A stretch of DNA of 64,000 bases, taken from positions 62,001 to 126,000 of the forward strand of contig NZ_AUEG01000004.1 in the NCBI RefSeq assembly GCF_000425865.1, read 5' to 3'. Source of the DNA: Lacticigenium naphthae DSM 19658. Its GTDB lineage: Bacteria > Bacillota > Bacilli > Lactobacillales > Carnobacteriaceae_A. Position numbers and translations under genes: made by a program. Shown one piece after another: positions 1-64,000 of this stretch (the stretch's first letter is position 1; every line of letters starts with the position of its first letter). The notes under the pieces are model-generated. The model was not told where the DNA came from. It saw only the letters and a program-made list of their open reading frames with translations, and did no database searches.

Positions 1-1368
1 TTGATGAAAGCTCGTCGTAGACAGCATATTGTTGAAGGGTTGATCAAAGCAATTTCCATACTGGACGAAGTCATTGCTACGATCCGTCAAAGTAAAAATA
101 AGCAGGATGCAAAAGAAAACATCATCCGCTCGTATGATTTCACAGAAGTTCAAGCCGAAGCAATCGTTTCTTTGCAATTGTATCGGTTGACAAATACCGA
201 CATCACTCAATTGCAACAAGAGTCAAACGAACTCAGCAAGAAAGTCGAAGAAATGTTAGCTATCTTGAATGATGTAAAAATACTAAATAAGTTAATGAAA
301 AAAGAATTGAATAACGTGAAGAAAAATTATGCAGTAGAACGAATGACAGAAATCGAAAAAGAAATCGAAGAATTGAATGTAGACACAGAAGTCTTGATCA
401 CTCAAGAAGATACAATCGTTTCTGTCACGAAAGAAGGCTATATCAAGCGCACGAGCTTACGTTCTTATGGAGCTTCTTCACCTGAAGAAATCGGTGTCAA
501 AGAGAGCGATCACCCACTCTTTGTGAAACAACTAACGACACTTGATCAAATGATCATTTTTACAAATAAAGGAAATGTGATCAATCGCCCCGTCCACGAA
601 ATCCCAGATGTTCGTTGGAAAGATATGGGACACCACTTATCGCAATCCATTCGGTTAGCTCCCGATGAAAAAGTAATTGCTGCTTATGGGCTTACAGAAT
701 TTTTAGATAAAAATCGGTTTGTATTTGTGACTAAGAATGGGTATATCAAGCAGACCGTCGCAGCAGAATTCGAACCAAAAAGAAGTTACAAGAAAAAATC
801 GTTTACGGCTATGAAATTGAAAAATAAAGCAGACGAAGTCGTTCGTGTGATTTATCTGGAAGATAAACAGGAACCAGATATTTTCCTTATCAGTAACCGT
901 GGTTTTGGATTGAGATACACCATGAGCGAGGTCCCTATAGTAGGAGCCAAAGCTGCTGGTGTAAAATCGATGAACCTTAAACCAGGCGACTTTGTGGTCA
1001 ATGGTGTGACCATTTATCCAGAAGATTCACGAACGGATATTTTGATCGTGACGCATAGAGGCGCCGTGAAGAAAATGAATATTCAAGATTTTAGTCCATT
1101 ATCTAGAGCGCAGAGAGGGTTACTCGTGCTCAGACAATTGAAGACAAAATCGCACCAAGTAACTTTAATGAAAAAAGTTGCAGCCGATGAAACATATACG
1201 ATCGTGACCGATAAAGATAAAAAGTTTGAAATAGATGTAAACAATTATAGTTCCGTAGACCGGTATAACAATGGATCCTTCGTGTTAGACGAAAAAGAAG
1301 ATGGACAGCCAATTGAATTGATTCCGCTTCGAGTAGTCTTTGATCCAATAGATGAAAAAAAAGAATAA
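1..1368 (+). CDS. parC: DNA topoisomerase IV subunit A, C-terminal part (5' end outside window)
   Basis: ParC is the DNA-cutting subunit of topoisomerase IV and decatenates replicated chromosomes together with ParE. The reading frame is open from base 1, so the N-terminal winged-helix and tyrosine region lie outside the window. What is visible is the end of the coiled-coil arm, with the family signature EAIVSLQLYRLTNTDI near residues 52-67, and the C-terminal beta-pinwheel (about residues 130-440) with repeated strand motifs such as GYIKRTS, GNVINRPVH and GAVKKMN. No full GyrA box is present, which favours ParC over GyrA, and the arm sequence resembles Bacillus ParC. The gene ends at a hairpin repeat that probably terminates it. 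Confidence 0.93.
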   Translation: MMKARRRQHIVEGLIKAISILDEVIATIRQSKNKQDAKENIIRSYDFTEVQAEAIVSLQLYRLTNTDITQLQQESNELSKKVEEMLAILNDVKILNKLMKKELNNVKKNYAVERMTEIEKEIEELNVDTEVLITQEDTIVSVTKEGYIKRTSLRSYGASSPEEIGVKESDHPLFVKQLTTLDQMIIFTNKGNVINRPVHEIPDVRWKDMGHHLSQSIRLAPDEKVIAAYGLTEFLDKNRFVFVTKNGYIKQTVAAEFEPKRSYKKKSFTAMKLKNKADEVVRVIYLEDKQEPDIFLISNRGFGLRYTMSEVPIVGAKAAGVKSMNLKPGDFVVNGVTIYPEDSRTDILIVTHRGAVKKMNIQDFSPLSRAQRGLLVLRQLKTKSHQVTLMKKVAADETYTIVTDKDKKFEIDVNNYSSVDRYNNGSFVLDEKEDGQPIELIPLRVVFDPIDEKKE

Positions 1369-1382
1369 GTGAACGAAAAAGA

Positions 1383-1506
1383 AGAGGTTGGGACAAAAGT
1401 CCCAGCCTCTAATCATTTCTCAAACTTTACTTTCTAAAACGTTCAGACCCGAATAGAGCTCCGCATACTGTATCCGTGAGGTGGAGGTCGGGTTTGAACG
1501 TTTTTT
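1383..1506 (+). repeat. Two-hairpin intergenic repeat, copy A, acting as parC terminator
   Basis: Hairpin 1 has arms AGAGGTTGGGAC (1383-1394) and GTCCCAGCCTCT (1399-1410). A linker at 1411-1437 follows. Hairpin 2 has arms AACGTTCAGACCCGA (1438-1452) and TCGGGTTTGAACGTT (1488-1502) and runs into a T-tract, so it can terminate parC transcription. Hairpin 1, the linker and the start of hairpin 2 recur in reverse orientation at 63061-63169, so this is a dispersed element and not just a local terminator. Confidence 0.8.
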
Positions 1507-1601
1507 GTCGCACTCTCTTCTTCTCTGTACTAACATATGAATCTATCTGTACTATAATACAAGAGGTCGTATGGTAACTTATATGGCTGTAAAGTGAAAT
1601 G

Positions 1602-1642
1602 TTAACAAAAAATTCACAAATTACAAATGCACTATTTCACAA
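1602..1642 (+). promoter_or_regulatory. Candidate Rex-type redox operator half-sites upstream of pflB
   Basis: TTCACAA occurs twice (1613-1619 and 1636-1642). The first sits in an 18-bp stretch from 1602 that partly matches the Rex pattern TTGTGA-N6-TCACAA; its left half is degenerate. Rex is an NADH-sensing repressor that controls pfl and adhE genes in several Firmicutes. The sites lie 75-115 bp upstream of the predicted pflB -35 box. The assignment rests on motif resemblance only. Confidence 0.35.
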
Positions 1643-1713
1643 CATGAAAGCTTTGTTTAACAACGTTTTATAGGCTTGTTTACAATTTGGAATAACTTTG
1701 TTATGAAATGAAC

Positions 1714-1742
1714 TTGTGCAAACAAGGCTCATGTGTTATATT
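1714..1742 (+). promoter_or_regulatory. Predicted pflB promoter
   Basis: A -35 box TTGTGC (1714-1719) and a -10 box TATATT (1737-1742) are separated by 17 bp. They lie about 50 bp before the pflB start, and an AGGAGG ribosome-binding site follows near 1777. The rest of the 1507-1793 gap is AT-rich and holds no gene. Confidence 0.55.
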
Positions 1743-1793
1743 GAACTTGTAAAAACTGTTATAGTCAATAACATTTAGGAGGGCTTATCAATT

Positions 1794-4052
1794 ATGGAAC
1801 AAGTTAAAGGTATAGAACAATTAGAAGCTTATTGGGAAGGGTTCAAAGGTACTGTTTGGAAAAGCGAGATCGACGTACGCGACTTTATCCAAAAAAACTT
1901 TACTCAATATGAAGGTAAAGAAGAATTTTTAGCAGATGCGACAGAAGCTACTAAAGAATTATGGAGTCAAGTGATGGACTTAAATGTAAAGGAAACAGAA
2001 GCTGGCGGAGTCTTAGATATGGACACAAAAGTTGTTTCTACAATTACTTCTCATGGCCCTGGTTACTTAAATAAAGAAAAAGAACAAATAGTTGGATTCC
2101 AAACAGAAAAACCGTTCAAACGTTCATTGCAACCTTTTGGCGGTATTCGCATGAGTGAACTTTCTGCTGAAGCGTATGGTTTTGAAATCGATCCTGAAGT
2201 TTCTCACATTTTCAGAGATTACCGTAAAACGCATAACCAAGGTGTATTCGATGCTTATACAAAAGAAATGCGTGACGCAAGAAGAGCAGGAATCATTACG
2301 GGTTTACCTGATGCTTATGGACGTGGAAGAATCATCGGAGACTATCGTCGTATCGCACTTTATGGAATCGATTATTTAATCGAAGAAAAAATGATGGACA
2401 AAGACAATACTGGACATGGAACAATGTCAGAAGACGTTATTCGTGCACGTGAAGAATTAAGCGAACAAATGGTAGCCTTAAAAGAATTGAAAGAATTAGG
2501 AAATATTTATGGATTCGATCTTGCTAGACCTGCTCAAACTGCTCGCGAAGCTTTCCAATGGTTATACATGGGTTACTTAGCTGCAGTTAAACAACAAAAC
2601 GGAGCAGCTATGTCTTTGGGAAGAACCTCTACTTTCTTAGATATTTATATCGAACGTGATTTGAAAAACGGTACGTTGACAGAAGAAGAAGCACAAGAAA
2701 TCGTGGATCACTTCATCATGAAATTGCGTTTAGTAAAATTTTCACGTACACCTGAATACAATGAATTATTCTCTGGTGATCCAACATGGGTAACAGAAGT
2801 AATTGGTGGAGTTGGACATGACGGTCGTCACATGGTCACAAAGAACAGTTACCGTTTCTTACACACTCTAACAAACTTAGGACCCGCTCCAGAACCTAAC
2901 CTAACAGTCTTATGGTCAGAAAGATTACCGGAAAACTTCAAGGAATACTGTGCAAAAGTATCTATTGAATCCAGTGCGATCCAATATGAAAATGATGATC
3001 TTATGCGTCCAGAATGGGGCGACGATTATGGTATTGCCTGTTGTGTATCTGCTATGCCTATTGGAAAACAAATGCAATTCTTTGGTGCACGTGCCAATTT
3101 AGCTAAAGCTTTACTTTATGCTATCAATGGTGGTGTAGATGAAAAAACTAGAAAACAAGTTTCACCGAAATATCAACCGATCACTTCTGAATATTTAGAC
3201 TATGATGAAGTCATGGAAAAATATGACCTTGTTCTAGAATGGTTATCCGGTTTATATCTCAATACATTAAATATTATTCATTACATGCACGATAAATATA
3301 GTTATGAAAGTGTTGAAATGGCTCTTCATGATAGTGAAGTCGTCCGTACTATGGCTACTGGTATTGCTGGATTTTCTGTTACTGCTGACTCATTGTCTGC
3401 AATCAAACATGCAAAAGTTAAAGTTATCCGCGATGAACAGGGTATAGCCGTTGACTTTGAAATCGAAGGAGAGTATCCAAAATATGGTAACAATGATGAT
3501 CGCGTAGATCAAATCGCTATCGACTTATTGAAATCATTCATTTCTAAAGTGAAAAAACACCCAACTTATAGAGGTGCAACGCATACAACATCTATTTTAA
3601 CAATCACTTCAAACGTTGTGTATGGTAAGAAAACAGGAAATACACCTGACGGACGTCGTGCTGGTGTTCCATTTGCTCCAGGAGCAAACCCATTACATGG
3701 ACGTGACACACATGGTGCGTTAGCAAGTTTGAAATCTGTAGCAAAAATTCCTTACCGTTACTCTTTAGATGGGATTTCAAATACTTTCTCAGTTGTACCA
3801 AAAGCTTTAGGTAAAGAAGAAACTGTTCAAAAACAAAACTTAGCTAAAATGCTTGATGCATACGTAAGCTTAGATGGACATCACTTAAATGTTAATGTCA
3901 TGAACAGAGAAACTTTGCTTGATGCAATGGATCATCCTGAAGAGTATCCGCAGTTAACAATTCGTGTATCTGGTTATGCTGTAAACTTCGTTAAATTAAC
4001 AAGAGAACAACAGCAAGATGTCATTAACCGCACATTCCACAGTAGCATGTAA
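1794..4052 (+). CDS. pflB: Formate C-acetyltransferase (pyruvate formate-lyase)
   Basis: This glycyl-radical enzyme converts pyruvate and CoA to acetyl-CoA and formate in the cytoplasm during anaerobic fermentation. The 752-residue length is normal for PflB. The catalytic cysteine pair is visible as IACCVSAM (Cys416-Cys417), and the radical glycine lies in RVSGYAV (Gly727) near the C terminus. The ATG follows a good AGGAGG site. The activating enzyme pflA is next, after a terminator-like hairpin, so pflB is probably made in excess over pflA with some read-through. Upstream Rex-like half-sites suggest redox control. Confidence 0.97.
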
Positions 4053-4067
4053 TTAAACAAATATCAG

Positions 4068-4099
4068 AGGGAATAAGGTCTGTTCTTATTCCCTTTTTT
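4068..4099 (+). terminator. Terminator between pflB and pflA
   Basis: Arms AGGGAATAAG (4068-4077) and CTTATTCCCT (4085-4094) enclose a 7-nt loop and are followed by six T. It probably attenuates transcription from pflB into pflA. Confidence 0.8.
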
Positions 4100-4175
4100 A
4101 TAAAAGTACGAAATAAAAAATAAAATTGATTTTGTGTTTTTATAAGAAAACGAGATGATAAAGGAGAGTATAAAG

Positions 4176-4931
4176 ATGACGAAGCAAAATATTGGTTATG
4201 TTCATTCAACTGAAAGTTTTGGTACGGTAGACGGGCCCGGAATTCGGTTTATCGCTTTTATGCAAGGGTGTAGAATGCGCTGCGAATTTTGTCATAACCC
4301 AGACACGTGGAATATGGGTGGAGGAACACCCTATACACCAGAAGAAATGTTTAAAGAAGCAATGGAATACCAGCCGTTTTGGGGAACCGATGGGGGGATC
4401 ACTGTCAGTGGTGGAGAACCTTTATTGCATATCGATTTTTTAATTGATTTATTTAAACTAGCGAAAGCAGAGGGTATCCATACAGCACTTGATACGTGTG
4501 GCCAACCATTTTCTTACGACGAACCTTTCTTTGGACGCTTTGAAGAGTTGATGAAATACACAGATCTTGTTTTAATGGATATCAAGCATATTGATGATGA
4601 ATTTCACAAAAAATATACAATGCATTCTAATAAGAGTATCTTACAAATGGCTGAATATTTGGCTAATCAAAATATACCCATGTGGCTACGCCATGTATTA
4701 GTACCAGAGCGCTCAGATACTGACGAAGCTTTAACACGGTTAAGTGAATTTATTGAAAAATTAAGTAGTGTCGAAAAAGTAGAGGTTCTGCCTTACCATA
4801 AGCTAGGAATATATAAATATGAAGCATTGGGCATTCCGTATAAACTAAAAGATATCGATCCACCGACGCAAGAAAGAATTGATAATGCAAATCGTATTTT
4901 AAAAGTTGATAAATATACAACTATGAAATAA
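4176..4931 (+). CDS. pflA: Pyruvate formate-lyase activating enzyme
   Basis: A radical SAM enzyme of 251 residues that uses a 4Fe-4S cluster and S-adenosylmethionine to install the glycyl radical on PflB. The cluster motif CxxxCxxC is seen at Cys32, Cys36 and Cys39 (GCRMRCEFCHNPD), followed by the SAM-contacting GGEP motif (SGGEPLL). The ATG at 4176 is preferred over an in-frame upstream codon because AAGGAG at 4161-4166 lies nine bases before it. It follows pflB in the usual order. Confidence 0.96.
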   Translation: MTKQNIGYVHSTESFGTVDGPGIRFIAFMQGCRMRCEFCHNPDTWNMGGGTPYTPEEMFKEAMEYQPFWGTDGGITVSGGEPLLHIDFLIDLFKLAKAEGIHTALDTCGQPFSYDEPFFGRFEELMKYTDLVLMDIKHIDDEFHKKYTMHSNKSILQMAEYLANQNIPMWLRHVLVPERSDTDEALTRLSEFIEKLSSVEKVEVLPYHKLGIYKYEALGIPYKLKDIDPPTQERIDNANRILKVDKYTTMK

Positions 4932-4969
4932 CAAATTGGAACTATTATCAATAAAGAATAGCGAAATAT

Positions 4970-5005
4970 AAACAAAAAGAGCAATTTGTATTGCTCTTTT
5001 TGTTT
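4970..5005 (+). terminator. Terminator after pflA
   Basis: Perfect 15-bp arms at 4970-4984 and 4991-5005 (core AAAGAGCAA/TTGCTCTTT) with a 6-nt loop. A-rich and T-rich ends on the two sides would let it work in either direction. Confidence 0.85.
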
Positions 5006-5070
5006 ATATTACTTATTATGAAAGGAGAGACTTTGCATGAATATTCTTATTGACGAAAGGGAGAGAGTGT

Positions 5071-6018
5071 ATGGACCCACATAAAATGTTTTCTAATCGC
5101 ACATTAAACTATTTTTTAGAGCTATCAGATACAATGAACTACACCAAAGCTGCTGAAAAACTAGGAATCACCCAGCCGGCATTAACGCAACAAATCAAAA
5201 AACTAGAAAAAATTACAGGAGCCCCGTTGTTTTACACTACAGGCAAAAAAATGCACTTAACAGAAGTGGGGAAGTCCGTGTTAAGAATGACACACGGAAT
5301 CTATACCATTTTGGAGAGTACCTCTGAAGAGATCCAAAAAACCACGAGCGCAAAACAGGGAAGCATTAAAATAGGACTGTTGTCTTCATTAGAGGATAAA
5401 ATTTTTACTGACTTAATTATTCAACATAAAAAGATTTCTCCGGAAATTCAAATTAGTCTTTATATGCTTACGCGGGAAGAAATATGGAATAAACTGGAAA
5501 ATAATTTCTTGGATTTAGCTATCATGTATTTACCGGATTATACAATTAAGAATTGGAATGCCTATGGAATCAAAGAAATAGCTGAAGATGAGTTGTTATT
5601 TATCCATGGCAAAGAAGAATGGACAAATAAGAAAACTATCGAAATTGAGGAGACAGCAGCTGAAGTATGGACACTTTACCCAGATACATATTATATAAAT
5701 GATTGGTTAAAAAAAGAATTTCATAAACATATGCTCGATATGCCAACCGTCTCAGCTTATTTATCTACACCGACTCAATTATATCAATATAGTCAGAAAA
5801 CTAATTCGGTAACAGCTTTACCAAAGTCTTTTGTTGATGCGAACCATCTTCAAGATTCTTTGTCAGCTTTTTCATTTGCTGATCCTATTTTCTTTAAATT
5901 AGCTTTTGTTTACCGCAAAGACAAGGTGCTCATTCCACGTATAGAAGCATTTCTGGATTTTTTTGAAGTCTATAATGAAGAACAAGATTATTTTAAACGG
6001 CTGAACAATATAGAATGA
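5071..6018 (+). CDS. LysR-family transcriptional regulator
   Basis: A 315-residue protein with the LysR winged-helix near the N terminus (about residues 10-65, including TKAAEKLGITQPALTQQIKKLE), followed by a periplasmic-binding-protein-like effector domain. The ATG at 5071 is chosen because GAAAGGGAGAG precedes it; the frame is open from a TTG at 5050, and an internal ATG at 5086 is also possible. Its target and effector are not evident. It stands alone between pflA and ppaC, in the same direction as both, with its own leader after the pflA terminator. Position makes a metabolic role plausible but gives no proof. Confidence 0.9.
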   Translation: MDPHKMFSNRTLNYFLELSDTMNYTKAAEKLGITQPALTQQIKKLEKITGAPLFYTTGKKMHLTEVGKSVLRMTHGIYTILESTSEEIQKTTSAKQGSIKIGLLSSLEDKIFTDLIIQHKKISPEIQISLYMLTREEIWNKLENNFLDLAIMYLPDYTIKNWNAYGIKEIAEDELLFIHGKEEWTNKKTIEIEETAAEVWTLYPDTYYINDWLKKEFHKHMLDMPTVSAYLSTPTQLYQYSQKTNSVTALPKSFVDANHLQDSLSAFSFADPIFFKLAFVYRKDKVLIPRIEAFLDFFEVYNEEQDYFKRLNNIE

Positions 6019-6024
6019 TTTTGT

Positions 6025-6053
6025 TTGCCAATCAACCCATATTCACTTATACT
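6025..6053 (+). promoter_or_regulatory. Predicted ppaC promoter
   Basis: -35 TTGCCA (6025-6030), 17-bp spacer, -10 TATACT (6048-6053), located 45 bp before the ppaC start. Confidence 0.6.
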
Positions 6054-6097
6054 AGTTTATGAAAATGTATAGAGAAAAGTAGAGGAGAGTTAATCTA

Positions 6098-7027
6098 ATG
6101 AGTAAAATTCTTGTTTTTGGACACAAAAGTCCAGATACCGATGCTGTAACTTCAGCAATTTCTTTCGCTTATCTGCAAAATCAGCTAGGGAAAGAAGCTG
6201 AGGCAGTAGTTCTAGGAGAAATTGGAGCAGAAACACACTTTGCTTTAAATCACTTTGAAACAGAAGCTCCGCGTTCTGTTCAAACTGTCGCAAATGAGAC
6301 AAACGAAGTAATGCTGGTCGATCACAACGAATTTCAACAAAGCGTAGATGATATTGAAAAAGTGACTATTTTGTCTGTAGTCGATCATCATCGAATTTCC
6401 AATTTTCAAACAAAGGATCCAGTTTATTACCGTGCTGAACCAGTCGGTTGTACAAACACGATCATTCACAGTATTTATAAAGAGAACAATGTTTCCATTC
6501 CCAAAAACATTGCTGGCTTGATGTTATCCGCAATTATTTCAGATACTTTACTATTTAAATCTCCGACCTGTACAGAACGGGATAAAGAAGCAGCAAAAGA
6601 ATTAGCTGAAATCGCAGGAACAGAAATTGATAGTTATGGCTTAGATATGTTAAAGGCAGGTACAAATGTGATTTCTAAAGCAGCTGAAGAGATCCTTGAG
6701 GGAGACGCAAAAACATTTCCAATGGGTGACTATTCCGTACGAATTGGTCAGGTCAACGTAGTAGATCAAAGTGACGTGTTAAATCGCAAGGAAGAATTAT
6801 TGGAAACTATGAAAACCATATCTGTAAAAGATAAATACGATTTGTATGTACTGGTGATAACAAACATTCTAGAGAGTGATTCTGTGGCTTTAGTTTATGG
6901 TGAACCAACGGAAGCAGTTGAAAATGCTTTTAATCAATCGATAAACAATGGCGAAATCAATTTGCCAGGTATAATGTCTAGAAAAAAACAAGTTGTACCA
7001 CAATTGACAAAATTTTTAGAAAAATAA
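6098..7027 (+). CDS. ppaC: Manganese-dependent inorganic pyrophosphatase
   Basis: A family II (DHH) pyrophosphatase of 309 residues that hydrolyses pyrophosphate to phosphate, pulling biosynthetic reactions forward. The metal ligands are visible: GHKSPDTDA at residues 8-16 (His9, Asp13, Asp15), the VDHN segment, and the DHH motif VVDHHRISNF. The C-terminal DHHA2 domain ends with SRKKQVVPQL, where the family has its substrate-binding SRKKQ motif. Length and motifs agree with Bacillus and Streptococcus PpaC. A GGAGAG ribosome-binding site precedes the ATG. Confidence 0.96.
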   Translation: MSKILVFGHKSPDTDAVTSAISFAYLQNQLGKEAEAVVLGEIGAETHFALNHFETEAPRSVQTVANETNEVMLVDHNEFQQSVDDIEKVTILSVVDHHRISNFQTKDPVYYRAEPVGCTNTIIHSIYKENNVSIPKNIAGLMLSAIISDTLLFKSPTCTERDKEAAKELAEIAGTEIDSYGLDMLKAGTNVISKAAEEILEGDAKTFPMGDYSVRIGQVNVVDQSDVLNRKEELLETMKTISVKDKYDLYVLVITNILESDSVALVYGEPTEAVENAFNQSINNGEINLPGIMSRKKQVVPQLTKFLEK

Positions 7028-7040
7028 TATAGTGGGACTT

Positions 7041-7076
7041 AAAAAAACGAACTGTTAAAATCCAGTTCGTTTTTTT
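7041..7076 (+). terminator. Terminator after ppaC
   Basis: Arms at 7041-7054 and 7063-7076 (core ACGAACTG/CAGTTCGT) with a long A run before and a T run after. It can act in both directions. Confidence 0.88.
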
Positions 7077-7692
7077 GATTTATATAGAAAGGATCCATTT
7101 AATTCAATTTTGATTTACAGCGGATAGATAAGATGACTGAAATTGATTCAAATTGAACAAAGAGGGAGTTTAATTCAGTTAATCTACTTTGTATAATATA
7201 TATTATGTAAACCTAAAGAATGTTTTTTCCTTAAGTGTCGCTTTTGTTGCTCACTTACCTTTTTCGCTGATTTTTATAGCTATTTTAGCAATCTTTTTTA
7301 TTTATTTATCTTATTATTGATCATTTCCTGCTTTTTTGTTCTTATCTAGTGTCTAAGATTGGTTTGTTTACGATCGTACAGTTGGATATACTGTTTCCTC
7401 TACATTAACATGGACAAGAGTGTTTCACTTCGTTAAATCATATGGAAAATTTTTGCAACTATCTGTATTTCATACTATTTATTGCTACAAATTGTTCATT
7501 TAGTGGTTTATTTTAACTTTTAACCATAATTAATCTGAAATTTTAACTTTTTCGCTTAAATAATAAAATTTGATGAATCCAATAGAAATTTCATTTTTTT
7601 AGTGAAAATCTGACGATTAATAACAAACGATCTATTAATCTGAATAGATCGTTTGTTATGTTAAATTGCTTAAGGCTACGAAATCACTACAA
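7077..7692. other. Gene-free AT-rich gap with a 16-bp hairpin
   Basis: No convincing gene is seen in about 600 bases of very T-rich sequence. A short open stretch near 7200-7310 would encode a hydrophobic segment but has no ribosome-binding site and ends in stops, so it is not called. At 7621-7658 there is a perfect 16-bp inverted repeat (core AAACGATCTATT) with a 6-nt loop just beyond the recombinase stop codon. It lacks a T-tract on either side, so it may be a weak terminator or a recombinase-related structure. Confidence 0.5.
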
Positions 7693-8247
7693 TTAGAATC
7701 CCATATCTACAGTTTCGTAGACTTTATTGATGTTTTCTTGGGTGATCCCGATGTAACGCAATGTGACGGCTTGAGATGAATGCTGAAAAATGGTTTGCAG
7801 CAAACTAATGTCGATCCCTTGTTTATAGGACCAGTATCCAAATGTCTTTCTGAGGGAATGTGCACTCAATGGTCTGATACCGATCATATCCCCTGCATGT
7901 GAAATGATTCGATGAGCTTGCATGCGTTGGATAGGTTGTTTGGGATTTTTATTAGAATAAAAAATATAATCCTCTGATTTTAACCCTTCAGTTTTTATAT
8001 ACAACTTGATCGACTGACGAAGTTTTGGATGTAAGAATAATATTTTCTTTTTCTTTGTTTTCTTTTCTTGTACCCAAACGAATTCTTGTTTATGTAAATC
8101 TTTGACTTTGAAAGAAAGAATATCACTGATCCGTAATCCCGTACGCAATCCAAACTCCAACAGAAGTCGATTTTTTGAGGTCAGCGGATAAACTTCCATC
8201 AAATGTTTTATTTGCTTTTTTTGTTGGATTGGATATGTAAAATTCAT
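7693..8247 (-). CDS. Short tyrosine recombinase / integrase-like protein
   Basis: A 184-residue protein consisting only of the catalytic domain of tyrosine recombinases, which cut and rejoin DNA through a covalent tyrosine link. The catalytic set is visible: Arg39 in TGLRISD, His130 and Arg133 in HSLRKTFGYW, His156 in FQHSS and the nucleophile Tyr165 in LRYIG. The N-terminal SAM-like DNA-binding domain of full-length integrases is missing. The ATG at 8247 is preferred because AAGGAG lies nine bases upstream; the earlier ATG at 8268 overlaps that site. It stands at the edge of an accessory region and may be a remnant or a solo chromosomal recombinase. Its target site is unknown. Confidence 0.88.
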   Translation of the reverse strand: MNFTYPIQQKKQIKHLMEVYPLTSKNRLLLEFGLRTGLRISDILSFKVKDLHKQEFVWVQEKKTKKKKILFLHPKLRQSIKLYIKTEGLKSEDYIFYSNKNPKQPIQRMQAHRIISHAGDMIGIRPLSAHSLRKTFGYWSYKQGIDISLLQTIFQHSSQAVTLRYIGITQENINKVYETVDMGF

Positions 8248-8791
8248 TTTGATTGACTCCTTCGACATGATGCTAAAATTTAATTACTTGTGAATGATTG
8301 AACTTTCACTGCTGTTTGCAAGGTGCTCTCTGAAATGACCTGTTTTATCTGTTGAGAACGCTTGCTAGCCTTAATTCATGTATTACGAGTCTTTACTATA
8401 CCATTTTAACCGTTGCTATAGCAATGTTTTGCAGGATACACAATTGGAATTGTGTATCTTTAATAAACTTAATATAAGCACTCTCTGTCTCGTGGATTCT
8501 AAGACGATTTCAAATGTGTTGACGAGTCAATGTCCGTGAAATCGTCTGTAACCGTTTCGGATTTTTTGAAGAAAAAAATAGAATAAAAAAAGCCTCGATT
8601 TCGAGGCATGGATCAAGAAAGTATAGGAAAAGACTATTTTAAAATTAAAGAATTTGGAATTTTTTATTTCATGGGGCCCTTTCAACAAAAGGAGGTGTTG
8701 TCCCTCTTCTCTCCTCCCCCCCTTCTCCTCTCGTGTTCAAAAAATCTAAGGATGGGGCATATCGAATAGCATAGATCATACATAGGAAACC
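8248..8791. other. Non-coding gap with hairpins and a polypyrimidine tract
   Basis: No gene is seen. Structures are an 11-bp inverted repeat AGACGATTTCA (8502-8512) with TGAAATCGTCT (8537-8547), a terminator at 8585-8607, and a run of almost only C and T at 8701-8732 just after an AAAGGAGGTG sequence. The tract is strongly C-rich, against an AT-rich background. Confidence 0.5.
8585..8607 (-). terminator. Terminator downstream of the SDR gene
   Basis: Stem GCCTCG/CGAGGC (8592-8597 with 8602-8607). Read on the minus strand it is followed by seven T. It lies 185 bases past the SDR stop, so a long 3' untranslated region is implied. Confidence 0.7.
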
Positions 8792-9586
8792 TCATAATGT
8801 ATCATAAGGTTCAGGTTGAGTTCCATCTATATCTTTGAAACCATATTCTTTTCCCAATTCAGCAGCGATCAATATTTTTCCTGTTTTTAACATTAGTTTT
8901 TCATCAGCAGCTAAGTTGGCTATTGCTCTTCCAACGAATTGGGAGGACTCTTTTTTAGCATTCGGGTTTTTTTTATTTTTGTTATCGTCAATGTAACCAG
9001 GATACAATGAAACACAAGCAATATTATGTGGTTTTAGTTCGACGGCCATATCCATGGACATTTTGTCAACAGATGCTTTTGCGACACCATAAATAACATT
9101 ACCATAATATTTTCGACTTGCATAAAATGAAATATTAACAATTAAACCCTGTTTTCTTTTAACCATCAATTCTGAGGCGAAAAAACTAGCAACATAATTT
9201 GAACGAACACCAACAGTATTCATCTCATCCCATAATTCCAACGGTTGTTTCCAGAAAACTTCTTTCCATTTAAAACCTTTGTACTTTTTTCTGTTACGTA
9301 AACGATGATAACCACCCCAAGCATTATTTACTAAAATGTCTAGTTTTCCTTCTTTTTCTTTGATACGCTCGAAGACTCTTTTTACTTCCTCATCATTTTC
9401 ATGATTGCATACTACGGCAATGCCCTTTCCGCCTGCGGAAGTAATACCTTTAACATCATTATCCGTAATACTTCTTCCGGTAACATATACCGTTGCACCA
9501 GCCTCGCCTAAACCTAGTGCAATTCCCTTCCCAACATTTCGGGTTCCGCCGGTAACAAGGGCTATTTTTCCTTCAAGTGGTTTCAT
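8792..9586 (-). CDS. SDR-family NAD(P)-dependent oxidoreductase
   Basis: A classical short-chain dehydrogenase of 264 residues. The nucleotide-binding motif TGGTRNVG is at residues 12-19, NNA at 87-89, a catalytic serine at 153 (NISFYAS) and the YxxxK pair Tyr166/Lys170. The glycine-rich motif is slightly divergent: asparagine replaces the more usual glycine or isoleucine before VG. The sequence resembles DHRS1-like SDRs, but the substrate cannot be read from it. It is divergent from the class I isoprenoid-type gene at 9773, with about 185 bp between them, so an oxidoreductive step on a terpenoid is a fair guess but no more. Confidence 0.88.
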   Translation of the reverse strand: MKPLEGKIALVTGGTRNVGKGIALGLGEAGATVYVTGRSITDNDVKGITSAGGKGIAVVCNHENDEEVKRVFERIKEKEGKLDILVNNAWGGYHRLRNRKKYKGFKWKEVFWKQPLELWDEMNTVGVRSNYVASFFASELMVKRKQGLIVNISFYASRKYYGNVIYGVAKASVDKMSMDMAVELKPHNIACVSLYPGYIDDNKNKKNPNAKKESSQFVGRAIANLAADEKLMLKTGKILIAAELGKEYGFKDIDGTQPEPYDTL

Positions 9587-9772
9587 ATTCTCATCTCCCG
9601 TACTAATTACAAGTTGTATTCGGTTTTCTATCTTATATCAAATTGGGTATTTTTTTGCATGAATAACTCATTTGAGGCAAATAGATAACGGGATGGGGCT
9701 GTTATTATGTGATTTATCTACCTATCGGGTTATAATTAAGTAGAATCTGCGTTGAGGAGGTCGATTAAACTA

Positions 9773-11014
9773 ATGAAAAAATCTATCTTACATACCATTC
9801 CAATCAACAAACTGATAGAGTCTTCTATTTTGAGCTATCAAAAAGAGAGAAGATTTCCTTCTGAAAAGCTTAAAACTGTTTCAATCTGGAAAAAATTATG
9901 GAATGAAAGACAATTAAAAAAAATACTGAACAAGCTGCTTGATGAACAAAAACCTTATGTACCTGAATTAAGAGAGTATTTTGAGGCTCCTTTTAATTCT
10001 TCCTCCTCTGCAGTAAAGGAGGTAAAGTCGCTTCTTATCCAAGCTCTACAGAAAATGGATACAAGAAAGCTATTATTCGATCAGCCCTTCTTGTACTATT
10101 TTATCACGCAAGGCTACATGGATGTGGCTGAGGAGTTTCTCCACCGTGCGAAAAAAGAAGATTCTCATTTGAGTAGTGAAGAAATTTTCCAGGCTTTACG
10201 CAACGTTTGGATCATGAATAGTCTCCAACTATATTGGAATAATCCTCTCAGCCTAACTGCACCTATGTATGCCTACAGTATGTTGTACCCATACACAGAT
10301 AATCTTCTCGATGATTCCAATGTAAATGATCGTACAAAGCAGGTATTCAATTATAGATTGGGCAAAGTGTTGACCGGAGAAACTGTTTCTTCTAATCAGA
10401 TCACTGAGAAAAGGATTTTTTCATTAGTTGAAGAAATTAGATGCCACTATCCTATCAAGACCAATCCTGAAGTTATGGAAAGTGTTCAATTGATTCATAA
10501 AGCCCAAGTTGAAAGTTTGCTGCAAGGAAAAGATGAGCCTCTTACTGAAAGAGAAATTTTAACAATCAGTTTTTACAAAGGTGGCACTTCTGTTTTAGCA
10601 GATGCTTATTTAATAAAAGGCACACTAACTAAAGAAGAAATGCAATTTGCTTTTCAATATGGAGTTTTTTTACAATTGCTAGATGATTTGCAGGATAAAA
10701 AAGAGGACGAAGAAAATCATAGTCAGACACTTTTTAGCACAAAGCGCACACAGGAGTCTATTGATAGAGAAATAAGAAGTCTTATCTCTTATATTTATTT
10801 TGTGAACTCTGAAAATGGATTGGATAAGCAAAATACAATACTCATGAAACAGGTCATTAGTCAATGTACACTCCTAGTGGTTGTGGAAGCGATCGGGAAA
10901 AATCCCGATATTGTTACCCGATCGATGTACAAAGAGCTGGAATCGTATTCAAAAGTCAGACTAAAATTTTACAAAGAGTTGGAAAATAAAATGAAAGAAT
11001 TTTTGGAACAATAA
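9773..11014 (+). CDS. Class I isoprenoid/terpene synthase-like enzyme
   Basis: A 413-residue, largely helical protein with two acidic motifs placed as in class I prenyl transferases and terpene synthases: DNLLDDSN at residues 176-183 and LLDDLQDKKED at 302-312 in a GVFLQLLDDLQD context. Such motifs bind Mg-diphosphate and ionise allylic diphosphates. It is not an ordinary farnesyl or heptaprenyl diphosphate synthase, because the first aspartate-rich motif and its spacing differ. A YtpB-like large terpene synthase or the loosely annotated 'class 1 isoprenoid biosynthesis enzyme' group are the nearest fits I know. The ATG at 9773 follows GAGGAGG at 9754-9760. A TATAAT lies at 9731-9736. Substrate and product are unknown. 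Confidence 0.72.
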   Translation: MKKSILHTIPINKLIESSILSYQKERRFPSEKLKTVSIWKKLWNERQLKKILNKLLDEQKPYVPELREYFEAPFNSSSSAVKEVKSLLIQALQKMDTRKLLFDQPFLYYFITQGYMDVAEEFLHRAKKEDSHLSSEEIFQALRNVWIMNSLQLYWNNPLSLTAPMYAYSMLYPYTDNLLDDSNVNDRTKQVFNYRLGKVLTGETVSSNQITEKRIFSLVEEIRCHYPIKTNPEVMESVQLIHKAQVESLLQGKDEPLTEREILTISFYKGGTSVLADAYLIKGTLTKEEMQFAFQYGVFLQLLDDLQDKKEDEENHSQTLFSTKRTQESIDREIRSLISYIYFVNSENGLDKQNTILMKQVISQCTLLVVVEAIGKNPDIVTRSMYKELESYSKVRLKFYKELENKMKEFLEQ

Positions 11015-11030
11015 CAATATATCAAAAAAG

Positions 11031-11087
11031 AAAAAATTGCCTCTTTCTCCCCCGCCCCTCTACCTTTTGAAAGGGGGGTCAATTTTT
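11031..11087 (+). terminator. Imperfect terminator-like hairpin after the class I enzyme gene
   Basis: AAAAAATTG at 11031 pairs with CAATTTTT ending at 11087, and internal C and G runs (11049-11057 with 11073-11078) extend the stem. The hairpin begins 16 bases after the stop codon. The pairing is interrupted, so its strength is uncertain. Confidence 0.42.
11061..11081 (+). repeat. Left copy of a G-run inverted repeat
   Basis: TACCTTTTGAAAGGGGGGTC and the next base match, with one gap and one C/T change, the minus strand of 14905-14924. The two copies point towards each other and bracket about 3.9 kb. Confidence 0.5.
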
Positions 11088-11391
11088 AAAGTGACTACCC
11101 CAAAGCGTGGAAATTGATATAGGCTGATCCTAATACATTTATTTTTAGGATCAGTCTACCAACACCTGCTTAACTGCTCTAAATACACGATTTTTATTCA
11201 CGCAAGCTTAGACCAAATCCCTGCACCTTCTATTTTTCAAAGAAAACATCCAACAAATTGATACCGCCTGATCCGTGTTCTGTGAGACGATTAAGAAGAA
11301 GGTAAAAGCGATTAAACAAGTATTGAGCACCATCATTATTGAATTACTGCTATTTTAACAGCAATAGAAAGATTCTTTACTCAACTACTTT

Positions 11392-11456
11392 AACAAAAGA
11401 TATCTGCATATATGTTTTCACCTGATGTGATGGCATGTATGCAGATATCTTTTGTT
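11392..11456. repeat. 23-bp inverted repeat with 19-nt loop
   Basis: The arms 11392-11414 and 11434-11456 match at 22 of 23 positions (core AAAAGATATCTGCATA). The structure lies in the gene-free space between two convergent genes. It has no clear T-tract. Confidence 0.7.
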
Positions 11457-11655
11457 ATTCTATTCCATTTACACTACGAATCATATAAGTGTTATCTCCA
11501 TAGATCTAAATGATAAAAAGCGATGCATTTCTCTTTATTAACTATTACTGATAGAATAATCTCTTCTAGCTATCATCATAATCGTTGTATCTTTATACAA
11601 GAACTCTTTGGTTATAACACTATTTCAAACAGATATTAACGGCAATAGCAAGGAG

Positions 11656-12645
11656 CTAACGAGTTGAATAAAATTGTTTGAATATCTTGCAAATAGCTAA
11701 ATCCAGATACAGCTGCAGTGTTTCTTTATCTTGACCAGCAGATATTCTCAAATCCCATAAGCCAGATTCTAATTGTTCGTCAATAAGCCATTGCAGTCCT
11801 TTTTTGATAGTAGGCTCCTGTGGTGAAAAACCTAACAACGACAGAGAATCTAAAACCGATATCAAGTCAGAGTAACAAAATGGGTAAACAAATTGTGTCC
11901 AATATTTTTTGTCTTGTCTATCAGGATACTTGTCCCTTTTGAAAATATAAGTGCTCACTAATTCTCCTGCTTCTTTAACTTCTGGTCGTTCTCTGAATAA
12001 AGGATGGATCGAAAATGCACGCAATACAACACTAGTGACCATATAAGATGAAGGTTGGTTGATATCAGGTTCGATTGTTTCATGATAGTTGTATGTAACA
12101 TCTATATTATGATTTCTTGTTCTAAAAGGGAGTGCCCATCCACCATCGGTTTGACGATATTTTACTAACCAATCTAGTGCCCTAATGATCCGAACATCAT
12201 CTGTGTACCCTGCTTTAATGAGCATTTCAGCAATGCCTGCTGTATAATTCGGTGTGTATTGTTTATCGTATATCCCACGAAAATCTCCCTGGGCTGTTTG
12301 GACTGAAAAAAAATATTCTGCTGTTTTTTTAATTACCGCATGAGATCGATCAAGGCTATACATATCCACTAACTTTGCAAAATTACGATAGGTCTGGTAT
12401 TGATTTAAGTTATCCCTGTTCGTGTTCTCTCGGGCTTGAGGATAAATCCAGTACCCTTCCATCTGCTGTTTTTTTATGAGTTTTAGTACTTCTTTTGAGG
12501 CCCAGCATGACTCGAAATCGACTTCCTCATCGAACAAATCAGCATGAACTTTTAATTGTATACAGTTATTGTCATTCTCTAACAATGGTGGGAGCGGGTT
12601 ATAGTTTAAGGGGCGTAACCAAGTTTGATTTACTCTATCATTCAT
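11656..12645 (-). CDS. Squalene-cyclase/prenyltransferase-type QW-repeat protein (half size)
   Basis: A 329-residue protein with the alpha-barrel repeats of the squalene-hopene cyclase and protein-prenyltransferase superfamily. QW-type motifs are visible as QQMEGYW (60-66), QTAQGDF (116-122), QTDGGW (165-170) and QLESGLW (291-297). Squalene-hopene cyclases have about 630 residues and a catalytic DxDD motif; this protein is half that length and I see no DxDD, so class II cyclisation is not supported. A partner, scaffold or non-canonical cyclase role is possible. The ATG at 12645 is chosen because AGGAGG directly abuts the earlier ATG at 12651 and is six bases from the second. It converges on the class I enzyme gene. 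Confidence 0.75.
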   Translation of the reverse strand: MNDRVNQTWLRPLNYNPLPPLLENDNNCIQLKVHADLFDEEVDFESCWASKEVLKLIKKQQMEGYWIYPQARENTNRDNLNQYQTYRNFAKLVDMYSLDRSHAVIKKTAEYFFSVQTAQGDFRGIYDKQYTPNYTAGIAEMLIKAGYTDDVRIIRALDWLVKYRQTDGGWALPFRTRNHNIDVTYNYHETIEPDINQPSSYMVTSVVLRAFSIHPLFRERPEVKEAGELVSTYIFKRDKYPDRQDKKYWTQFVYPFCYSDLISVLDSLSLLGFSPQEPTIKKGLQWLIDEQLESGLWDLRISAGQDKETLQLYLDLAICKIFKQFYSTR

Positions 12646-12869
12646 AATCATCCTCCTTAAGTATTGGTTTATTTAGCGAATAATAAATCAGCCTATCATT
12701 TTGGAAATACGTAATACCATTCAATTCTACACTAAAAAAGCAGCTATTATGATAACAGATGCTTTTCTACAGTTGTTCAATTCAACATGGACGGTATCCC
12801 GACAACGATAGTACTATCTAGCTCACAGATTTTCTAACTTATTTCAAAAAAGTAATCATCTAATTTGGT

Positions 12870-13736
12870 TTAATATACAGTTGGATTGTTGTATTCGATT
12901 TTCAGCAATTCGAAAGTAAACCAAGTAAAATCACCTTCAGCTAATTTCCAAGTGATTGTTCCCTTAGTAGGCACTTTGATTCCTTCAAATGGTTTATAAT
13001 CACTTACTGAAATCGACCACGTTTCTATTCTGAATTCACCATTAAAATCACCGTATCGTTCGGCCTCGAACCTGATTACCTCCCCCTTCTGATTAAAGGT
13101 AAATATTCCGGAGGCAGCTATCCCTCCATAAGTCATTGTAGCTTTTGCATTATTTTCATCTATTTTCTTCCAACTGATATACTTATTTAATACAGCTGAA
13201 GGCACCCATACTGTTTCTGCAAGATATCTGAGCAAAGTTCCTTGGTCGATTTCTTCTCCCTTTGAATCTGTAAGAGTGAACAAGGACAACGGTTTGATCA
13301 ACATACTCCCTCTTCCGTTCAGATATTTATCTCTGCCAGCAATGTGTACAAAAGGAAATGGTTTAATGCTTGCACTCCATATAAAGCCTGGTTTACTCGC
13401 TGTAATGTATTGTTCAGCGTCTACTGGCATCCACGGACCATCGACATCCAATTTCATTTTGGCTTGTTGTTTTAAACGGGCAGAAACTATATTTTCTTTT
13501 CCAATAATACCACTGTATTTGAGCCATCTTTTTACACTGCTGGGTAAATCCATGAGATCTTCTTCCAATACAGTTTCACGGTGATCATCAAGATTATCAA
13601 AAAGCAGTTCAACTTCTGTTTTTACATTTCGTTTAAAAAGAGTATGACCTATTATGGAGCTCGTAATAATACCGACCAGCAATACAACCACACCAAGTAA
13701 CATACGTTTCAGCAATGACATGATTTTAACCTCCAT
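12870..13736 (-). CDS. DUF6544-type membrane-anchored protein of unknown function
   Basis: A 288-residue protein (a few residues shorter if the internal ATG encoding MSLLKRM is used) with one N-terminal hydrophobic segment (about residues 10-30, LLGVVVLLVGIITSSIIG) and a beta-rich exported domain. The features LPSSVKRWLKYSGIIG, WMPVDAEQY, YLAETVWVPSA and YGDFNGEFRIETWSI are, from memory, typical of the DUF6544 (earlier DUF6920) family. The function of the family is unknown to me. Expected location is the outer face of the membrane. It lies upstream of and in the same direction as the QW-repeat gene, with a 224-bp gap, so co-transcription is possible but not shown. Confidence 0.7.
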   Translation of the reverse strand: MEVKIMSLLKRMLLGVVVLLVGIITSSIIGHTLFKRNVKTEVELLFDNLDDHRETVLEEDLMDLPSSVKRWLKYSGIIGKENIVSARLKQQAKMKLDVDGPWMPVDAEQYITASKPGFIWSASIKPFPFVHIAGRDKYLNGRGSMLIKPLSLFTLTDSKGEEIDQGTLLRYLAETVWVPSAVLNKYISWKKIDENNAKATMTYGGIAASGIFTFNQKGEVIRFEAERYGDFNGEFRIETWSISVSDYKPFEGIKVPTKGTITWKLAEGDFTWFTFELLKIEYNNPTVY

Positions 13737-13901
13737 TCAAGAGTAAACTAAGTAGGAAGTATTCTATTAAAGTGAACTTACAGAGATGGTTTCGGATAAT
13801 TATTAGTTTAAATGAGGAAATGGATGTTTGGTTTGTGAAAATAGCAACATCCTAATTCAAAAAAACAAAGTATAAGTATCAGAAATCAGCCTTTTCTTAA
13901 A

Positions 13902-14681
13902 CTAATCAAGATTATCTATTGCATATTGTGCTTGTTCATTATTAAAGCCTTCGTAAATAAGTTGATCGTATAATTCGCCATCCGACATGGGGGAATATTC
14001 TAAATAGTCTTTAGCTTGTTGTAAAGCAAGAGTATTCCAATTCGCTTGAATACTATCAATAGCATACTGTGCTTCATCTTCTAAAAATTCTTCATAAAGC
14101 AGTTGATCGTACAGACCTTTTTTAGAAAAAGCAGTATAATCTATATATTGTTCTGCCTGTTTCAAAGCCTGGTCTTTCCAGTTTGTTTCTATACTATCTA
14201 TAGCATACTGAGCAGCTTCCTCAGGATATTCTTCGTAGAGTAATTGGTCATATAATCCTTGCTTAGAAAAAGCAGTGTAATTTAAATATTGCTGTGCTTC
14301 TGCTAAAGCGTTGGCATGTTCCCGCGAAACTTCTTCAGTTTCATCAGCCTCTGTCACGTTCTCCTCTGGTTTTTTTTGAGATTCCTCTTCAACAACTCCG
14401 TCAGTTTTATCTTCTGCTTTTTCTGCAGTAGTATCTTTAGAGTCTTCTTCTATATCAGTTTCTGTTTCATCCTCTATATTTTCTTCTTGTTTGCCCTGTT
14501 CTGCTTCAACACCTTGTACTATTTCAGTATCATCCTTTTCCGGTTGCACTTCTTCTTCATTTCCTGTCATCGATCCTATTCCAATTGCCAGCACCACCAA
14601 CCATACCCACCATCTTTTGTAGATAGGCTTTTTCGTTTTGTATTGTTTCTCCTTTTTTACCTTAGGACTTCCTTTTTTCAT
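13902..14681 (-). CDS. Membrane-anchored protein with three Ltp-type repeats
   Basis: A 259-residue protein. A Lys/Arg-rich start is followed by one membrane segment (about residues 24-40, RWWVWLVVLAIGIGSMTG), then a highly acidic Glu/Thr-rich linker (41-125) and three tandem repeats of about 46 residues. Each repeat has the pattern ALxxAxxYLxYTAFSKxGLYDQLLYE followed by AQYAIDSI. These match the Ltp-like host cell-surface-exposed repeat family. The namesake, from Streptococcus phage TP-J34, is a superinfection-exclusion lipoprotein that blocks DNA injection; many chromosomal relatives have no tested role. No lipobox is seen, so a signal anchor is more likely than a lipoprotein. An AAGGAGG site precedes the ATG. 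Confidence 0.82.
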   Translation of the reverse strand: MKKGSPKVKKEKQYKTKKPIYKRWWVWLVVLAIGIGSMTGNEEEVQPEKDDTEIVQGVEAEQGKQEENIEDETETDIEEDSKDTTAEKAEDKTDGVVEEESQKKPEENVTEADETEEVSREHANALAEAQQYLNYTAFSKQGLYDQLLYEEYPEEAAQYAIDSIETNWKDQALKQAEQYIDYTAFSKKGLYDQLLYEEFLEDEAQYAIDSIQANWNTLALQQAKDYLEYSPMSDGELYDQLIYEGFNNEQAQYAIDNLD

Positions 14682-14904
14682 ATCGATTTCCTCCTTGAAG
14701 TATGATTGAACTTTTCCGGGTATACAGACTGGTGATGTGTAAACTCTTCTTTTAAAATACTTATAAAAAATAGAAAAACTTATTATTGAATAAATATGGT
14801 TTCAGATTTTTTTGATAAACCCTTTTTATTATAGAGTTTTCTTATGTAAAAAAAGAGACTTTTCTAACTAGACTAAATTATCAATTCATAGTTGACCAAA
14901 AGCC

Positions 14905-14924
14905 TGACCCCCCTTTCGAAAGTA
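14905..14924 (-). repeat. Right copy of the G-run inverted repeat
   Basis: On the minus strand it reads TACTTTCGAAAGGGGGGTCA, nearly the same as the plus strand of 11061-11081. It faces the left copy. Confidence 0.5.
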
Positions 14925-14994
14925 CCTTTATCTTAGCATTGAAAGCGCTTATATGCTAGGGATATTTTGGTGGTTTCAATAAATCATATAGAAA

Positions 14995-15036
14995 AATCCC
15001 CTAACGATAGATTGTATACTCTATCGTTAGGGGATT
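14995..15036 (-). terminator. Terminator of the 527-residue membrane protein gene
   Basis: Perfect 17-bp arms (core CCCCTAACGATAGA) with an 8-nt loop. On the minus strand the stem runs into GATTTTTCT. It begins six bases after the stop codon. Confidence 0.88.
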
Positions 15037-15041
15037 GATCA

Positions 15042-16625
15042 TTAATCTAGAATGATCGTTCTAAATTCATTGTTTTCATTTACTTCACCTTCGACTTCAT
15101 TACCAGGTTCAACAAATGGTAAATTATCGTGTAAAGTAATATCGGCTTTGTAGATGCTTCCGTCGATCATGAAGTAATAAATCGTATTGCCTGAAACAAC
15201 GGCTTGCGAAATATTTTCTACCTGCCCAGTAATTTTTGTTAAATTCTCATCGTCAACTTCTTCAATTTCTGTTTCTTCACCTTCTGCAGTGCTGCGCCCG
15301 TTTAATTGTGCGATCAGTCCGTCTACAGTATCGCTGGTGATGACTTTTTGGTAATTTTGAGCATCAACCAATGCATACGATCGAACGAGCCCTGAGTCAT
15401 CTTTTAGGGATGATATATAGTAAGGCCGTTTATTCAAACTAATCAAAAGCGGGAACGTAGATTTAAAGCGCATTTGTTGCAAGGAGCCTTCTGCTGATTC
15501 CATTGCTGAAAATTCATCTGCTGAAGTTACTGGATAAAATTCTGATTCCTTCGTCCGCATATTGACGAGATAGAACCCAATATTTGAAGCATCACTATTG
15601 ATAGATGTGACTCCAGTATATAGATAGATATCATTGTCCATAGGGATATAATTGTATCCGTCAGTTGTTTGAGTTACTCCGCGTTTTCCGAATTGTGCAT
15701 TAAAGAACCCATCACTGTATTTTCCTTTATAATTCAATTGTTGCAAGATCAAATCAGCTGAATAGACTCTATCGACCCAAGTAGGCATGTTTTCTAAATC
15801 ATACTCTTGGGTTTCACCTGTTACAGCATCCACAACGATCAATCCATTCGGTTCAAGCTGTGTAAACCAAAATTTGTTTTTATATGTGGTCGCAACATAA
15901 AAAGGATGGCCATCTTCGTCGACTTCAAAAGAAGGATCTTCAAATATTCGAGTTGGATAGTTAAAACGTAAATGACGCTTTACATTCCGATTCAGCAATT
16001 CAGAATCAGAATATTTGATATTTTCTTTCAAATCTTCAACTTCTACAGCTCCAGAAACCATGTCTACTTTTAAGTAGATTGGGATCCCTTCTTTACGGTT
16101 ACTGAACCAACGAACCAGACTCGCATAACGTAAAGGAGTAACCCGATAAGGATCATTATCGATATTGATTTGTGTATACGTTTCAGAAGGAACAAATTGA
16201 GAAACCAGTTCATTGATCGAACCAATGCGTCTGTCCCCTAGTCTTTGAGCAGTATCTCTATCCATCATTGGAATAGAAGACTCATTCATAGCAGGGAAAT
16301 CATTTTCAAAATCTTTTTCTTCTACTTGAATCAAGTCAGCATAATCATTTGCTCGAAAAAGCACACTATTAAATAAATTCCCGATACCAATTACAATGAT
16401 AGCTATTATGGGGATTATTAAAGCAGTATATTTCTTCTTTTTTTTGAAAAAATATTGTCTGTCTAAAGATATCTCTATAGCAATAACCAATAGAGTGATC
16501 AATAAAATTAGAAACCTAAATTCTCGAGAGTGAATATTGATGGCTGGTGTATATATGTAAAATACAATGAGTGTGACAATGGATAGTAAACTGTATAGCG
16601 CTAACCGTATCTTTGTGTTCGACAT
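15042..16625 (-). CDS. Conserved membrane protein of unknown function with large exported domain
   Basis: A 527-residue protein with three predicted N-terminal membrane segments (about residues 8-25, 30-50 and 62-85), followed by a long soluble region, mostly beta, that probably faces outwards. Visible blocks include DRDTAQRLGDRRIGS, YRVTPLRYASLVRWFSNRKEGIP and a C-terminal OB-like segment (KITGQVENISQAV to GNEVEGEVNENNEF). I do not recognise a named family, although similar proteins occur in other Lactobacillales. The ATG at 16625 follows AAAGGAAG on the minus strand; the longer frame from 16709 lacks such a site. It is monocistronic with its own terminator. Confidence 0.75.
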   Translation of the reverse strand: MSNTKIRLALYSLLSIVTLIVFYIYTPAINIHSREFRFLILLITLLVIAIEISLDRQYFFKKKKKYTALIIPIIAIIVIGIGNLFNSVLFRANDYADLIQVEEKDFENDFPAMNESSIPMMDRDTAQRLGDRRIGSINELVSQFVPSETYTQINIDNDPYRVTPLRYASLVRWFSNRKEGIPIYLKVDMVSGAVEVEDLKENIKYSDSELLNRNVKRHLRFNYPTRIFEDPSFEVDEDGHPFYVATTYKNKFWFTQLEPNGLIVVDAVTGETQEYDLENMPTWVDRVYSADLILQQLNYKGKYSDGFFNAQFGKRGVTQTTDGYNYIPMDNDIYLYTGVTSINSDASNIGFYLVNMRTKESEFYPVTSADEFSAMESAEGSLQQMRFKSTFPLLISLNKRPYYISSLKDDSGLVRSYALVDAQNYQKVITSDTVDGLIAQLNGRSTAEGEETEIEEVDDENLTKITGQVENISQAVVSGNTIYYFMIDGSIYKADITLHDNLPFVEPGNEVEGEVNENNEFRTIILD

Positions 16626-17057
16626 AAAATCTTCCTTTTCTTTATCATTAAGTAAACAGAGTGAACTTACTGATTTAATAATTGATACTGTTTGCCAGAT
16701 AAGAAGCATGAAAATTTAGAGGGTCCATATTCCCCTTTCCACTTTCTCCCTACCTTACTACAGTATAAACTTTTTTGAATCTAATTCAATCGTAAACTGT
16801 AGTTAATTCAGTTACAGAGCGATAATCGACTTTCTCAGCAGTCTCTTCTGTATTAAAATCCAAAAAATATTTCAATGAATAGTGCGATCATAGAATCAAC
16901 TAGATATGTTGGTTTGAATTCGTAAATGTAGTTTTAAGTGCATGGAATAAGTATATAGTTTACTAAACACTCTTTACATAAGAAAAAAATTATTTTATTC
17001 CTTTTTGTTCTTTAGTTCTATTCGCAAACATAGTAAAATGGGACTATACAAAGATCA
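16626..17057. other. Divergent intergenic region upstream of the riboswitch
   Basis: No gene is seen. It should hold the promoter for the riboswitch transcript (a TAGTAAAAT sequence near 17030 is a weak -10 candidate) and that of the divergent membrane protein gene. Nothing else stands out. Confidence 0.4.
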
Positions 17058-17142
17058 AGTCGATAAAGGCAAACCATTTGAAAAAATGAGACGCAAAACT
17101 ACAGGGGCTAACGAGTAATCTCTATGCCAGCCAGTTACCGTA
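17058..17142 (+). ncRNA. Cyclic di-GMP-I (GEMM-I) riboswitch aptamer
   Basis: The stretch has the conserved parts of a GEMM-I aptamer in order: GGCAAACC (17068-17075), a hairpin CATTT-GAAA-AAATG with a GNRA tetraloop (17075-17088), GACGCAAA (17090-17097), and a second arm with a tetraloop-receptor-like CTAAC...TATG inside GGC/GCC pairs (17106-17127), closing with GCCAGTTACCG. The G in GGCAAACC is the base that favours c-di-GMP; cGAMP-specific variants have A there. Ligand binding is expected to stabilise this fold. It precedes a terminator and then the gene at 17218. Confidence 0.87.
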
Positions 17143-17146
17143 AAAC

Positions 17147-17183
17147 AAGCAGATTCCTCTTGTTAGCGGGAATGTGCTTTTTT
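17147..17183 (+). terminator. Riboswitch expression-platform terminator
   Basis: Arms AAGCAGATTCC (17147-17157) and GGAATGTGCTT (17169-17179) with an 11-nt loop and a T-tract ending at 17183. The stretch 17151-17167 can instead pair with 17107-17121 inside the aptamer, giving an antiterminator that excludes both the aptamer arm and this stem. The predicted logic is therefore that c-di-GMP switches transcription off. Confidence 0.82.
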
Positions 17184-17217
17184 GTATAAAAAAATAGAAA
17201 GGAAGTGAATTCCCCCG

Positions 17218-17745
17218 GTGTCTTTTAAAAAAAGGTTAGCTAGTTTCCTTCTTTCTATAGGGATGGTTGCCTTTGCTGGATGCAATGATAACACAACGAC
17301 ACAACAAACTGTCGAAGTAAAACCCATTTCAATCCAGGAAGTAGATAAACCCGCGCCACTTTATGAAAACGAAGCTATAAATTTATTGGTTACACAAAGT
17401 GGAGATTGGCAAGTAGATACTGAAGCGCGTTCTTATAATCTTGAAGTTACGCTACATACTCAACAACTGCATGCGATAATTTCTACTGTTTCCACCACTC
17501 AAAATTTCGCGGGAGTCAAACAGGAACTGCTTAGTTCTGTTGGTGATGTAGAGATTCTTTCAGAAAATGACGAACAGTTTTCTTTCCAATCCAAGCTAAA
17601 AAGCCCGGTACGCACAGATGTCTTTATTAAGGAATCGAAAGACGCAAATTATCATTTGGTTATCGTATTTATGTCACCTGTTTCAGAATATGATCGCAAT
17701 CAACCGGAAATGAAAGATTTATTAAATCATATACACTTTGATTAA
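17218..17745 (+). CDS. Small lipoprotein under c-di-GMP riboswitch control
   Basis: A 175-residue protein with a lipoprotein signal peptide: a KKR start, a hydrophobic core and the lipobox AFAGC, giving an acylated Cys22 on the outer face of the membrane. The mature part (TVEVKPISIQ, then SGDWQVDTEARSYNLEVTLHT) looks like a small beta-rich domain; no family is recognised. The start is GTG with AGGAAGTG seven to eight bases upstream, beyond the riboswitch terminator. It is followed after 17 bases by the secreted protein gene at 17763, so both should share riboswitch control. A cell-surface or biofilm-related role is inferred from that control alone. Confidence 0.8.
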   Translation: MSFKKRLASFLLSIGMVAFAGCNDNTTTQQTVEVKPISIQEVDKPAPLYENEAINLLVTQSGDWQVDTEARSYNLEVTLHTQQLHAIISTVSTTQNFAGVKQELLSSVGDVEILSENDEQFSFQSKLKSPVRTDVFIKESKDANYHLVIVFMSPVSEYDRNQPEMKDLLNHIHFD

Positions 17746-17762
17746 AAAAGGAGCATACAAAA

Positions 17763-18764
17763 TTGAAAAAAACTATTTTTAGTATTGTACTAGGTACAGG
17801 ATTACTCTTAAACACTGGACAAGTATCTGCTTTAGAAACAGAAAAAAGCATCCATCCTGATTCAGAGTTATACGATACTTCTCGCGTGATGGAAGAAATC
17901 GAATACAATTTGACGGATAGCTTGTCTGATAAGGCCATACTTCAAGATCAATATGCAAGTGAACGTTTAAAAGAGTCGGAAGCTGCTCTGGAAAATGGAG
18001 ATAGTGAAACAGCTGAAGAATTATTAGAAGAAGCTCAAATAAGCACAGAAAAATCAGCGGTCGATTTAGAAGAAGCTGAGGTATCCGGTGAAGAAATAAG
18101 TGAGGAAACTGAAAAATCTTTGGCTGAAAGTTTAGCTAAAAAAATAGCTGAACTAGAACTTTTATTGACACGTGAAGATATACCGGAATCAGCAAAAATC
18201 GGAATCTCTTCTGTATTGAAGCACGTTGAAATTATTAGCAAACGCGCTGAGGAACGTATGAATTTACAAGAACAATTAGTTAATGCTGATTTGACCGAAG
18301 AAGAATACAAAAACGAAATGAAATCTTTAAACGAACAGTTTAAAGAAGAATCTGAACTAAATCGGTCTGAAGCAAAGAGTAAACGGAATGAACTGAAAAC
18401 CTTACGTAAAGAAACAAAAGAAGAACGTAAAAACAGTAAAAAACAAACCACAGTGAATTCTGATGAGACTCTTCCAATAAATGAAGAAATTCAAGAAGTT
18501 GAAAGAGAAATAGAAGAAAATGATGATTTTGAATCAACTGATAATTTTGAAGAAAAAATCAGCAAAGAATCAGAAGAATTGATTGAACATGAAGAAAAAG
18601 CAGCAGAACAAAATAAAAAACAAGCAGAAAAAGCCATTGAACGAGCAAAAAAAGAACAAGAAAAAAAAGAACGCAAAGAACAAGAAAAAGTTGAAAAAAG
18701 CAACCACAAATCTTTAGATAAAACTGAAGATCAGGAACAAGATGCTGAAGATCTAGAAGACTAA
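17763..18764 (+). CDS. Secreted Glu/Lys-rich coiled-coil protein under riboswitch control
   Basis: A 333-residue protein with a cleavable signal peptide (MKKTIFSIVLGTGLLLN, likely cut after VSALE or nearby). The N-terminal part of the mature protein (about residues 30-200) resembles DUF5667-type helical domains, with a repeated pattern of AxxxLExGDxExAEELLEEA. From about residue 200 it is almost entirely Glu, Lys, Gln, Arg and Asp in coiled-coil-like runs and has no anchor motif. The start is TTG, preceded by AAAAAAGGAGC. It lies 17 bases after the lipoprotein gene and very probably in the same transcript. An extracellular structural or scaffolding role is only a guess. Confidence 0.75.
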   Translation: MKKTIFSIVLGTGLLLNTGQVSALETEKSIHPDSELYDTSRVMEEIEYNLTDSLSDKAILQDQYASERLKESEAALENGDSETAEELLEEAQISTEKSAVDLEEAEVSGEEISEETEKSLAESLAKKIAELELLLTREDIPESAKIGISSVLKHVEIISKRAEERMNLQEQLVNADLTEEEYKNEMKSLNEQFKEESELNRSEAKSKRNELKTLRKETKEERKNSKKQTTVNSDETLPINEEIQEVEREIEENDDFESTDNFEEKISKESEELIEHEEKAAEQNKKQAEKAIERAKKEQEKKERKEQEKVEKSNHKSLDKTEDQEQDAEDLED

Positions 18765-18833
18765 ACAAGTCAACTGAACATTTTTTTAGCTGTGGGCTTA
18801 TCTTTTCTCCCACTGATGCATATTGTTAAATTC

Positions 18834-18864
18834 AAAAACCCTTGTCGAATGACGAGGGTTTTTT
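18834..18864. terminator. Bidirectional terminator after the secreted protein gene
   Basis: AAAAACCCTTGTC (18834-18846) pairs with GACGAGGGTTTTT (18851-18863) around GAAT. Both sides give a T-tract. Confidence 0.82.
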
Positions 18865-18945
18865 GTTTATGAAAATAATCGATCATCAATTGATCCTCTC
18901 TGCTTATTTCTGTTTACTGGTAATTAAACTGGAGAAAAATTTATT

Positions 18946-18978
18946 CAAAAAAGCCAATGGACGAACTTGTCCACTGGC
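18946..18978 (-). terminator. Terminator of the M16 protease gene
   Basis: Arms GCCAATGGAC (18953-18962) and GTCCACTGGC (18969-18978). On the minus strand the stem is followed by six T. Confidence 0.8.
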
Positions 18979-19005
18979 TCAATTTGAATTAGATTGGTTA
19001 AAAGA

Positions 19006-21897
19006 TCAATACAACTCGTTTATCACATCAAATAATTCTTTCTCTTTTTCAATCTGTGCTTTATTGCCTATTACCACGACAGAACCTTCTTGTAGTGCAG
19101 CTGCATACTGTTCACTCAACGCAGCTATTTTACTGGAATCGGTTGCCAGTATTTCTTCTTTTAATTGAATAATATCTTCTCTGTGTATTTCTCGTTGCAA
19201 CCTGTTGAAACCGGTCAGCCCTTTACTATGAGCTGATTTTGGTTGTTCTAAAGGACTTAGTGTCCCAATTATATACTTTAATAATTCTGATTCGGAAATG
19301 ATAAATGCTCCAACGTAGTCTGGTAATTGCTTGTACACTTCTAAGGTTTTCCCAATATTTGGATCCCGATAAGAAGCTAACACAATGCTGCCGTTTCGGC
19401 TATGCTGATAAAGAGCACCATATGCTCCACCTTTTACGCGCACATTATTCCATAAATAATCAAACCGCAAAGCAGTCGATAGTACTTGAGAAGATCCCGT
19501 GAAGCTTAAGTGATCAGCTGCATTGGTTCCAAGACCGACATAATTCACATCTTGAGCGGTTACATAGGCTTCGTTTTGTTTCTTACCGGGTATATAACGA
19601 ATATCTTCTCCCAGTTCATCATCCGCCAAGTCTTCAAAATGCTTGATCAAAGTATCTTTCACCAATGTTTTGCGATCTGAATCACCAGTGAATAAAACAT
19701 TCAATCGATTTTTATTCACTAATCTATTGAGTAATTGAGTCAATTCTCCTGTTAGTTTAGAAGGATCTGTTTTTAGTTCTTCGCGCATTTCTTTTAAGAA
19801 ATCAAAGTAATCAATACCGCTGACTCGCTCATTTAGTTTAGCTACTGATTTCACCTGGCTCAACGAACGATTGGCAACTATAGAATGCGAACTAAAATTG
19901 ATTTTATTTTCAAAAATGGACAATAAGCGTTGTGTTATTTTTTGGAGTTCAGCTATATTATCGAATTTTGTTTCAAACAAAATTTCTTTCATTAATTCTG
20001 TCAATTCTGTTAAAGACGAAGCCAATGCTTTCCCACTTAATTTGAAATACGGTTTGAGCTTGCCATTCTTACTTTCGTATATTTCAATGGTTCCGTAAAT
20101 TCCACCTGTATGTGTATCCATTTCCTTTTGAAGTGAAGCCTCGTCATGTTTGTTGGTCGCCAATTTACCAATTAAATCAGTTAAATAGCCAAGTAAAGAG
20201 TAATCTTCTTCCTTGAAGTCTGTAATATCGAAATATAAATCAATATAATCTATCCCTGATGTGAATTGATCCGCATGGTAAAAGGCAGTTTCTTCATAAA
20301 AAGAAGTAGTCTCTATGGGATATTCCTGAACATCTGTAGTTAAATCTTCTCTTTTTAGCATAGGGATCTTAGCTAAATTTTCAGGAGAATCAGGAGTTTC
20401 TTGTCTCTCAATTAAAGAGATCGTTTCGTCCACAATATGCTGTATTTCTTTTTCTGAGAGAGAAGCTTTGTATTCTTGTAATTTTTCAAGTGTTTTAGCC
20501 TCTAATTTATCACTTTTCCCAGGTTCAGCTTTTAGAACGATCTGTGTAAAATAATCATTGTTTAAAAATTTGCGTTGAATGAGGTCCTCAAAATAACCTT
20601 CTTCAACTTTATCAGACAGCTGTTCTAAATACTTGTTAAACTCCAAATGGACAAATGGCGTTTCATTATAAAGCCACGTATTTAATGATTGGATCGCATA
20701 AATGACTCCACGTGGATTATCTTCTGAAATGACAGATTCCCTTGTGTGGAAAGTGATTTTATTCAAAGCAGCTTGAATCATGCTCTTATCTAAGCCCTTC
20801 TCTACTAAAGCAGTCAGGGTATCGATAACGATCTGTTTAAAAGAGTGGATTTTTTCAGCTGATGAATACTTAGCTAAAATCATAAAAGCAGTCGGATAAC
20901 CAATATCGGACACATCGCTCTCAATATCTCCCCCAATTTCAGCATCTAATAAAGCTTTTTTTAAAGGTGACTGATTATTTCCAAATAACAGTTCTTCGAG
21001 TACTTCTAAACCATAAAAATCTAAAGTATCTGTTGGTTCTGCCACATGCCATCCTAAAGCTAAATAATCTTTATTTTCAGGACTATCCCCTTCCGTTAGG
21101 GAATAAGTATCAGTAAACGTTTCCTCTTTTGGTTTTTGGGGAGTGATTGCCAAATCCACATCTTCAGGTAATTTACCTTTTCCCTCAAAATATTCTTCCA
21201 GGTTTTCAAAAATAGTGTCAATGGACAGATCTCCATAAACAATCGTAAACGAATTGCTTGGATGATAATATTTTTTGTGAAAAGCAATAAATTCCTCTTG
21301 AGTTAAGCTAGGAATAGCCTTCGGTTCTCCTCCAGAATTATAGCTGTAGAGACTATCTGGATAGAGCTGGTTAGCTAGATGTTGATAAACTTGGCGTTCA
21401 GGCGAAGCGGAAGCCCCCTTCATCTCATTGTAGACGACACCTTTATAAATCAAATCATCCTCTTTAGCTTCTAAGTGATAGTGCCAACCTTCTTGAGCTA
21501 AAATTCGAGGGTTTTCATAAAACAAAGGTTGAAACACAGCATCTAAGTACACAGACATCAAATGGGAAAAATCCTTTTTATTCGTTGATGCAACAGGATA
21601 AATTGTTTTATCCGAAAAAGTCATCGCATTCACAAATGTATTGAGAGATCCTTTGATCAGTTCAACAAAAGGTTCTTTTGAAGGATATTTTTTTGAACCA
21701 TTTAAAACGGAATGTTCAATAATATGGGCGATTCCATTATCATTGTACGGAGGTGTTTTGAATCCGATTGTAAAAGATGTATTATTGTCATCATTTTCAA
21801 AGTGTAAAACCTGAGCACCCGTCTCTTCATGTTCATATAAATTACCTAGTGAATGTATATCTGTAAGGTCGTGTTGTTCTATTTTTTTAAAAACCAT
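19006..21897 (-). CDS. Insulinase-family (M16C, PreP-like) zinc metallopeptidase
   Basis: A 963-residue protein of the presequence-protease type, two homologous halves that close around a peptide. The inverted zinc motif HxxEH is at residues 58-62 (HIIEH), followed by the conserved SLNTFVNAMTFSDKTIYP and the distal glutamate in VVYNEMKGA. Length and motifs match bacterial PreP-like proteins, which degrade short unstructured peptides. No signal peptide is seen, so it is likely cytoplasmic. It lies 91 bases after the Mrp operon on the same strand but has its own ribosome-binding site and terminator. Confidence 0.92.
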   Translation of the reverse strand: MVFKKIEQHDLTDIHSLGNLYEHEETGAQVLHFENDDNNTSFTIGFKTPPYNDNGIAHIIEHSVLNGSKKYPSKEPFVELIKGSLNTFVNAMTFSDKTIYPVASTNKKDFSHLMSVYLDAVFQPLFYENPRILAQEGWHYHLEAKEDDLIYKGVVYNEMKGASASPERQVYQHLANQLYPDSLYSYNSGGEPKAIPSLTQEEFIAFHKKYYHPSNSFTIVYGDLSIDTIFENLEEYFEGKGKLPEDVDLAITPQKPKEETFTDTYSLTEGDSPENKDYLALGWHVAEPTDTLDFYGLEVLEELLFGNNQSPLKKALLDAEIGGDIESDVSDIGYPTAFMILAKYSSAEKIHSFKQIVIDTLTALVEKGLDKSMIQAALNKITFHTRESVISEDNPRGVIYAIQSLNTWLYNETPFVHLEFNKYLEQLSDKVEEGYFEDLIQRKFLNNDYFTQIVLKAEPGKSDKLEAKTLEKLQEYKASLSEKEIQHIVDETISLIERQETPDSPENLAKIPMLKREDLTTDVQEYPIETTSFYEETAFYHADQFTSGIDYIDLYFDITDFKEEDYSLLGYLTDLIGKLATNKHDEASLQKEMDTHTGGIYGTIEIYESKNGKLKPYFKLSGKALASSLTELTELMKEILFETKFDNIAELQKITQRLLSIFENKINFSSHSIVANRSLSQVKSVAKLNERVSGIDYFDFLKEMREELKTDPSKLTGELTQLLNRLVNKNRLNVLFTGDSDRKTLVKDTLIKHFEDLADDELGEDIRYIPGKKQNEAYVTAQDVNYVGLGTNAADHLSFTGSSQVLSTALRFDYLWNNVRVKGGAYGALYQHSRNGSIVLASYRDPNIGKTLEVYKQLPDYVGAFIISESELLKYIIGTLSPLEQPKSAHSKGLTGFNRLQREIHREDIIQLKEEILATDSSKIAALSEQYAAALQEGSVVVIGNKAQIEKEKELFDVINELY

Positions 21898-21988
21898 ATG
21901 AGTCTCCTTTTAGAATTAGTTTAACTGAGTAAATTGTTTAATACAGGAATCCTTTTTTGTTTAAAATAGTAGCTTACTTAATCGGTCC

Positions 21989-23581
21989 TTAACGAATATA
22001 TAAAATAGTTAGCAGAAGTAGAAAGTAGCCGGTTAAAAAAGTGATGATACCATTAAAAGTTAATTCAATTTGTGTGAGCTTAAATAACCACTTGTTTTGT
22101 TGGATCACCTTTTTGTATAAAGCAATACCTGCCAGCCCCATAAGGACATAGACGAATCCTTTTTGAAGATATTCTGCTGAATCAACTGTTAAGGGATAGT
22201 CAAACAAAAATTCTGTGACTCGCCGACCGAATAAGCCGGATAATAAAGCAAGCGAACTCACTATCAATACAGAATATTGACTTAACCGGTCTTTGATTTT
22301 TTCCTTACCCCATGTATTGTTCCCAAATAAGATGACGGAAAACTTGACAAATATGAGTATGGTACCTAAGTTTACAATGTTTAAAAGAAGGGTTGCAAAA
22401 AGATTATCTGTTCCATGTGCAATCATGTATTTTGATATGCTTCCATTAAAAAATGGGGCACCAGTGATACCCAATATAGAAAATATTATTGAATAGCCAA
22501 TCAGAGGAAAGTTCTTAAGTACACTGTTCATTTCATGAATATTGCGGGTCTTATAGTATTTGGTAAGTAATCCCGCAGCTAAAAATAAAGCTGTCTTGAA
22601 AATAGCATGATTGAATATATGAAACACCGAACCATAAAAAGCTATTTCAGAATTCATGTTCAGTCCCATAAAGATGAGTCCAACTTGTGACACGGTGGAA
22701 TAGGAAAGTATCAATTTGATATCTGTTTGACTGAACGACATGACTGCCCCAATGATTGCTGTTGCAAAACCTAAGTAGAAGAAAAAAGTATCCATTTGAA
22801 CAGCTGGTGAGTACATCGCACTTATGCGTATAAACAAGTATAATCCACTTTTTATATAAAGACCAGATAATACCGCTGATATTACAGGGGGGGCACTTGG
22901 CGTACCATGTGCCTTGGGTAACCAACTGAACAGCGGACTAATAGCAGTTTTTAGTGAGACCGTTACCATCATCAAAGCAAACGGGACATACACCGAATCG
23001 TTTAGTGTGAATATTTCCATTGCTTTTGAAAGAGAACGGATGTCCAATACTCCAAAAAGTTTGTATATGAACCCTATTCCAAATAGAAAGAAGGAAGAAC
23101 CCAAAACATTTACGAAAAAGTAAATCATTCCATCGTATACCGCTTGTTCTTTTTTATTGTACATGATCAAAATACTTACGATCACTGTTGATACTTCTAA
23201 AAAAATAAATAGATTAAATAAATCTCCGGAGAGAAATAATCCTGTTATCAACCCCTCTAGAGATAAAAAAGGGAAAAAGAATTGTGGTTCAAAATAGTCA
23301 TGATTATAAGCATATATTATCAAAAAGAAATAAATCAAGGCAGTTAATAAGACAAAAGCTGCTGAGATATTATCAACATAAAGTGAAATGGCAAATCCAT
23401 TGGGGACATTTCCCATATCGATGATTTGCGGTCCACTATTTTTTATCTGAAGAAAGGACAAGAAAGCAAAAACAAGATAAATGAATTGAAATATTAAAAG
23501 TAAAGGCTTTGAAAATCTATTCTTTGCTATATAAGCAATCAGACCAATAAGAATAGGTAATAAAATAAACAAATAATGCAC
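21989..23581 (-). CDS. mrpD: Mrp/Mbh-type cation:proton antiporter subunit D
   Basis: A 530-residue membrane protein of the ND2/ND4/NuoN-like antiporter family, with about 14 membrane segments. The conserved acidic residue in LFNLFIFLEVSTV and the KAHGTPSAPPVISAVLSGLYIKSG block, both used for proton translocation in this family, are present. The start is a GTG immediately after the mrpC stop, with GGAGTG upstream. It is the last gene of the seven-gene operon and the only large antiporter-like subunit in it. No MrpA N-terminal (ND5-like) subunit is encoded nearby. Confidence 0.92.
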   Translation of the reverse strand: MHYLFILLPILIGLIAYIAKNRFSKPLLLIFQFIYLVFAFLSFLQIKNSGPQIIDMGNVPNGFAISLYVDNISAAFVLLTALIYFFLIIYAYNHDYFEPQFFFPFLSLEGLITGLFLSGDLFNLFIFLEVSTVIVSILIMYNKKEQAVYDGMIYFFVNVLGSSFFLFGIGFIYKLFGVLDIRSLSKAMEIFTLNDSVYVPFALMMVTVSLKTAISPLFSWLPKAHGTPSAPPVISAVLSGLYIKSGLYLFIRISAMYSPAVQMDTFFFYLGFATAIIGAVMSFSQTDIKLILSYSTVSQVGLIFMGLNMNSEIAFYGSVFHIFNHAIFKTALFLAAGLLTKYYKTRNIHEMNSVLKNFPLIGYSIIFSILGITGAPFFNGSISKYMIAHGTDNLFATLLLNIVNLGTILIFVKFSVILFGNNTWGKEKIKDRLSQYSVLIVSSLALLSGLFGRRVTEFLFDYPLTVDSAEYLQKGFVYVLMGLAGIALYKKVIQQNKWLFKLTQIELTFNGIITFLTGYFLLLLTILYIR

Positions 23582-23932
23582 TTATTGGTCACTCCTTTCT
23601 TCGCTTCGATTTCTAGACCAAAAAGAAATCCCATATCTTTTTTTATAATGGATGAACATGGTCAATCCAATTGCAGTGATCCCCAATCCAATAACAATAG
23701 CTGTAATCATCAAAGCCTGTGGAACTGGATCAGCCACCGGTTTTTCCAGAGTTTCCCCTATTGGTGGAATGGAATTATTAGGCAAGTCATCTGCAATAAA
23801 AAAAAGGTAAATGCCTGATTGTAAAATCGAAATAGACATAATTGTTTTTAAAATATTTTTTTTCGTCATTAAGCCGAACAACCCAATGAAAAAAAGGATG
23901 ATTCCGACAGTTTCGCCACTTATAAAATCCAT
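23582..23932 (-). CDS. mrpC: Mrp-type antiporter subunit C (NuoK-like)
   Basis: A 116-residue protein with three membrane helices, homologous to complex I NuoK (family signature KKNILKTIMSISILQSGIYLFF). Subunit C packs beside MrpD in the membrane arm. The ATG follows AAAGGAG. The stop codon directly abuts the mrpD start, so translation is probably coupled. Confidence 0.9.
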   Translation of the reverse strand: MDFISGETVGIILFFIGLFGLMTKKNILKTIMSISILQSGIYLFFIADDLPNNSIPPIGETLEKPVADPVPQALMITAIVIGLGITAIGLTMFIHYKKRYGISFWSRNRSEERSDQ

Positions 23933-23972
23933 GCATCTACTCCTTTACTCTTTTTTTACTTAGACATAGTAT

Positions 23973-24674
23973 TTAATTTAACCGTTCAAAGAAAATGAAG
24001 CGATAGAGAATGACCCCTAGCCCGAAGAATACCTTGAATCCAATGAGAATATTCATAGTGACGAGATAAATCTGATTAAAAATGAAATTCCCAGAAAAAT
24101 CATTCATGAAAATAAAAAAGATGGGCACACTTAAAATAATGACAAACAAAAATTTTTCTAATTTTTCTAGAATATTTAAATCCAAATATTCATTAGGATA
24201 AATCAGGTACCGAGCAATTAAAGCTGTAGCTAAAATCGCACCTCCCTGAAAGCCTCCACCAGGGGAATTGTGCCCATTAATAATAATGTAAAAAGCAATC
24301 ATCAGTAAAAACGGGAAAATAATGCCGACGAAATGAAGAACGACCTCAGATTGATTGTTTTTGTAAAATTCTTTTCTTAAAATAGAACGCTGAATCAAAT
24401 GCTTATTGCCCCAGGATATATGAATAACTTCCATAACACTGACCATCAGCATCAAAGCTTCAAAAAGCGTATCAAACACTCTATAGTTTAAATAAATCGC
24501 TGCTACGGAATTTTTGGCGGCCGTGTCTTCATAGTAAAAATTCAGGTAGTAATTTTTTAAAGAAGGAATCGTTACTTCTATTTCTTTTGATTCTATAAAA
24601 AGGAAAATCATCAGGAAAGCTCCCAGTATTACCAAAAAAAAACGTAGGCCCAATATTAGTTTAGTTAGGTTCAT
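23973..24674 (-). CDS. mrpB: Mrp-type antiporter subunit B, carrying an MbhE-like N-terminal part
   Basis: A 233-residue protein. The C-terminal two thirds is an MnhB domain (GHNSPGGGFQGGAILATALIA, where the family has its conserved GHxxPGGGFQ). The N-terminal part holds a membrane helix and then VAAIYLNYRVFDTLFEALML. This matches the 'FDTLxE' segment that lies at the C-terminal end of full MrpA and in MbhE. So one gene appears to fuse MbhE-like and MrpB parts. The ATG at 24674 is preferred over an upstream codon because GGAGG precedes it. It overlaps the previous gene by 14 bases. Confidence 0.88.
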   Translation of the reverse strand: MNLTKLILGLRFFLVILGAFLMIFLFIESKEIEVTIPSLKNYYLNFYYEDTAAKNSVAAIYLNYRVFDTLFEALMLMVSVMEVIHISWGNKHLIQRSILRKEFYKNNQSEVVLHFVGIIFPFLLMIAFYIIINGHNSPGGGFQGGAILATALIARYLIYPNEYLDLNILEKLEKFLFVIILSVPIFFIFMNDFSGNFIFNQIYLVTMNILIGFKVFFGLGVILYRFIFFERLN

Positions 24675-25221
24675 AGAGATCCTCCGTATCCTTAAAGATT
24701 GCTTTGATTTCGTAGTCATTTTTCACAATGATATTAGCGAAATGGACAATGTCACTAAATATCGCATCTGAGGAATTTCCATACAGGTACAGTGTATCCT
24801 TCTCTTTATAAATAATTAAGTCATGCTCTGGTTGATCGAGTAACTTGGCTAGCGGTCGTGTACTATAGGAAAATTGAGATTCCATTTCTTCTTCTTTTTC
24901 TAAAAAGAGTTCGAGTTCGTTTAGGAATATGCTGGAAATTTCATGGATGTTCTTATCGGAGAACGTTTCGATCGTATTGTCCACATAGCATATACTATAT
25001 ATTTTCACTCTTCTCAGGGCTACCAGGTAGAGTAAAGAAGTTAACCCTAAGCCAATAGTTGTTTCAGCAAAAGCTACATCAGGTGCTCTGTAAAAAAGAT
25101 AGGATAGGATCATCATAAGAGAAAATCCACCCATATATATGATAGAGCGTCTCAGACTATTGGAAACAACTGTTCCAAGAGCAAATAAAACGACTCCTAA
25201 CAAGATAAAAGCTTCAATCAT
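24661..25221 (-). CDS. DUF4040 protein equivalent to an MrpA C-terminal piece (MbhD-like)
   Basis: A 186-residue protein with four membrane helices at the N terminus. It carries the DUF4040 signature (FYRAPDVAFAETTIGLGLTSLLYLVAL), which in canonical Mrp systems lies inside the large MrpA subunit and in archaeal Mbh is the separate MbhD. The C-terminal half (about residues 85-186) is soluble and acidic and I recognise nothing in it. The ATG at 25221 gives the best spacing from AAGGAG and an ATGATTGA overlap with the mrpG stop; an ATG at 25230 is the alternative. The ND5-like antiporter half of MrpA is absent. Confidence 0.85.
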   Translation of the reverse strand: MIEAFILLGVVLFALGTVVSNSLRRSIIYMGGFSLMMILSYLFYRAPDVAFAETTIGLGLTSLLYLVALRRVKIYSICYVDNTIETFSDKNIHEISSIFLNELELFLEKEEEMESQFSYSTRPLAKLLDQPEHDLIIYKEKDTLYLYGNSSDAIFSDIVHFANIIVKNDYEIKAIFKDTEDLYEPN

Positions 25222-25519
25222 TTTCTTCATTCTCCTTCTTGATTCGATAGCCACTTAAAAAAGCAGACCGAGATATTGAATGAGTTGAAATGGGATTCGT
25301 AACAAGGTAAAGAAATAAAATAATAAGTAATTTCCCGCTTAAAAATGAGAAGCCGTTTTTTACTACTAAACCAATAATAATTGCAATGAAACCAACGGTA
25401 TCTACTTTAGCCGTTATTAAAATACGGGAAAAGAAATCTTTGAACCGAAATAATCCGAATACACCTAAACCCATAAATAAAATTCCAATTATAATGAGAG
25501 TGTTGCCTATGATAATCAT
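25214..25519 (-). CDS. mrpG: Mrp-type antiporter subunit G
   Basis: A 101-residue MnhG/PhaG-family protein with three membrane helices (signature GLFRFKDFFSRILITAKVDTVG). It is a small structural subunit of the Mrp complex. Its start overlaps the mrpF stop as TAATG, so translational coupling is likely. Confidence 0.9.
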   Translation of the reverse strand: MIIIGNTLIIIGILFMGLGVFGLFRFKDFFSRILITAKVDTVGFIAIIIGLVVKNGFSFLSGKLLIILFLYLVTNPISTHSISRSAFLSGYRIKKENEEND

Positions 25520-25779
25520 TATAAATTGCCCTTTCTTTCTATAAACTGAGAAAAAAGAACATTTTCTATAAATCCAAGTAATCCAAAAATGAGTGCAATA
25601 TCCAACATGTAGTTTTTTTCAACTAACAAGCCGATAAAAATTGCGCCTATGATCACTTTTGAGGAAAGTACATTTAATCCAAGCATACGATCCCATACAG
25701 TCGGTCCGATAAGTATACGTGTCAATTCACCAACAGATAACAGTCCAATAACAACTAATACGATCTCATTAAAACTCAT
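25519..25779 (-). CDS. mrpF: Mrp-type antiporter subunit F
   Basis: An 86-residue MnhF-family protein with three membrane helices (signature RILIGPTVWDRMLGLNVLSSK). It is coupled to mrpE by a TAATG overlap and to mrpG the same way. Confidence 0.9.
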   Translation of the reverse strand: MSFNEIVLVVIGLLSVGELTRILIGPTVWDRMLGLNVLSSKVIIGAIFIGLLVEKNYMLDIALIFGLLGFIENVLFSQFIERKGNL

Positions 25780-26315
25780 TATGTATACTTCCTTTCCTTG
25801 TTCTTTAATATAGGCTCGTAGGTCAATAAGATTTTTTCTAATTTCAAAGGAATGACTTCACCAATATGATTCTCAGGTAAATTCAACGTCAATATTTTCA
25901 AGTGGTTCCCTTTCTTTTGAATAGTAACCGTTCCGGGAGTTAACGTAATTGAATTAGCCAGAACACTTATCAAAAATTCATCAGTCAAATCTGATGAATA
26001 AGAAATCACTTGAACATCTGCAGATCCCGTAATAATACTGGGAATCACTTCAATACTGGATTTGAATATTTCAAAGAATAATCTCAGAGAATATTTTAAA
26101 AAGAAATTCACACTTAAATGATACTTTTTTTCATACTTTTCTTTTGAAAAAAATTGATCGGTCATTAAAACAACAAGAACCGCGACGGTCAAACCAGACA
26201 GTAACATGAACCAGGACGTTGTCTCAAATAAGATGATCCAAATAACAACAAGGAAGAAGATAATGCTCTTATTCCATAAAATTACTTTTCCTATTTTTTT
26301 TAGTAATCGAATCAT
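25779..26315 (-). CDS. mrpE: Mrp-type antiporter subunit E
   Basis: A 178-residue MnhE-family protein with N-terminal membrane helices and a cytoplasmic C-terminal domain (family block LANSITLTPGTVTI). It is the first antiporter gene of the operon, 23 bases after the GTPase gene, with GAGAGG before its ATG. The order E-F-G-A'-B-C-D is unlike Bacillus mrpABCDEFG and like the archaeal Mbh and Thermotoga-type arrangement. The complex probably exchanges Na+ for H+ across the cell membrane. Confidence 0.92.
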   Translation of the reverse strand: MIRLLKKIGKVILWNKSIIFFLVVIWIILFETTSWFMLLSGLTVAVLVVLMTDQFFSKEKYEKKYHLSVNFFLKYSLRLFFEIFKSSIEVIPSIITGSADVQVISYSSDLTDEFLISVLANSITLTPGTVTIQKKGNHLKILTLNLPENHIGEVIPLKLEKILLTYEPILKNKERKYT

Positions 26316-26338
26316 CTTTTACCTCTCTTTCTATCAAC

Positions 26339-27577
26339 TTAGTTTGAATGACGCTTATTTCTAAGTTGTTGAATTTTAGCATTGATTTTTTTTAATGGTT
26401 TAGAAAAAGAAGAGCCTCCTTTTTCTTTATTCAGAGCAACAACTTCTTCGACTGATTGTGACTTACCCTTATTTCTCTTTAAATACTGTTTGAAATTCTG
26501 ATTCATCAATTTCTCGATATTCTTTAAATCTATTTCTTTTCCATTTGCTTCAGCTTGAGCAAGTTTTCCGAGAACTTCAATATAGCTCATGGCTAATGCA
26601 CTTGTGATAATAGCTGCTGTGGTTCCTCCAATTAGTCCACCGACAAGCGTTCCGGCTCCCGGAATAAATTTTAGAGCATTTGAAACTATGTTTTTACCTA
26701 ACATTGTAGCTCCACCCGTTCCCCCCACTGCGCTAACGATGCTCAATAATTTAGATTTATCGATTGAAAAGCCGAAGATCGCGGTAATATGTGCAATCAA
26801 CGTGACCTGCATCGGTATAAGAATAGAAGCATCAGAAAAAGGGATAGGGATAAATCCTACTCCAAATATTGTCAAAATATACCTGTTTGCCCAACTACGA
26901 GCCGCTTTTATTTTTTTGTCTATATCAGCTTGTTGGGCATTAATAAAAGCCTCTTTTGATTCCTCAGGTATGATCTGTAATGTCACATCTATTAGCTGTT
27001 TTAATCCAAATTGTGATACTGTATAATTTTTATCGATTTGAAAATCCTTCGCCATAACAGGTACAACGGCTACGATAGACAGATTTAACTGTTCAATAAA
27101 CTGTTTTAATTCTTCGGCAGAAGGACCGAAATATTGCGTTAATACGATAATGATCGGAACTTGCTTGCTTAATTCTTCGATAAAATCAATTTCAGTCTGC
27201 TCAATTCTACCTGAATTTGATTGTATGCAGTAATAAACACAATCTATTTTCTCTTTTGTTTGTTTTTGTTTGTTCAATAAATCGGTGATTTCTTTTTTTA
27301 TTTGATTTTGAACGATTGGATCCAACTCCAACCCTCTCGTGTCATATAAAGAAATAGGGACACCTTTTTTTTGTATGTGTCTGATGTGTTTTGTAACAGG
27401 TTTTCCGATGCCGGTTTCGGCTAATTTTTCACGGAAGACCTGGTTGATCAATGTACTTTTACCTACACCAGTTTTACCGGCAATAATAATATGGATCGGT
27501 TTGATTTTACTGAGTTCTTCTTCTGTTTTATTTAATATGTCCTGAACAATAGAAAAACCGCCCTCAATATTTTTCAT
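26339..27577 (-). CDS. GTPase with C-terminal DUF697-like membrane-associated domain
   Basis: A 412-residue protein. The GTPase domain has a P-loop GKTGVGKS (residues 34-41) and DTRG (77-80), the place of the DxxG motif. The usual NKxD motif is not clear; VLTQYF stands at about the expected place. From residue 220 on there is a glycine- and alanine-rich, partly hydrophobic region (FIPIPFSDASILIPMQVTLIA, then SAVGGTGGATMLGKN), typical of DUF697 proteins such as YcjF relatives. The role is unknown. It sits directly upstream of mrpE in the same operon and downstream of an ECF S component, so a link to membrane or ion stress is possible. Confidence 0.83.
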   Translation of the reverse strand: MKNIEGGFSIVQDILNKTEEELSKIKPIHIIIAGKTGVGKSTLINQVFREKLAETGIGKPVTKHIRHIQKKGVPISLYDTRGLELDPIVQNQIKKEITDLLNKQKQTKEKIDCVYYCIQSNSGRIEQTEIDFIEELSKQVPIIIVLTQYFGPSAEELKQFIEQLNLSIVAVVPVMAKDFQIDKNYTVSQFGLKQLIDVTLQIIPEESKEAFINAQQADIDKKIKAARSWANRYILTIFGVGFIPIPFSDASILIPMQVTLIAHITAIFGFSIDKSKLLSIVSAVGGTGGATMLGKNIVSNALKFIPGAGTLVGGLIGGTTAAIITSALAMSYIEVLGKLAQAEANGKEIDLKNIEKLMNQNFKQYLKRNKGKSQSVEEVVALNKEKGGSSFSKPLKKINAKIQQLRNKRHSN

Positions 27578-27597
27578 TTTTATCGACCCCGCATTTC

Positions 27598-28182
27598 TTA
27601 TTTGATTTTCTTGATTGGTTTCACAATCAAAGGAACTAAGATGGCTGCAGTAATTGCTTCAGCTACTCCATTGGTAGCTACAACACCTATAAGAATCGTG
27701 GATAAATTAGAAAGATCGACGTCTAGAGCAGAAGCGTATTCTTGACCATAGATAAGGTAAATAAAGAGTAAGACAAATATAGTGTTCGTCAATGAGCCGA
27801 CTACAGAAGCAATGGCCATTTTTATCCGGTCATTTCCAAATTTATTTTGTAACAATCGATAAATCAATCCAGTTGTCAAGCCTATTAAAACACGTGGAAC
27901 AACAGCAATGATAGGATTTAACCAGAGCAATAAGTCTAAAGGAGAAGTAGGCATCGTATAGGCCTTGATCATGCGGATAACACCCCAAATCCCCCCTACT
28001 AGCATGCCATCTTTCGTACCCATGACAAGAGTAGCCACGATGACCGTTACATGAATGATTGTCGGATTTAAAGGAGGTATGGGAATATTTCCCAAAAAAG
28101 GCACGAAATTTTGAATGATTAAAATAGCTGTCAGAATACCTAACAGAGCTAATCTTTTAGTTGAATTTTTCTTTTTTTTCAT
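27598..28182 (-). CDS. ECF transporter S component (substrate unknown)
   Basis: A 194-residue integral membrane protein with six likely helices. An N-terminal basic start is followed by LLGILTAILIIQNFVPFLG, and later by the NPIIAVVPRVLIG block, typical of substrate-binding S components of energy-coupling-factor vitamin importers. The shared ATPases and T protein are not in this window. From memory, the IPPLNPTIIHVTVI block resembles PanT-like (pantothenate) S components, but this is not strong enough to name the substrate. It lies between a MarR gene and the GTPase, all on the same strand with short gaps. Confidence 0.8.
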   Translation of the reverse strand: MKKKKNSTKRLALLGILTAILIIQNFVPFLGNIPIPPLNPTIIHVTVIVATLVMGTKDGMLVGGIWGVIRMIKAYTMPTSPLDLLLWLNPIIAVVPRVLIGLTTGLIYRLLQNKFGNDRIKMAIASVVGSLTNTIFVLLFIYLIYGQEYASALDVDLSNLSTILIGVVATNGVAEAITAAILVPLIVKPIKKIK

Positions 28183-28212
28183 TTATATTTCCTCGCTTTG
28201 AAATAGTATGAA

Positions 28213-28695
28213 CTACTTTTCTTGAGAATTCACCGTGTAATGTATACTTCTATCTAATCGACCTAATAATACATAGACCAATTGAACTTCTTCTTCTGAC
28301 CACGTTTTCAAAGAGTGATAGAGTTCTTTGTTTAAATCTTTTTTGAAATTTTGATACAGTGTTGCGGCTTCTTCTGAGAGTGTAAAATAAGTATAGCGTT
28401 TATCTTTCCGTCTTTCTTTTATTACCCAACCATTTTTGACTAACGGATTCACTTGTCTGCTAAGTGTAGATTTATCCAACAAACTTTTGTCAGTTAAATT
28501 TTTCAACGTTAATGTTTCATCTAACAACAATTCAAATATACTGATTGCAGAGGCGCTTAAGTGGTGTTTTTGTAAAACTGTTTTTTTCAGTAACGTATAA
28601 TCTTTAATTAAATCTTCAATATTGGACCCTATTTTTTCGATTTGTCTAGGTTTTATCACGTAATCACCTTTTTCTAAAATTAATTGTATAGACAA
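28213..28695 (-). CDS. MarR-family transcriptional regulator
   Basis: A 160-residue winged-helix protein. The DNA-binding segment is around residues 50-105 (LKNLTDKSLLDKSTLSRQVNPLVKNGWVIKERRKDKRYTYFTLS), where the family has its recognition helix and wing. It is the first gene of the minus-strand set MarR, ECF S, GTPase, Mrp, and may control that set. No operator could be identified with confidence. Confidence 0.88.
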   Translation of the reverse strand: MSIQLILEKGDYVIKPRQIEKIGSNIEDLIKDYTLLKKTVLQKHHLSASAISIFELLLDETLTLKNLTDKSLLDKSTLSRQVNPLVKNGWVIKERRKDKRYTYFTLSEEAATLYQNFKKDLNKELYHSLKTWSEEEVQLVYVLLGRLDRSIHYTVNSQEK

Positions 28696-28768
28696 ACTAT
28701 ATCATTTTCTCAAACCATGCACAACGAAAAAGCTATTCTCTGAAATCACAGATTCCGTTTGTCCTATT

Positions 28769-28796
28769 TTGTTAGTTACTGTTTGAATGGTATAAT
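28769..28796 (+). promoter_or_regulatory. Predicted rqcH promoter
   Basis: -35 TTGTTA (28769-28774), 16-bp spacer, -10 TATAAT (28791-28796), close upstream of the rqcH ribosome-binding site. Confidence 0.6.
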
Positions 28797-28830
28797 TTGA
28801 ATGACAAAAAAGTGTACAAAGGAGAATAAC

Positions 28831-30522
28831 ATGTCATTTGATGGAATTTTTACACATGCAATGGTCGATGAAATTAAAGATGCTTTAATAGAGGGACGAA
28901 TTTCAAAAATACATCAACCTTATCCGAACGAAATCATTTTAATTGTTCGTTCACAGCGCAAGAACTATCGTCTATTGCTATCGGCTCATCCACAATATGC
29001 CCGAATGCAAGTTACGACAATAGAATATGAAAATCCGTCTGCTCCCCCTCAATTCTGTATGATCATGAGGAAATATTTAGAAGGTGCTATTCTGGATTCA
29101 ATAGAACAAGAAGGAAACGATCGTGTAGTAAAATTTTCTTTTAAAAAAAGGAATGAGATCGGCGATGTCCAATCTCTGTTACTGGTTGTAGAGATCATGG
29201 GAAGGCATAGTAACGTTTTATTGATCAATCAAGAAGGCAATAAAATAATCGACGCTCTCCGACATGTGTCCCCTTCTCAAAATAGCTTTCGGACCCTCTT
29301 ACCTGGAGCCGAGTATAGAGAGGCGCCCAAGCAAGAAAAAATAAATCCTTTTGAGGATCCAAGTCTGAAGAATTTGGATTCTGTCCCTAAAGATGCTCGT
29401 GAGATACAAGAAAAATTTCAAGGGGTCGGTAAAGACACCGCAAATGAAATTATTCACCGCATGCAAACAACCGGCAAGGATTTCTATACTGCTTTAAATG
29501 AACTGATCATTCCCATCCAGAACAAAGAAATCTCACCTACCCTTATTACTTCTGGAAAGAAAGAATATTTTGTTCCGTTAAGATTCGATAGTATAGAGGG
29601 TACACTGTCTTCTTTTTCTACTTTGAGTGAATTATTGGATGCCTATTATGAAGAGAAAGCTGAAAAAGATCGTGTCGGCCAGCAAGCCACCGATTTGATC
29701 AATCGCTTGAGTACCGAAAAAAAGAAAAACGAAAAAAAATTAAAAAAGCTAGAACAAGAATTTAACGATACAAAAAAAGCAAAACAGTTTCAGGTCAAAG
29801 GTGAAGTATTGACTGCCTATTTGCATGAAGTGGAAAAAGGACAAGAACATATTTCACTTCCCAACTTTTACGAAGAGAATGAACAAATTGAAATTGCTTT
29901 AAATCCGCGGTTGACTCCGGCGCAAAATGCGCAAAAATTCTTTACGAAGTACCAAAAGTTAAAAAATGCCACCATCCATTTAACTAAGCAAATTGCTGAA
30001 ACAAAACAAGAAATCAATTACCTGGATTCAATATTGACTCAGCTTGAAGTCGCCTCCCCTAGAGATATAGAAGATATCAGAGAGGAAATCATCGAGGAGG
30101 GCTATCTAAAAAGAAAAAATAAAAAGAAAATGAAGAAAAAGAAACGAAATAATCCAGATAAGTTCATATCTAGTGATGGTTCCGAAATATTAGTAGGGAA
30201 AAACAATCATCAAAATGATGAATTGACCATGAAAATCGCCCGGAAAACAGATGTTTGGTTACACACCAAAGACATTCCCGGTTCACATGTGATCATCAGA
30301 GACGATGATCCCAGTGAGCAAACGATTTTAGAAGCAGCTCAAATTGCAGCATATTATTCCAAAGCGCGTAGCTCTTCCTCAGTTCCTGTCGATAAAGTCC
30401 AAGTTAAGCAAATTAGAAAACCGAATGGAGCTAAACCAGGATTTGTCATCTATGAAGGTCAAACAACCTTATTTGTCACACCTTCTATCGATGTGATCCA
30501 CTCTCTTCACGCAAAAGAATAA
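28831..30522 (+). CDS. rqcH: Rqc2/RqcH homologue (NFACT / fibronectin-binding-like protein)
   Basis: A 563-residue protein of the FbpA/NFACT family. It binds stalled 50S-peptidyl-tRNA complexes and adds alanine tails to the nascent chain, marking it for degradation. Domains run NFACT-N (residues 1-200, starting MSFDGIFTHAMVDEI), a helix-hairpin-helix part near 200-230, long Lys/Glu coiled coils near 285-430 and the NFACT-R domain at the end (VGKNNHQNDELTMKIARKTD and WLHTKDIPGSHVII). The ATG at 28831 is chosen because AAAGGAG precedes it; an in-frame ATG at 28801 lacks one. It converges with pyrR at a shared terminator. In older literature it is called a fibronectin-binding protein. Confidence 0.94.
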   Translation: MSFDGIFTHAMVDEIKDALIEGRISKIHQPYPNEIILIVRSQRKNYRLLLSAHPQYARMQVTTIEYENPSAPPQFCMIMRKYLEGAILDSIEQEGNDRVVKFSFKKRNEIGDVQSLLLVVEIMGRHSNVLLINQEGNKIIDALRHVSPSQNSFRTLLPGAEYREAPKQEKINPFEDPSLKNLDSVPKDAREIQEKFQGVGKDTANEIIHRMQTTGKDFYTALNELIIPIQNKEISPTLITSGKKEYFVPLRFDSIEGTLSSFSTLSELLDAYYEEKAEKDRVGQQATDLINRLSTEKKKNEKKLKKLEQEFNDTKKAKQFQVKGEVLTAYLHEVEKGQEHISLPNFYEENEQIEIALNPRLTPAQNAQKFFTKYQKLKNATIHLTKQIAETKQEINYLDSILTQLEVASPRDIEDIREEIIEEGYLKRKNKKKMKKKKRNNPDKFISSDGSEILVGKNNHQNDELTMKIARKTDVWLHTKDIPGSHVIIRDDDPSEQTILEAAQIAAYYSKARSSSSVPVDKVQVKQIRKPNGAKPGFVIYEGQTTLFVTPSIDVIHSLHAKE

Positions 30523-30534
30523 TAATTTAATATA

Positions 30535-30585
30535 AAAAACAATGAAAGCAGAGAAGTATCACTCTTCTCTGCTTTCATTGTTTTT
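30535..30585. terminator. Bidirectional terminator shared by rqcH and pyrR
   Basis: Perfect 22-bp arms (30535-30556 and 30564-30585; core AATGAAAGCAGAGAAG) and a 7-nt loop, with A and T runs at the outer ends. The pyrR stop codon lies in the loop, so one arm is coding sequence of pyrR. Confidence 0.92.
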
Positions 30586-31119
30586 ATGTTTGATCAGCCA
30601 TACGCCTTCTTCGTTATCGTATGCTTGTACTTTCACTTTGACTTCTTCTGAACTTGCTGTCGGAATGTTCTTCCCTACAAAATCGGAACGGATAGGTAAT
30701 TCTCTGTGTCCCCTATCTATCAAAGCGGCCACCATAATTCTTTTGGGTCTACCTATTGAAATGATTGCATCCATTGCAGCACGGATCGTACGGCCTGTAT
30801 AAATCACATCATCTACCAAGACGACTTGTTTATCTGTGATATCTACAGGAATACTGGTCCCCTTAAGTTCTGGAGAAATCGCTTGGGAAGCATGATGACG
30901 ATCGTCACGATAAAGTGTGATGTCAAGCTCCCCTATGGGTACCGTGATTTCTTCAATTTGCTTGATTTTTTCCTGAATCTTTTGAGCTAGAAAAATGCCC
31001 CTCGTTTTGATCCCTATTAAAACCAAATGATCTGTACCTTTAAGTTTCTCAATGATTTCATAAGCAATACGGGTAATAGCACGAGACATCGCTTGTTCAT
31101 CTAAAATTTTCTTCTCCAT
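30559..31119 (-). CDS. pyrR: Bifunctional pyr operon regulator / uracil phosphoribosyltransferase
   Basis: A 186-residue PyrR protein. In Firmicutes it binds UMP and the pyr mRNA leader to cause attenuation, and it has weak uracil phosphoribosyltransferase activity. The PRPP-binding motif is at residues 99-111 (VVLVDDVIYTGRT). GGAGG precedes the ATG. It follows rluD by 17 bases, giving the order lspA-rluD-pyrR. No pyrimidine biosynthesis genes follow; the next gene is convergent, so PyrR must act on a pyr operon elsewhere. Confidence 0.95.
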   Translation of the reverse strand: MEKKILDEQAMSRAITRIAYEIIEKLKGTDHLVLIGIKTRGIFLAQKIQEKIKQIEEITVPIGELDITLYRDDRHHASQAISPELKGTSIPVDITDKQVVLVDDVIYTGRTIRAAMDAIISIGRPKRIMVAALIDRGHRELPIRSDFVGKNIPTASSEEVKVKVQAYDNEEGVWLIKHKNNESREE

Positions 31120-31136
31120 TTATATTTCCTCCATGG

Positions 31137-32045
31137 TTAAAGTTGTTCTCTTAACTCGTTTAATTGCTGTTGGAATATTTCTGGTAACTCAACTTCAAAT
31201 GTTAAGAATTCATTTGTAGTCGGATGAACAAACCCAATTTTTCTAGCATGCAAGAATTGTCCATTTCCTTTGAGTGTTTTTTTCGGGCCATAGACTGGGT
31301 CTCCCGCTAAAGGATAGCCAATATAATCCATGTGAACACGTATTTGATGTGTTCTACCCGTTTCAAGTTTTAAAGAAACAAGGGTAAAATCAGGAAATCT
31401 TTCCAATACTTCGAAATGCGTAACGGCATCTTTCCCACCATCAACGACCCCAAACTTTTTCCGATCAGTTTTTGATCGACCAATGGGTGCCTCTATTTTT
31501 CCTTTTTCATGAGGAATAACCCCATGCACCAAAGCAACGTATTCGCGCAGAGTGGTTTTATCTTTTAATTGCTCAGCTAATTTTTCATGACTTTCATCAT
31601 TTTTTGCAACCATTAACAAACCGGAGGTATCTTTATCGATTCTGTGTACAATTCCGGGACGGATTTTTCCATTGATTCCAGATAAGTCTGTTACATGATA
31701 CAACAATGCATTGACTAATGTTCCTGCATGATGTCCAGCAGCTGGATGTACAACCATTCCTTGTGGCTTGTTAATGACCACGACATCTTTGTCCTCATAT
31801 ACGATTTCTAGAGGGATATTTTCTGGATCAGCATCTAATAAGACTGGATCAGGAATAGTCACTTCAATCGAATCTCCAAATCGAACTTTATAGTTGGGTT
31901 TTGGAATTTCTCCATTGACTCTGATATGTTCTTCCTCAATCAGAATTTTTACATGAGAACGGGAGACTTTTTCTAATAAATTTGATATGACTTTATCTAT
32001 TCGACCTTTTTCTTCGTTTACATTAAATTGAAATTGTTTACTCAT
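31137..32045 (-). CDS. rluD: Ribosomal large-subunit pseudouridine synthase, RluD family
   Basis: A 302-residue enzyme with an N-terminal S4 RNA-binding domain (about residues 12-65) and a pseudouridine synthase core. The catalytic aspartate is in HRIDKDTSGLL (Asp137). It probably converts uridines of 23S rRNA helix 69 to pseudouridine; the exact sites cannot be read from sequence. The ATG at 32045 follows AAAGGG; an upstream in-frame ATG at 32075 lies inside lspA. It overlaps lspA by eight bases. Confidence 0.92.
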   Translation of the reverse strand: MSKQFQFNVNEEKGRIDKVISNLLEKVSRSHVKILIEEEHIRVNGEIPKPNYKVRFGDSIEVTIPDPVLLDADPENIPLEIVYEDKDVVVINKPQGMVVHPAAGHHAGTLVNALLYHVTDLSGINGKIRPGIVHRIDKDTSGLLMVAKNDESHEKLAEQLKDKTTLREYVALVHGVIPHEKGKIEAPIGRSKTDRKKFGVVDGGKDAVTHFEVLERFPDFTLVSLKLETGRTHQIRVHMDYIGYPLAGDPVYGPKKTLKGNGQFLHARKIGFVHPTTNEFLTFEVELPEIFQQQLNELREQL

Positions 32046-32508
32046 AATGACCCTTTCTTCTTTCTTGAATTTCATCGATGATTAGATGAATGATCATCAA
32101 CCCGACTCCGATGGTTAATGCTGAATCTGCTATATTAAAAATAGGAAAAGATATGAAATCAACCCGTATCATGTCAATGACATATTGATAAAGGATACGA
32201 TCAATGAAGTTTCCAATTGCTCCTCCTAATAAAAAAGCCAAAGCAATAGAAAATAACTGACTTTCTTTGTAATGTTTTACTAAATAATAAACAAGTGTAA
32301 TGATTACTATCGAAGTGATCAAATAAAAAAAGATCATTTGCCCTTCTAATATACTCCATGCTGCTCCATCATTTTGTATATAAGTAAAAGATAAAATATC
32401 TGGAATTATTGTGTAGACTTCATGCAGATCTAGTGTTGCCACAGTATATATTTTTGAAATTTGATCAGTAACAACAATTGCGAGCGCTAACAGAAAATAA
32501 ACGAACAT
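32038..32508 (-). CDS. lspA: Lipoprotein signal peptidase (signal peptidase II)
   Basis: A 156-residue aspartyl protease of the membrane with four helices that cuts the signal peptide of lipid-modified prolipoproteins. The two catalytic aspartates are in GGAIGNFIDRI and FNIADSALTIG. Conserved N-terminal VTDQISK is also present. It overlaps rluD, so they are translated as one unit. It would process the lipoproteins at 17218, 32751 and 33407. Confidence 0.95.
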   Translation of the reverse strand: MFVYFLLALAIVVTDQISKIYTVATLDLHEVYTIIPDILSFTYIQNDGAAWSILEGQMIFFYLITSIVIITLVYYLVKHYKESQLFSIALAFLLGGAIGNFIDRILYQYVIDMIRVDFISFPIFNIADSALTIGVGLMIIHLIIDEIQERRKGHYE

Positions 32509-32750
32509 GTATTTCCCTCTTTCTTTAAAGTTTATCTAAACCTCGCTCTTTATTTTACATGATTTCCCTCATAAAATATAGGGCTTTATGAGAACGGTCC
32601 GTATTAAACTGATTTTTATTTAGATATGTAAATTGTGTACAAAATAGTCACAAAGCTGTTGTTTTAAAAAAGCGGTTTATTTGATATACTCAAACTAGTT
32701 TTGTGAATAGAATTAAGTGTAAACATTCTTAAATTTAAGGGAGTAAACGA

Positions 32751-33392
32751 ATGAAGTTTAATAAACAAATAATATTAGGAAGTCTTGTCCCGTCTCTTTT
32801 TATTTTATCCGGTTGCAGCAATGAAGCAGAATCGATAAATGAACTTGTTGGAGAAATGAATACGCAATCTACGGTTGTGATCGATGAATTGAATAACGTG
32901 ACACAACTTGAAGGTGAAATTCAGACTGCTTTCAGTGACACGTTAAAAAATGATGAAAAATTAACGACTCTTGTTGATAAATCATCTCCAGTCTTTGAAA
33001 CTATTCAAAATCGTGAGGACGGTATAGAAGAAATAGAAGCGAATATTGATACCATGGGAGAGATCACTTCTAAACTAAAAGAAATCGAACTGAGTGAAAT
33101 TGATACGAGTGTAATACTAAGTTATATTGATGCAACAGATACTGTCGTATCAACTGTATACGAGTATATTGAACAGTATCGATCCGTGCTTGTAGAGGAA
33201 AGAAGCTACTTTGAATCGTTAACTGGTGAAGAAGCTTCCTATCAAACTTTTTCAGAAGGTGTAGAAGAAATCAATTCTCTTCACCTATCGCTTCAAGAAT
33301 CCTATGCAGCCATCGATGATCAGTTAGAAAATTTTTATATTGAGGAATCGAATTTGACCAACACCGTTGACGAACTCTTAAATGAAGAATAA
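32751..33392 (+). CDS. YkyA-like cell-wall-binding lipoprotein
   Basis: A 213-residue lipoprotein (lipobox LSGC, Cys21 or close). The mature part is a helical, acidic coiled-coil domain similar to the putative cell-wall-binding lipoprotein family of Bacillus YkyA. It heads a plus-strand set of three envelope genes: the deacetylase gene starts 14 bases later and the glycosidase-like gene overlaps that one. A TATACT at 32685-32690 is a likely -10 box. Function is unknown beyond the family's presumed wall association. Confidence 0.82.
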   Translation: MKFNKQIILGSLVPSLFILSGCSNEAESINELVGEMNTQSTVVIDELNNVTQLEGEIQTAFSDTLKNDEKLTTLVDKSSPVFETIQNREDGIEEIEANIDTMGEITSKLKEIELSEIDTSVILSYIDATDTVVSTVYEYIEQYRSVLVEERSYFESLTGEEASYQTFSEGVEEINSLHLSLQESYAAIDDQLENFYIEESNLTNTVDELLNEE

Positions 33393-33406
33393 AGGAGAAA
33401 AACAAA

Positions 33407-34246
33407 ATGAAAAAGAAATGGCTAGCTCCCTTCTTCCCGCTTGCTGCTTTAACACTAATAGCTTGTCAACCCATTGAATCAAAAGAATTAAGCGATAGCA
33501 CTTCTGAAGCGGCCACAATAAATAGCGAAGAATCCTCTACAGCCGAAGTAGAGACTGTTGAGGCGGAGAATGAACAGGAAGAAATTGACGAAGTGACATT
33601 TAACTATGTTATTAACCCAGATACTTATTCTGTTCACCCTATCGAATCGGGTACCAATGAAAAAGTTGTATTATTGACTTTTGATGATGCACCTGATGGG
33701 AATGCAGTTGAAATAGCTACTACCTTAAAAGAAAAAGATGCTTCAGCAATTTTCTTTGTCAATAGTATGTTTCTAGAAAGCGAACAAGGAAAAAAAGATT
33801 TAGTAGCTATTCACGAGATGGGATTTGAAATTGGTAATCACACCCATACCCATCAAAGCCTTCCTGATTTGAGCGAAACAGAACAATATGATGAAATCGT
33901 CAAGACAAACGATATTGTTGAAGATATCATCGGTATTCGCCCCCGTTTCTTTAGAGCTCCTTTTGGGATGAGCACGGAGTATTCCAAAGAAATTGTCAAA
34001 GAAGAACAAATGACGTTAATGAAGTGGTCTTTTGGTTATGACTGGGAGAAAGAATATCAAGAAAGTGCCGCGCTCACGGACATCACATTGAATACCCCTC
34101 TACTTGGAAATGGTGCGAATATCTTGATGCACGATCGTACTTGGACTAAAGAGGCAATTGCTTCAATTATAGATGGCCTGAGGGAAGCAGAATTTGAGAT
34201 CGTAAATACAAAAGAAATCATGAGTGTTAAGGAAGGTGCAGAATGA
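33407..34246 (+). CDS. Polysaccharide deacetylase (NodB domain) lipoprotein
   Basis: A 279-residue lipoprotein (lipobox LIAC) with a Ser/Glu-rich linker and then a NodB catalytic domain from about residue 75. The metal and catalytic motifs are visible: TFDDAPDG (motif 1), NHTHTHQSL (motif 2, H-x3-H metal ligands), RAPFG (motif 3) and ILMHD (motif 5). It probably removes acetyl groups from peptidoglycan or another wall glycan, which in relatives gives lysozyme resistance. The substrate is not shown. It shares an operon with the genes on both sides. Confidence 0.9.
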   Translation: MKKKWLAPFFPLAALTLIACQPIESKELSDSTSEAATINSEESSTAEVETVEAENEQEEIDEVTFNYVINPDTYSVHPIESGTNEKVVLLTFDDAPDGNAVEIATTLKEKDASAIFFVNSMFLESEQGKKDLVAIHEMGFEIGNHTHTHQSLPDLSETEQYDEIVKTNDIVEDIIGIRPRFFRAPFGMSTEYSKEIVKEEQMTLMKWSFGYDWEKEYQESAALTDITLNTPLLGNGANILMHDRTWTKEAIASIIDGLREAEFEIVNTKEIMSVKEGAE

Positions 34247-35460
34247 AAAATAAAAATATATTTTTAAAAAGCGCATGGGTGCTTTCTTTTGTTGGAATGG
34301 TATCCCTTACTAATCCTATACAGGCAGAAGAAACCTCTTCCCTTTCTCATTTGGAAGAAAAAAGTGCGGAAATCCTTTCATTACCTGAGCAATTTCCATC
34401 TCAATTCAAGTACGATAGTGGTATTACTATCGCGTATCCCGAATCAGGCGTGAAAGGTGTATATGTAACGGGTCACTCAGCTGGCGGAAGCCGCATGGAA
34501 ACATTGGTAGATTTAATGAACACGACTGATTTAAATGCAATGGTCGTTGATGTAAAAGATGATTATGGTGATTTCACAATGGATTTGCAGTCTGAAAACG
34601 AACTAATTCAAAAAAACACGTATAATTATGCTGATCCAGAAAAACTTTTAGCAACGATGGAAGAAAATCAAATTTATCCGATTGCGCGTATTGTTGTATT
34701 TAAAGATTCTCGATTAGCAAATGCACACCCTGAATTGTCTTTTACATATCCTAATGGAGAATTATGGACAAACGGGCGCGGTGAAAGTTTTGTCAATCCT
34801 TTTTCCAAAGAGGTCTGGGATTACAATATCGAAGTAGCAAAACAAGCAGCGAAAATGGGATTCAAAGAAATCCAATTCGATTATGTGCGTTTTCCTGAAG
34901 GATTCGAACATCGTGCAGAGGAATTGAACTATACACGGGGTAATTATGACGAAAAAGATTTAGAAGATGATACACAAGAAAGGATCCACGCAGTTACAGA
35001 TTTTGTTGCCTACGCACGGGAACAATTGCAACCTTTTGATGTAGAAGTTTCTGTTGATATATTTGGCTATTCTGCTACTGAAAAAGAAGCACCCGGAATA
35101 GGTCAAAACTTTTCGAAAATTTCGAGCAATGTTGACGTTATTTCTTCTATGATCTATCCAAGTCATTGGGGATTGGGCTATTTTGGAATTGCAAAACCTG
35201 ATTTAGAACCATACCAAGTCGTCGATGAATACATGAAAGCTGAGAATGAGGTTTTGGGTAAATTAGATGATGCTCCCACTTCTCGACCTTGGATACAAGA
35301 TTTTACAGCTTCGTATCTTGGAGGCGGAAATTATAAAGTTTATGGATCAGCGGAAGTAGAAGCACAAATTAAGGCTCTTGCAGATAACGGAGTAAATGAA
35401 TTTTTACTATGGGATGCCGGAAATACGTATACTGAAAATGTCCAATATACATTTGAATAA
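34243..35460 (+). CDS. Putative secreted glycoside hydrolase-like protein (DUF4015)
   Basis: A 405-residue protein with a cleavable signal peptide (hydrophobic stretch at about residues 8-25, likely cut after QAEE). The rest looks like a TIM-barrel of the putative glycoside hydrolase family PF13200: GVYVTGHSAGG, VVDVKDDYGDFT, then EIQFDYVRFPEG and DVSVDIFGYS. The acidic residues in FDYVRFPEG are candidate catalytic ones. The start overlaps the deacetylase stop by four bases (ATGA), so translation is coupled. A role in wall-glycan turnover with the deacetylase is inferred from context. Confidence 0.85.
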   Translation: MKNKNIFLKSAWVLSFVGMVSLTNPIQAEETSSLSHLEEKSAEILSLPEQFPSQFKYDSGITIAYPESGVKGVYVTGHSAGGSRMETLVDLMNTTDLNAMVVDVKDDYGDFTMDLQSENELIQKNTYNYADPEKLLATMEENQIYPIARIVVFKDSRLANAHPELSFTYPNGELWTNGRGESFVNPFSKEVWDYNIEVAKQAAKMGFKEIQFDYVRFPEGFEHRAEELNYTRGNYDEKDLEDDTQERIHAVTDFVAYAREQLQPFDVEVSVDIFGYSATEKEAPGIGQNFSKISSNVDVISSMIYPSHWGLGYFGIAKPDLEPYQVVDEYMKAENEVLGKLDDAPTSRPWIQDFTASYLGGGNYKVYGSAEVEAQIKALADNGVNEFLLWDAGNTYTENVQYTFE

Positions 35461-35463
35461 ATA

Positions 35464-35500
35464 GAAAAAAAGGTTGAGAAACTATTCTCAACCTTTTTTC
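35464..35500. terminator. Bidirectional terminator after the envelope operon
   Basis: AAAGGTTGAGAA pairs with TTCTCAACCTTT (arms about 35465-35480 and 35485-35500) around ACTA, with A and T runs outside. Confidence 0.88.
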
Positions 35501-35659
35501 TATTTATGCTCGTAGTCAAAATGTGGCTACCCCTTCTAAACTTGAAAAAACAAGAAAAACACTGTTACTCTATTTCTGTGCATTGCACATTAGTTTAAGA
35601 GGGGATGCTCGCTTTTTTTATAGTATCCTATCTCCATCTATCGATTATTTTTAAAAAGA

Positions 35660-38600
35660 TCATAGACAGGCGATCTCGGTCGTATCCAACAGAACTAAAT
35701 AAGTTGAACTAACTTTTTTACCTGTTATAGATTCTAATGCCATCCGATACAAATTGAGTTGTCCTTTATATTTATCAAGCATATGCTCTTTAGCTTTATC
35801 TTTGAACCTTTTAACTTGATCAGTTTTATAATCAAATAAAATCAAAGAATCTTCAAATTCAATGTATCCGTCAATAATTCCGTGGATGAGAATATGGTCT
35901 TTCCCATCTTCTTCGCTTTTACCAAATAGTTCATCAGCACCCAGTAACAAAGAAAAGGGGACTTCTCTTTTTACAATAGATGAATATTGAATGATCGTCT
36001 GAGCTAAGTCCGTTTCAAAGAAATCTAAGAGAGTCTGCTGGTCAATACGATCCCCTATTTCTTTGGTAATTAATTGTTTCTTCATCAGTTCATGAATGAG
36101 ATTTACAATTTTTTCTTCGGTAGGTTTACTGTCTAAATTTAAAGACTGTAAAACCAAATGGGTCCCTTGTCCGACTTCTGCACTTGTTGGTACAGATTGT
36201 TCCCGAACGAATCGCGGTTGTGGTAATTCATCTTCGGTATAGCGATGTTGACTGCGCAAGTTACTTAAATCCACTTTTAACATTTTTCCATCTTCCGGTT
36301 CTTCAAAAAGCCGTTTGATTTCAGAAACAGACTGATAACTTGTCGTTCTAGTTGCTTCTTTATATGAGTATCCTGCATTCAGAAGTTTGTTAGCCTCTTT
36401 CATCCAATCTATGGATGTTTGAGTGATATTTACAGGCTCAGATTGGCTTTTAAAAGATTCAAACCATTGTTCACCTGTATAAACCTCTGTTTTTAATGCG
36501 CTCTGGCTCAATAACTGTTCAGAGTAATACTGTACACTAAAGCGAACGGGATAATGGTGGATCACTGGATTTGTCTGAGATTTACTTGATAAAGAATGAG
36601 TTTCATGACGAGCAACACTCATTCCGATCCAGTCCATATAACTTTTCGCATGTAACCGCATCTCTGTTGGTAAAGCCGACCCATAATGAGCCGTAGCTAC
36701 TTTCCATTTGTTTTCAGCCTCTTCTTTATTTTTATAAGATCCGACTAAGAACAGTTTTTGTTCTGCACGAGTTAAAGCAACGTACAATACGCGCATGGCT
36801 TCAGCTATTAATTTCTTCTCTTTTTCTTTTTTTATGGCTACTTCCGCTAAAGTGGCTATTTTTATTCGCTGGTCACTGTCAACAAACGTCATTCCAGCGC
36901 CATATTCTTCATCAAATACATAAGGTTTATTTAGATCTTGGGTATTGAACTGTTTGGTCATATCCATAATAAAAACAACTGGAAATTCTAAGCCTTTACT
37001 CCCGTGGATCGTCATCACTCTTACCGCATTATCATCTTCTGAAAGCAAGGATGGCTCAGCTAAGTCTTTATCTTTTTTCTGCATCTTCTCAATAAAGCGT
37101 ATGAACTGGAATAATCCTTTGAAACTTGTTTTTTCATAATTTTCAGCTTTTTCATAAAGAGCATGTAAATTTGCTACACGCTGTTTTCCCGAAGATAATC
37201 CACTAACGTAATCGATAAAACCAGTCTCATTATACAGAAGCCATATTAAGTTCACCAATTTTAATCTACGCGCTTTCTCTCTCCAACGTTCTAACTGTGT
37301 TAAGAAAAAGGTTGCCTTCTTGGTTAAAGAGTTAAGTGAAATAGTTCCGTCCAGTCCTGTTGGAGGGTGTTTGACGAAAGTAAGCAATGCTTCATAATAA
37401 TCACTCGTTTTATTTGCTATCCGTATAGCTGCTAATTCATTTTCATCTAATCCAACTAATGGTGACCGCAGAACAGCTGCTAAGGGAATATCTTGCCTGG
37501 GGTTATCGATTATTTTTAATAAAGAAAGAATAATAGTGATTTCAGTCGTTTGAAAGTAGTTTTGTGTATCTTTTACAGCTACTGGTAACATGTGCTGAGT
37601 AAAGATTTCTTGAATGGTGATATTGTGTTTTTTGGTTGGGACCAATAAAACAACATCTTTGTATTGGATAGGGCGCGTTTGTTTCAATTTTTTATCATAA
37701 ACCGCGTAACCCATCTCAATCAATTCAGTTATTTTCTGAGCAGTCATTTGTATTTGACCCTCGGCTTTAGAATCGATAGAAAAATCGATTCCGACATCTA
37801 ATCCCTCATCACTATTTAGTTCTGTTTCTTCTTCTTCCTCTTGTTCGGACTCATAAATCAACAGTTCTGTTTCACGATCATCAAAAGACGCGGGGAAATC
37901 TTTACGGCCATTGACTAGTTGAGCTGCTTCATCGTAATCTAATTGACCGAGTTGTTTATTCATCAATTGTGAAAATATAAAGTTAGTGAACTGGATAATC
38001 GATTTATGAGACCGAAAGTTTTCTGCTAAGACGATTCGTTCACCTGACTGGCCATTTTTGTAGTCTTCATATTTCTCTAGAAACAAAGTGGGATCGGCTA
38101 ATCTAAAGGAATAAATGGACTGTTTCACATCCCCCACCATAAATTGATTTCCTGCTTCACTTTCAGATTTAGCCAACCATGAAAGAATAGTTGCTTGTAA
38201 TTTATTAATATCTTGATACTCATCTACCATGACTTCTTTAAATTTTTCCCGATAATATAAAGAAGCTTCACTCGGTAGCCAGTCTCCTTCTTCTTTGTTT
38301 CTTAAGATGGCTAATGTATGGTGCTCGAGGTCATTAAAATCAACAAGCCGTCTTTCTTTTTTGTAAGCTGAAAAATTCACTGTAAATTGTTTAGTGATCT
38401 CGACCAATTTCTCAATTAAAGGATGCAGCGACTGCATAATTTCTTCTTGGCTTTTTGGAGAAAAGGCAAAATATTTATCAAGGAGTTTTTTATTATACAT
38501 ATCCTTTAGTTTATCACGGAAACTTTTCATTTCTTGTGCGACCTCGTACTGTTCTGGTTCTTTTTTCTTATTTGGACTTTTCCAAATTGAAAATTTATAT

Positions 38601-39460
38601 GAACTGGCTATTCCATAAAAAGAGTCCAGATCGTCGCTGTCCAATAATTGTTTCAATTCAGTTAACTGCCCTGAATCTTCTTTGAGAATAGTTAACGATT
38701 TTTCGAGACCAGCTTCGCCTTCGCCTAAAGCTTCAGCATTTTTTGTGTACTCGATCATAGTTGTCAGAATATCGTCCAACTGAGGTTTGAGCATGGCTTG
38801 ATATAATTTTGATTGCGTTAAAGAATCAGTCATTTGGTACATTTCTGCCAAGTTGTCTAACCATTCATTTGGATCGGGATGGGCCCTTGAAAAATTATAT
38901 AAAGAAAATACCAAATCCGTCAATGCATCATCAGTTCTGTCTGATGAAAACATTTCTGCCAAAGAAAGGAATGTTTGGTTTTCTTCTTCGTATAGTTTTT
39001 CTCTTAACTCAAACCACACTTCTTCTTTCATTAACGAAACTTCAACGTCGTCTGCCAACAAACGGAAGACCGGGTCAAAATCGATCAGATAATAAAAACG
39101 GCGTACAACTGCAAGACAGAAAGAATGCAACGTGCTGATATCAGCTTGGTTCAGCAATGTGAGTTGTTGCTGCAATTGTTTTCTTTCTTCCGTTTCGGGT
39201 TCAGAAGAAATTGTTTCCCTCACTGCTTGTTGAACGCGTTCTTTCATTTCTTTTGCTGCATCATTCGTAAATGTAACAACTAATAATTCATCAATATTCG
39301 TTCCTGCTTTGATTTTTTCGATGACTCGTCTCACTAGCACGGTTGTTTTTCCCGAACCAGCCGAGGCAGAGACAAGTAGGTTGTTCCCTTGACGATGGAT
39401 AGCTTCCCATTGTTTATCTGTAAACAGTTCATTCGCCGGTTTCATCGGAATGTGACTCAT
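35660..39460 (-). CDS. addA: ATP-dependent helicase/nuclease subunit A
   Basis: The 1266-residue A subunit (RexA in lactic acid bacteria) of the RecBCD-like enzyme that processes double-strand breaks for recombination. It has a UvrD-type helicase with Walker A SASAGSGKTT (about residues 33-42), VDEYQDIN (Walker B), LAENFRSH and VMTIHGSKGLEFPVV. A RecB-type nuclease lies at the C terminus (HGIIDGYIEFEDSLILFDYKTD, catalytic Asp and Lys). It overlaps addB by 32 bases, as usual. Confidence 0.96.
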   Translation of the reverse strand: MSHIPMKPANELFTDKQWEAIHRQGNNLLVSASAGSGKTTVLVRRVIEKIKAGTNIDELLVVTFTNDAAKEMKERVQQAVRETISSEPETEERKQLQQQLTLLNQADISTLHSFCLAVVRRFYYLIDFDPVFRLLADDVEVSLMKEEVWFELREKLYEEENQTFLSLAEMFSSDRTDDALTDLVFSLYNFSRAHPDPNEWLDNLAEMYQMTDSLTQSKLYQAMLKPQLDDILTTMIEYTKNAEALGEGEAGLEKSLTILKEDSGQLTELKQLLDSDDLDSFYGIASSYKFSIWKSPNKKKEPEQYEVAQEMKSFRDKLKDMYNKKLLDKYFAFSPKSQEEIMQSLHPLIEKLVEITKQFTVNFSAYKKERRLVDFNDLEHHTLAILRNKEEGDWLPSEASLYYREKFKEVMVDEYQDINKLQATILSWLAKSESEAGNQFMVGDVKQSIYSFRLADPTLFLEKYEDYKNGQSGERIVLAENFRSHKSIIQFTNFIFSQLMNKQLGQLDYDEAAQLVNGRKDFPASFDDRETELLIYESEQEEEEETELNSDEGLDVGIDFSIDSKAEGQIQMTAQKITELIEMGYAVYDKKLKQTRPIQYKDVVLLVPTKKHNITIQEIFTQHMLPVAVKDTQNYFQTTEITIILSLLKIIDNPRQDIPLAAVLRSPLVGLDENELAAIRIANKTSDYYEALLTFVKHPPTGLDGTISLNSLTKKATFFLTQLERWREKARRLKLVNLIWLLYNETGFIDYVSGLSSGKQRVANLHALYEKAENYEKTSFKGLFQFIRFIEKMQKKDKDLAEPSLLSEDDNAVRVMTIHGSKGLEFPVVFIMDMTKQFNTQDLNKPYVFDEEYGAGMTFVDSDQRIKIATLAEVAIKKEKEKKLIAEAMRVLYVALTRAEQKLFLVGSYKNKEEAENKWKVATAHYGSALPTEMRLHAKSYMDWIGMSVARHETHSLSSKSQTNPVIHHYPVRFSVQYYSEQLLSQSALKTEVYTGEQWFESFKSQSEPVNITQTSIDWMKEANKLLNAGYSYKEATRTTSYQSVSEIKRLFEEPEDGKMLKVDLSNLRSQHRYTEDELPQPRFVREQSVPTSAEVGQGTHLVLQSLNLDSKPTEEKIVNLIHELMKKQLITKEIGDRIDQQTLLDFFETDLAQTIIQYSSIVKREVPFSLLLGADELFGKSEEDGKDHILIHGIIDGYIEFEDSLILFDYKTDQVKRFKDKAKEHMLDKYKGQLNLYRMALESITGKKVSSTYLVLLDTTEIACL

Positions 39461-42400
39461 GAATGGCCTCCTCCTTTTCTATCTCGGTTTGAATTTTTTC
39501 GAGCAATTGTTTTTTTGAATAGTTTTCAATCGTTCGATACGTATTTTCCGGAAGTAAAACATCAAATTGTGCTACTGCCTTATAAGCTCCACCAACTGAA
39601 GGTGTATATTGTCGTTTCAGCGTGTCTTTAAAAGGAAGCAGGGAGACATCTCCTTCTAAAATATTCTGGCCAGCTTTTTTGATCAGTAAGCGATTATAGG
39701 CTAAGAGTAAAGCTAATTCTTCCTTCGCAAAGAATTTATTCGATCGGAATCGTCCGTCTTTTAATTGCTTGTATTCGTATACCAATGAGCTTTCTGTCGG
39801 GTTAAGTGATACATCCAATTCTTTTAATAACTCTTCGTCTTCGATGATAAATCCAGATAGTTTAAAGTCTTTTAATAACGCTAAGGATGTTTTGTCAGAC
39901 TGGATGTCCTTTTCAGTTAACTTAAGTAACGGATTATGGATGTGGTAATAAAAAGCTCCCGCGGGTTCTGCTGATCGTCCAAATAGTTCGTCAGCATGTT
40001 CAATGGCGGTGTCTAAATACGTAAAAATTTGCATCGACAATCCGTAAAACACATCCGGGTACCCTAATTTTTTTTTGCTTGATTTATAATCTACTACACT
40101 TAGATAGAGTTGGTCATTTAATTCCAGTGAATCAATGCGATCAATTTTTCCTCGTAAGTGTATTTCTTTTTCTTCGGGTAATTTGAATGATAAACTAGGC
40201 AACCCTTTTTGTGCACCTACTTTGCCGAATAGAACTTCTGATTGGCTCGCTTTCATATTCGAACGGTTCGATTGATTCACCAATGCCCCGATAACTTGTT
40301 TAATAGTAAGAAATAATTGTTTGCGTATAAAATTCATTCGATGGGAACTCGTTAAAATATTGTATTTTTCTTTTTCAAATAAACGAGCAAATACATCTCT
40401 GGTGATTACTTCGATTTGAGCAGTACTCAAATTAGGCAGGAGTAGATTCCTTTGTTGTGTTTCCTTGAAAACCAAATCCAATACTTCGTGAAAGAAGCTT
40501 CCGGTCTCTGCAGGAGATAATTCCTGAATGAGTCTTTCTTTTAACTTCAAACCATAAATCAAGAAGTGGCTGAAAGGATCCAAGTAATAAGTTTCTAGTT
40601 GAGACACGGATAAATACAACTGCTTCCCGTATAATTGTTCTGCTAATTGTTTTTTTAAAGAAGTCGGCTGGTTTTTCCAATTCAGACTTTCCAGTAAAGA
40701 GGCAAAATAAGGATCGTCCTCATAGTGTGTGAGATAATATTGATACAGTTGTAACCACACAGGGTGGGGAAGTTCATTTTGTTCGATTCCTTCTCTCATC
40801 TTTCTTAACAATTGATTTAACGTTCCTTTTGGAGTGCCAATAAAAGACAAGAAGTCTTTCTTGTCCTTTTCTTCGAGCCATTCGTTGTTTTTTGCTTCAA
40901 CAGGAATAGAGAAATAATCTTTGATCCGTTGTATATATGGAGACAGTTTGTATGTCTTATTATCTGAATTTTTCATCGGATAAGAAAATACAATGCGGTC
41001 TTTTGCATGCATGAAAGCTTTGTACGCCAAATAAGGTTCGTTAGCCATTCTTTTAGAAGGACTTGATACAAAGTATTGTCCTTCCTCAAACGTTCCTTCT
41101 AACTGGTTTTTATCTTCTTCTGTTAGCAAGGAATCATTGTCGTATGCCATGGGTAGATGCTGATCAGTCATTCCCAAGAAAAATACTATTTTTGAAGGAG
41201 TAGCTTGTTCACTTGAAAAGTCAGTCAAAATTACTTGATCGATGCTAGGTGGAACAATGCTATAAGATGCATTCTCAAAACCGGTGGCTACTATTTTTAA
41301 AAATAAATCACTATCCCAAGTATCCTCCCCTAATATATCAACAAATTCGTCTAATAATTGCACGAAGGTGTCCCACACTTGTTCGTGTTTTCGTGCTCCA
41401 TCCAAATCCCCTTCAGCGATTGCTTCATCACGCCAATAAAGTAATTGTTTATTGATACCGTTCTTTTCTAAAAAACGATACAAAAGGGTGGCTGCTTCTT
41501 CGTTTGTTTGTGCCTTTTTGAGTTTTGTAAAGAATGGGATCAGACGGCTTTGCAAATCAAATCGGATTTCGTTTGCCGTTTCTTCTATTCCCTTCTCACT
41601 ATCTGACTGATTGTCTAAATCATCCAATTCAAAGCGTGTATATTTCCATGGGTTTTTATTTGTCCACTGATTTCCTTCATACCCGTAAGCCAAAACAACG
41701 TTCTCAGTTAAATCGACTTTATCTCTATAGATAGAAATCAATTTATTGATCGAGATCAACCGTTGCTCTTTTGATAATAAAGAAAAATCGGTTTCCCACA
41801 CGGTCGGTATAAACAACTCCGTGCGTAAAAATCGCAGAATATCTGTGTAGCGCCAATTTCTTTTCATAATCTGCATCAATGCATCTAAGAATTCCACGAG
41901 TGGATGCCGTGACATTGTTTCCGCTTGGTCGACAAATACCTCAATTTGATTTTTTTGGAAAACAGGGACGACAATATTCTTGTACTCATCAATGTTCCTG
42001 GTCAATAAACGAATCTCTTTATAGCGGTATCCTTGTGTGGTAAGTTGCCTGATTTGATTCGCTACATGACTGACTTCCGCTTGTTTGTCTTCTGCCTGCC
42101 AGATATCTACGCAATCGACAACAGACCCCTTCTCAGTAGTTATCGGATCGAAAGATGAGCTTTGCATCCAATACTCTTCTAAATTCCTTAAACCGGAACA
42201 ATAAGGCAATGCATCGGTTTTTATTTTCTTGTCAAAAAAAATCGGCGTGCCCTCATTTTTTGCTAACTGATATAAACGAGAATAAGTGAGTCCTACTTCG
42301 TAAAACAAGTCGATCTTTTCGGGTTCTTGTTTACTATAAGGATAGGGCGTGTTTAATGAAATCGTCACGTTTTTTGCTTGTTTCATAAACATGTTCAACA

Positions 42401-43073
42401 ATTCCATTTCTTTTGCTGAAAAAGAATCAAATCCATCAACAAAAATATAGGTTTGACTAAAGTCTTCTTCAGACACTTTTTGAATCAACGCATCGAGGAC
42501 ATCTTCTTTTTCAATATAGTGATCGGAAAGTTGAGTGAGATACAGGGAATAAATCAAGTGAATATCCTGCATTTTTTCAAGATAATCCTTTTTGGCTGCT
42601 AGATTTTGAGTAGGGATCGAGCTAGAGGCTAAATCTTCTGTAGAGATATTGCCTTGACGAAATTCCCTGAATAATTGAACGAGTTTTTCAACAAATCCCT
42701 GATTGTGTGATTCTCCTCTAAAAATAGATAATTGATCTTCATTTTCTGATAAAATCTTTTGAACGAGCATGCTCAAGCCAATGTCCGATAGTTGAGGCGT
42801 GGAATAAAGAGTCGAGTCTTGGAGCAAATACCAAGCTAAGCGACTAAAGCTAAATACTTGTAGCCGGATCATCCCCATGATTTCGCGGTCACTATACAAT
42901 GGATGCTGGTGCAAGTCTTTTAGTACAGCCATTTCCATTTCAAATTTTGCATGGTCTGGGACCAAATAAAACAGTTTTGCCTCCGGTTCGTTTTGTAAAA
43001 TAGTTGCAATGGAATCGATCATTTCTTTTCTCTTGGGAGCAGTGATATTTCCTATAACAAATTGAAGTCCCAT
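39429..43073 (-). CDS. rexB: ATP-dependent nuclease subunit B, RexB type
   Basis: The 1214-residue partner of AddA. Only the C-terminal nuclease motif is intact (LRGKIDRIDSLEL and SVVDYKSSKKK). Two traits mark the lactic acid bacteria RexB type. The N-terminal Walker A site is degenerate (FVIGNITAPKRKEM instead of a G-x4-GKT). The four-cysteine iron-sulphur staple of Bacillus AddB is missing, since the C-terminal YTPSVGGAYKAVAQFD has no cysteines where Bacillus has them. It is the first gene of the addBA pair. Confidence 0.93.
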   Translation of the reverse strand: MGLQFVIGNITAPKRKEMIDSIATILQNEPEAKLFYLVPDHAKFEMEMAVLKDLHQHPLYSDREIMGMIRLQVFSFSRLAWYLLQDSTLYSTPQLSDIGLSMLVQKILSENEDQLSIFRGESHNQGFVEKLVQLFREFRQGNISTEDLASSSIPTQNLAAKKDYLEKMQDIHLIYSLYLTQLSDHYIEKEDVLDALIQKVSEEDFSQTYIFVDGFDSFSAKEMELLNMFMKQAKNVTISLNTPYPYSKQEPEKIDLFYEVGLTYSRLYQLAKNEGTPIFFDKKIKTDALPYCSGLRNLEEYWMQSSSFDPITTEKGSVVDCVDIWQAEDKQAEVSHVANQIRQLTTQGYRYKEIRLLTRNIDEYKNIVVPVFQKNQIEVFVDQAETMSRHPLVEFLDALMQIMKRNWRYTDILRFLRTELFIPTVWETDFSLLSKEQRLISINKLISIYRDKVDLTENVVLAYGYEGNQWTNKNPWKYTRFELDDLDNQSDSEKGIEETANEIRFDLQSRLIPFFTKLKKAQTNEEAATLLYRFLEKNGINKQLLYWRDEAIAEGDLDGARKHEQVWDTFVQLLDEFVDILGEDTWDSDLFLKIVATGFENASYSIVPPSIDQVILTDFSSEQATPSKIVFFLGMTDQHLPMAYDNDSLLTEEDKNQLEGTFEEGQYFVSSPSKRMANEPYLAYKAFMHAKDRIVFSYPMKNSDNKTYKLSPYIQRIKDYFSIPVEAKNNEWLEEKDKKDFLSFIGTPKGTLNQLLRKMREGIEQNELPHPVWLQLYQYYLTHYEDDPYFASLLESLNWKNQPTSLKKQLAEQLYGKQLYLSVSQLETYYLDPFSHFLIYGLKLKERLIQELSPAETGSFFHEVLDLVFKETQQRNLLLPNLSTAQIEVITRDVFARLFEKEKYNILTSSHRMNFIRKQLFLTIKQVIGALVNQSNRSNMKASQSEVLFGKVGAQKGLPSLSFKLPEEKEIHLRGKIDRIDSLELNDQLYLSVVDYKSSKKKLGYPDVFYGLSMQIFTYLDTAIEHADELFGRSAEPAGAFYYHIHNPLLKLTEKDIQSDKTSLALLKDFKLSGFIIEDEELLKELDVSLNPTESSLVYEYKQLKDGRFRSNKFFAKEELALLLAYNRLLIKKAGQNILEGDVSLLPFKDTLKRQYTPSVGGAYKAVAQFDVLLPENTYRTIENYSKKQLLEKIQTEIEKEEAIHESHSDETGE

Positions 43074-43176
43074 TCTTACTCCTCCATTCTTTTATGTAAC
43101 AAAACCCAGGAATCATACCCAGGCCTTGTATTGAATTACTCTATCTAAAACCTATGTGTTTTTTTTAGTCGGCCAT

Positions 43177-44415
43177 TTATTTTTGTTGAGTGCCCAATTT
43201 CGCGATTTCAATAATTACATCCGTTGCTGCTTCCATGCTTTCCAACGCTACAAATTCATAGCGTCCATGGAAATTTTCTCCCCCAGCAAATAAATTAGGT
43301 GTAGGTAAGCCCATAAATGAAATTTTAGAGCCATCTGTACCGCCTCTGATTGGTTTGATATTCGGTATGATACCTAAATTTTCCATAGCTTTTTGGGCCA
43401 ATTCAACTGGACGCATATCTTTTTCTATGATCTCGCGCATATTGTAATATTGATCTTTCAGCATGACTTCTACACGTTTTTCATCGTAACCTGCATTCAT
43501 TTTTTCTGCAATTTCGAAAAATAGATTTTTCCGTTTTTCAAATAACTCTTTGTCGTGATCTCGAACAATATAATTTAAGTGAGCTTCTTCAACCGTCCCT
43601 TTCATGTCTATCAAATGAAAGAATCCTTCTCTTTTTTCGGTTTTTTCGGGAACTTCCTCTTGAGGTAAGTGTTGATCAAATTGGAGAGCAAGCTTATTTG
43701 CATTCACCAGTGTGTCTTTTGCTGTACCGGGATGAACATTTTTCCCTTTGAATCTTACGCGTGCTGAAGCTGCATTAAAACTTTCGTATTCTAATTCGCC
43801 GACAGGTCCGCCATCCAAGGTATAAGCAAAGTCCGCTCCGAAATGGTCCACGTCAAATAAATCGGCACCTACACCAATTTCTTCGTCGGGTCCAAAGGCG
43901 ACCCTGATTTTTCCATGCTTCTCATCTGGATGAGTCAATAAGTAATCCAATGCCGTTATGATTTCAGCTATCCCTGATTTGTCATCGGATCCTAGCAAGG
44001 TTGTTCCGTCGGTAGTGATCAACGTTTTTCCATGATAATTTTTTAAATTTGGAAAATCGTCCGGTGATAAGATAATATTTTCTTCTTCATTTAATACGAT
44101 AGCCGTGCCATCATAATTTTCAATTATCTGAGGACGGACATTTTCTGCATTAAAGTCAGCCGTGTCCATATGGGCAATGAACCCGATTACCGGTGTCTGT
44201 TCTTCCCCGGTAGACGCTGGCAAAGTCGCTGTTACAAATCCATTGTTTGTATCGTAATCAATTTGTTCCAGACCTAATTGCATCAGTTCTTCCATCAGTA
44301 GTTTTGCAAATTCTACTTGAGTTTGTGTGGAAGGTACCGTTTGGCTTGTTTCATCTGAACGCGTTTCAAATTTCACATAGCGAGTAAATCGGTTTAATAA
44401 TTCTTCATATTTCAT
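43177..44415 (-). CDS. pepT: Peptidase T (tripeptide aminopeptidase)
   Basis: A 412-residue cytoplasmic zinc aminopeptidase of family M20 that releases the N-terminal residue from tripeptides. Metal and catalytic motifs are visible: [11 protein letters not shown] (His, catalytic Asp), [11 protein letters not shown] (bridging Asp) and [11 protein letters not shown] (catalytic Glu). [15 protein letters not shown] near the C terminus is typical of PepT. It stands alone between addB and the nif3-like gene on the same strand. Confidence 0.95.
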
Positions 44416-44478
44416 AGCAGTAACGTCTATGCTTAGGAACTAAGCACAACGTTTTCACATCCCTTCAGTAAATAGTTT

Positions 44479-45609
44479 TTATTTTTTTAGTATGAATTTA
44501 AATGGATCTGTATTTAATTGAGAAGAAATGACCTCTAATTCCCACTTTTCTTCCATTGCCCATTGCTGAAATTTTTCTGTCAATGGAGCTTTCGCCAAAC
44601 TTTCAATGTGGTGCCCTGGATCAATGACGGATAAATTAGCTGCCTGCATATCGTGAGCGGTATGATAATAAACGTCTCCTGTTATAAATACGTCAGCATT
44701 TTTTTCTACAGCTTTTTGATAGAATTTCCCTCCATCACCGCCTAGTATAGCAATGCGCTGAATTTGTCTAGTCGGTTCATAATTGACAATGCGCACACCT
44801 TCAACCTGAAAGACTTGTTGTAAGTTGTCAACAAATTTTTCAAATGATACGGGATTTTTCAAGTTGCCGATTCTGCCTAGGCCAAAATGTTTTTGATAGT
44901 GGTCAATAGAGTACAGGTCAAATACAGGTTCCTCATATGGATGGACCTCTTTGATCGTTTGGATAGCTAGTTCAGTCAGTGATTGTGGAAGCAGAAATTC
45001 GATTTTTTCTTCTTCTATTTGTTCTGGCTGATTACTTTTGCCTATAGCTGGATCAGCTTTTTCCGTCGGTGTAAATCTTCCCAATCCTTTTAGGGAGTAG
45101 GAAACATTTTTATACTCCCCAATTTCCCCCACGCCAACACGGTGAAGAGCTTTGCGCATTTTCTCGGAATCGTTGAGCGGAGTGAAAATAGCTAATTTTT
45201 TATACTTTTCGGCGTATGTTTCTGCTAAGATTTCTGTATCTTCTAATTCCAGCAAATCACTCAACAGATCATTCATTCCTCCTATTGCCACATCAAAATT
45301 CGTGTGTGCAGAATAGACAGAAATATTGTGTTGAATAAGCTTTCTGTACATACGTGTTTGTGGATCTTCAGTGGTCAATGTTTTAACTGATCTAAATATA
45401 GGGGGATGATGAGAAAAGATGAATTGAACATGTTGATCGATTGCTTCTTGGACTGTTTCAGGCCGCACGTCTAGCGTCACCATCATTTTATCGATAACTT
45501 GTTCTGCAGACCCAATAGCTAATCCAATCGGGTCTCCGTCCATTGCTAACTTTTTAGGGGCAAACTGTTCAAATTTTGTTATAAAATCACCCACAGTTAA
45601 TTTTGGCAA
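44479..45609 (-). CDS. Nif3-like dinuclear metal centre protein (YqfO type)
   Basis: A 376-residue Nif3/YqfO-family protein. The N-terminal and C-terminal parts carry the metal-binding histidines (FSHHPPIF and GDVYYHTAHDMQ followed by DPGHHIES). The insert in the middle (about residues 130-240) is the extra PII-like domain of longer members. Annotated in many genomes as GTP cyclohydrolase I type 2, although the true role is not settled. The start overlaps the trmK stop by 13 bases, the usual pairing with TrmK. Confidence 0.92.
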   Translation of the reverse strand: MPKLTVGDFITKFEQFAPKKLAMDGDPIGLAIGSAEQVIDKMMVTLDVRPETVQEAIDQHVQFIFSHHPPIFRSVKTLTTEDPQTRMYRKLIQHNISVYSAHTNFDVAIGGMNDLLSDLLELEDTEILAETYAEKYKKLAIFTPLNDSEKMRKALHRVGVGEIGEYKNVSYSLKGLGRFTPTEKADPAIGKSNQPEQIEEEKIEFLLPQSLTELAIQTIKEVHPYEEPVFDLYSIDHYQKHFGLGRIGNLKNPVSFEKFVDNLQQVFQVEGVRIVNYEPTRQIQRIAILGGDGGKFYQKAVEKNADVFITGDVYYHTAHDMQAANLSVIDPGHHIESLAKAPLTEKFQQWAMEEKWELEVISSQLNTDPFKFILKK

Positions 45610-46313
45610 GTTAAAACCTCCTTGATTTCTGCGATGTCACGTTCTACTTCTTCGATTTTTGAACTGTCTGGAATAGAAGCTTTTTTCAATTGCTGAGAAA
45701 CGAACTGCAACTTTTCAATCTCTTGTTTCCATTTCTTTTGAAATAAAGAGGAACAGTCTTTACGAAGGAATACTCCATATTTCATATCCCGTTCTGAATA
45801 GTCTGGTGTCGGTCTATCCGGTTTTTTCTCCGCTACAATAAATTCGTACAGCTTAGCATTCTCTTCTACTATTGCTTCAGACACTATAGAATAACCCTGT
45901 CTGACTAGCCATCTGCGCACAAGTTGTTCGCCTACATTCGGTTGTAAAATCAACCGTTCAGTGCCATTCAAGCGATCGTCTTTGACTCCTCTGTCTAAAA
46001 TGTCACGTATCAGGCCACCGCCCATCCCACAAATACTTACCGCAGAAATATGGTCTGTTTGCTTGATTACTTCCAGGCCATCACCTAAACGGATATCTAT
46101 TGCCCCAAGTAATTGTCTTTTTTCTACCTCTTTATGCGCATGTTCATAGGGTCCTTTGACCACTTCACCGGCAATAGCTTTTTGTACATGTCCGATTTGG
46201 ACTAAATTGATGGGTAAATATGCATGATCTGAGCCGATATCAGCCAGTATCGCCCCTTTTGGAACGTATTCTCCAGCTTTTTTTAGTCTCTTTGATAAAG
46301 TGACGCTCTCCAT
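45597..46313 (-). CDS. trmK: tRNA (adenine(22)-N1)-methyltransferase
   Basis: A 238-residue SAM-dependent methyltransferase of the TrmK family that modifies A22 in tRNA. The SAM-binding motif is seen as LADIGSDHAYLPI near residues 24-36, and ICGMGGGLIRDIL further on holds the conserved glycine-rich block. Near the C terminus a helical region is typical of the family. It is followed directly by the nif3-like gene, as in Bacillus and relatives. Confidence 0.93.
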   Translation of the reverse strand: MESVTLSKRLKKAGEYVPKGAILADIGSDHAYLPINLVQIGHVQKAIAGEVVKGPYEHAHKEVEKRQLLGAIDIRLGDGLEVIKQTDHISAVSICGMGGGLIRDILDRGVKDDRLNGTERLILQPNVGEQLVRRWLVRQGYSIVSEAIVEENAKLYEFIVAEKKPDRPTPDYSERDMKYGVFLRKDCSSLFQKKWKQEIEKLQFVSQQLKKASIPDSSKIEEVERDIAEIKEVLTCQN

Positions 46314-46350
46314 GTACCTTAACTCCTTTTGTAATTATTCTGTCCAGTAG

Positions 46351-46393
46351 AAAAAAAGCTTGCAAAAGAAACTAATTCGTTTCCTTGCAAGCT
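46351..46393 (-). terminator. Terminator of rplY/ctc
   Basis: AGCTTGCAA (46357-46365) and GTTTC/GAAAC pairs form a long stem with TTGCAAGCT (46385-46393). On the minus strand it ends in seven T. Confidence 0.85.
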
Positions 46394-46407
46394 AAATTTT
46401 TCACTGC

Positions 46408-47025
46408 TTATGCTTCTTCTGAGTCTTCTTCCCCAACTATTTCTGGTTCAGCCATTTCTTCATCAGTTTCTTCTGGTTCTTCATAAGTTGGAGGTGGAGT
46501 TACTGAAACAATAATAGAATCTAATTCAGTCAACATTTCCATATTTTCTGTAAGTTCTAAATCAGAAACAGACAGAGTATCTCCAATTACTAATTTGCTT
46601 ACATCTAAAATAAATTCTGAAGGAGCTTCTGAAGGTGCAACTTCCACTTCAACTTCTGAAAGTGAATGAGAAACATAGCCTTCGTCAATATCATCTTCTC
46701 CTGTAACCATAACTGGGATTGTCATAGTAACTTTTTCACCTTTTTTGAATGCGAGTAAGTCGACATTATACAAAATAGGTTTTAGAGATGAGCGAGCTGT
46801 GTCTTTGACAAACACTTGATAAGTTTCTCCGTCTTTAACGGCAACATCAAATACTCCATTTGAACCTACTTCTTTTAAAGTCTCTTCTAACTCTTTTTCA
46901 TTAATTAATACGGGTAAAGATTCTACATCTTTACCAAAAATCGTTGCAGGGACTTTGCCCTCATTTCTTGCTCTTTTTGATGCTCCTGTACCTGTTACTG
47001 TACGTTTTTCTGCTACTATCTTCAT
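46408..47025 (-). CDS. rplY: Ribosomal protein bL25 / general stress protein Ctc
   Basis: A 205-residue protein with an L25/Ctc N-terminal domain (about residues 1-90, TGKGASKRARNEGKVPA-like start) that binds 5S rRNA, and a TL5-type beta C-terminal domain ending in a very acidic tail. The ATG at 47025 follows AGGTGA and gives the family's usual KIVAEKR start; an in-frame start at 47061 is less likely. It is single, with its own terminator, and may be stress-induced as in Bacillus. Confidence 0.92.
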   Translation of the reverse strand: MKIVAEKRTVTGTGASKRARNEGKVPATIFGKDVESLPVLINEKELEETLKEVGSNGVFDVAVKDGETYQVFVKDTARSSLKPILYNVDLLAFKKGEKVTMTIPVMVTGEDDIDEGYVSHSLSEVEVEVAPSEAPSEFILDVSKLVIGDTLSVSDLELTENMEMLTELDSIIVSVTPPPTYEEPEETDEEMAEPEIVGEEDSEEA

Positions 47026-47153
47026 ATACTTCACCTTCCGAATAAGAATTTTTATGATCAATGAAATGATTGCTTTTTCATTTTTAATCTCTCATAAAAT
47101 TTATTATACCAAATTTCTAATAAACAAGCTAGTAAACATGAGCATTCCATTTC

Positions 47154-47191
47154 AAAAAAAAACCTACCCCTCTAAAATTTAAAGGAGTAGG
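47154..47191 (-). terminator. Terminator of rpoD
   Basis: CCTAC (47163-47167) pairs with GTAGG (47187-47191), extended by an interrupted stem. On the minus strand a run of nine T follows. Confidence 0.75.
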
Positions 47192-47201
47192 CGGAAAAGC
47201 A

Positions 47202-48332
47202 TTATTCTAAAAAGTCTTTCAACTGTTTGGAACGACTTGGATGACGCAATTTACGTAGTGCTTTTGCTTCTATTTGACGTATCCGTTCTCTTGTTACACC
47301 AAATACTTTGCCCACGTCTTCTAGAGTACGCTGTCTTCCATCGTCTAAACCAAAACGTAAACGTAAAACATTTTCTTCTCGGTCGGTTAAAGTATCTAAG
47401 ACATCTTCCAACTGTTCTTTTAGCAACTCATAAGCAGCGTTATCTGCGGGACTGGTTGCATCATTGTCTTCAATGAAATCTCCAAGATGAGAATCATCTT
47501 CTTCTCCGATAGGTGTTTCCAACGAAACAGGTTCTTGTGAAATTTTAAGGATCTCCCGTACTTTTTCAGTTGGTAAATCCATTTCTGCACCGATCTCTTC
47601 TGGCGTCGGTTCACGACCTAAATCTTGAAGTAATTGACGTTGAATACGCACAAGCTTATTAATTGTTTCCACCATGTGCACAGGAATCCGAATTGTTCGC
47701 GCTTGGTCAGCTATTGCACGAGTGATAGCCTGTCTAATCCACCAGGTTGCATAGGTAGAAAACTTAAATCCTTTGGTGTGGTCGAATTTCTCAACGGCTT
47801 TCATCAACCCCATATTTCCTTCTTGAATCAAATCAAGGAAAGACATGCCTCGTCCGACATATCTCTTAGCAATACTTACAACTAGACGTAAGTTGGCTTC
47901 TGCCAATTCTTGTTTCGCAAGAGCATCGCCATCAAGGATACGTTTAGCTAGGCTGATTTCTTGTTCCGCTTTAAGCAAGTCTACTCGTCCGATTTCTTTC
48001 AAATACATACGAACGGGGTCATTGATTTTCACCCCTGGAGGAGCAGTCAAATCTTCTTTTTTGGCATCTTCAACAGCATCGGCTTCTTTTTGAATTTGAC
48101 GCTCCATAGGATCGCCTTCCTCATCCACTACACCTACACCTTGGTCTTCTAAACGTTGAATCAAATCGTCCATTTCGGAAGCATCTAACTCGTAAGGGTT
48201 TGCGATACGTTTAGTTAACTCCGTATAATTCACATTTTTCTCTTTTTTCTTCTTGATTTCTGCGATATATCCTTTTACTGCTTGTTCATAAGAAGCTTGT
48301 TCTGGGATCTGTTGCTTTTCTTTTTCAGACAT
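47202..48332 (-). CDS. rpoD: RNA polymerase primary sigma factor (sigma A / sigma 70)
   Basis: The 376-residue housekeeping sigma factor. Regions in order: a short acidic region 1.1, region 1.2 at [11 protein letters not shown], region 2 with the -10-binding [17 protein letters not shown] (about residues 200-216), region 3, and region 4 with the helix-turn-helix [28 protein letters not shown]. The C terminus [11 protein letters not shown] is canonical. It follows dnaG on the same strand after 25 bases, the typical dnaG-rpoD operon of Firmicutes. Confidence 0.97.
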
Positions 48333-48357
48333 TATTTTCCTCCTAGTGGATACATTC

Positions 48358-50226
48358 TTAGTTGGTATTTTTTAATTGCCTTGATAATTGAATGATTTCC
48401 GTCATCAGCATGTGCTGTGCTGCTGTGTCTTTCCTTTGTGCTGCTTTTTTCATATCGAGTTGTTTTACTTTTAATTCTTCCTCAAGGGAATCTTTTGTGG
48501 AAATAATAGCAATATAATCCTGTATTTCTTCCATTGTATATTCTGATTCTAAACTGATCCACTCGATTCGAACAGCCTTTTCCTTCAGTTCTTTATCTTT
48601 AATGTATTCTAAAAACAAAGATAAGCTAAATTCTTCTTTGTCGCTGATAAAGCTTTCAAACAAATAATAGAGCAATTGATATTCTTCGTGGACAAAATGA
48701 AAATCCTCGAGGTTTTGAATATGTCGAAAAACTTCCATTGAATGAGTTAGGCGATAAAAAAGAAATTGTTCAGCTCTTTCTGTTTGGGTGAGTTTGGCCT
48801 GTTGAGTACGAACTTGTGGAACAATTGGAACTTCTTTTGACGAAGTGTTTTTTTGACGTTGTTGTCTCTTTATTTGTCTGTTTTCTCTGGTGTATTGCTC
48901 AAATTGAGAAGTCAATGAATTCTTAGATACGGAGAATTCTTCTGCCAACTGATTGATATATGTTTCTCTCTGAATTGCTGACGGGACCAAAACTAATTCC
49001 TTTAAAATCTGTTCGATGTAGGCAAATTGTTCACTTTCATTCGCTAGATTCAATTCTTGTCGATAATAGTCCATCAAGAAGCCCATAAAAGTATTGCGAC
49101 CATGCGTGATCAATTCCGAATACGTTTCTTTTCCTCTTTTTTTGATAAAATCGTCTGGATCTAGTCCTTCAGGAAACTGGATGATTTCAATAGCAAAAGG
49201 GGATTCATCTCTGAATATTTCTCCAACTTTTTTAGCAGCATTTAAACCTGCTTGATCTCCATCGAAGGCAAGCACGATATGATCGGTAACTTTATCGAGC
49301 AATTGAATGTGCTCATTTGTCAAACTCGTACCCATGGAAGCAAGCCCATGTTTGATACCAGCTTGGTAAGAAGATATGACATCCATAAATCCTTCGAAAA
49401 GTATGGCTTCTTTTTTTCGTCGTATTTCAGAGCGTCCATTTGCATAGTTAAATAGAATCTTTCTTTTATTAAAGAGAACCGTTTCGGGACTATTTAGATA
49501 TTTGGGTTGTGTATAATCCGATTGTGCATGTTCAGACATAGAATCTTCAACAACAAATAGTCTACCAGAAAAGGCGACAGTCTTGCCACGATCGTTCTCA
49601 ATAGGAAAAATGATCCGCCCAGCAAAACGATCAAGCCATTCTCCTTCTCTATCCGCAAATAGTCCGCTTTTTTGTAGTTCGTCAGAAGTGAAAGCTTCTT
49701 TGGTGTCTAAAAATTGTTTTAAAACTGTTTTTTTAGAAGGAGAATAACCAATAGCAAAGGTTTCAATGGTTTCTTTCGTTAACCCTCTATCATATAAATA
49801 ATTTAAAGCAGCTTCTCCAGTAGTCGTATTGAGCAACAGGTGTTGATAAAACTCTCTTGCGTAATTGTGCATACGTAATAGTTTCGCTGCAATCGAATCT
49901 TCTTTTATTCCATCGTGTTGCATTTGCGAGTATTTCTCATCTATAGACAGACCACTAACTTCAGCGGTTTTTACAACAGCTTCCGGAAAGGACAAACCAT
50001 CTATTTCCATTAAGAAAGAATACGCATTTCCTCCTCTTCCGCAACTAAAACAATGATACATTTGCTTTTCCTCATTGACAGAAAAAGAAGGTGTCCGTTC
50101 CTCATGGAATGGACAGGAACCAAACAAATTTTTCCCTTGTTTCTTAAGTTGAACATACTGAGAAATCACATCGACTATATTCGTTTGAGTCAATACAGAT
50201 TGCACAGTTTCTTCAGGAATTCTCAT
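48358..50226 (-). CDS. dnaG: DNA primase
   Basis: The 622-residue primase that makes RNA primers for replication. It has a CHC2 zinc ribbon with Cys38, His41, Cys59 and Cys62 ([11 protein letters not shown] and YHCFSCG). The catalytic TOPRIM domain shows [10 protein letters not shown] and [14 protein letters not shown]-terminal helicase-binding domain follows after a basic linker ([14 protein letters not shown]). It is the first gene of the dnaG-rpoD operon, after a 196-bp leader. Confidence 0.97.
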
Positions 50227-50372
50227 TACTGCCGTGTCACCTCTTCTGCATATCCATTGTTTTCATAGACATTAATAGCCGCATCCATATTCCTATGCGG
50301 CAACTATCTATGACACAAAATTTATCCATTTAATCATATTTCAGTATACCAGATTTTTTTATAGATTACAAA

Positions 50373-50406
50373 AAAAGAAAACCAAACCTTACGAGTGGTT
50401 TTCTTT
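50373..50406 (-). terminator. Terminator after niaX
   Basis: AAAGAAAACCA pairs with TGGTTTTCTTT (50396-50406) around AACCTTACGAG. A T-tract follows on the minus strand. Confidence 0.75.
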
Positions 50407-50422
50407 CTTTTGCAGTCTGCTT

Positions 50423-50980
50423 TTAGGTTAACTGTGCTAATTTCTTTGTTCTCTTCCCTAGCCCTTTCCAGACTATTTGGGCAATAAAAAAATCGATCAT
50501 ACTGTGAAGGAGTGTTCCCACTCCGACGAGTAAGAAAATCGAGTAAAAAAATCCGTCTGTATAGTTTGCTTGCGGCAATGCTCCTCCAAAGTAAAAAAAG
50601 GTCACTAAAGCCATTTCAGAAGCCCCATGTAGGATACCTATAAAGAATGAAAAAATCTGGCTCTTGACCTTATCTTCAATCAGTAACCTGTTTCTTTTGA
50701 TAACCAACCCACCAATGACGGCAAAAACCACATGACTCAGCGCTCTCAAAGCTATTATTAAAGGAAATCCCGCCAACATGAATCCTACCACGGTTCCCAA
50801 TGAAACGGCCACAGCAATTCCTGGTGAAATGAATAATGCAATAAAAATAGGAACATGACTAGCCAATGTAAAAGAAGCGGGCTCCATCAATATTTTTATA
50901 GGCGATACCATCGGAATGACGATGCCAATGGATATGAGCAGAGCAGAGAGGGTCAGTTTAAATACTTCATTTCTTTTAAT
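50423..50980 (-). CDS. niaX: Niacin ECF transporter S component
   Basis: An integral membrane protein of about 185 residues with six likely helices, the substrate-binding S component that captures niacin (nicotinate) for an ECF importer. The conserved segment from IVIPMVSPIKILM to PASFTLASHVPIFI is what I know from NiaX proteins. It lies next to the NiaR repressor and behind an operator-like palindrome. The start is uncertain. AAGGAG at 50995-50990 is nine bases before an ATT codon (50980); a TTG at 50989 abuts it directly, and a TTG at 51010 overlaps the operator. No in-frame ATG, GTG or TTG has good spacing. I used the ATT. Confidence 0.82.
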   Translation of the reverse strand: MKRNEVFKLTLSALLISIGIVIPMVSPIKILMEPASFTLASHVPIFIALFISPGIAVAVSLGTVVGFMLAGFPLIIALRALSHVVFAVIGGLVIKRNRLLIEDKVKSQIFSFFIGILHGASEMALVTFFYFGGALPQANYTDGFFYSIFLLVGVGTLLHSMIDFFIAQIVWKGLGKRTKKLAQLT

Positions 50981-51000
50981 GCGTATCAACTCCTTATGTA

Positions 51001-51046
51001 TAATAAACAAGTGACAGGTGTCATGACACCTGTCACTTGTTTATTA
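51001..51046. promoter_or_regulatory. 46-bp perfect palindrome, probable NiaR operator
   Basis: The two 23-base halves are exact reverse complements, centred between 51023 and 51024. The core contains TGACAGGTGTCATGACACCT and flanking TAATAAACAAG/CTTGTTTATTA arms. It starts at the -10 box of the niaX promoter and covers the start site, an ideal place for a repressor. NiaR senses niacin and represses niacin uptake genes. The site assignment is inferred from position and symmetry. Confidence 0.78.
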
Positions 51047-51070
51047 TACGAAATTGATAGGATAAGTCAA
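51043..51070 (-). promoter_or_regulatory. Promoter of niaX
   Basis: On the minus strand: -35 TTGACT (51070-51065), 16-bp spacer, consensus -10 TATAAT (51048-51043). The -10 box overlaps the edge of the palindrome. Confidence 0.75.
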
Positions 51071-51090
51071 TCTTTTTTATTAACGGGACA

Positions 51091-51606
51091 TTAATCTCTG
51101 TAAATGATATTTAGGTTATCCAATTTTTCGCGAATCGTTTCAAAGACTTCCTTTGAAGGTGTGGTAATTGTATGAGTATGCAAACCTTCTGTCAGTTTGG
51201 ATAATAGGGAGGTCTCCTCTTCTTTGATTTTTTTCAAAAAAGCATCTGCATCATTTCTGGAAGCTATATTGAGTTGGCCTTTTATTTCTCCATAAACTGG
51301 ATGATCAATGACCACATCAACGATGGCCCCGCCTGAATCTACGACAGTGTATAATTCATCAGCGGTTTGCTCAGCAGAATGCTGACAAACCACTTGTTGA
51401 ATATACTGAGGCTGTTTTTGGTAATGTGTGATATACCCATTTGGTGTCGCTAGTATATCATTTCCGCTGGCTCTTAATAATGCAATATCTCCCACAATGA
51501 CTTGTCTGCTCACGTTGAATTCAGTTCCTAACGATGAAGCCGTCATTGGTTTAAAAGCTTGCAACAACGTTTTCAATAGAGCATCTCTTCTTGAGTTGGC
51601 ATCCAT
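51091..51606 (-). CDS. niaR: Niacin-responsive transcriptional repressor
   Basis: A 171-residue protein with an N-terminal winged helix (about residues 5-60, TASSLGTEFNVSRQVIVGDIALLRASG) and a C-terminal 3H domain with the conserved histidines (DVVIDHPVYGE and LTEGLHTHTI). NiaR (YrxA) binds nicotinate with a metal ion and represses niacin and NAD genes. The niaX transporter gene follows in the same direction behind its own promoter and operator, which supports the assignment. It starts 33 bases after the ABC exporter, so it may also be read from there. Confidence 0.9.
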   Translation of the reverse strand: MDANSRRDALLKTLLQAFKPMTASSLGTEFNVSRQVIVGDIALLRASGNDILATPNGYITHYQKQPQYIQQVVCQHSAEQTADELYTVVDSGGAIVDVVIDHPVYGEIKGQLNIASRNDADAFLKKIKEEETSLLSKLTEGLHTHTITTPSKEVFETIREKLDNLNIIYRD

Positions 51607-51639
51607 TTCATTCCCTCCAGTTTACTTTGCCGTGTTTTA

Positions 51640-53355
51640 TTACTCTCCAAATTGAGCTTCATACAAGCGTCTATAGGGACCACTACTACTCATGAGTTCC
51701 TGATGGGTGCCAATTTCTGCTATTCCCTGATCGGCTACTACTGCAATCCGATCGGCATTTTTAATTGTAGCCAAGCGATGGGCAATGATCAGTGTTGTAC
51801 GCCCTTTTGCTAATGAATCTAAAGCTTCTTGTATCGCTTGTTCGGTTTCCGTATCCAAAGCAGAAGTGGCTTCATCTAGAATAAGAATAGGTGGATTTTT
51901 CAAAAAAATACGTGCGATAGACAAGCGTTGTTTCTGTCCCCCAGATAATTTAACCCCGCGTTCTCCAATAATGGTTTGGATTCCTTTAGGCATTTGATTT
52001 ACAACCGTTTCTAAATTCGCCAAACGGATAGCTTCCCATACCTCCTCATCTGTGGCTTGCAAATTTCCGTAAGCAATATTTTCTCTGATCGTTCCAGGGA
52101 ATAAGAAGACATCTTGTTGAACGATCCCAATTTGTTTTCGTAGTGACTCGATCGTCAAATCTTGAATAGGATAGCCATCTATCGTTATTTGTCCCTCATC
52201 TACTTCATAAAAACGAGGTAATAAATTACATAAAGTAGATTTCCCTGCCCCACTTGGTCCAACAAAAGCAATCGTTTCGCCTTGTTTGATGGAGAGATCG
52301 ATAGAGTCCAATACGGTCAACTCTTCTTCATAACTAAATGTAACTGAATCATATTCGATGTTTCCATTTAAATGGTCTATATCGATAGCATTTTCTTTAT
52401 TTTGAATTTCTGGAAGACGATGGAGTTCCTCTTGAAACCGCTTAAATCCTGCTATTCCTTTTGGATAGCTCTCGATCATCGTGTTCACTTTTTCAATCGG
52501 GCGAACAAACACATTTGAAAAGAGAATAAAAGCTACAAAATCTCCGTAACTGATTTCACCATTAATCGTATAGTAAGCTCCAAAGAATAAAGCGAACAAA
52601 CTGATCAGCCGAATCAATAAGTAGTTATAAGAGTGACTGATCCCCATCATTTTGTAGAATAAAAATTTCGATTTTTTATAAGCTTGATTTAATTTATCGA
52701 AACGCTTTGATTCGAACGATTCATTTGCAAAAGCTTGGACTACTCGAATACCACCGACTGAAGAAGCAATACCCGCACTGAAGTTAGCTAAGTCGTCATA
52801 AATTTGTGTGTTTATTTTTGTCATTTTCCGATTGAAAAAGGCTAACGCTAAAGCAATAAAAGGAACCAATATGAATGTTGCAATAGCTAACCTCACGTGA
52901 ATAGTCATCATAAGACCGAACGCACCGGCTAATGTAAAAATCGTTATGAAAATATCTTCCGGTCCGTGATGAGCAACTTCGGCTATTTCAAACAGATCAG
53001 AAGTTAAACGCGTGATCAACTTGCCTGTTTCCCTCTCGTCAAAATAACTAAAAGATTGCTTTTGAACATGATCATACAGGTCTTTTCGCATGTCCGTTTC
53101 TATATTGATACCCAGTTGGTGACCATAGTAAGTCACAATGAACTGGAAAAAAGTATTCAGAAAAAACAGCAAAAAGAGTCCAAAAGAAACAAGCAAGATA
53201 ATAGGCCAGTTCCCTGTTGGTAGCAACTCATCGGTAACTGTACTTACCACCATAGGAAAGGCTAATTCCAGAAGTGCTACAAATATAGCACAACAAAAAT
53301 CAATCATAAATAATTTTTTGTACGGTCGATAATATCCAAAAAAATTCTTCAACAT
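51640..53355 (-). CDS. ABC exporter, fused permease and ATPase
   Basis: A 571-residue half-transporter with six membrane helices (residues 1-310) and a C-terminal ABC ATPase. Motifs are Walker A GPSGAGKST, the signature LSGGQKQRLSIAR, Walker B ILILDEATSALD and the H-loop IIAHRLAT. It resembles multidrug or lipid exporters of the BmrA/YgaD type, and works as a homodimer in such cases or with a partner. The substrate is not evident. The ATG at 53355 follows GAGGGATCAGG; an ATG at 53373 lacks such a site. It stands between glyS and niaR. Confidence 0.9.
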   Translation of the reverse strand: MLKNFFGYYRPYKKLFMIDFCCAIFVALLELAFPMVVSTVTDELLPTGNWPIILLVSFGLFLLFFLNTFFQFIVTYYGHQLGINIETDMRKDLYDHVQKQSFSYFDERETGKLITRLTSDLFEIAEVAHHGPEDIFITIFTLAGAFGLMMTIHVRLAIATFILVPFIALALAFFNRKMTKINTQIYDDLANFSAGIASSVGGIRVVQAFANESFESKRFDKLNQAYKKSKFLFYKMMGISHSYNYLLIRLISLFALFFGAYYTINGEISYGDFVAFILFSNVFVRPIEKVNTMIESYPKGIAGFKRFQEELHRLPEIQNKENAIDIDHLNGNIEYDSVTFSYEEELTVLDSIDLSIKQGETIAFVGPSGAGKSTLCNLLPRFYEVDEGQITIDGYPIQDLTIESLRKQIGIVQQDVFLFPGTIRENIAYGNLQATDEEVWEAIRLANLETVVNQMPKGIQTIIGERGVKLSGGQKQRLSIARIFLKNPPILILDEATSALDTETEQAIQEALDSLAKGRTTLIIAHRLATIKNADRIAVVADQGIAEIGTHQELMSSSGPYRRLYEAQFGE

Positions 53356-53655
53356 TCCTGATCCCTCTTCCATTTAAAAAGAAAAGTGCGTCTAAGATAA
53401 ATCTCACAGCCTCTACCTCTTTTGCGAACATGGTTTTCCAAAATGTGATCCCCAAAAGCAAATCCACCGTTCACTTCCCTATGCTGCAGTTGGTAGTGCC
53501 TAGCCTCAGCTGTTCCTTATTTAATAGGCGATAGATAACATCTGCAGGTTTAAACGCGTCTTGTTTCACTCTGGTTTTTACGCTCTTCTATTGTTGGTAC
53601 TGCTATCAAATAAGCTATTCCCTTACGCGAATCCCTTCACTTTTACCTTACGCTC

Positions 53656-55740
53656 TTATTTAACAATTAATTTATCAAATTGAGCAAAATGTGTGATCAG
53701 GTGTTGAACCTGATGAACTAATTGTAGGCGATTAGATCGGATGGTTTCATCTTTGTCCATGACCATTGTTTCTTCAAAAAATTGATCGATAAGGGGCTGG
53801 AGGCTTTTTAACTGATTATAGTATACGGGAACGGCTGTATCGTTCGTTAAAACGGTTGTTAAGTTGATCAGACGTTCGTACAATGCTTTTTCTGAAGTAG
53901 TCGTCAGTAGGTCTGGGTTTATTGCACCAGCAGTGTCCATCGTCTCTTCATTTTTGATGCTGATATTGATTACGCGTGTCATTGCTTCAACAAGTGACCT
54001 GAAATCTTCGCTTTGACTCTCTTTTTGAAGTAAGTTTGCGGTTTCCAGGATACGGGATAATTTTTCTTGTTTAGAAGCTAGGATGGCTTCAATGATATCG
54101 TAAGAGATCGCATTCGCTTGTAACTGTGTCTTCATTCTCCCTTTGATAAATTCGCTTACTTGAGGGTAAATAGTCTCTACTTGTTTTTTGAGATCGGCAT
54201 CTTCCAATTGAATAGTTGTAGCGATCGTGTGAATCAGCTGATCGATCGGCAAATCAAATTGGTTTGATAAAATGATTTGAACGATACCGTTTGCTTGTCT
54301 TCTCAATGCGAATGGGTCATTTGAACCTGTTGGAATCATATCTGCAGCAAAGAAAAGGAGCAAACTATCTAGTTTGTCTGCCAAGGAAAGAATGGTTCCT
54401 TCGATGCTCACTGGAATTTCTCCATTGCTCGATAAAGGTAAATAGTGCTCACGAATAGCTTGAGCAACGGGCTCAGGATATCCTTCCAATACGGCATATT
54501 TTTCTCCCATGATCCCTTGCAGTTCAGGGAATTCCCCAACCATATGTGTCACTAAATCGAACTTGTAAATTGCGCTCGCTTGATTCACATAGTTTTTGCT
54601 TTCGTTTGTGATGGTTATGTTTTCCATCAATATGGTTGCGATTTGATTCACTCGATCCATTTTAGCCTTTAAACTTCCCAGTTTTTCATGATAGGATACA
54701 CCTTTTAATTTATCGACAAAAGTCTCAATAGAGTGCTTACGGTCTTCATCATAAAAGAATTTTGCATCCGAAAGTCTAGCTTTCAAAACTTTTTCGTTTC
54801 CTTTTCTCACTCTATCAATGTGTTCCGCATTTCCATTCCGCACACCAATAAAATAGGGGATCAAGGTATCTGTTTCATTTTTCACAGCAAAATAACGTTG
54901 ATGGTCTTTCATAGATGAAATCAGAGCTTCAGCAGGCACGGCCAAAAATTCATGGTTAAATTGCCCAAAAAAGGCTGTAGGAAATTCAACCATGTCCGTG
55001 ACTTCGTTTAACAGCATCGGATCCAGGTCAATTTTCCAGTCATGTTCTTCCCCGAGCTTATTAACTTGAGTCTTGATTTGTTGTTTTCTCTCTTCTCTAT
55101 CTGCAATGACATATTCTTGTTTCAATTTTCCTTCGTAATCTGATGCATGATCTAAAACTATTTCTTTTCCTAAAAAACGATGTCCGCTTGTTATCCGATC
55201 AGCTTTCACTTCGAACAAACTAGTCGGAACGACTAGTTCATCTAAAAGAGAAACGATCCAATGAACAGGACGTATAAATGCAAAAGAATAATTGGCCCAT
55301 TTCATTTTTACCGGGAATTCTAACGATTTCACTACTTCGATTAATTGCGGTAGTATTTCTGTTACGGGTCGACCCTTCGAGTATTTATCCACAAACACAT
55401 AGTCATTCCCTTTAACTTCCTTAAAATAGAGAGCGTCTAAATCTACTTTGTTTCCTTTAGAAAATCCTATCGCAGCTTTAGACCATTCACCCGCATCGGT
55501 GAGAGCTGCTTTTTTTGACGGACCGCGTAAAGTTTCCGTATAATCCGCTTGTTTTGCTGAAAGTCCTTCAATTTTTACTGCTAAGCGCCGAGGAGTCGAA
55601 TAAATGAGTACAGTCGTAAAATCTAGACGCTGTTCTTTTAAAAACTGGCTGGTTTTATTTCTGAATTGTTGACTAGCAGAGTCAATCACTTTAGCTGGCA
55701 TTTCTTCCAGTCCTATTTCCAATAAATAAGTGTGTGTCAT
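53656..55740 (-). CDS. glyS: Glycyl-tRNA synthetase beta subunit
   Basis: The 694-residue beta subunit of the bacterial alpha2beta2 glycyl-tRNA synthetase. It holds the tRNA-binding and editing-like HD and DALR domains. Typical blocks are LLEIGLEEMPAKVI at the N terminus and DPFALRRQANGIVQIIL near residue 480. It follows glyQ after one base and is controlled by the same T-box leader. No terminator is recognised directly after it. Confidence 0.97.
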   Translation of the reverse strand: MTHTYLLEIGLEEMPAKVIDSASQQFRNKTSQFLKEQRLDFTTVLIYSTPRRLAVKIEGLSAKQADYTETLRGPSKKAALTDAGEWSKAAIGFSKGNKVDLDALYFKEVKGNDYVFVDKYSKGRPVTEILPQLIEVVKSLEFPVKMKWANYSFAFIRPVHWIVSLLDELVVPTSLFEVKADRITSGHRFLGKEIVLDHASDYEGKLKQEYVIADREERKQQIKTQVNKLGEEHDWKIDLDPMLLNEVTDMVEFPTAFFGQFNHEFLAVPAEALISSMKDHQRYFAVKNETDTLIPYFIGVRNGNAEHIDRVRKGNEKVLKARLSDAKFFYDEDRKHSIETFVDKLKGVSYHEKLGSLKAKMDRVNQIATILMENITITNESKNYVNQASAIYKFDLVTHMVGEFPELQGIMGEKYAVLEGYPEPVAQAIREHYLPLSSNGEIPVSIEGTILSLADKLDSLLLFFAADMIPTGSNDPFALRRQANGIVQIILSNQFDLPIDQLIHTIATTIQLEDADLKKQVETIYPQVSEFIKGRMKTQLQANAISYDIIEAILASKQEKLSRILETANLLQKESQSEDFRSLVEAMTRVINISIKNEETMDTAGAINPDLLTTTSEKALYERLINLTTVLTNDTAVPVYYNQLKSLQPLIDQFFEETMVMDKDETIRSNRLQLVHQVQHLITHFAQFDKLIVK

Positions 55741-56652
55741 TTATTTCTCCTCCTTGCTAATGTCTTTTGATAATGGGAATCCTAGTTTTTCTCGTTCATC
55801 AATGTATGTGCGAGCAATTTTCCTCGCCATTTTGCGAATTCTAGCTAAGTAACCAGGACGATCCGTAGCGGAAACTGCCCCGCGTGCATCAAGCAAGTTG
55901 AAAACATGACTACACTTCAAGACATAATCATATCCTGGATGAACTAGCCCTTTATCAATTTGGATGGTTGCTTCTTTTTCAAATTTACTGAATAAATCAA
56001 ATAGCATCTCGGTATCACTCGTTTCAAAAGAATAAACAGAGTGCTCATACTCCGGTTGGAAGAATACTTCACCATACGTAACATCTTCAGACCAACGAAT
56101 AGCGTAAACATTCTCCACATCTTGAATGTAAGAAGCCAACCGCTCTAATCCATATGTGATTTCACTCGTGACGGAAGCAACCTCTATTCCACCTACTTGT
56201 TGGAAATAAGTAAATTGAGTGACTTCCATTCCATCTAGCCAGACTTCCCAACCTAATCCAGCACACCCTAGAGAAGGGTTCTCCCAGTTGTCTTCAACAA
56301 ACCGGATATCATGTTTTAAAGGATCGATCCCTAACGCTATCAAACTATTTAAGTAGAGTTCTTGTATGTTTTTTGGTGAAGGTTTCATGACTACTTGAAA
56401 TTGATGGTGCTGATACAAACGATTCGGATTTTCTCCGTATCTTCCATCCGCTGGCCTTCTGGAAGGTTCTACATATGCCGCATTCCACGGCTCGGGACCG
56501 TTGGATTTTAAAAATGTATACGGACTCATCGTACCGGCACCTTTTTCTGTATCGTAAGATTGCAACAACATACACCCCTGTTTTGACCAATAATTTTGTA
56601 ATGTCAAAATTATTTCTTGGAACGTCAGTGTCTTCTCATTCATTTTTTCCAC
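55741..56652 (-). CDS. glyQ: Glycyl-tRNA synthetase alpha subunit
   Basis: The 303-residue catalytic alpha subunit, a class II synthetase core. Signatures are [26 protein letters not shown] near the N terminus (motif split by variation) and [21 protein letters not shown]. It joins glycine to tRNA together with GlyS. Expression should rise when uncharged tRNA-Gly binds the T-box leader upstream. Confidence 0.97.
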
Positions 56653-56689
56653 TCCTTAATTAAATTAAACAATCGTATTTTACAAAACA

Positions 56690-56903
56690 AAAAAACCTAT
56701 GACGCATAGAAACAGACGTCATAGGGACGATAAAATCGCGGTTCCACCCTACTTCTAGTTCTTTAAACTAGCAGCTTTTTTTAATAAACGCTCCGAAATG
56801 CCTTCACCGATGACTGTCTGGCTTTCACCTATCCAAACTCGCTTTCCTTCTCATCAGTTTCTTCTTTCATCTTCGCGTATGCATATTTATTTTTTCTCTA
56901 CTA
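56690..56903 (-). promoter_or_regulatory. T-box riboswitch leader of glyQS
   Basis: The T-box sequence AGGGTGGAACCGCGA is seen on the minus strand at 56750-56736, where the UGG is complementary to the tRNA acceptor end. A terminator follows with CCTATGACG/CGTCATAGG arms (56725-56717 with 56704-56696) and a T run. Upstream is the long Stem I region with the usual helical arms. The specifier codon should be a glycine codon; GGC in GAAGGCATTTC is a candidate. Uncharged tRNA-Gly is expected to favour the antiterminator. Confidence 0.93.
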
Positions 56904-56932
56904 ATAATAGTCATTTGAAGCTAATTTGTCAA
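56904..56932 (-). promoter_or_regulatory. Promoter of glyQS
   Basis: On the minus strand: -35 TTGACA (56932-56927), 17-bp spacer, -10 TATTAT (56909-56904). The -35 box overlaps the last codons of recO. Confidence 0.82.
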
Positions 56933-57777
56933 TTCTCATTTTCAGTGCCATTTTTTTGTGCGGGTCGTTTTTTTAAAACAGCTTCCCACTTATACATATT
57001 ATCTATAAACTTTTTGCTTTTTAAATGAAGGCCTACATATTCCTCGTAAATTTGGTCGATCAACCAACGAATTTCTTTCTTGGTTTCTTCTTTCAGTGTT
57101 ATTTTACCGACACGATCAAAAGATAAAATCGAAAAGAGACGCAGAAAATGCACGGCTCGAGCAGTTGCCTGATATCTACGTTCATCCTCAACCCAATGTC
57201 TTTCGCACAAAATACCGTTGTGAACTGAGGAAAAATCAAATTTCCCCTGTGTTTCTCCGCAAAATACGCAACTATTGAGATTGGGCATGACTCCAAAGTG
57301 ATAAAGAAATCTTACCTCGAAAATATTCATAATGATTTCGGGATCTTCTCCTTCATCAATAGCTGATAGTCCAAGTTTAAGTTGTTCAAACAAACCAGGA
57401 TTTTTGATTTTATCTTCTAAGGCGGCATCTAATAAACTTAAAATATAAGTTGCGTAGGCATTTTTAAAAATATCTGTTTGCATACTTGTAAAATGATGAA
57501 TATCTTTTACGTCACGTAAAAAACTTAACCCATCTGAGCGAATATCCGCAATATAGGTTCCATAACTGAAAGGTAAGATAGCACTTCGCAAACTATCTGT
57601 AGGTTTTTTTGATCCACGTACAAAAAACATCAATTTACCGTGCGTATTTGTAAAAATCTTGACAAGAAAGTCTCTTTCTTTGTGTTTTCTTACAGATAGA
57701 ACGATCCCTTCGACTTCTTCTAGATTGCTCACGAGCTTTTCCTTCCTGTATGAAAATTGGGTTGTAGTGCAAATCAT
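56929..57777 (-). CDS. recO: DNA repair protein RecO
   Basis: A 282-residue recombination mediator that works with RecF and RecR to load RecA on single-stranded DNA. An N-terminal OB fold (EGIVLSVRKHKERDFLVKIFT at about residues 24-44) is followed by a helical domain. A zinc ribbon is visible at NSCVFCGETQG and LCERHW; the fourth ligand position is a histidine rather than the usual cysteine. The start could lie a few codons downstream (the ATG-less N terminus MICTTTQFSYRKEK is unusual for RecO). It follows era after 13 bases. Confidence 0.93.
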   Translation of the reverse strand: MICTTTQFSYRKEKLVSNLEEVEGIVLSVRKHKERDFLVKIFTNTHGKLMFFVRGSKKPTDSLRSAILPFSYGTYIADIRSDGLSFLRDVKDIHHFTSMQTDIFKNAYATYILSLLDAALEDKIKNPGLFEQLKLGLSAIDEGEDPEIIMNIFEVRFLYHFGVMPNLNSCVFCGETQGKFDFSSVHNGILCERHWVEDERRYQATARAVHFLRLFSILSFDRVGKITLKEETKKEIRWLIDQIYEEYVGLHLKSKKFIDNMYKWEAVLKKRPAQKNGTENEN

Positions 57778-57790
57778 TTGTTTGAATTAT

Positions 57791-58693
57791 TTAATAATCA
57801 TCTTTTTTGTAGCCGTAATCTTGAATATGGTGTAACTTATCCCGCCAGTCTTTTTGAACTTTGATCCATAAATCTAAATAGATTTTATCGCCAAGCAGCC
57901 CTTCAATATCCTTACGAGCTCGGATGCCGATTTCTTTGAGCATCTTTCCACCCTTGCCAATAATAATTCCTTTTTGACTCGCACGCTCAACAACTATGGT
58001 TGCGTGGATATTTACTTTTTCAGTTTCGCTTCGTGTGATACTTTCCACAACGACCGCAATGGAATGTGGTATCTCTTCTCTGGTCAAATGAAGTACTTTT
58101 TCTCTAATTAATTCTGAGATGATAAAGTATTCCGGATGGTCCGTAACTTGATCCTCCGGGTAGAATTGAGGACCTTCTGGAATATATCCACGTATAACTT
58201 CCATCAAGGTGTCTATATTCATAGCTTGAGATGCAGACACAGGAATAATCTCAGCAAAATCCATTTGTTTTTGATAGTCTGCAATAATCGGCAATAATTC
58301 ATCAGGATGGACAGTGTCGATTTTATTGATGACTAAAAATACCGGTGAGCTAACCGTTTTTAATTTTTCAATAATGAAATTATCTCCGGGTCCTCTTTTT
58401 TCAGAAGCATTTACTAAAAATAAAATTACATCAACTTCATTGAATGTACTCAAAGCGGATTCCACCATAAAATCCCCTAAGCGATGTTTCGGTTTATGGA
58501 TCCCTGGAGTATCAATAAAAACAATTTGTTCTGAATCTGTCGTATGGATCCCTTGAATTTTATTCCGTGTTGTTTGTGCTTTGTCGCTCATGATCGCAAT
58601 TTTTTGACCCACAATTTGGTTCAACAAAGTCGACTTGCCTACATTGGGTCTTCCGATTATAGAGATAAATCCTGATTTATACGGTTCTGCCAA
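57791..58693 (-). CDS. era: GTPase Era
   Basis: A 300-residue ribosome-assembly GTPase that binds the 3' end of 16S rRNA. GTPase motifs are GRPNVGKST (residues 14-22), [10 protein letters not shown] (G3) and NKID (G4). The C-terminal KH domain has [15 protein letters not shown]. It belongs to the minus-strand operon phoH-ybeY-dgkA-era-recO. Confidence 0.97.
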
Positions 58694-58722
58694 AATATTC
58701 TCCTCCTAACAAACGATTGTAA

Positions 58723-59133
58723 TTAATTTATGATATGTTCAAAAAATAAAAGCACCTTAGGCAAGAAAATAATACAGCCAATAACTACTGACAATGACGC
58801 ACTTAACAGTACGGAAGCGGCAGCCATATCTTTTACTTTCTTTGCCAATGGATGAAACTCATAATTGGTAACTAAATCAACTAAATTTTCAATAACTGTA
58901 TTTGTAATTTCCATGATCAATACAAAGAAAATAGAAAAAGTGACCCATAACCATTCCATATAGGAAATATCAAATAAAAATCCAAGAATCAAGATGATGA
59001 ATCCTAAGCTGAGATGTGTACGCATATTTCTTTCTTCTGAAAAAACAGTCTGGACACCTTTAAATGCATAGTGAAATGACTGCAGATACGTATGACTTTT
59101 TTGTGTATCTTTCTTATTTTCTTTCAAGACCAT
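58723..59133 (-). CDS. dgkA: Diacylglycerol kinase-family protein (undecaprenol kinase type)
   Basis: A 136-residue membrane protein with three helices. The conserved [21 protein letters not shown] at the N terminus and [13 protein letters not shown] in the middle, where the catalytic and metal-binding Glu/Asn lie, are clear. In Gram-positive bacteria this family mainly phosphorylates undecaprenol, to reuse the lipid carrier for cell-wall synthesis. It overlaps ybeY by 20 bases. Confidence 0.93.
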
Positions 59134-59593
59134 ACTCCTCTAGCAACTCATTTTGTAACGAAAACATTTCTTTTTCCTCTACTTCAGTTAAATGGTCGTA
59201 TCCATTCAAATGAAGAAAACCATGAACTGTTAAAAATCCTAATTCTCTTTCAAATGAATGACCATAGTCTACTGCTTGTTCTTTGGTCCGTTCTAAACAG
59301 ATAAAGATATCGCCTAATGCTCGCGGCAATTCTTCATCAAGCGTGTTCCAATTAAAATCAAATTCATCATCTGCCTCATCTTCCATCGCAAAACTGATGA
59401 CATCCGTAATAGAGTCCTTTCCTCTATATTCACGGTTGATTTCTTTGATCCGCTGACTACTTACAATTGTAACAGATATTTCTGCATCCTCTTCAATCGC
59501 CAACTTTTTGGCTGAAAATTCGATTATTGAATGGATAAGATCGAGGTGCTGTTGTTCTAATTCTTTTGTTTCATCTAAAATTTGTATATCCAT
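59114..59593 (-). CDS. ybeY: Endoribonuclease YbeY
   Basis: A 159-residue metal-dependent RNase needed for 16S rRNA 3'-end maturation. The zinc motif [11 protein letters not shown] is near residue 125. Its neighbours phoH (upstream), dgkA and era are the usual set. Confidence 0.96.
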
Positions 59594-59614
59594 TTCTTTA
59601 TCTTCCTATCTCTT

Positions 59615-60583
59615 TTAATTATCTTCTGCCTTTTCATAAGCATCAATGACGGTTGAAACTAATGGATGCCTTACTACATCTTGAGCATCAAAATGCACAA
59701 AAGAAATACCCTTAACAGAGTGAAGAACTTTCTCTGCATGGATCAATCCACTGTTAACTCTTTTAGGTAAATCGATTTGAGTTATATCGCCATTAATAAT
59801 TATTTTAGAACCAAACCCTAATCGAGTGAGGAACATTTTCATTTGTGGAACAGTCGTATTTTGAGCTTCGTCTAAAATGATAAAAGCATCGTCTAATGTG
59901 CGTCCACGCATATAAGCTAACGGAGCGACCTCGATCGTTCCACGTTCCATTAGTCTGTTAGTATGTTCCACTCCAAAAATCGTATAAAGAGAGTCATAAA
60001 GCGGCCGTAAGTATGGATCTACTTTCTCTTTTAAGTCTCCCGGTAAAAATCCCAAACTTTCCCCTGCTTCAACTGCTGGTCTCGTTAAAATAATTCGTTT
60101 GACCTCTCCGGCTCGCATAGCTGAAACAGCCATCACAACTGCTAAAAAAGTTTTCCCTGTACCAGCAGGACCGATCCCAAATACAATATCATGGGTTTTA
60201 GCGGCTTGAACATAATTTCTCTGTCCAACATTTTTTACGTGAATGGGTTTATCATTTCGATCTCTTCCGATCACTTCTTCAAGCATTTTTTGAAAATATT
60301 TTATTTTACCTTGTTGAGCGAGACGAATTGCACTCATTATATCTTTTTTTTCAATTTCTTTATTTGATTCTAAAAACAGTGAAAACTGTTCAAATATTTC
60401 TTTTACCACGGTTACTACAGAATTTTCCCCGTTTATTTCAATTTTATTGCCTTTTTGATTAAGTGAAACTGGAAAGTATTCTTCAATTAAGGCCAAATGA
60501 TTGTTATGAAACCCCACAACATTTATCAAATCCTCGACAGATTCAAACTCAACAGTTTCTTTTGAATTCAAGCTTTTTGTCAA
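59615..60583 (-). CDS. phoH: PhoH-family ATPase
   Basis: A 322-residue PhoH/YbeZ-type protein, an ATPase often found with YbeY in RNA metabolism. Walker A is GPAGTGKTF (about residues 136-144) and Walker B is IILDEAQN. The N-terminal KH-like part lies at residues 1-110. It is the first gene of the minus-strand operon here, downstream of yqeY's terminator. Confidence 0.95.
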   Translation of the reverse strand: MTKSLNSKETVEFESVEDLINVVGFHNNHLALIEEYFPVSLNQKGNKIEINGENSVVTVVKEIFEQFSLFLESNKEIEKKDIMSAIRLAQQGKIKYFQKMLEEVIGRDRNDKPIHVKNVGQRNYVQAAKTHDIVFGIGPAGTGKTFLAVVMAVSAMRAGEVKRIILTRPAVEAGESLGFLPGDLKEKVDPYLRPLYDSLYTIFGVEHTNRLMERGTIEVAPLAYMRGRTLDDAFIILDEAQNTTVPQMKMFLTRLGFGSKIIINGDITQIDLPKRVNSGLIHAEKVLHSVKGISFVHFDAQDVVRHPLVSTVIDAYEKAEDN

Positions 60584-60711
60584 AAAATAGCACTCCCTTA
60601 TTTCTTCACTATGTACTAAGATGATAGCATAAAAACGATTTAAATAGAAATAATTATGATAGCTTGACCATATTCGCTAACGGTTTCAAACTTGCTTACC
60701 GTAAACAACGC

Positions 60712-60744
60712 AAAAAAAAGAACTGAGAGTTATATCTCAGTTCT
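60712..60744 (-). terminator. Terminator after yqeY
   Basis: AGAACTGAGA (60719-60728) pairs with TCTCAGTTCT (60735-60744). Eight T follow on the minus strand. Confidence 0.85.
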
Positions 60745-60751
60745 CTTAGTT

Positions 60752-61198
60752 TTATTGACTTAATTCTTCTTTAACAATAGTATTGACGACTTTACCATCA
60801 GCTTTCCCTTTTGTTTTAGGAATAACGGAAGCCATAACTTTTCCCATATCTTTCATAGAAGAGGCGCCAGTTTCATTTATGCTCGCTTGAACAAGATTAC
60901 GAATTTCCTCTTCAGACAGTTGTTCTGGAAGATATTCTTCAACAATTTTGATTTCAATATCTAATTGTTGAACTAAATCATCTCTTCCAGCATTTCCAAA
61001 CTCTTCTTTAGAATCCACACGTTGTTTCTTTTCACGTGCTACAACAGCTAATTCTTCTTCTTCAGATAGTTCGCTTCCTTTTTTGATTTGTTCATTTTGT
61101 AAAGAAGCTTTTATCATCCGCAAGACAGAAAGTTTTTGTTTATCTCTAGCTTTCATGGCTGATTTTAAATCGTCATTAATAATAGTTACTAAACTCAC
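60752..61198 (-). CDS. yqeY: GatB/YqeY domain protein
   Basis: A 148-residue protein with the tRNA-binding-like YqeY fold (residues 1-60, then EYLPEQLSEEEI and MGKVMASVIPKTKGKADG). The conserved C-terminal block is similar to the tail of GatB, and the role is not settled. I chose the GTG at 61198, which gives the usual family start and lies six bases after AGGTG. A GTG at 61207 overlaps that site. It follows rpsU in the same direction, which is a common pair. Confidence 0.93.
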   Translation of the reverse strand: MSLVTIINDDLKSAMKARDKQKLSVLRMIKASLQNEQIKKGSELSEEEELAVVAREKKQRVDSKEEFGNAGRDDLVQQLDIEIKIVEEYLPEQLSEEEIRNLVQASINETGASSMKDMGKVMASVIPKTKGKADGKVVNTIVKEELSQ

Positions 61199-61223
61199 AC
61201 TTTTCACCTACATTCAAAAAGAA

Positions 61224-61397
61224 TTAATGTTTGCGTTTTCTAGCTTCAATTGATTTCTTTTTGCGGCGCACACTTGGTTTTTCATAAAATTCACGTTTGC
61301 GGGCTTCTTTCATAGTCCCAGTTTTAGAAACGGAACGTTTAAAGCGACGAAGAGCATCATCAAGAGATTCATTATCTTTGATAACTGTTTTTGTCAT
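61224..61397 (-). CDS. rpsU: 30S ribosomal protein bS21
   Basis: A 57-residue basic protein, starting [20 protein letters not shown] and ending EARKRKH, that sits near the 3' end of 16S rRNA and helps translation initiation. It is complete, with an ATG preceded by GGAGGGAGGG. It lies 25 bases upstream of yqeY, the usual rpsU-yqeY arrangement, and would be missed by length filters. Confidence 0.96.
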
Positions 61398-61526
61398 ATT
61401 TAATTCCCTCCCTCCGTGCTTTTAATGTAACTGTCCTACTTATACTATATTTTTGCATAAACAAAACTGTTCTGTTTCATTATAATCTAATTTCGTGGTC
61501 TCGTCAATAATGGAAAAGAATTGTTT

Positions 61527-61949
61527 TTATTTTTTCGACTGGCATTTATCACAAATTCCAAATAATTCAAATCGATGATCAGTAATTGTACATCCAGGCA
61601 GTTGTCCTTCAAAAAAATCGAGTGGGCATATTTCCAGTGCTTTTGTTTCCCCACAGTTCGTACAAATAAAATGATGATGGTGATGAGACGTGTCACATTT
61701 GTATCGGAACAGTTTCTCACCTTTTAATTCAGTTTCTTCTAATAAGTTTAATTCAACAAATGTGTGCAAATTACGATAAATAGTATCTTGACTTATATTT
61801 GGATAAGCTTTTTTTAATTCTGTTTGTACATCTTTAGCAGAAAGAGATTTACTTTCATTAGAAAATAATTCCAATAACTTTTCTCTCTTTTCAGTTAACT
61901 TATACCCATTTTGCTTAAGCCTTTGAATCACATGCTGTTGGACGACCAT
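61527..61949 (-). CDS. zur: Fur-family regulator, most like Zur
   Basis: A 140-residue metalloregulator with an N-terminal winged helix (QDTIYRNLHTFVELNLLEE) and a metal-binding dimer domain. The structural zinc site has two CxxC pairs (ICTNCGE and GICDKCQ). The block GEKLFRYKCDTSHHHHHFIC and the following ALEICPLD are close to Bacillus subtilis Zur, and unlike PerR. Zur with zinc represses zinc uptake genes. No zinc transport genes or Zur box were found in the window, so the ligand assignment rests on sequence resemblance. Confidence 0.85.
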   Translation of the reverse strand: MVVQQHVIQRLKQNGYKLTEKREKLLELFSNESKSLSAKDVQTELKKAYPNISQDTIYRNLHTFVELNLLEETELKGEKLFRYKCDTSHHHHHFICTNCGETKALEICPLDFFEGQLPGCTITDHRFELFGICDKCQSKK

Positions 61950-62129
61950 AAATACCGCTTCCTTCTATGTCTTGAATTGACTCTCATTATAGCTAAGTTT
62001 TGTCAATATATCAACCACCCCATAACAGCCGAAAGGTTTCAAGATTGCTTTAAAAATTAAGCTGGATAGTTTTATCTTCTTTCTCATTATAGTGCATTCT
62101 TATGTCGGGAGGGAATTTCCTGAATTTAA

Positions 62130-62158
62130 CTGACATTCGTTTCTCTATCCGTTATACT
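62130..62158 (+). promoter_or_regulatory. Predicted ppsR promoter
   Basis: -35 CTGACA (62130-62135), 17-bp spacer, -10 TATACT (62153-62158), located 38 bases before the start codon. Confidence 0.6.
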
Positions 62159-62196
62159 GTGAGTAATAAGAGAAAGTCTAAAAAGGAGTGCTTGAA

Positions 62197-63006
62197 ATGT
62201 CTTCTCAGCCTATAATCATTTATGTCATCTCTGATTCAGTCGGAGGTACAGCTTCTAATCTAGCCCAAGCTGCCCTAGTTCAGTTCCCTGAAATCCAAGC
62301 CGACATTAGAAATTTTTCGTTTATTCAAACAGACGAAAAGTTGGTTTCAGTATTGAATCAGGCAAGGGAAGTCAACGCAATTGTATTGCATACTTTAGTA
62401 ACGGATAATTTAAACGATATAACTGAAAAATATTGTATAGAGAATGAATTGACCTGTTATGATTTAATGAATCCACTTGTGAGTGAACTCTCTAGGCGTT
62501 CAAACTTAAAACCAACAAAAAAACCAGGCGCTCTCCACAAAATGGACGAAACTTATTTTGAGAGAATCAGTTCAATTGAATTTGCAGTTAAATATGATGA
62601 TGGAAAAGATCCAAAAGGTTTTCTTGAAGCTGACATAGTTATTTTAGGAGTGTCACGCACATCAAAAACACCTTTGAGCATGTTTTTAGCAAATCAAAAT
62701 TACAAGGTTGCAAACTTACCTCTTATGCCAGAATCGTCTATTCCGGATGAAATATGGGAGGTAGATAGCAATAAAATTGTTGGATTGATGAATGATAGAG
62801 AAAAACTAGCTTCTATTCGTCGAGAAAGGATGGTTTCTTACGGTTTAAATCCTGAAAATACTTATTCTAGCTTAGAAAGAATTGATAGAGAACTGGATTA
62901 TGCCACTAAGCTGTATAAAAAATTGAATTGTTTAACAATTAATGTTTCAAGCAAATCTATAGAAGAAACGGCTGCCATCATTATTAATAAATTAAAGAAA
63001 AGATAA
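62197..63006 (+). CDS. ppsR: Pyruvate, phosphate dikinase regulatory protein (kinase/pyrophosphorylase)
   Basis: A 269-residue protein of the DUF299 family that phosphorylates and reactivates pyruvate phosphate dikinase or PEP synthase. The P-loop motif is GVSRTSKTPLS, near residue 150; the N-terminal part has IIYVISDSVGGTA. The ATG at 62197 follows AAAAGGAG; a GTG at 62188 is too close to that site. It is divergent from zur and converges with the TPM gene at the repeat of 63061-63169. The dikinase target is not in the window. Confidence 0.93.
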   Translation: MSSQPIIIYVISDSVGGTASNLAQAALVQFPEIQADIRNFSFIQTDEKLVSVLNQAREVNAIVLHTLVTDNLNDITEKYCIENELTCYDLMNPLVSELSRRSNLKPTKKPGALHKMDETYFERISSIEFAVKYDDGKDPKGFLEADIVILGVSRTSKTPLSMFLANQNYKVANLPLMPESSIPDEIWEVDSNKIVGLMNDREKLASIRRERMVSYGLNPENTYSSLERIDRELDYATKLYKKLNCLTINVSSKSIEETAAIIINKLKKR

Positions 63007-63019
63007 TCCACTTAAAAAA

Positions 63020-63195
63020 AGAAAAACTAGTTCGTTTTGGATTGTGAGAGTAGGGCAAAAAGCAGACCCGACAGCCACTAAAGTGGCTGTCGGGTCTGCT
63101 TTTTGGAGCACGTTTTAGAAAGTAACGTTTGGGAAATGATTAGAGGCTGGGACTAAAGTCCCAGCCTCGTTTACTCAAATTGGACTAGTTTTTCT
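63020..63195. terminator. Split terminator stem flanking repeat copy B
   Basis: AGAAAAACTAGT (63020-63031) and ACTAGTTTTTCT (63184-63195) are reverse complements and lie on either side of the two-hairpin repeat. Together they look like one ppsR/TPM terminator stem whose loop now contains the repeat. Confidence 0.5.
63061..63169 (-). repeat. Two-hairpin intergenic repeat, copy B
   Basis: On the plus strand: an 18-bp stem (63061-63078 with 63083-63100; core GCAGACCCGACAGCCAC) and a T-tract, then a linker, then the stem AGAGGCTGGGAC (63142-63153) with GTCCCAGCCTC (63158-63168). On the minus strand the second hairpin and linker (63141 down to 63110) match copy A at 1399-1442 with only two or three changes. 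It can terminate ppsR and the convergent TPM gene. Confidence 0.8.
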
Positions 63196-63229
63196 ATTTA
63201 TTTTTGCTGATAAGAGTCACTGAAGTAGG

Positions 63230-64000
63230 TTAAAAACCTCTACCAGCTCCACCCCCACCAGAGCGACCGCCACCACCAAAACTACCTCCACCGGAGCCAC
63301 CAAAACCGCCGCCAGATCCAAAACCACCGAATCCGCCACCGCGATGTCCTCCATAGTAGTAAGGGCCTCTTCTTCTTCTAGAACCAGGACCGCCCCCGCC
63401 ACCTCCAAAGAAACTACTTAACATAAAAATGATCACTATGACGATAAATAAGAATGGAGCAGATGTCCCGTCGTCGGAATCTGATTGTTGCGGTTCAACA
63501 GCATATCCCGAAAAAATGGTTTCGTGATCATATCCATATTCATCATTGACTTCAATTGCCACATCCGTAAAGATGTTTTTTAATCCCTCATCATAATTAT
63601 CTTCAGAAAGAAGATTTAAATGTCGGTCTAAAATCCTTCCAGCACCGGCATCCGTAATAGCACCCTCTAATCCGTACCCTACTTCTATTTTGATTTCTCT
63701 TTCAGTTTCAGATAAAAGAATTAAAATGCCGTTATCATAGTCTGTGTTTCCGATTTCCCACTCTTCAAAAAGATTCACTGCATACTCTTCAGGAGTGACT
63801 TCCCCGATTGATTCCACTACCGCTACAACTACTTGTGGTTGTTCTTGCGTATCTTCGTAGTGACGATTGACACTTAGAATAAATTCCTCTGTATCTGCGC
63901 TTAATACATTCGTTTCATCGTATACATAAAACTCTTCAGTAGACGAAGGATATTCTGGTTCGACTGCCTGAACTGTTTCTAAAGGAAAACCAAAAGTGAT
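63230..64000 (-). CDS. TPM-domain protein with Gly/Arg-rich tail (5' end outside window)
   Basis: The frame is open to the last base of the window, so the N terminus (with the expected signal peptide) is cut off. The visible 256 residues start with the TPM domain (YVYDETNVLSADTEEF, then YAVNLFEEWEIGNTDYDNGILIL and IEVGYGLEGAITDAGAGRIL), followed by one hydrophobic helix (FLFIVIVIIFMLSSFF) and a tail of Gly, Ser and Arg repeats ending GGAGRGF. This is the YgcG-type arrangement, a membrane protein with an exported domain whose role is unknown. In many bacteria a LemA gene lies just upstream; that would be outside this window. Confidence 0.88.
   Translation of the reverse strand: MTFGFPLETVQAVEPEYPSSTEEFYVYDETNVLSADTEEFILSVNRHYEDTQEQPQVVVAVVESIGEVTPEEYAVNLFEEWEIGNTDYDNGILILLSETEREIKIEVGYGLEGAITDAGAGRILDRHLNLLSEDNYDEGLKNIFTDVAIEVNDEYGYDHETIFSGYAVEPQQSDSDDGTSAPFLFIVIVIIFMLSSFFGGGGGGPGSRRRRGPYYYGGHRGGGFGGFGSGGGFGGSGGGSFGGGGRSGGGGAGRGF

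Follow-up and report, generated by a model that had tools for sequence, protein, structure and literature searches.

A c-di-GMP-I riboswitch with an OFF-like expression platform precedes a lipoprotein–DUF5667 operon in Lacticigenium naphthae

In Clostridioides difficile, a class I c-di-GMP riboswitch at flgB exerts transcriptional OFF control over motile-state genes (PMC11477304). Bc2 of Bacillus thuringiensis is an ON riboswitch for the anchored collagen adhesin Cap (PMC4933901). A further class I representative, Bc1 of the Bacillus cereus group, precedes an MCP gene, and expression of the downstream gene is unchanged by c-di-GMP in vivo (PMC11218506).

Here we describe a riboswitch of the same known kind whose target is little known and recurrent. 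It lies in a 64-kb stretch of the Lacticigenium naphthae DSM 19658 genome (termed the window, meaning the whole stretch of DNA that was analysed), upstream of genes for a lipoprotein and a secreted protein carrying DUF5667, a domain of unknown function. The unit shares with the flgB system its class I aptamer and, as predicted, its polarity, but flgB heads a flagellar operon rather than a gene for a secreted helical protein. Like Bc2/cap, the new unit has a c-di-GMP-I aptamer and a terminator before a surface-protein gene, whereas Bc2 turns on an anchored adhesin and the window's unit has an OFF layout and no LPXTG. Bc1 also combines a c-di-GMP-I aptamer with chemotaxis, and units of the window's type adjoin MCP genes in two other genomes (G020 and G021). 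In contrast to these, Bc1 is placed directly before the MCP gene and has a dual terminator. A Mog1/PsbP-like lipoprotein paired with a DUF5667 protein is not among the c-di-GMP-I targets named in the literature cited here.

The riboswitch and its operon

The unit comprises the following features.

17058..17142, + strand: c-di-GMP-I (GEMM-I) riboswitch aptamer, by the Rfam RF01051 covariance model
17138..17169, + strand: predicted antiterminator hairpin, which captures the 3′ CCG of the aptamer and is common to all six loci with the riboswitch–lipoprotein–DUF5667 triple
17147..17183, + strand: intrinsic terminator, AAGCAGATTCC / GGGAATGTGCTT followed by a T run; hairpin of about -13.6 kcal/mol that excludes the antiterminator
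17218..17745, + strand: lipoprotein gene (ORF), 175 aa, GTG start
17763..18764, + strand: secreted protein gene (ORF), 333 aa, TTG start
18834..18863, + strand: strong terminator closing the two-gene unit, a 13-pair stem-loop with a T tail

An earlier note on this DNA had proposed a c-di-GMP-I riboswitch before an operon for a lipoprotein and a secreted protein. A covariance-model search confirmed this, with the ORFs as described: RF01051 matches positions 17058-17142 of the + strand at 75.3 bits, well above the gathering score of 35 (E = 5.8e-13). The alignment covers the full model (1-87 of 87) with 2 non-canonical pairs. The core elements GGCAAACC, a GAAA-capped hairpin, GACGCAAA and the receptor-side arm are all present in this interval, and these motifs and the terminator were found where the note had placed them. 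GGCAAA, a GNRA-capped hairpin, GACGCAAA and the receptor-side arm form the conserved c-di-GMP-I core, and alignment shows that they are kept in the homologues, as are the stems in related genomes. By analogy with the Vc2 structure, the 3′ CC of the aptamer presumably holds the ligand-pairing cytosine.

RF01051 is the sole RNA-family match within the window, and this is the only c-di-GMP-I match in the whole 2.13-Mb genome. A chance match is not expected to be the sole one in 2.13 Mb and also to recur in five further genomes ahead of the same two genes, which argues that the riboswitch is genuine. The aptamer precedes a gene and is equipped, ahead of position 17218, with an expression platform of terminator plus competing hairpin. 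It resembles known RF01051 riboswitches in sequence, structure and the presence of a terminator downstream. Judged by these features, it is an ordinary c-di-GMP-I member that is predicted to bind c-di-GMP and to affect expression.

The first gene encodes a protein with a lipoprotein signal peptide, in which a lipobox-like AFAGC spans residues 18-22 and ends in Cys22. Phe at -3 is unusual; G21 and C22 are invariant in seven lipoprotein homologues, most of which carry L[AV]GC. No Pfam family matched the lipoprotein up to E = 1, and a PDB sequence search returned no useful match. Its AlphaFold2 model (pLDDT 75.8 overall, about 74-93 in the core) is similar to CyanoP 2xb3 (Z 12.5, rmsd 3.2 over 125 residues), MTC28 (Z 11.9, rmsd 3.1 over 122), LpqN (Z 10.9, rmsd 3.0 over 122) and DcrB (Z 10.3, rmsd 2.9 over 101), and several Mog1/PsbP-type entries score Z > 10. 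The model thus predicts a Mog1/PsbP-like fold. The likeness to CyanoP, LpqN, MTC28 and DcrB is one of predicted fold, with identities of just 7-14%, and does not give the lipoprotein a function.

The 333-residue protein consists of a signal peptide, DUF5667 (residues 29-117) and a long Glu/Lys-rich helical tail; Asp, Glu, Lys and Arg make up 54% of its C-terminal 153 residues. The match to DUF5667 (PF18915) scores 50.9 bits against a cut-off of 27 and covers positions 1-94 of the 99 in the profile. Neither LPXTG nor any hydrophobic segment beyond the signal peptide was found in this protein. Its AlphaFold2 model is all-helical (pLDDT 70.3). When the DUF5667 model was compared with known structures by Foldseek, no match reached E <= 0.001 and the hits were helical bundles only; sequence searches yielded no useful solved homologue. 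The earlier note had described both proteins as having no known function. This is correct, and the Pfam entry PF18915 carries none, but the second protein is a member of a named family.

Distribution of the unit and of DUF5667 loci

The riboswitch–lipoprotein–DUF5667 triple is present in five other genomes. Two of them (G020 and G021) belong to the window's family and were among the close genomes in which the note had suggested looking for the same combination. One (G238) belongs to another family, in which the unit occurs in 1 of 38 genomes. P. quinghaiensis and Paraliobacillus sp. PM-2 were found from the second protein, and in both an RF01051 match is followed by a lipoprotein homologue and then a DUF5667 gene. 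RF01051 is rare in the window's order: among 148 relatives it occurs in exactly three genomes and the lipoprotein in the same three, with none carrying one alone. This scarcity agrees with the note's remark that c-di-GMP control is rarely discussed in lactic acid bacteria. In a class-wide draw, 211 of 399 genomes carry RF01051, and the window's genome was alone of its order among the matches listed. Weak lipoprotein matches (E about 1e-5 to 1e-3), mostly at the signal-peptide end, were left uncounted, and their loci served as riboswitch-free controls.

The gene neighbours of the unit vary between genomes which, together with the patchy distribution, makes transfer or repeated loss likely. A tree of the gene pair built to ask about horizontal transfer does not place the window's pair, and a tblastn search of PLSDB for plasmid carriage gave no match to the lipoprotein or the DUF5667 part. 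In G020 (L017, 6143-15564) and G021 (L018, 6870-15622) the unit is located just upstream of three MCP genes plus cheW and cheD, which in G021 are followed by cheB and cheR; these names come from reading the translations. The window's own unit does not adjoin chemotaxis genes. A further genome (G200; L023, 1468-2957) has the lipoprotein–DUF5667 pair with no detectable riboswitch, and five c-di-GMP-I riboswitches elsewhere. A hidden riboswitch before this pair was sought at a relaxed threshold and rejected.

The association of DUF5667 with c-di-GMP-I riboswitches extends beyond the triple. DUF5667 scores above cut-off in 43 of 399 Bacilli genomes, and 9 of 30 DUF5667 loci sampled across Bacilli are preceded on the same strand by a c-di-GMP-I-type riboswitch (eight RF01051 and one RF03167). 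The G238 locus is among the nine; in the other eight the DUF5667 gene is directly behind the riboswitch, with no lipoprotein gene between. None of 20 control loci, which come from the same set of genomes and for the most part cover the beginnings of unrelated genes for exported proteins, has such a riboswitch. Under simple null densities the probability of 9 in 30 is about 1e-16 or less, a null that ignores shared ancestry, although the cases span several families. RF01051 is present in 41 of the 43 DUF5667 genomes versus 211 of all 399 when the two lists are read together, a comparison confounded by ancestry. A literature search that covered few subscription journals found no paper on DUF5667 or PF18915. 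The link between DUF5667 and c-di-GMP-I riboswitches is our addition and appears to be undescribed in the searchable literature.

The expression platform

The terminator stem lies entirely 3′ of the aptamer and has no base in common with it. The antiterminator is formed by pairing CCG (17138-17140) with CGG (17167-17169) and ACAAG (17145-17149) with CTTGT (17159-17163). Its CUUGU and CGG partners sit within the loop and 3′ arm of the terminator, so that the two hairpins are mutually exclusive. Alignment of the platforms from the six triples shows, in every case, a terminator together with a rival hairpin capturing the 3′ CCG of the aptamer. Furthermore, CCG, ACAAG, CTTGT and CGG are invariant in 6/6 loci, although the loop bases of a terminator need no conservation.

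Across the six loci, antiterminator pairing reaches 96.7%, compared with 40-50% for slid partners, and one pair is changed on both sides. Covariation among these six sequences did not exceed that of column shuffles in the terminator or in the antiterminator, and support for the hairpins comes from conservation and the slid controls. When each of the six triples is taken singly, loop complementarity is modestly rarer than in shuffled loops (p 0.03-0.10). A scan for sigma-70 promoters upstream gave sites no more numerous than in shuffles, and no promoter is claimed.

Equilibrium folds of growing transcripts, calculated without ligand, give the antiterminator a probability of 0.62-1.00 once CGG has been transcribed, and it dominates in transcripts ending just past CGG. 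In folds of the full-length transcript this value falls to <=0.05, as the terminator takes over once its 3′ arm is complete. In these models, the formation of the antiterminator first and the terminator later is as expected of a kinetically controlled OFF switch. With no ligand present, too, the terminator is the stabler of the two, its advantage being about 1.7 to 10 kcal/mol, and OFF control would therefore need kinetic trapping.

Two leaders of DUF5667 genes in other families (G154 and G381) contain a separate 7-bp pairing between the aptamer 3′ end and the terminator loop. Their sequence differs from that of the window's platform, and the predicted pairing follows the same logic. This type of pairing was not found in the DUF5667 leaders of G441, G463, G251, G449, G174 and G266. 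Four DUF5667 leaders with c-di-GMP-I-type aptamers (L087, L099, L079 and L100) have no clear terminator. In L087 and L079 part of the leader could base-pair with the ribosome-binding site, which hints at control of translation.

Polarity of the switch and roles of the proteins

We consider it likely that the riboswitch controls the lipoprotein–DUF5667 operon as an OFF switch, with the pair made when c-di-GMP is low and cells are motile. When no c-di-GMP is bound, the nascent RNA would pair the 3′ CCG of the aptamer and ACAAG with CUUGU...CGG in the loop of the later terminator, and transcription would go on past the antiterminator thus formed. Binding of c-di-GMP would hold CCG in the aptamer and block the antiterminator, the terminator would form, and both genes would be off. 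The proteins would then serve motile cells at low c-di-GMP as surface or exported accessories. Because the layout of the platform is like that of an OFF switch, we infer that they are not biofilm effectors. The earlier note had suggested that they are new effectors of surface or biofilm behaviour, a reading that is probably the wrong way round.

The opposite polarity, in which c-di-GMP promotes read-through and the pair acts as a sessile-state or biofilm factor in the manner of Bc2/Cap, seems unlikely to us. A matrix role would suit long charged secreted proteins, and Bc2 provides a precedent from Bacilli: this c-di-GMP-I riboswitch, whose terminator precedes the gene of a surface adhesin, functions as an ON switch (PMC4933901). 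However, the terminator at 17147-17183 is wholly beyond the aptamer, which leaves ligand binding with no direct way to disrupt it, and it is the aptamer with which the conserved alternative hairpin competes. The Bc2 analogy was set aside because terminator and aptamer do not overlap.

We think it more improbable still that the aptamer is intact but silent or constitutive and that the promoter mainly sets expression. Such a state resembles that of Bc1, which bound c-di-GMP while its native gene was unresponsive in vivo (PMC11218506), and it would fit the dominance of the terminator in full-length folds. By analogy, the conserved Bc1 is a warning against deducing function from conservation alone. 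Nevertheless, the aptamer and both platform hairpins are kept with the same genes over large evolutionary distances, and DUF5667 genes recur behind c-di-GMP-I riboswitches in other families. Some GEMM-I variants, known from other bacteria, sense cGAMP. A preference of this aptamer for cGAMP or another cyclic dinucleotide over c-di-GMP is nonetheless very improbable given its good score with the canonical c-di-GMP-I model and the presence of GGDEF and EAL proteins in the genome.

A profile search found seven GGDEF and four EAL matches, proteins for which the note had proposed searching the genome, along with three flagellin matches and no match to PilZ. None of the three outcomes by which the note's reading would have failed (a covariance score below threshold, stems not conserved in related genomes, no diguanylate cyclase) was observed. 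The genome has c-di-GMP metabolism yet few recognizable receptors. The GGDEF and EAL genes are partly clustered at C1:372-391 kb. The surrounding region, C1:370-393 kb (L019/L020), is dense in such genes, which flank a transport and sulphur-metabolism block. Two of the proteins encoded there resemble each other and combine an incomplete EAL domain with a C-terminal region that, on inspection of the sequence, seems HDOD-like. Given seven GGDEF matches, no PilZ match and a single c-di-GMP-I riboswitch, the operon may be among very few direct c-di-GMP outputs of this organism, and it would offer a simple system for asking what role c-di-GMP has in a flagellated member of the order.

The MCP and che neighbours in G020 and G021, combined with OFF polarity, suggest a motile-state exported factor. 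Tentatively, this could be a charged rod, at the surface or spanning the wall, whose partner is anchored in the membrane, although we regard such a role as distinctly less likely than its alternatives taken together. A broader proposal is somewhat more plausible, if still short of probable: that exported helical DUF5667 proteins are a recurrent and widespread target of c-di-GMP-I riboswitches in Bacilli, are turned off by c-di-GMP, and act as motile-state surface factors, partnered in one group of loci by a Mog1/PsbP-like lipoprotein. The operon would then be the sole c-di-GMP receptor output identified so far in this flagellated, lactic-acid-bacterium-like genome, which lacks PilZ. The recurrence ties a domain of unknown function to c-di-GMP signalling across several families of Bacilli, with a polarity that is testable.

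Three other genes of the window lie on the - strand. Positions 11656-12651 encode a protein of 331 aa in which a squalene-hopene-cyclase C-terminal-like domain (PF13243) occurs without a full cyclase, and 15042-16709 a membrane protein of 555 aa whose extracytoplasmic portion is long and which matches no curated family. The protein encoded at 13902-14681 is membrane-anchored and contains the Ltp repeat (PF07553, ‘host cell surface-exposed lipoprotein’) three times; proteins of this family are known from the exclusion of superinfecting phages.
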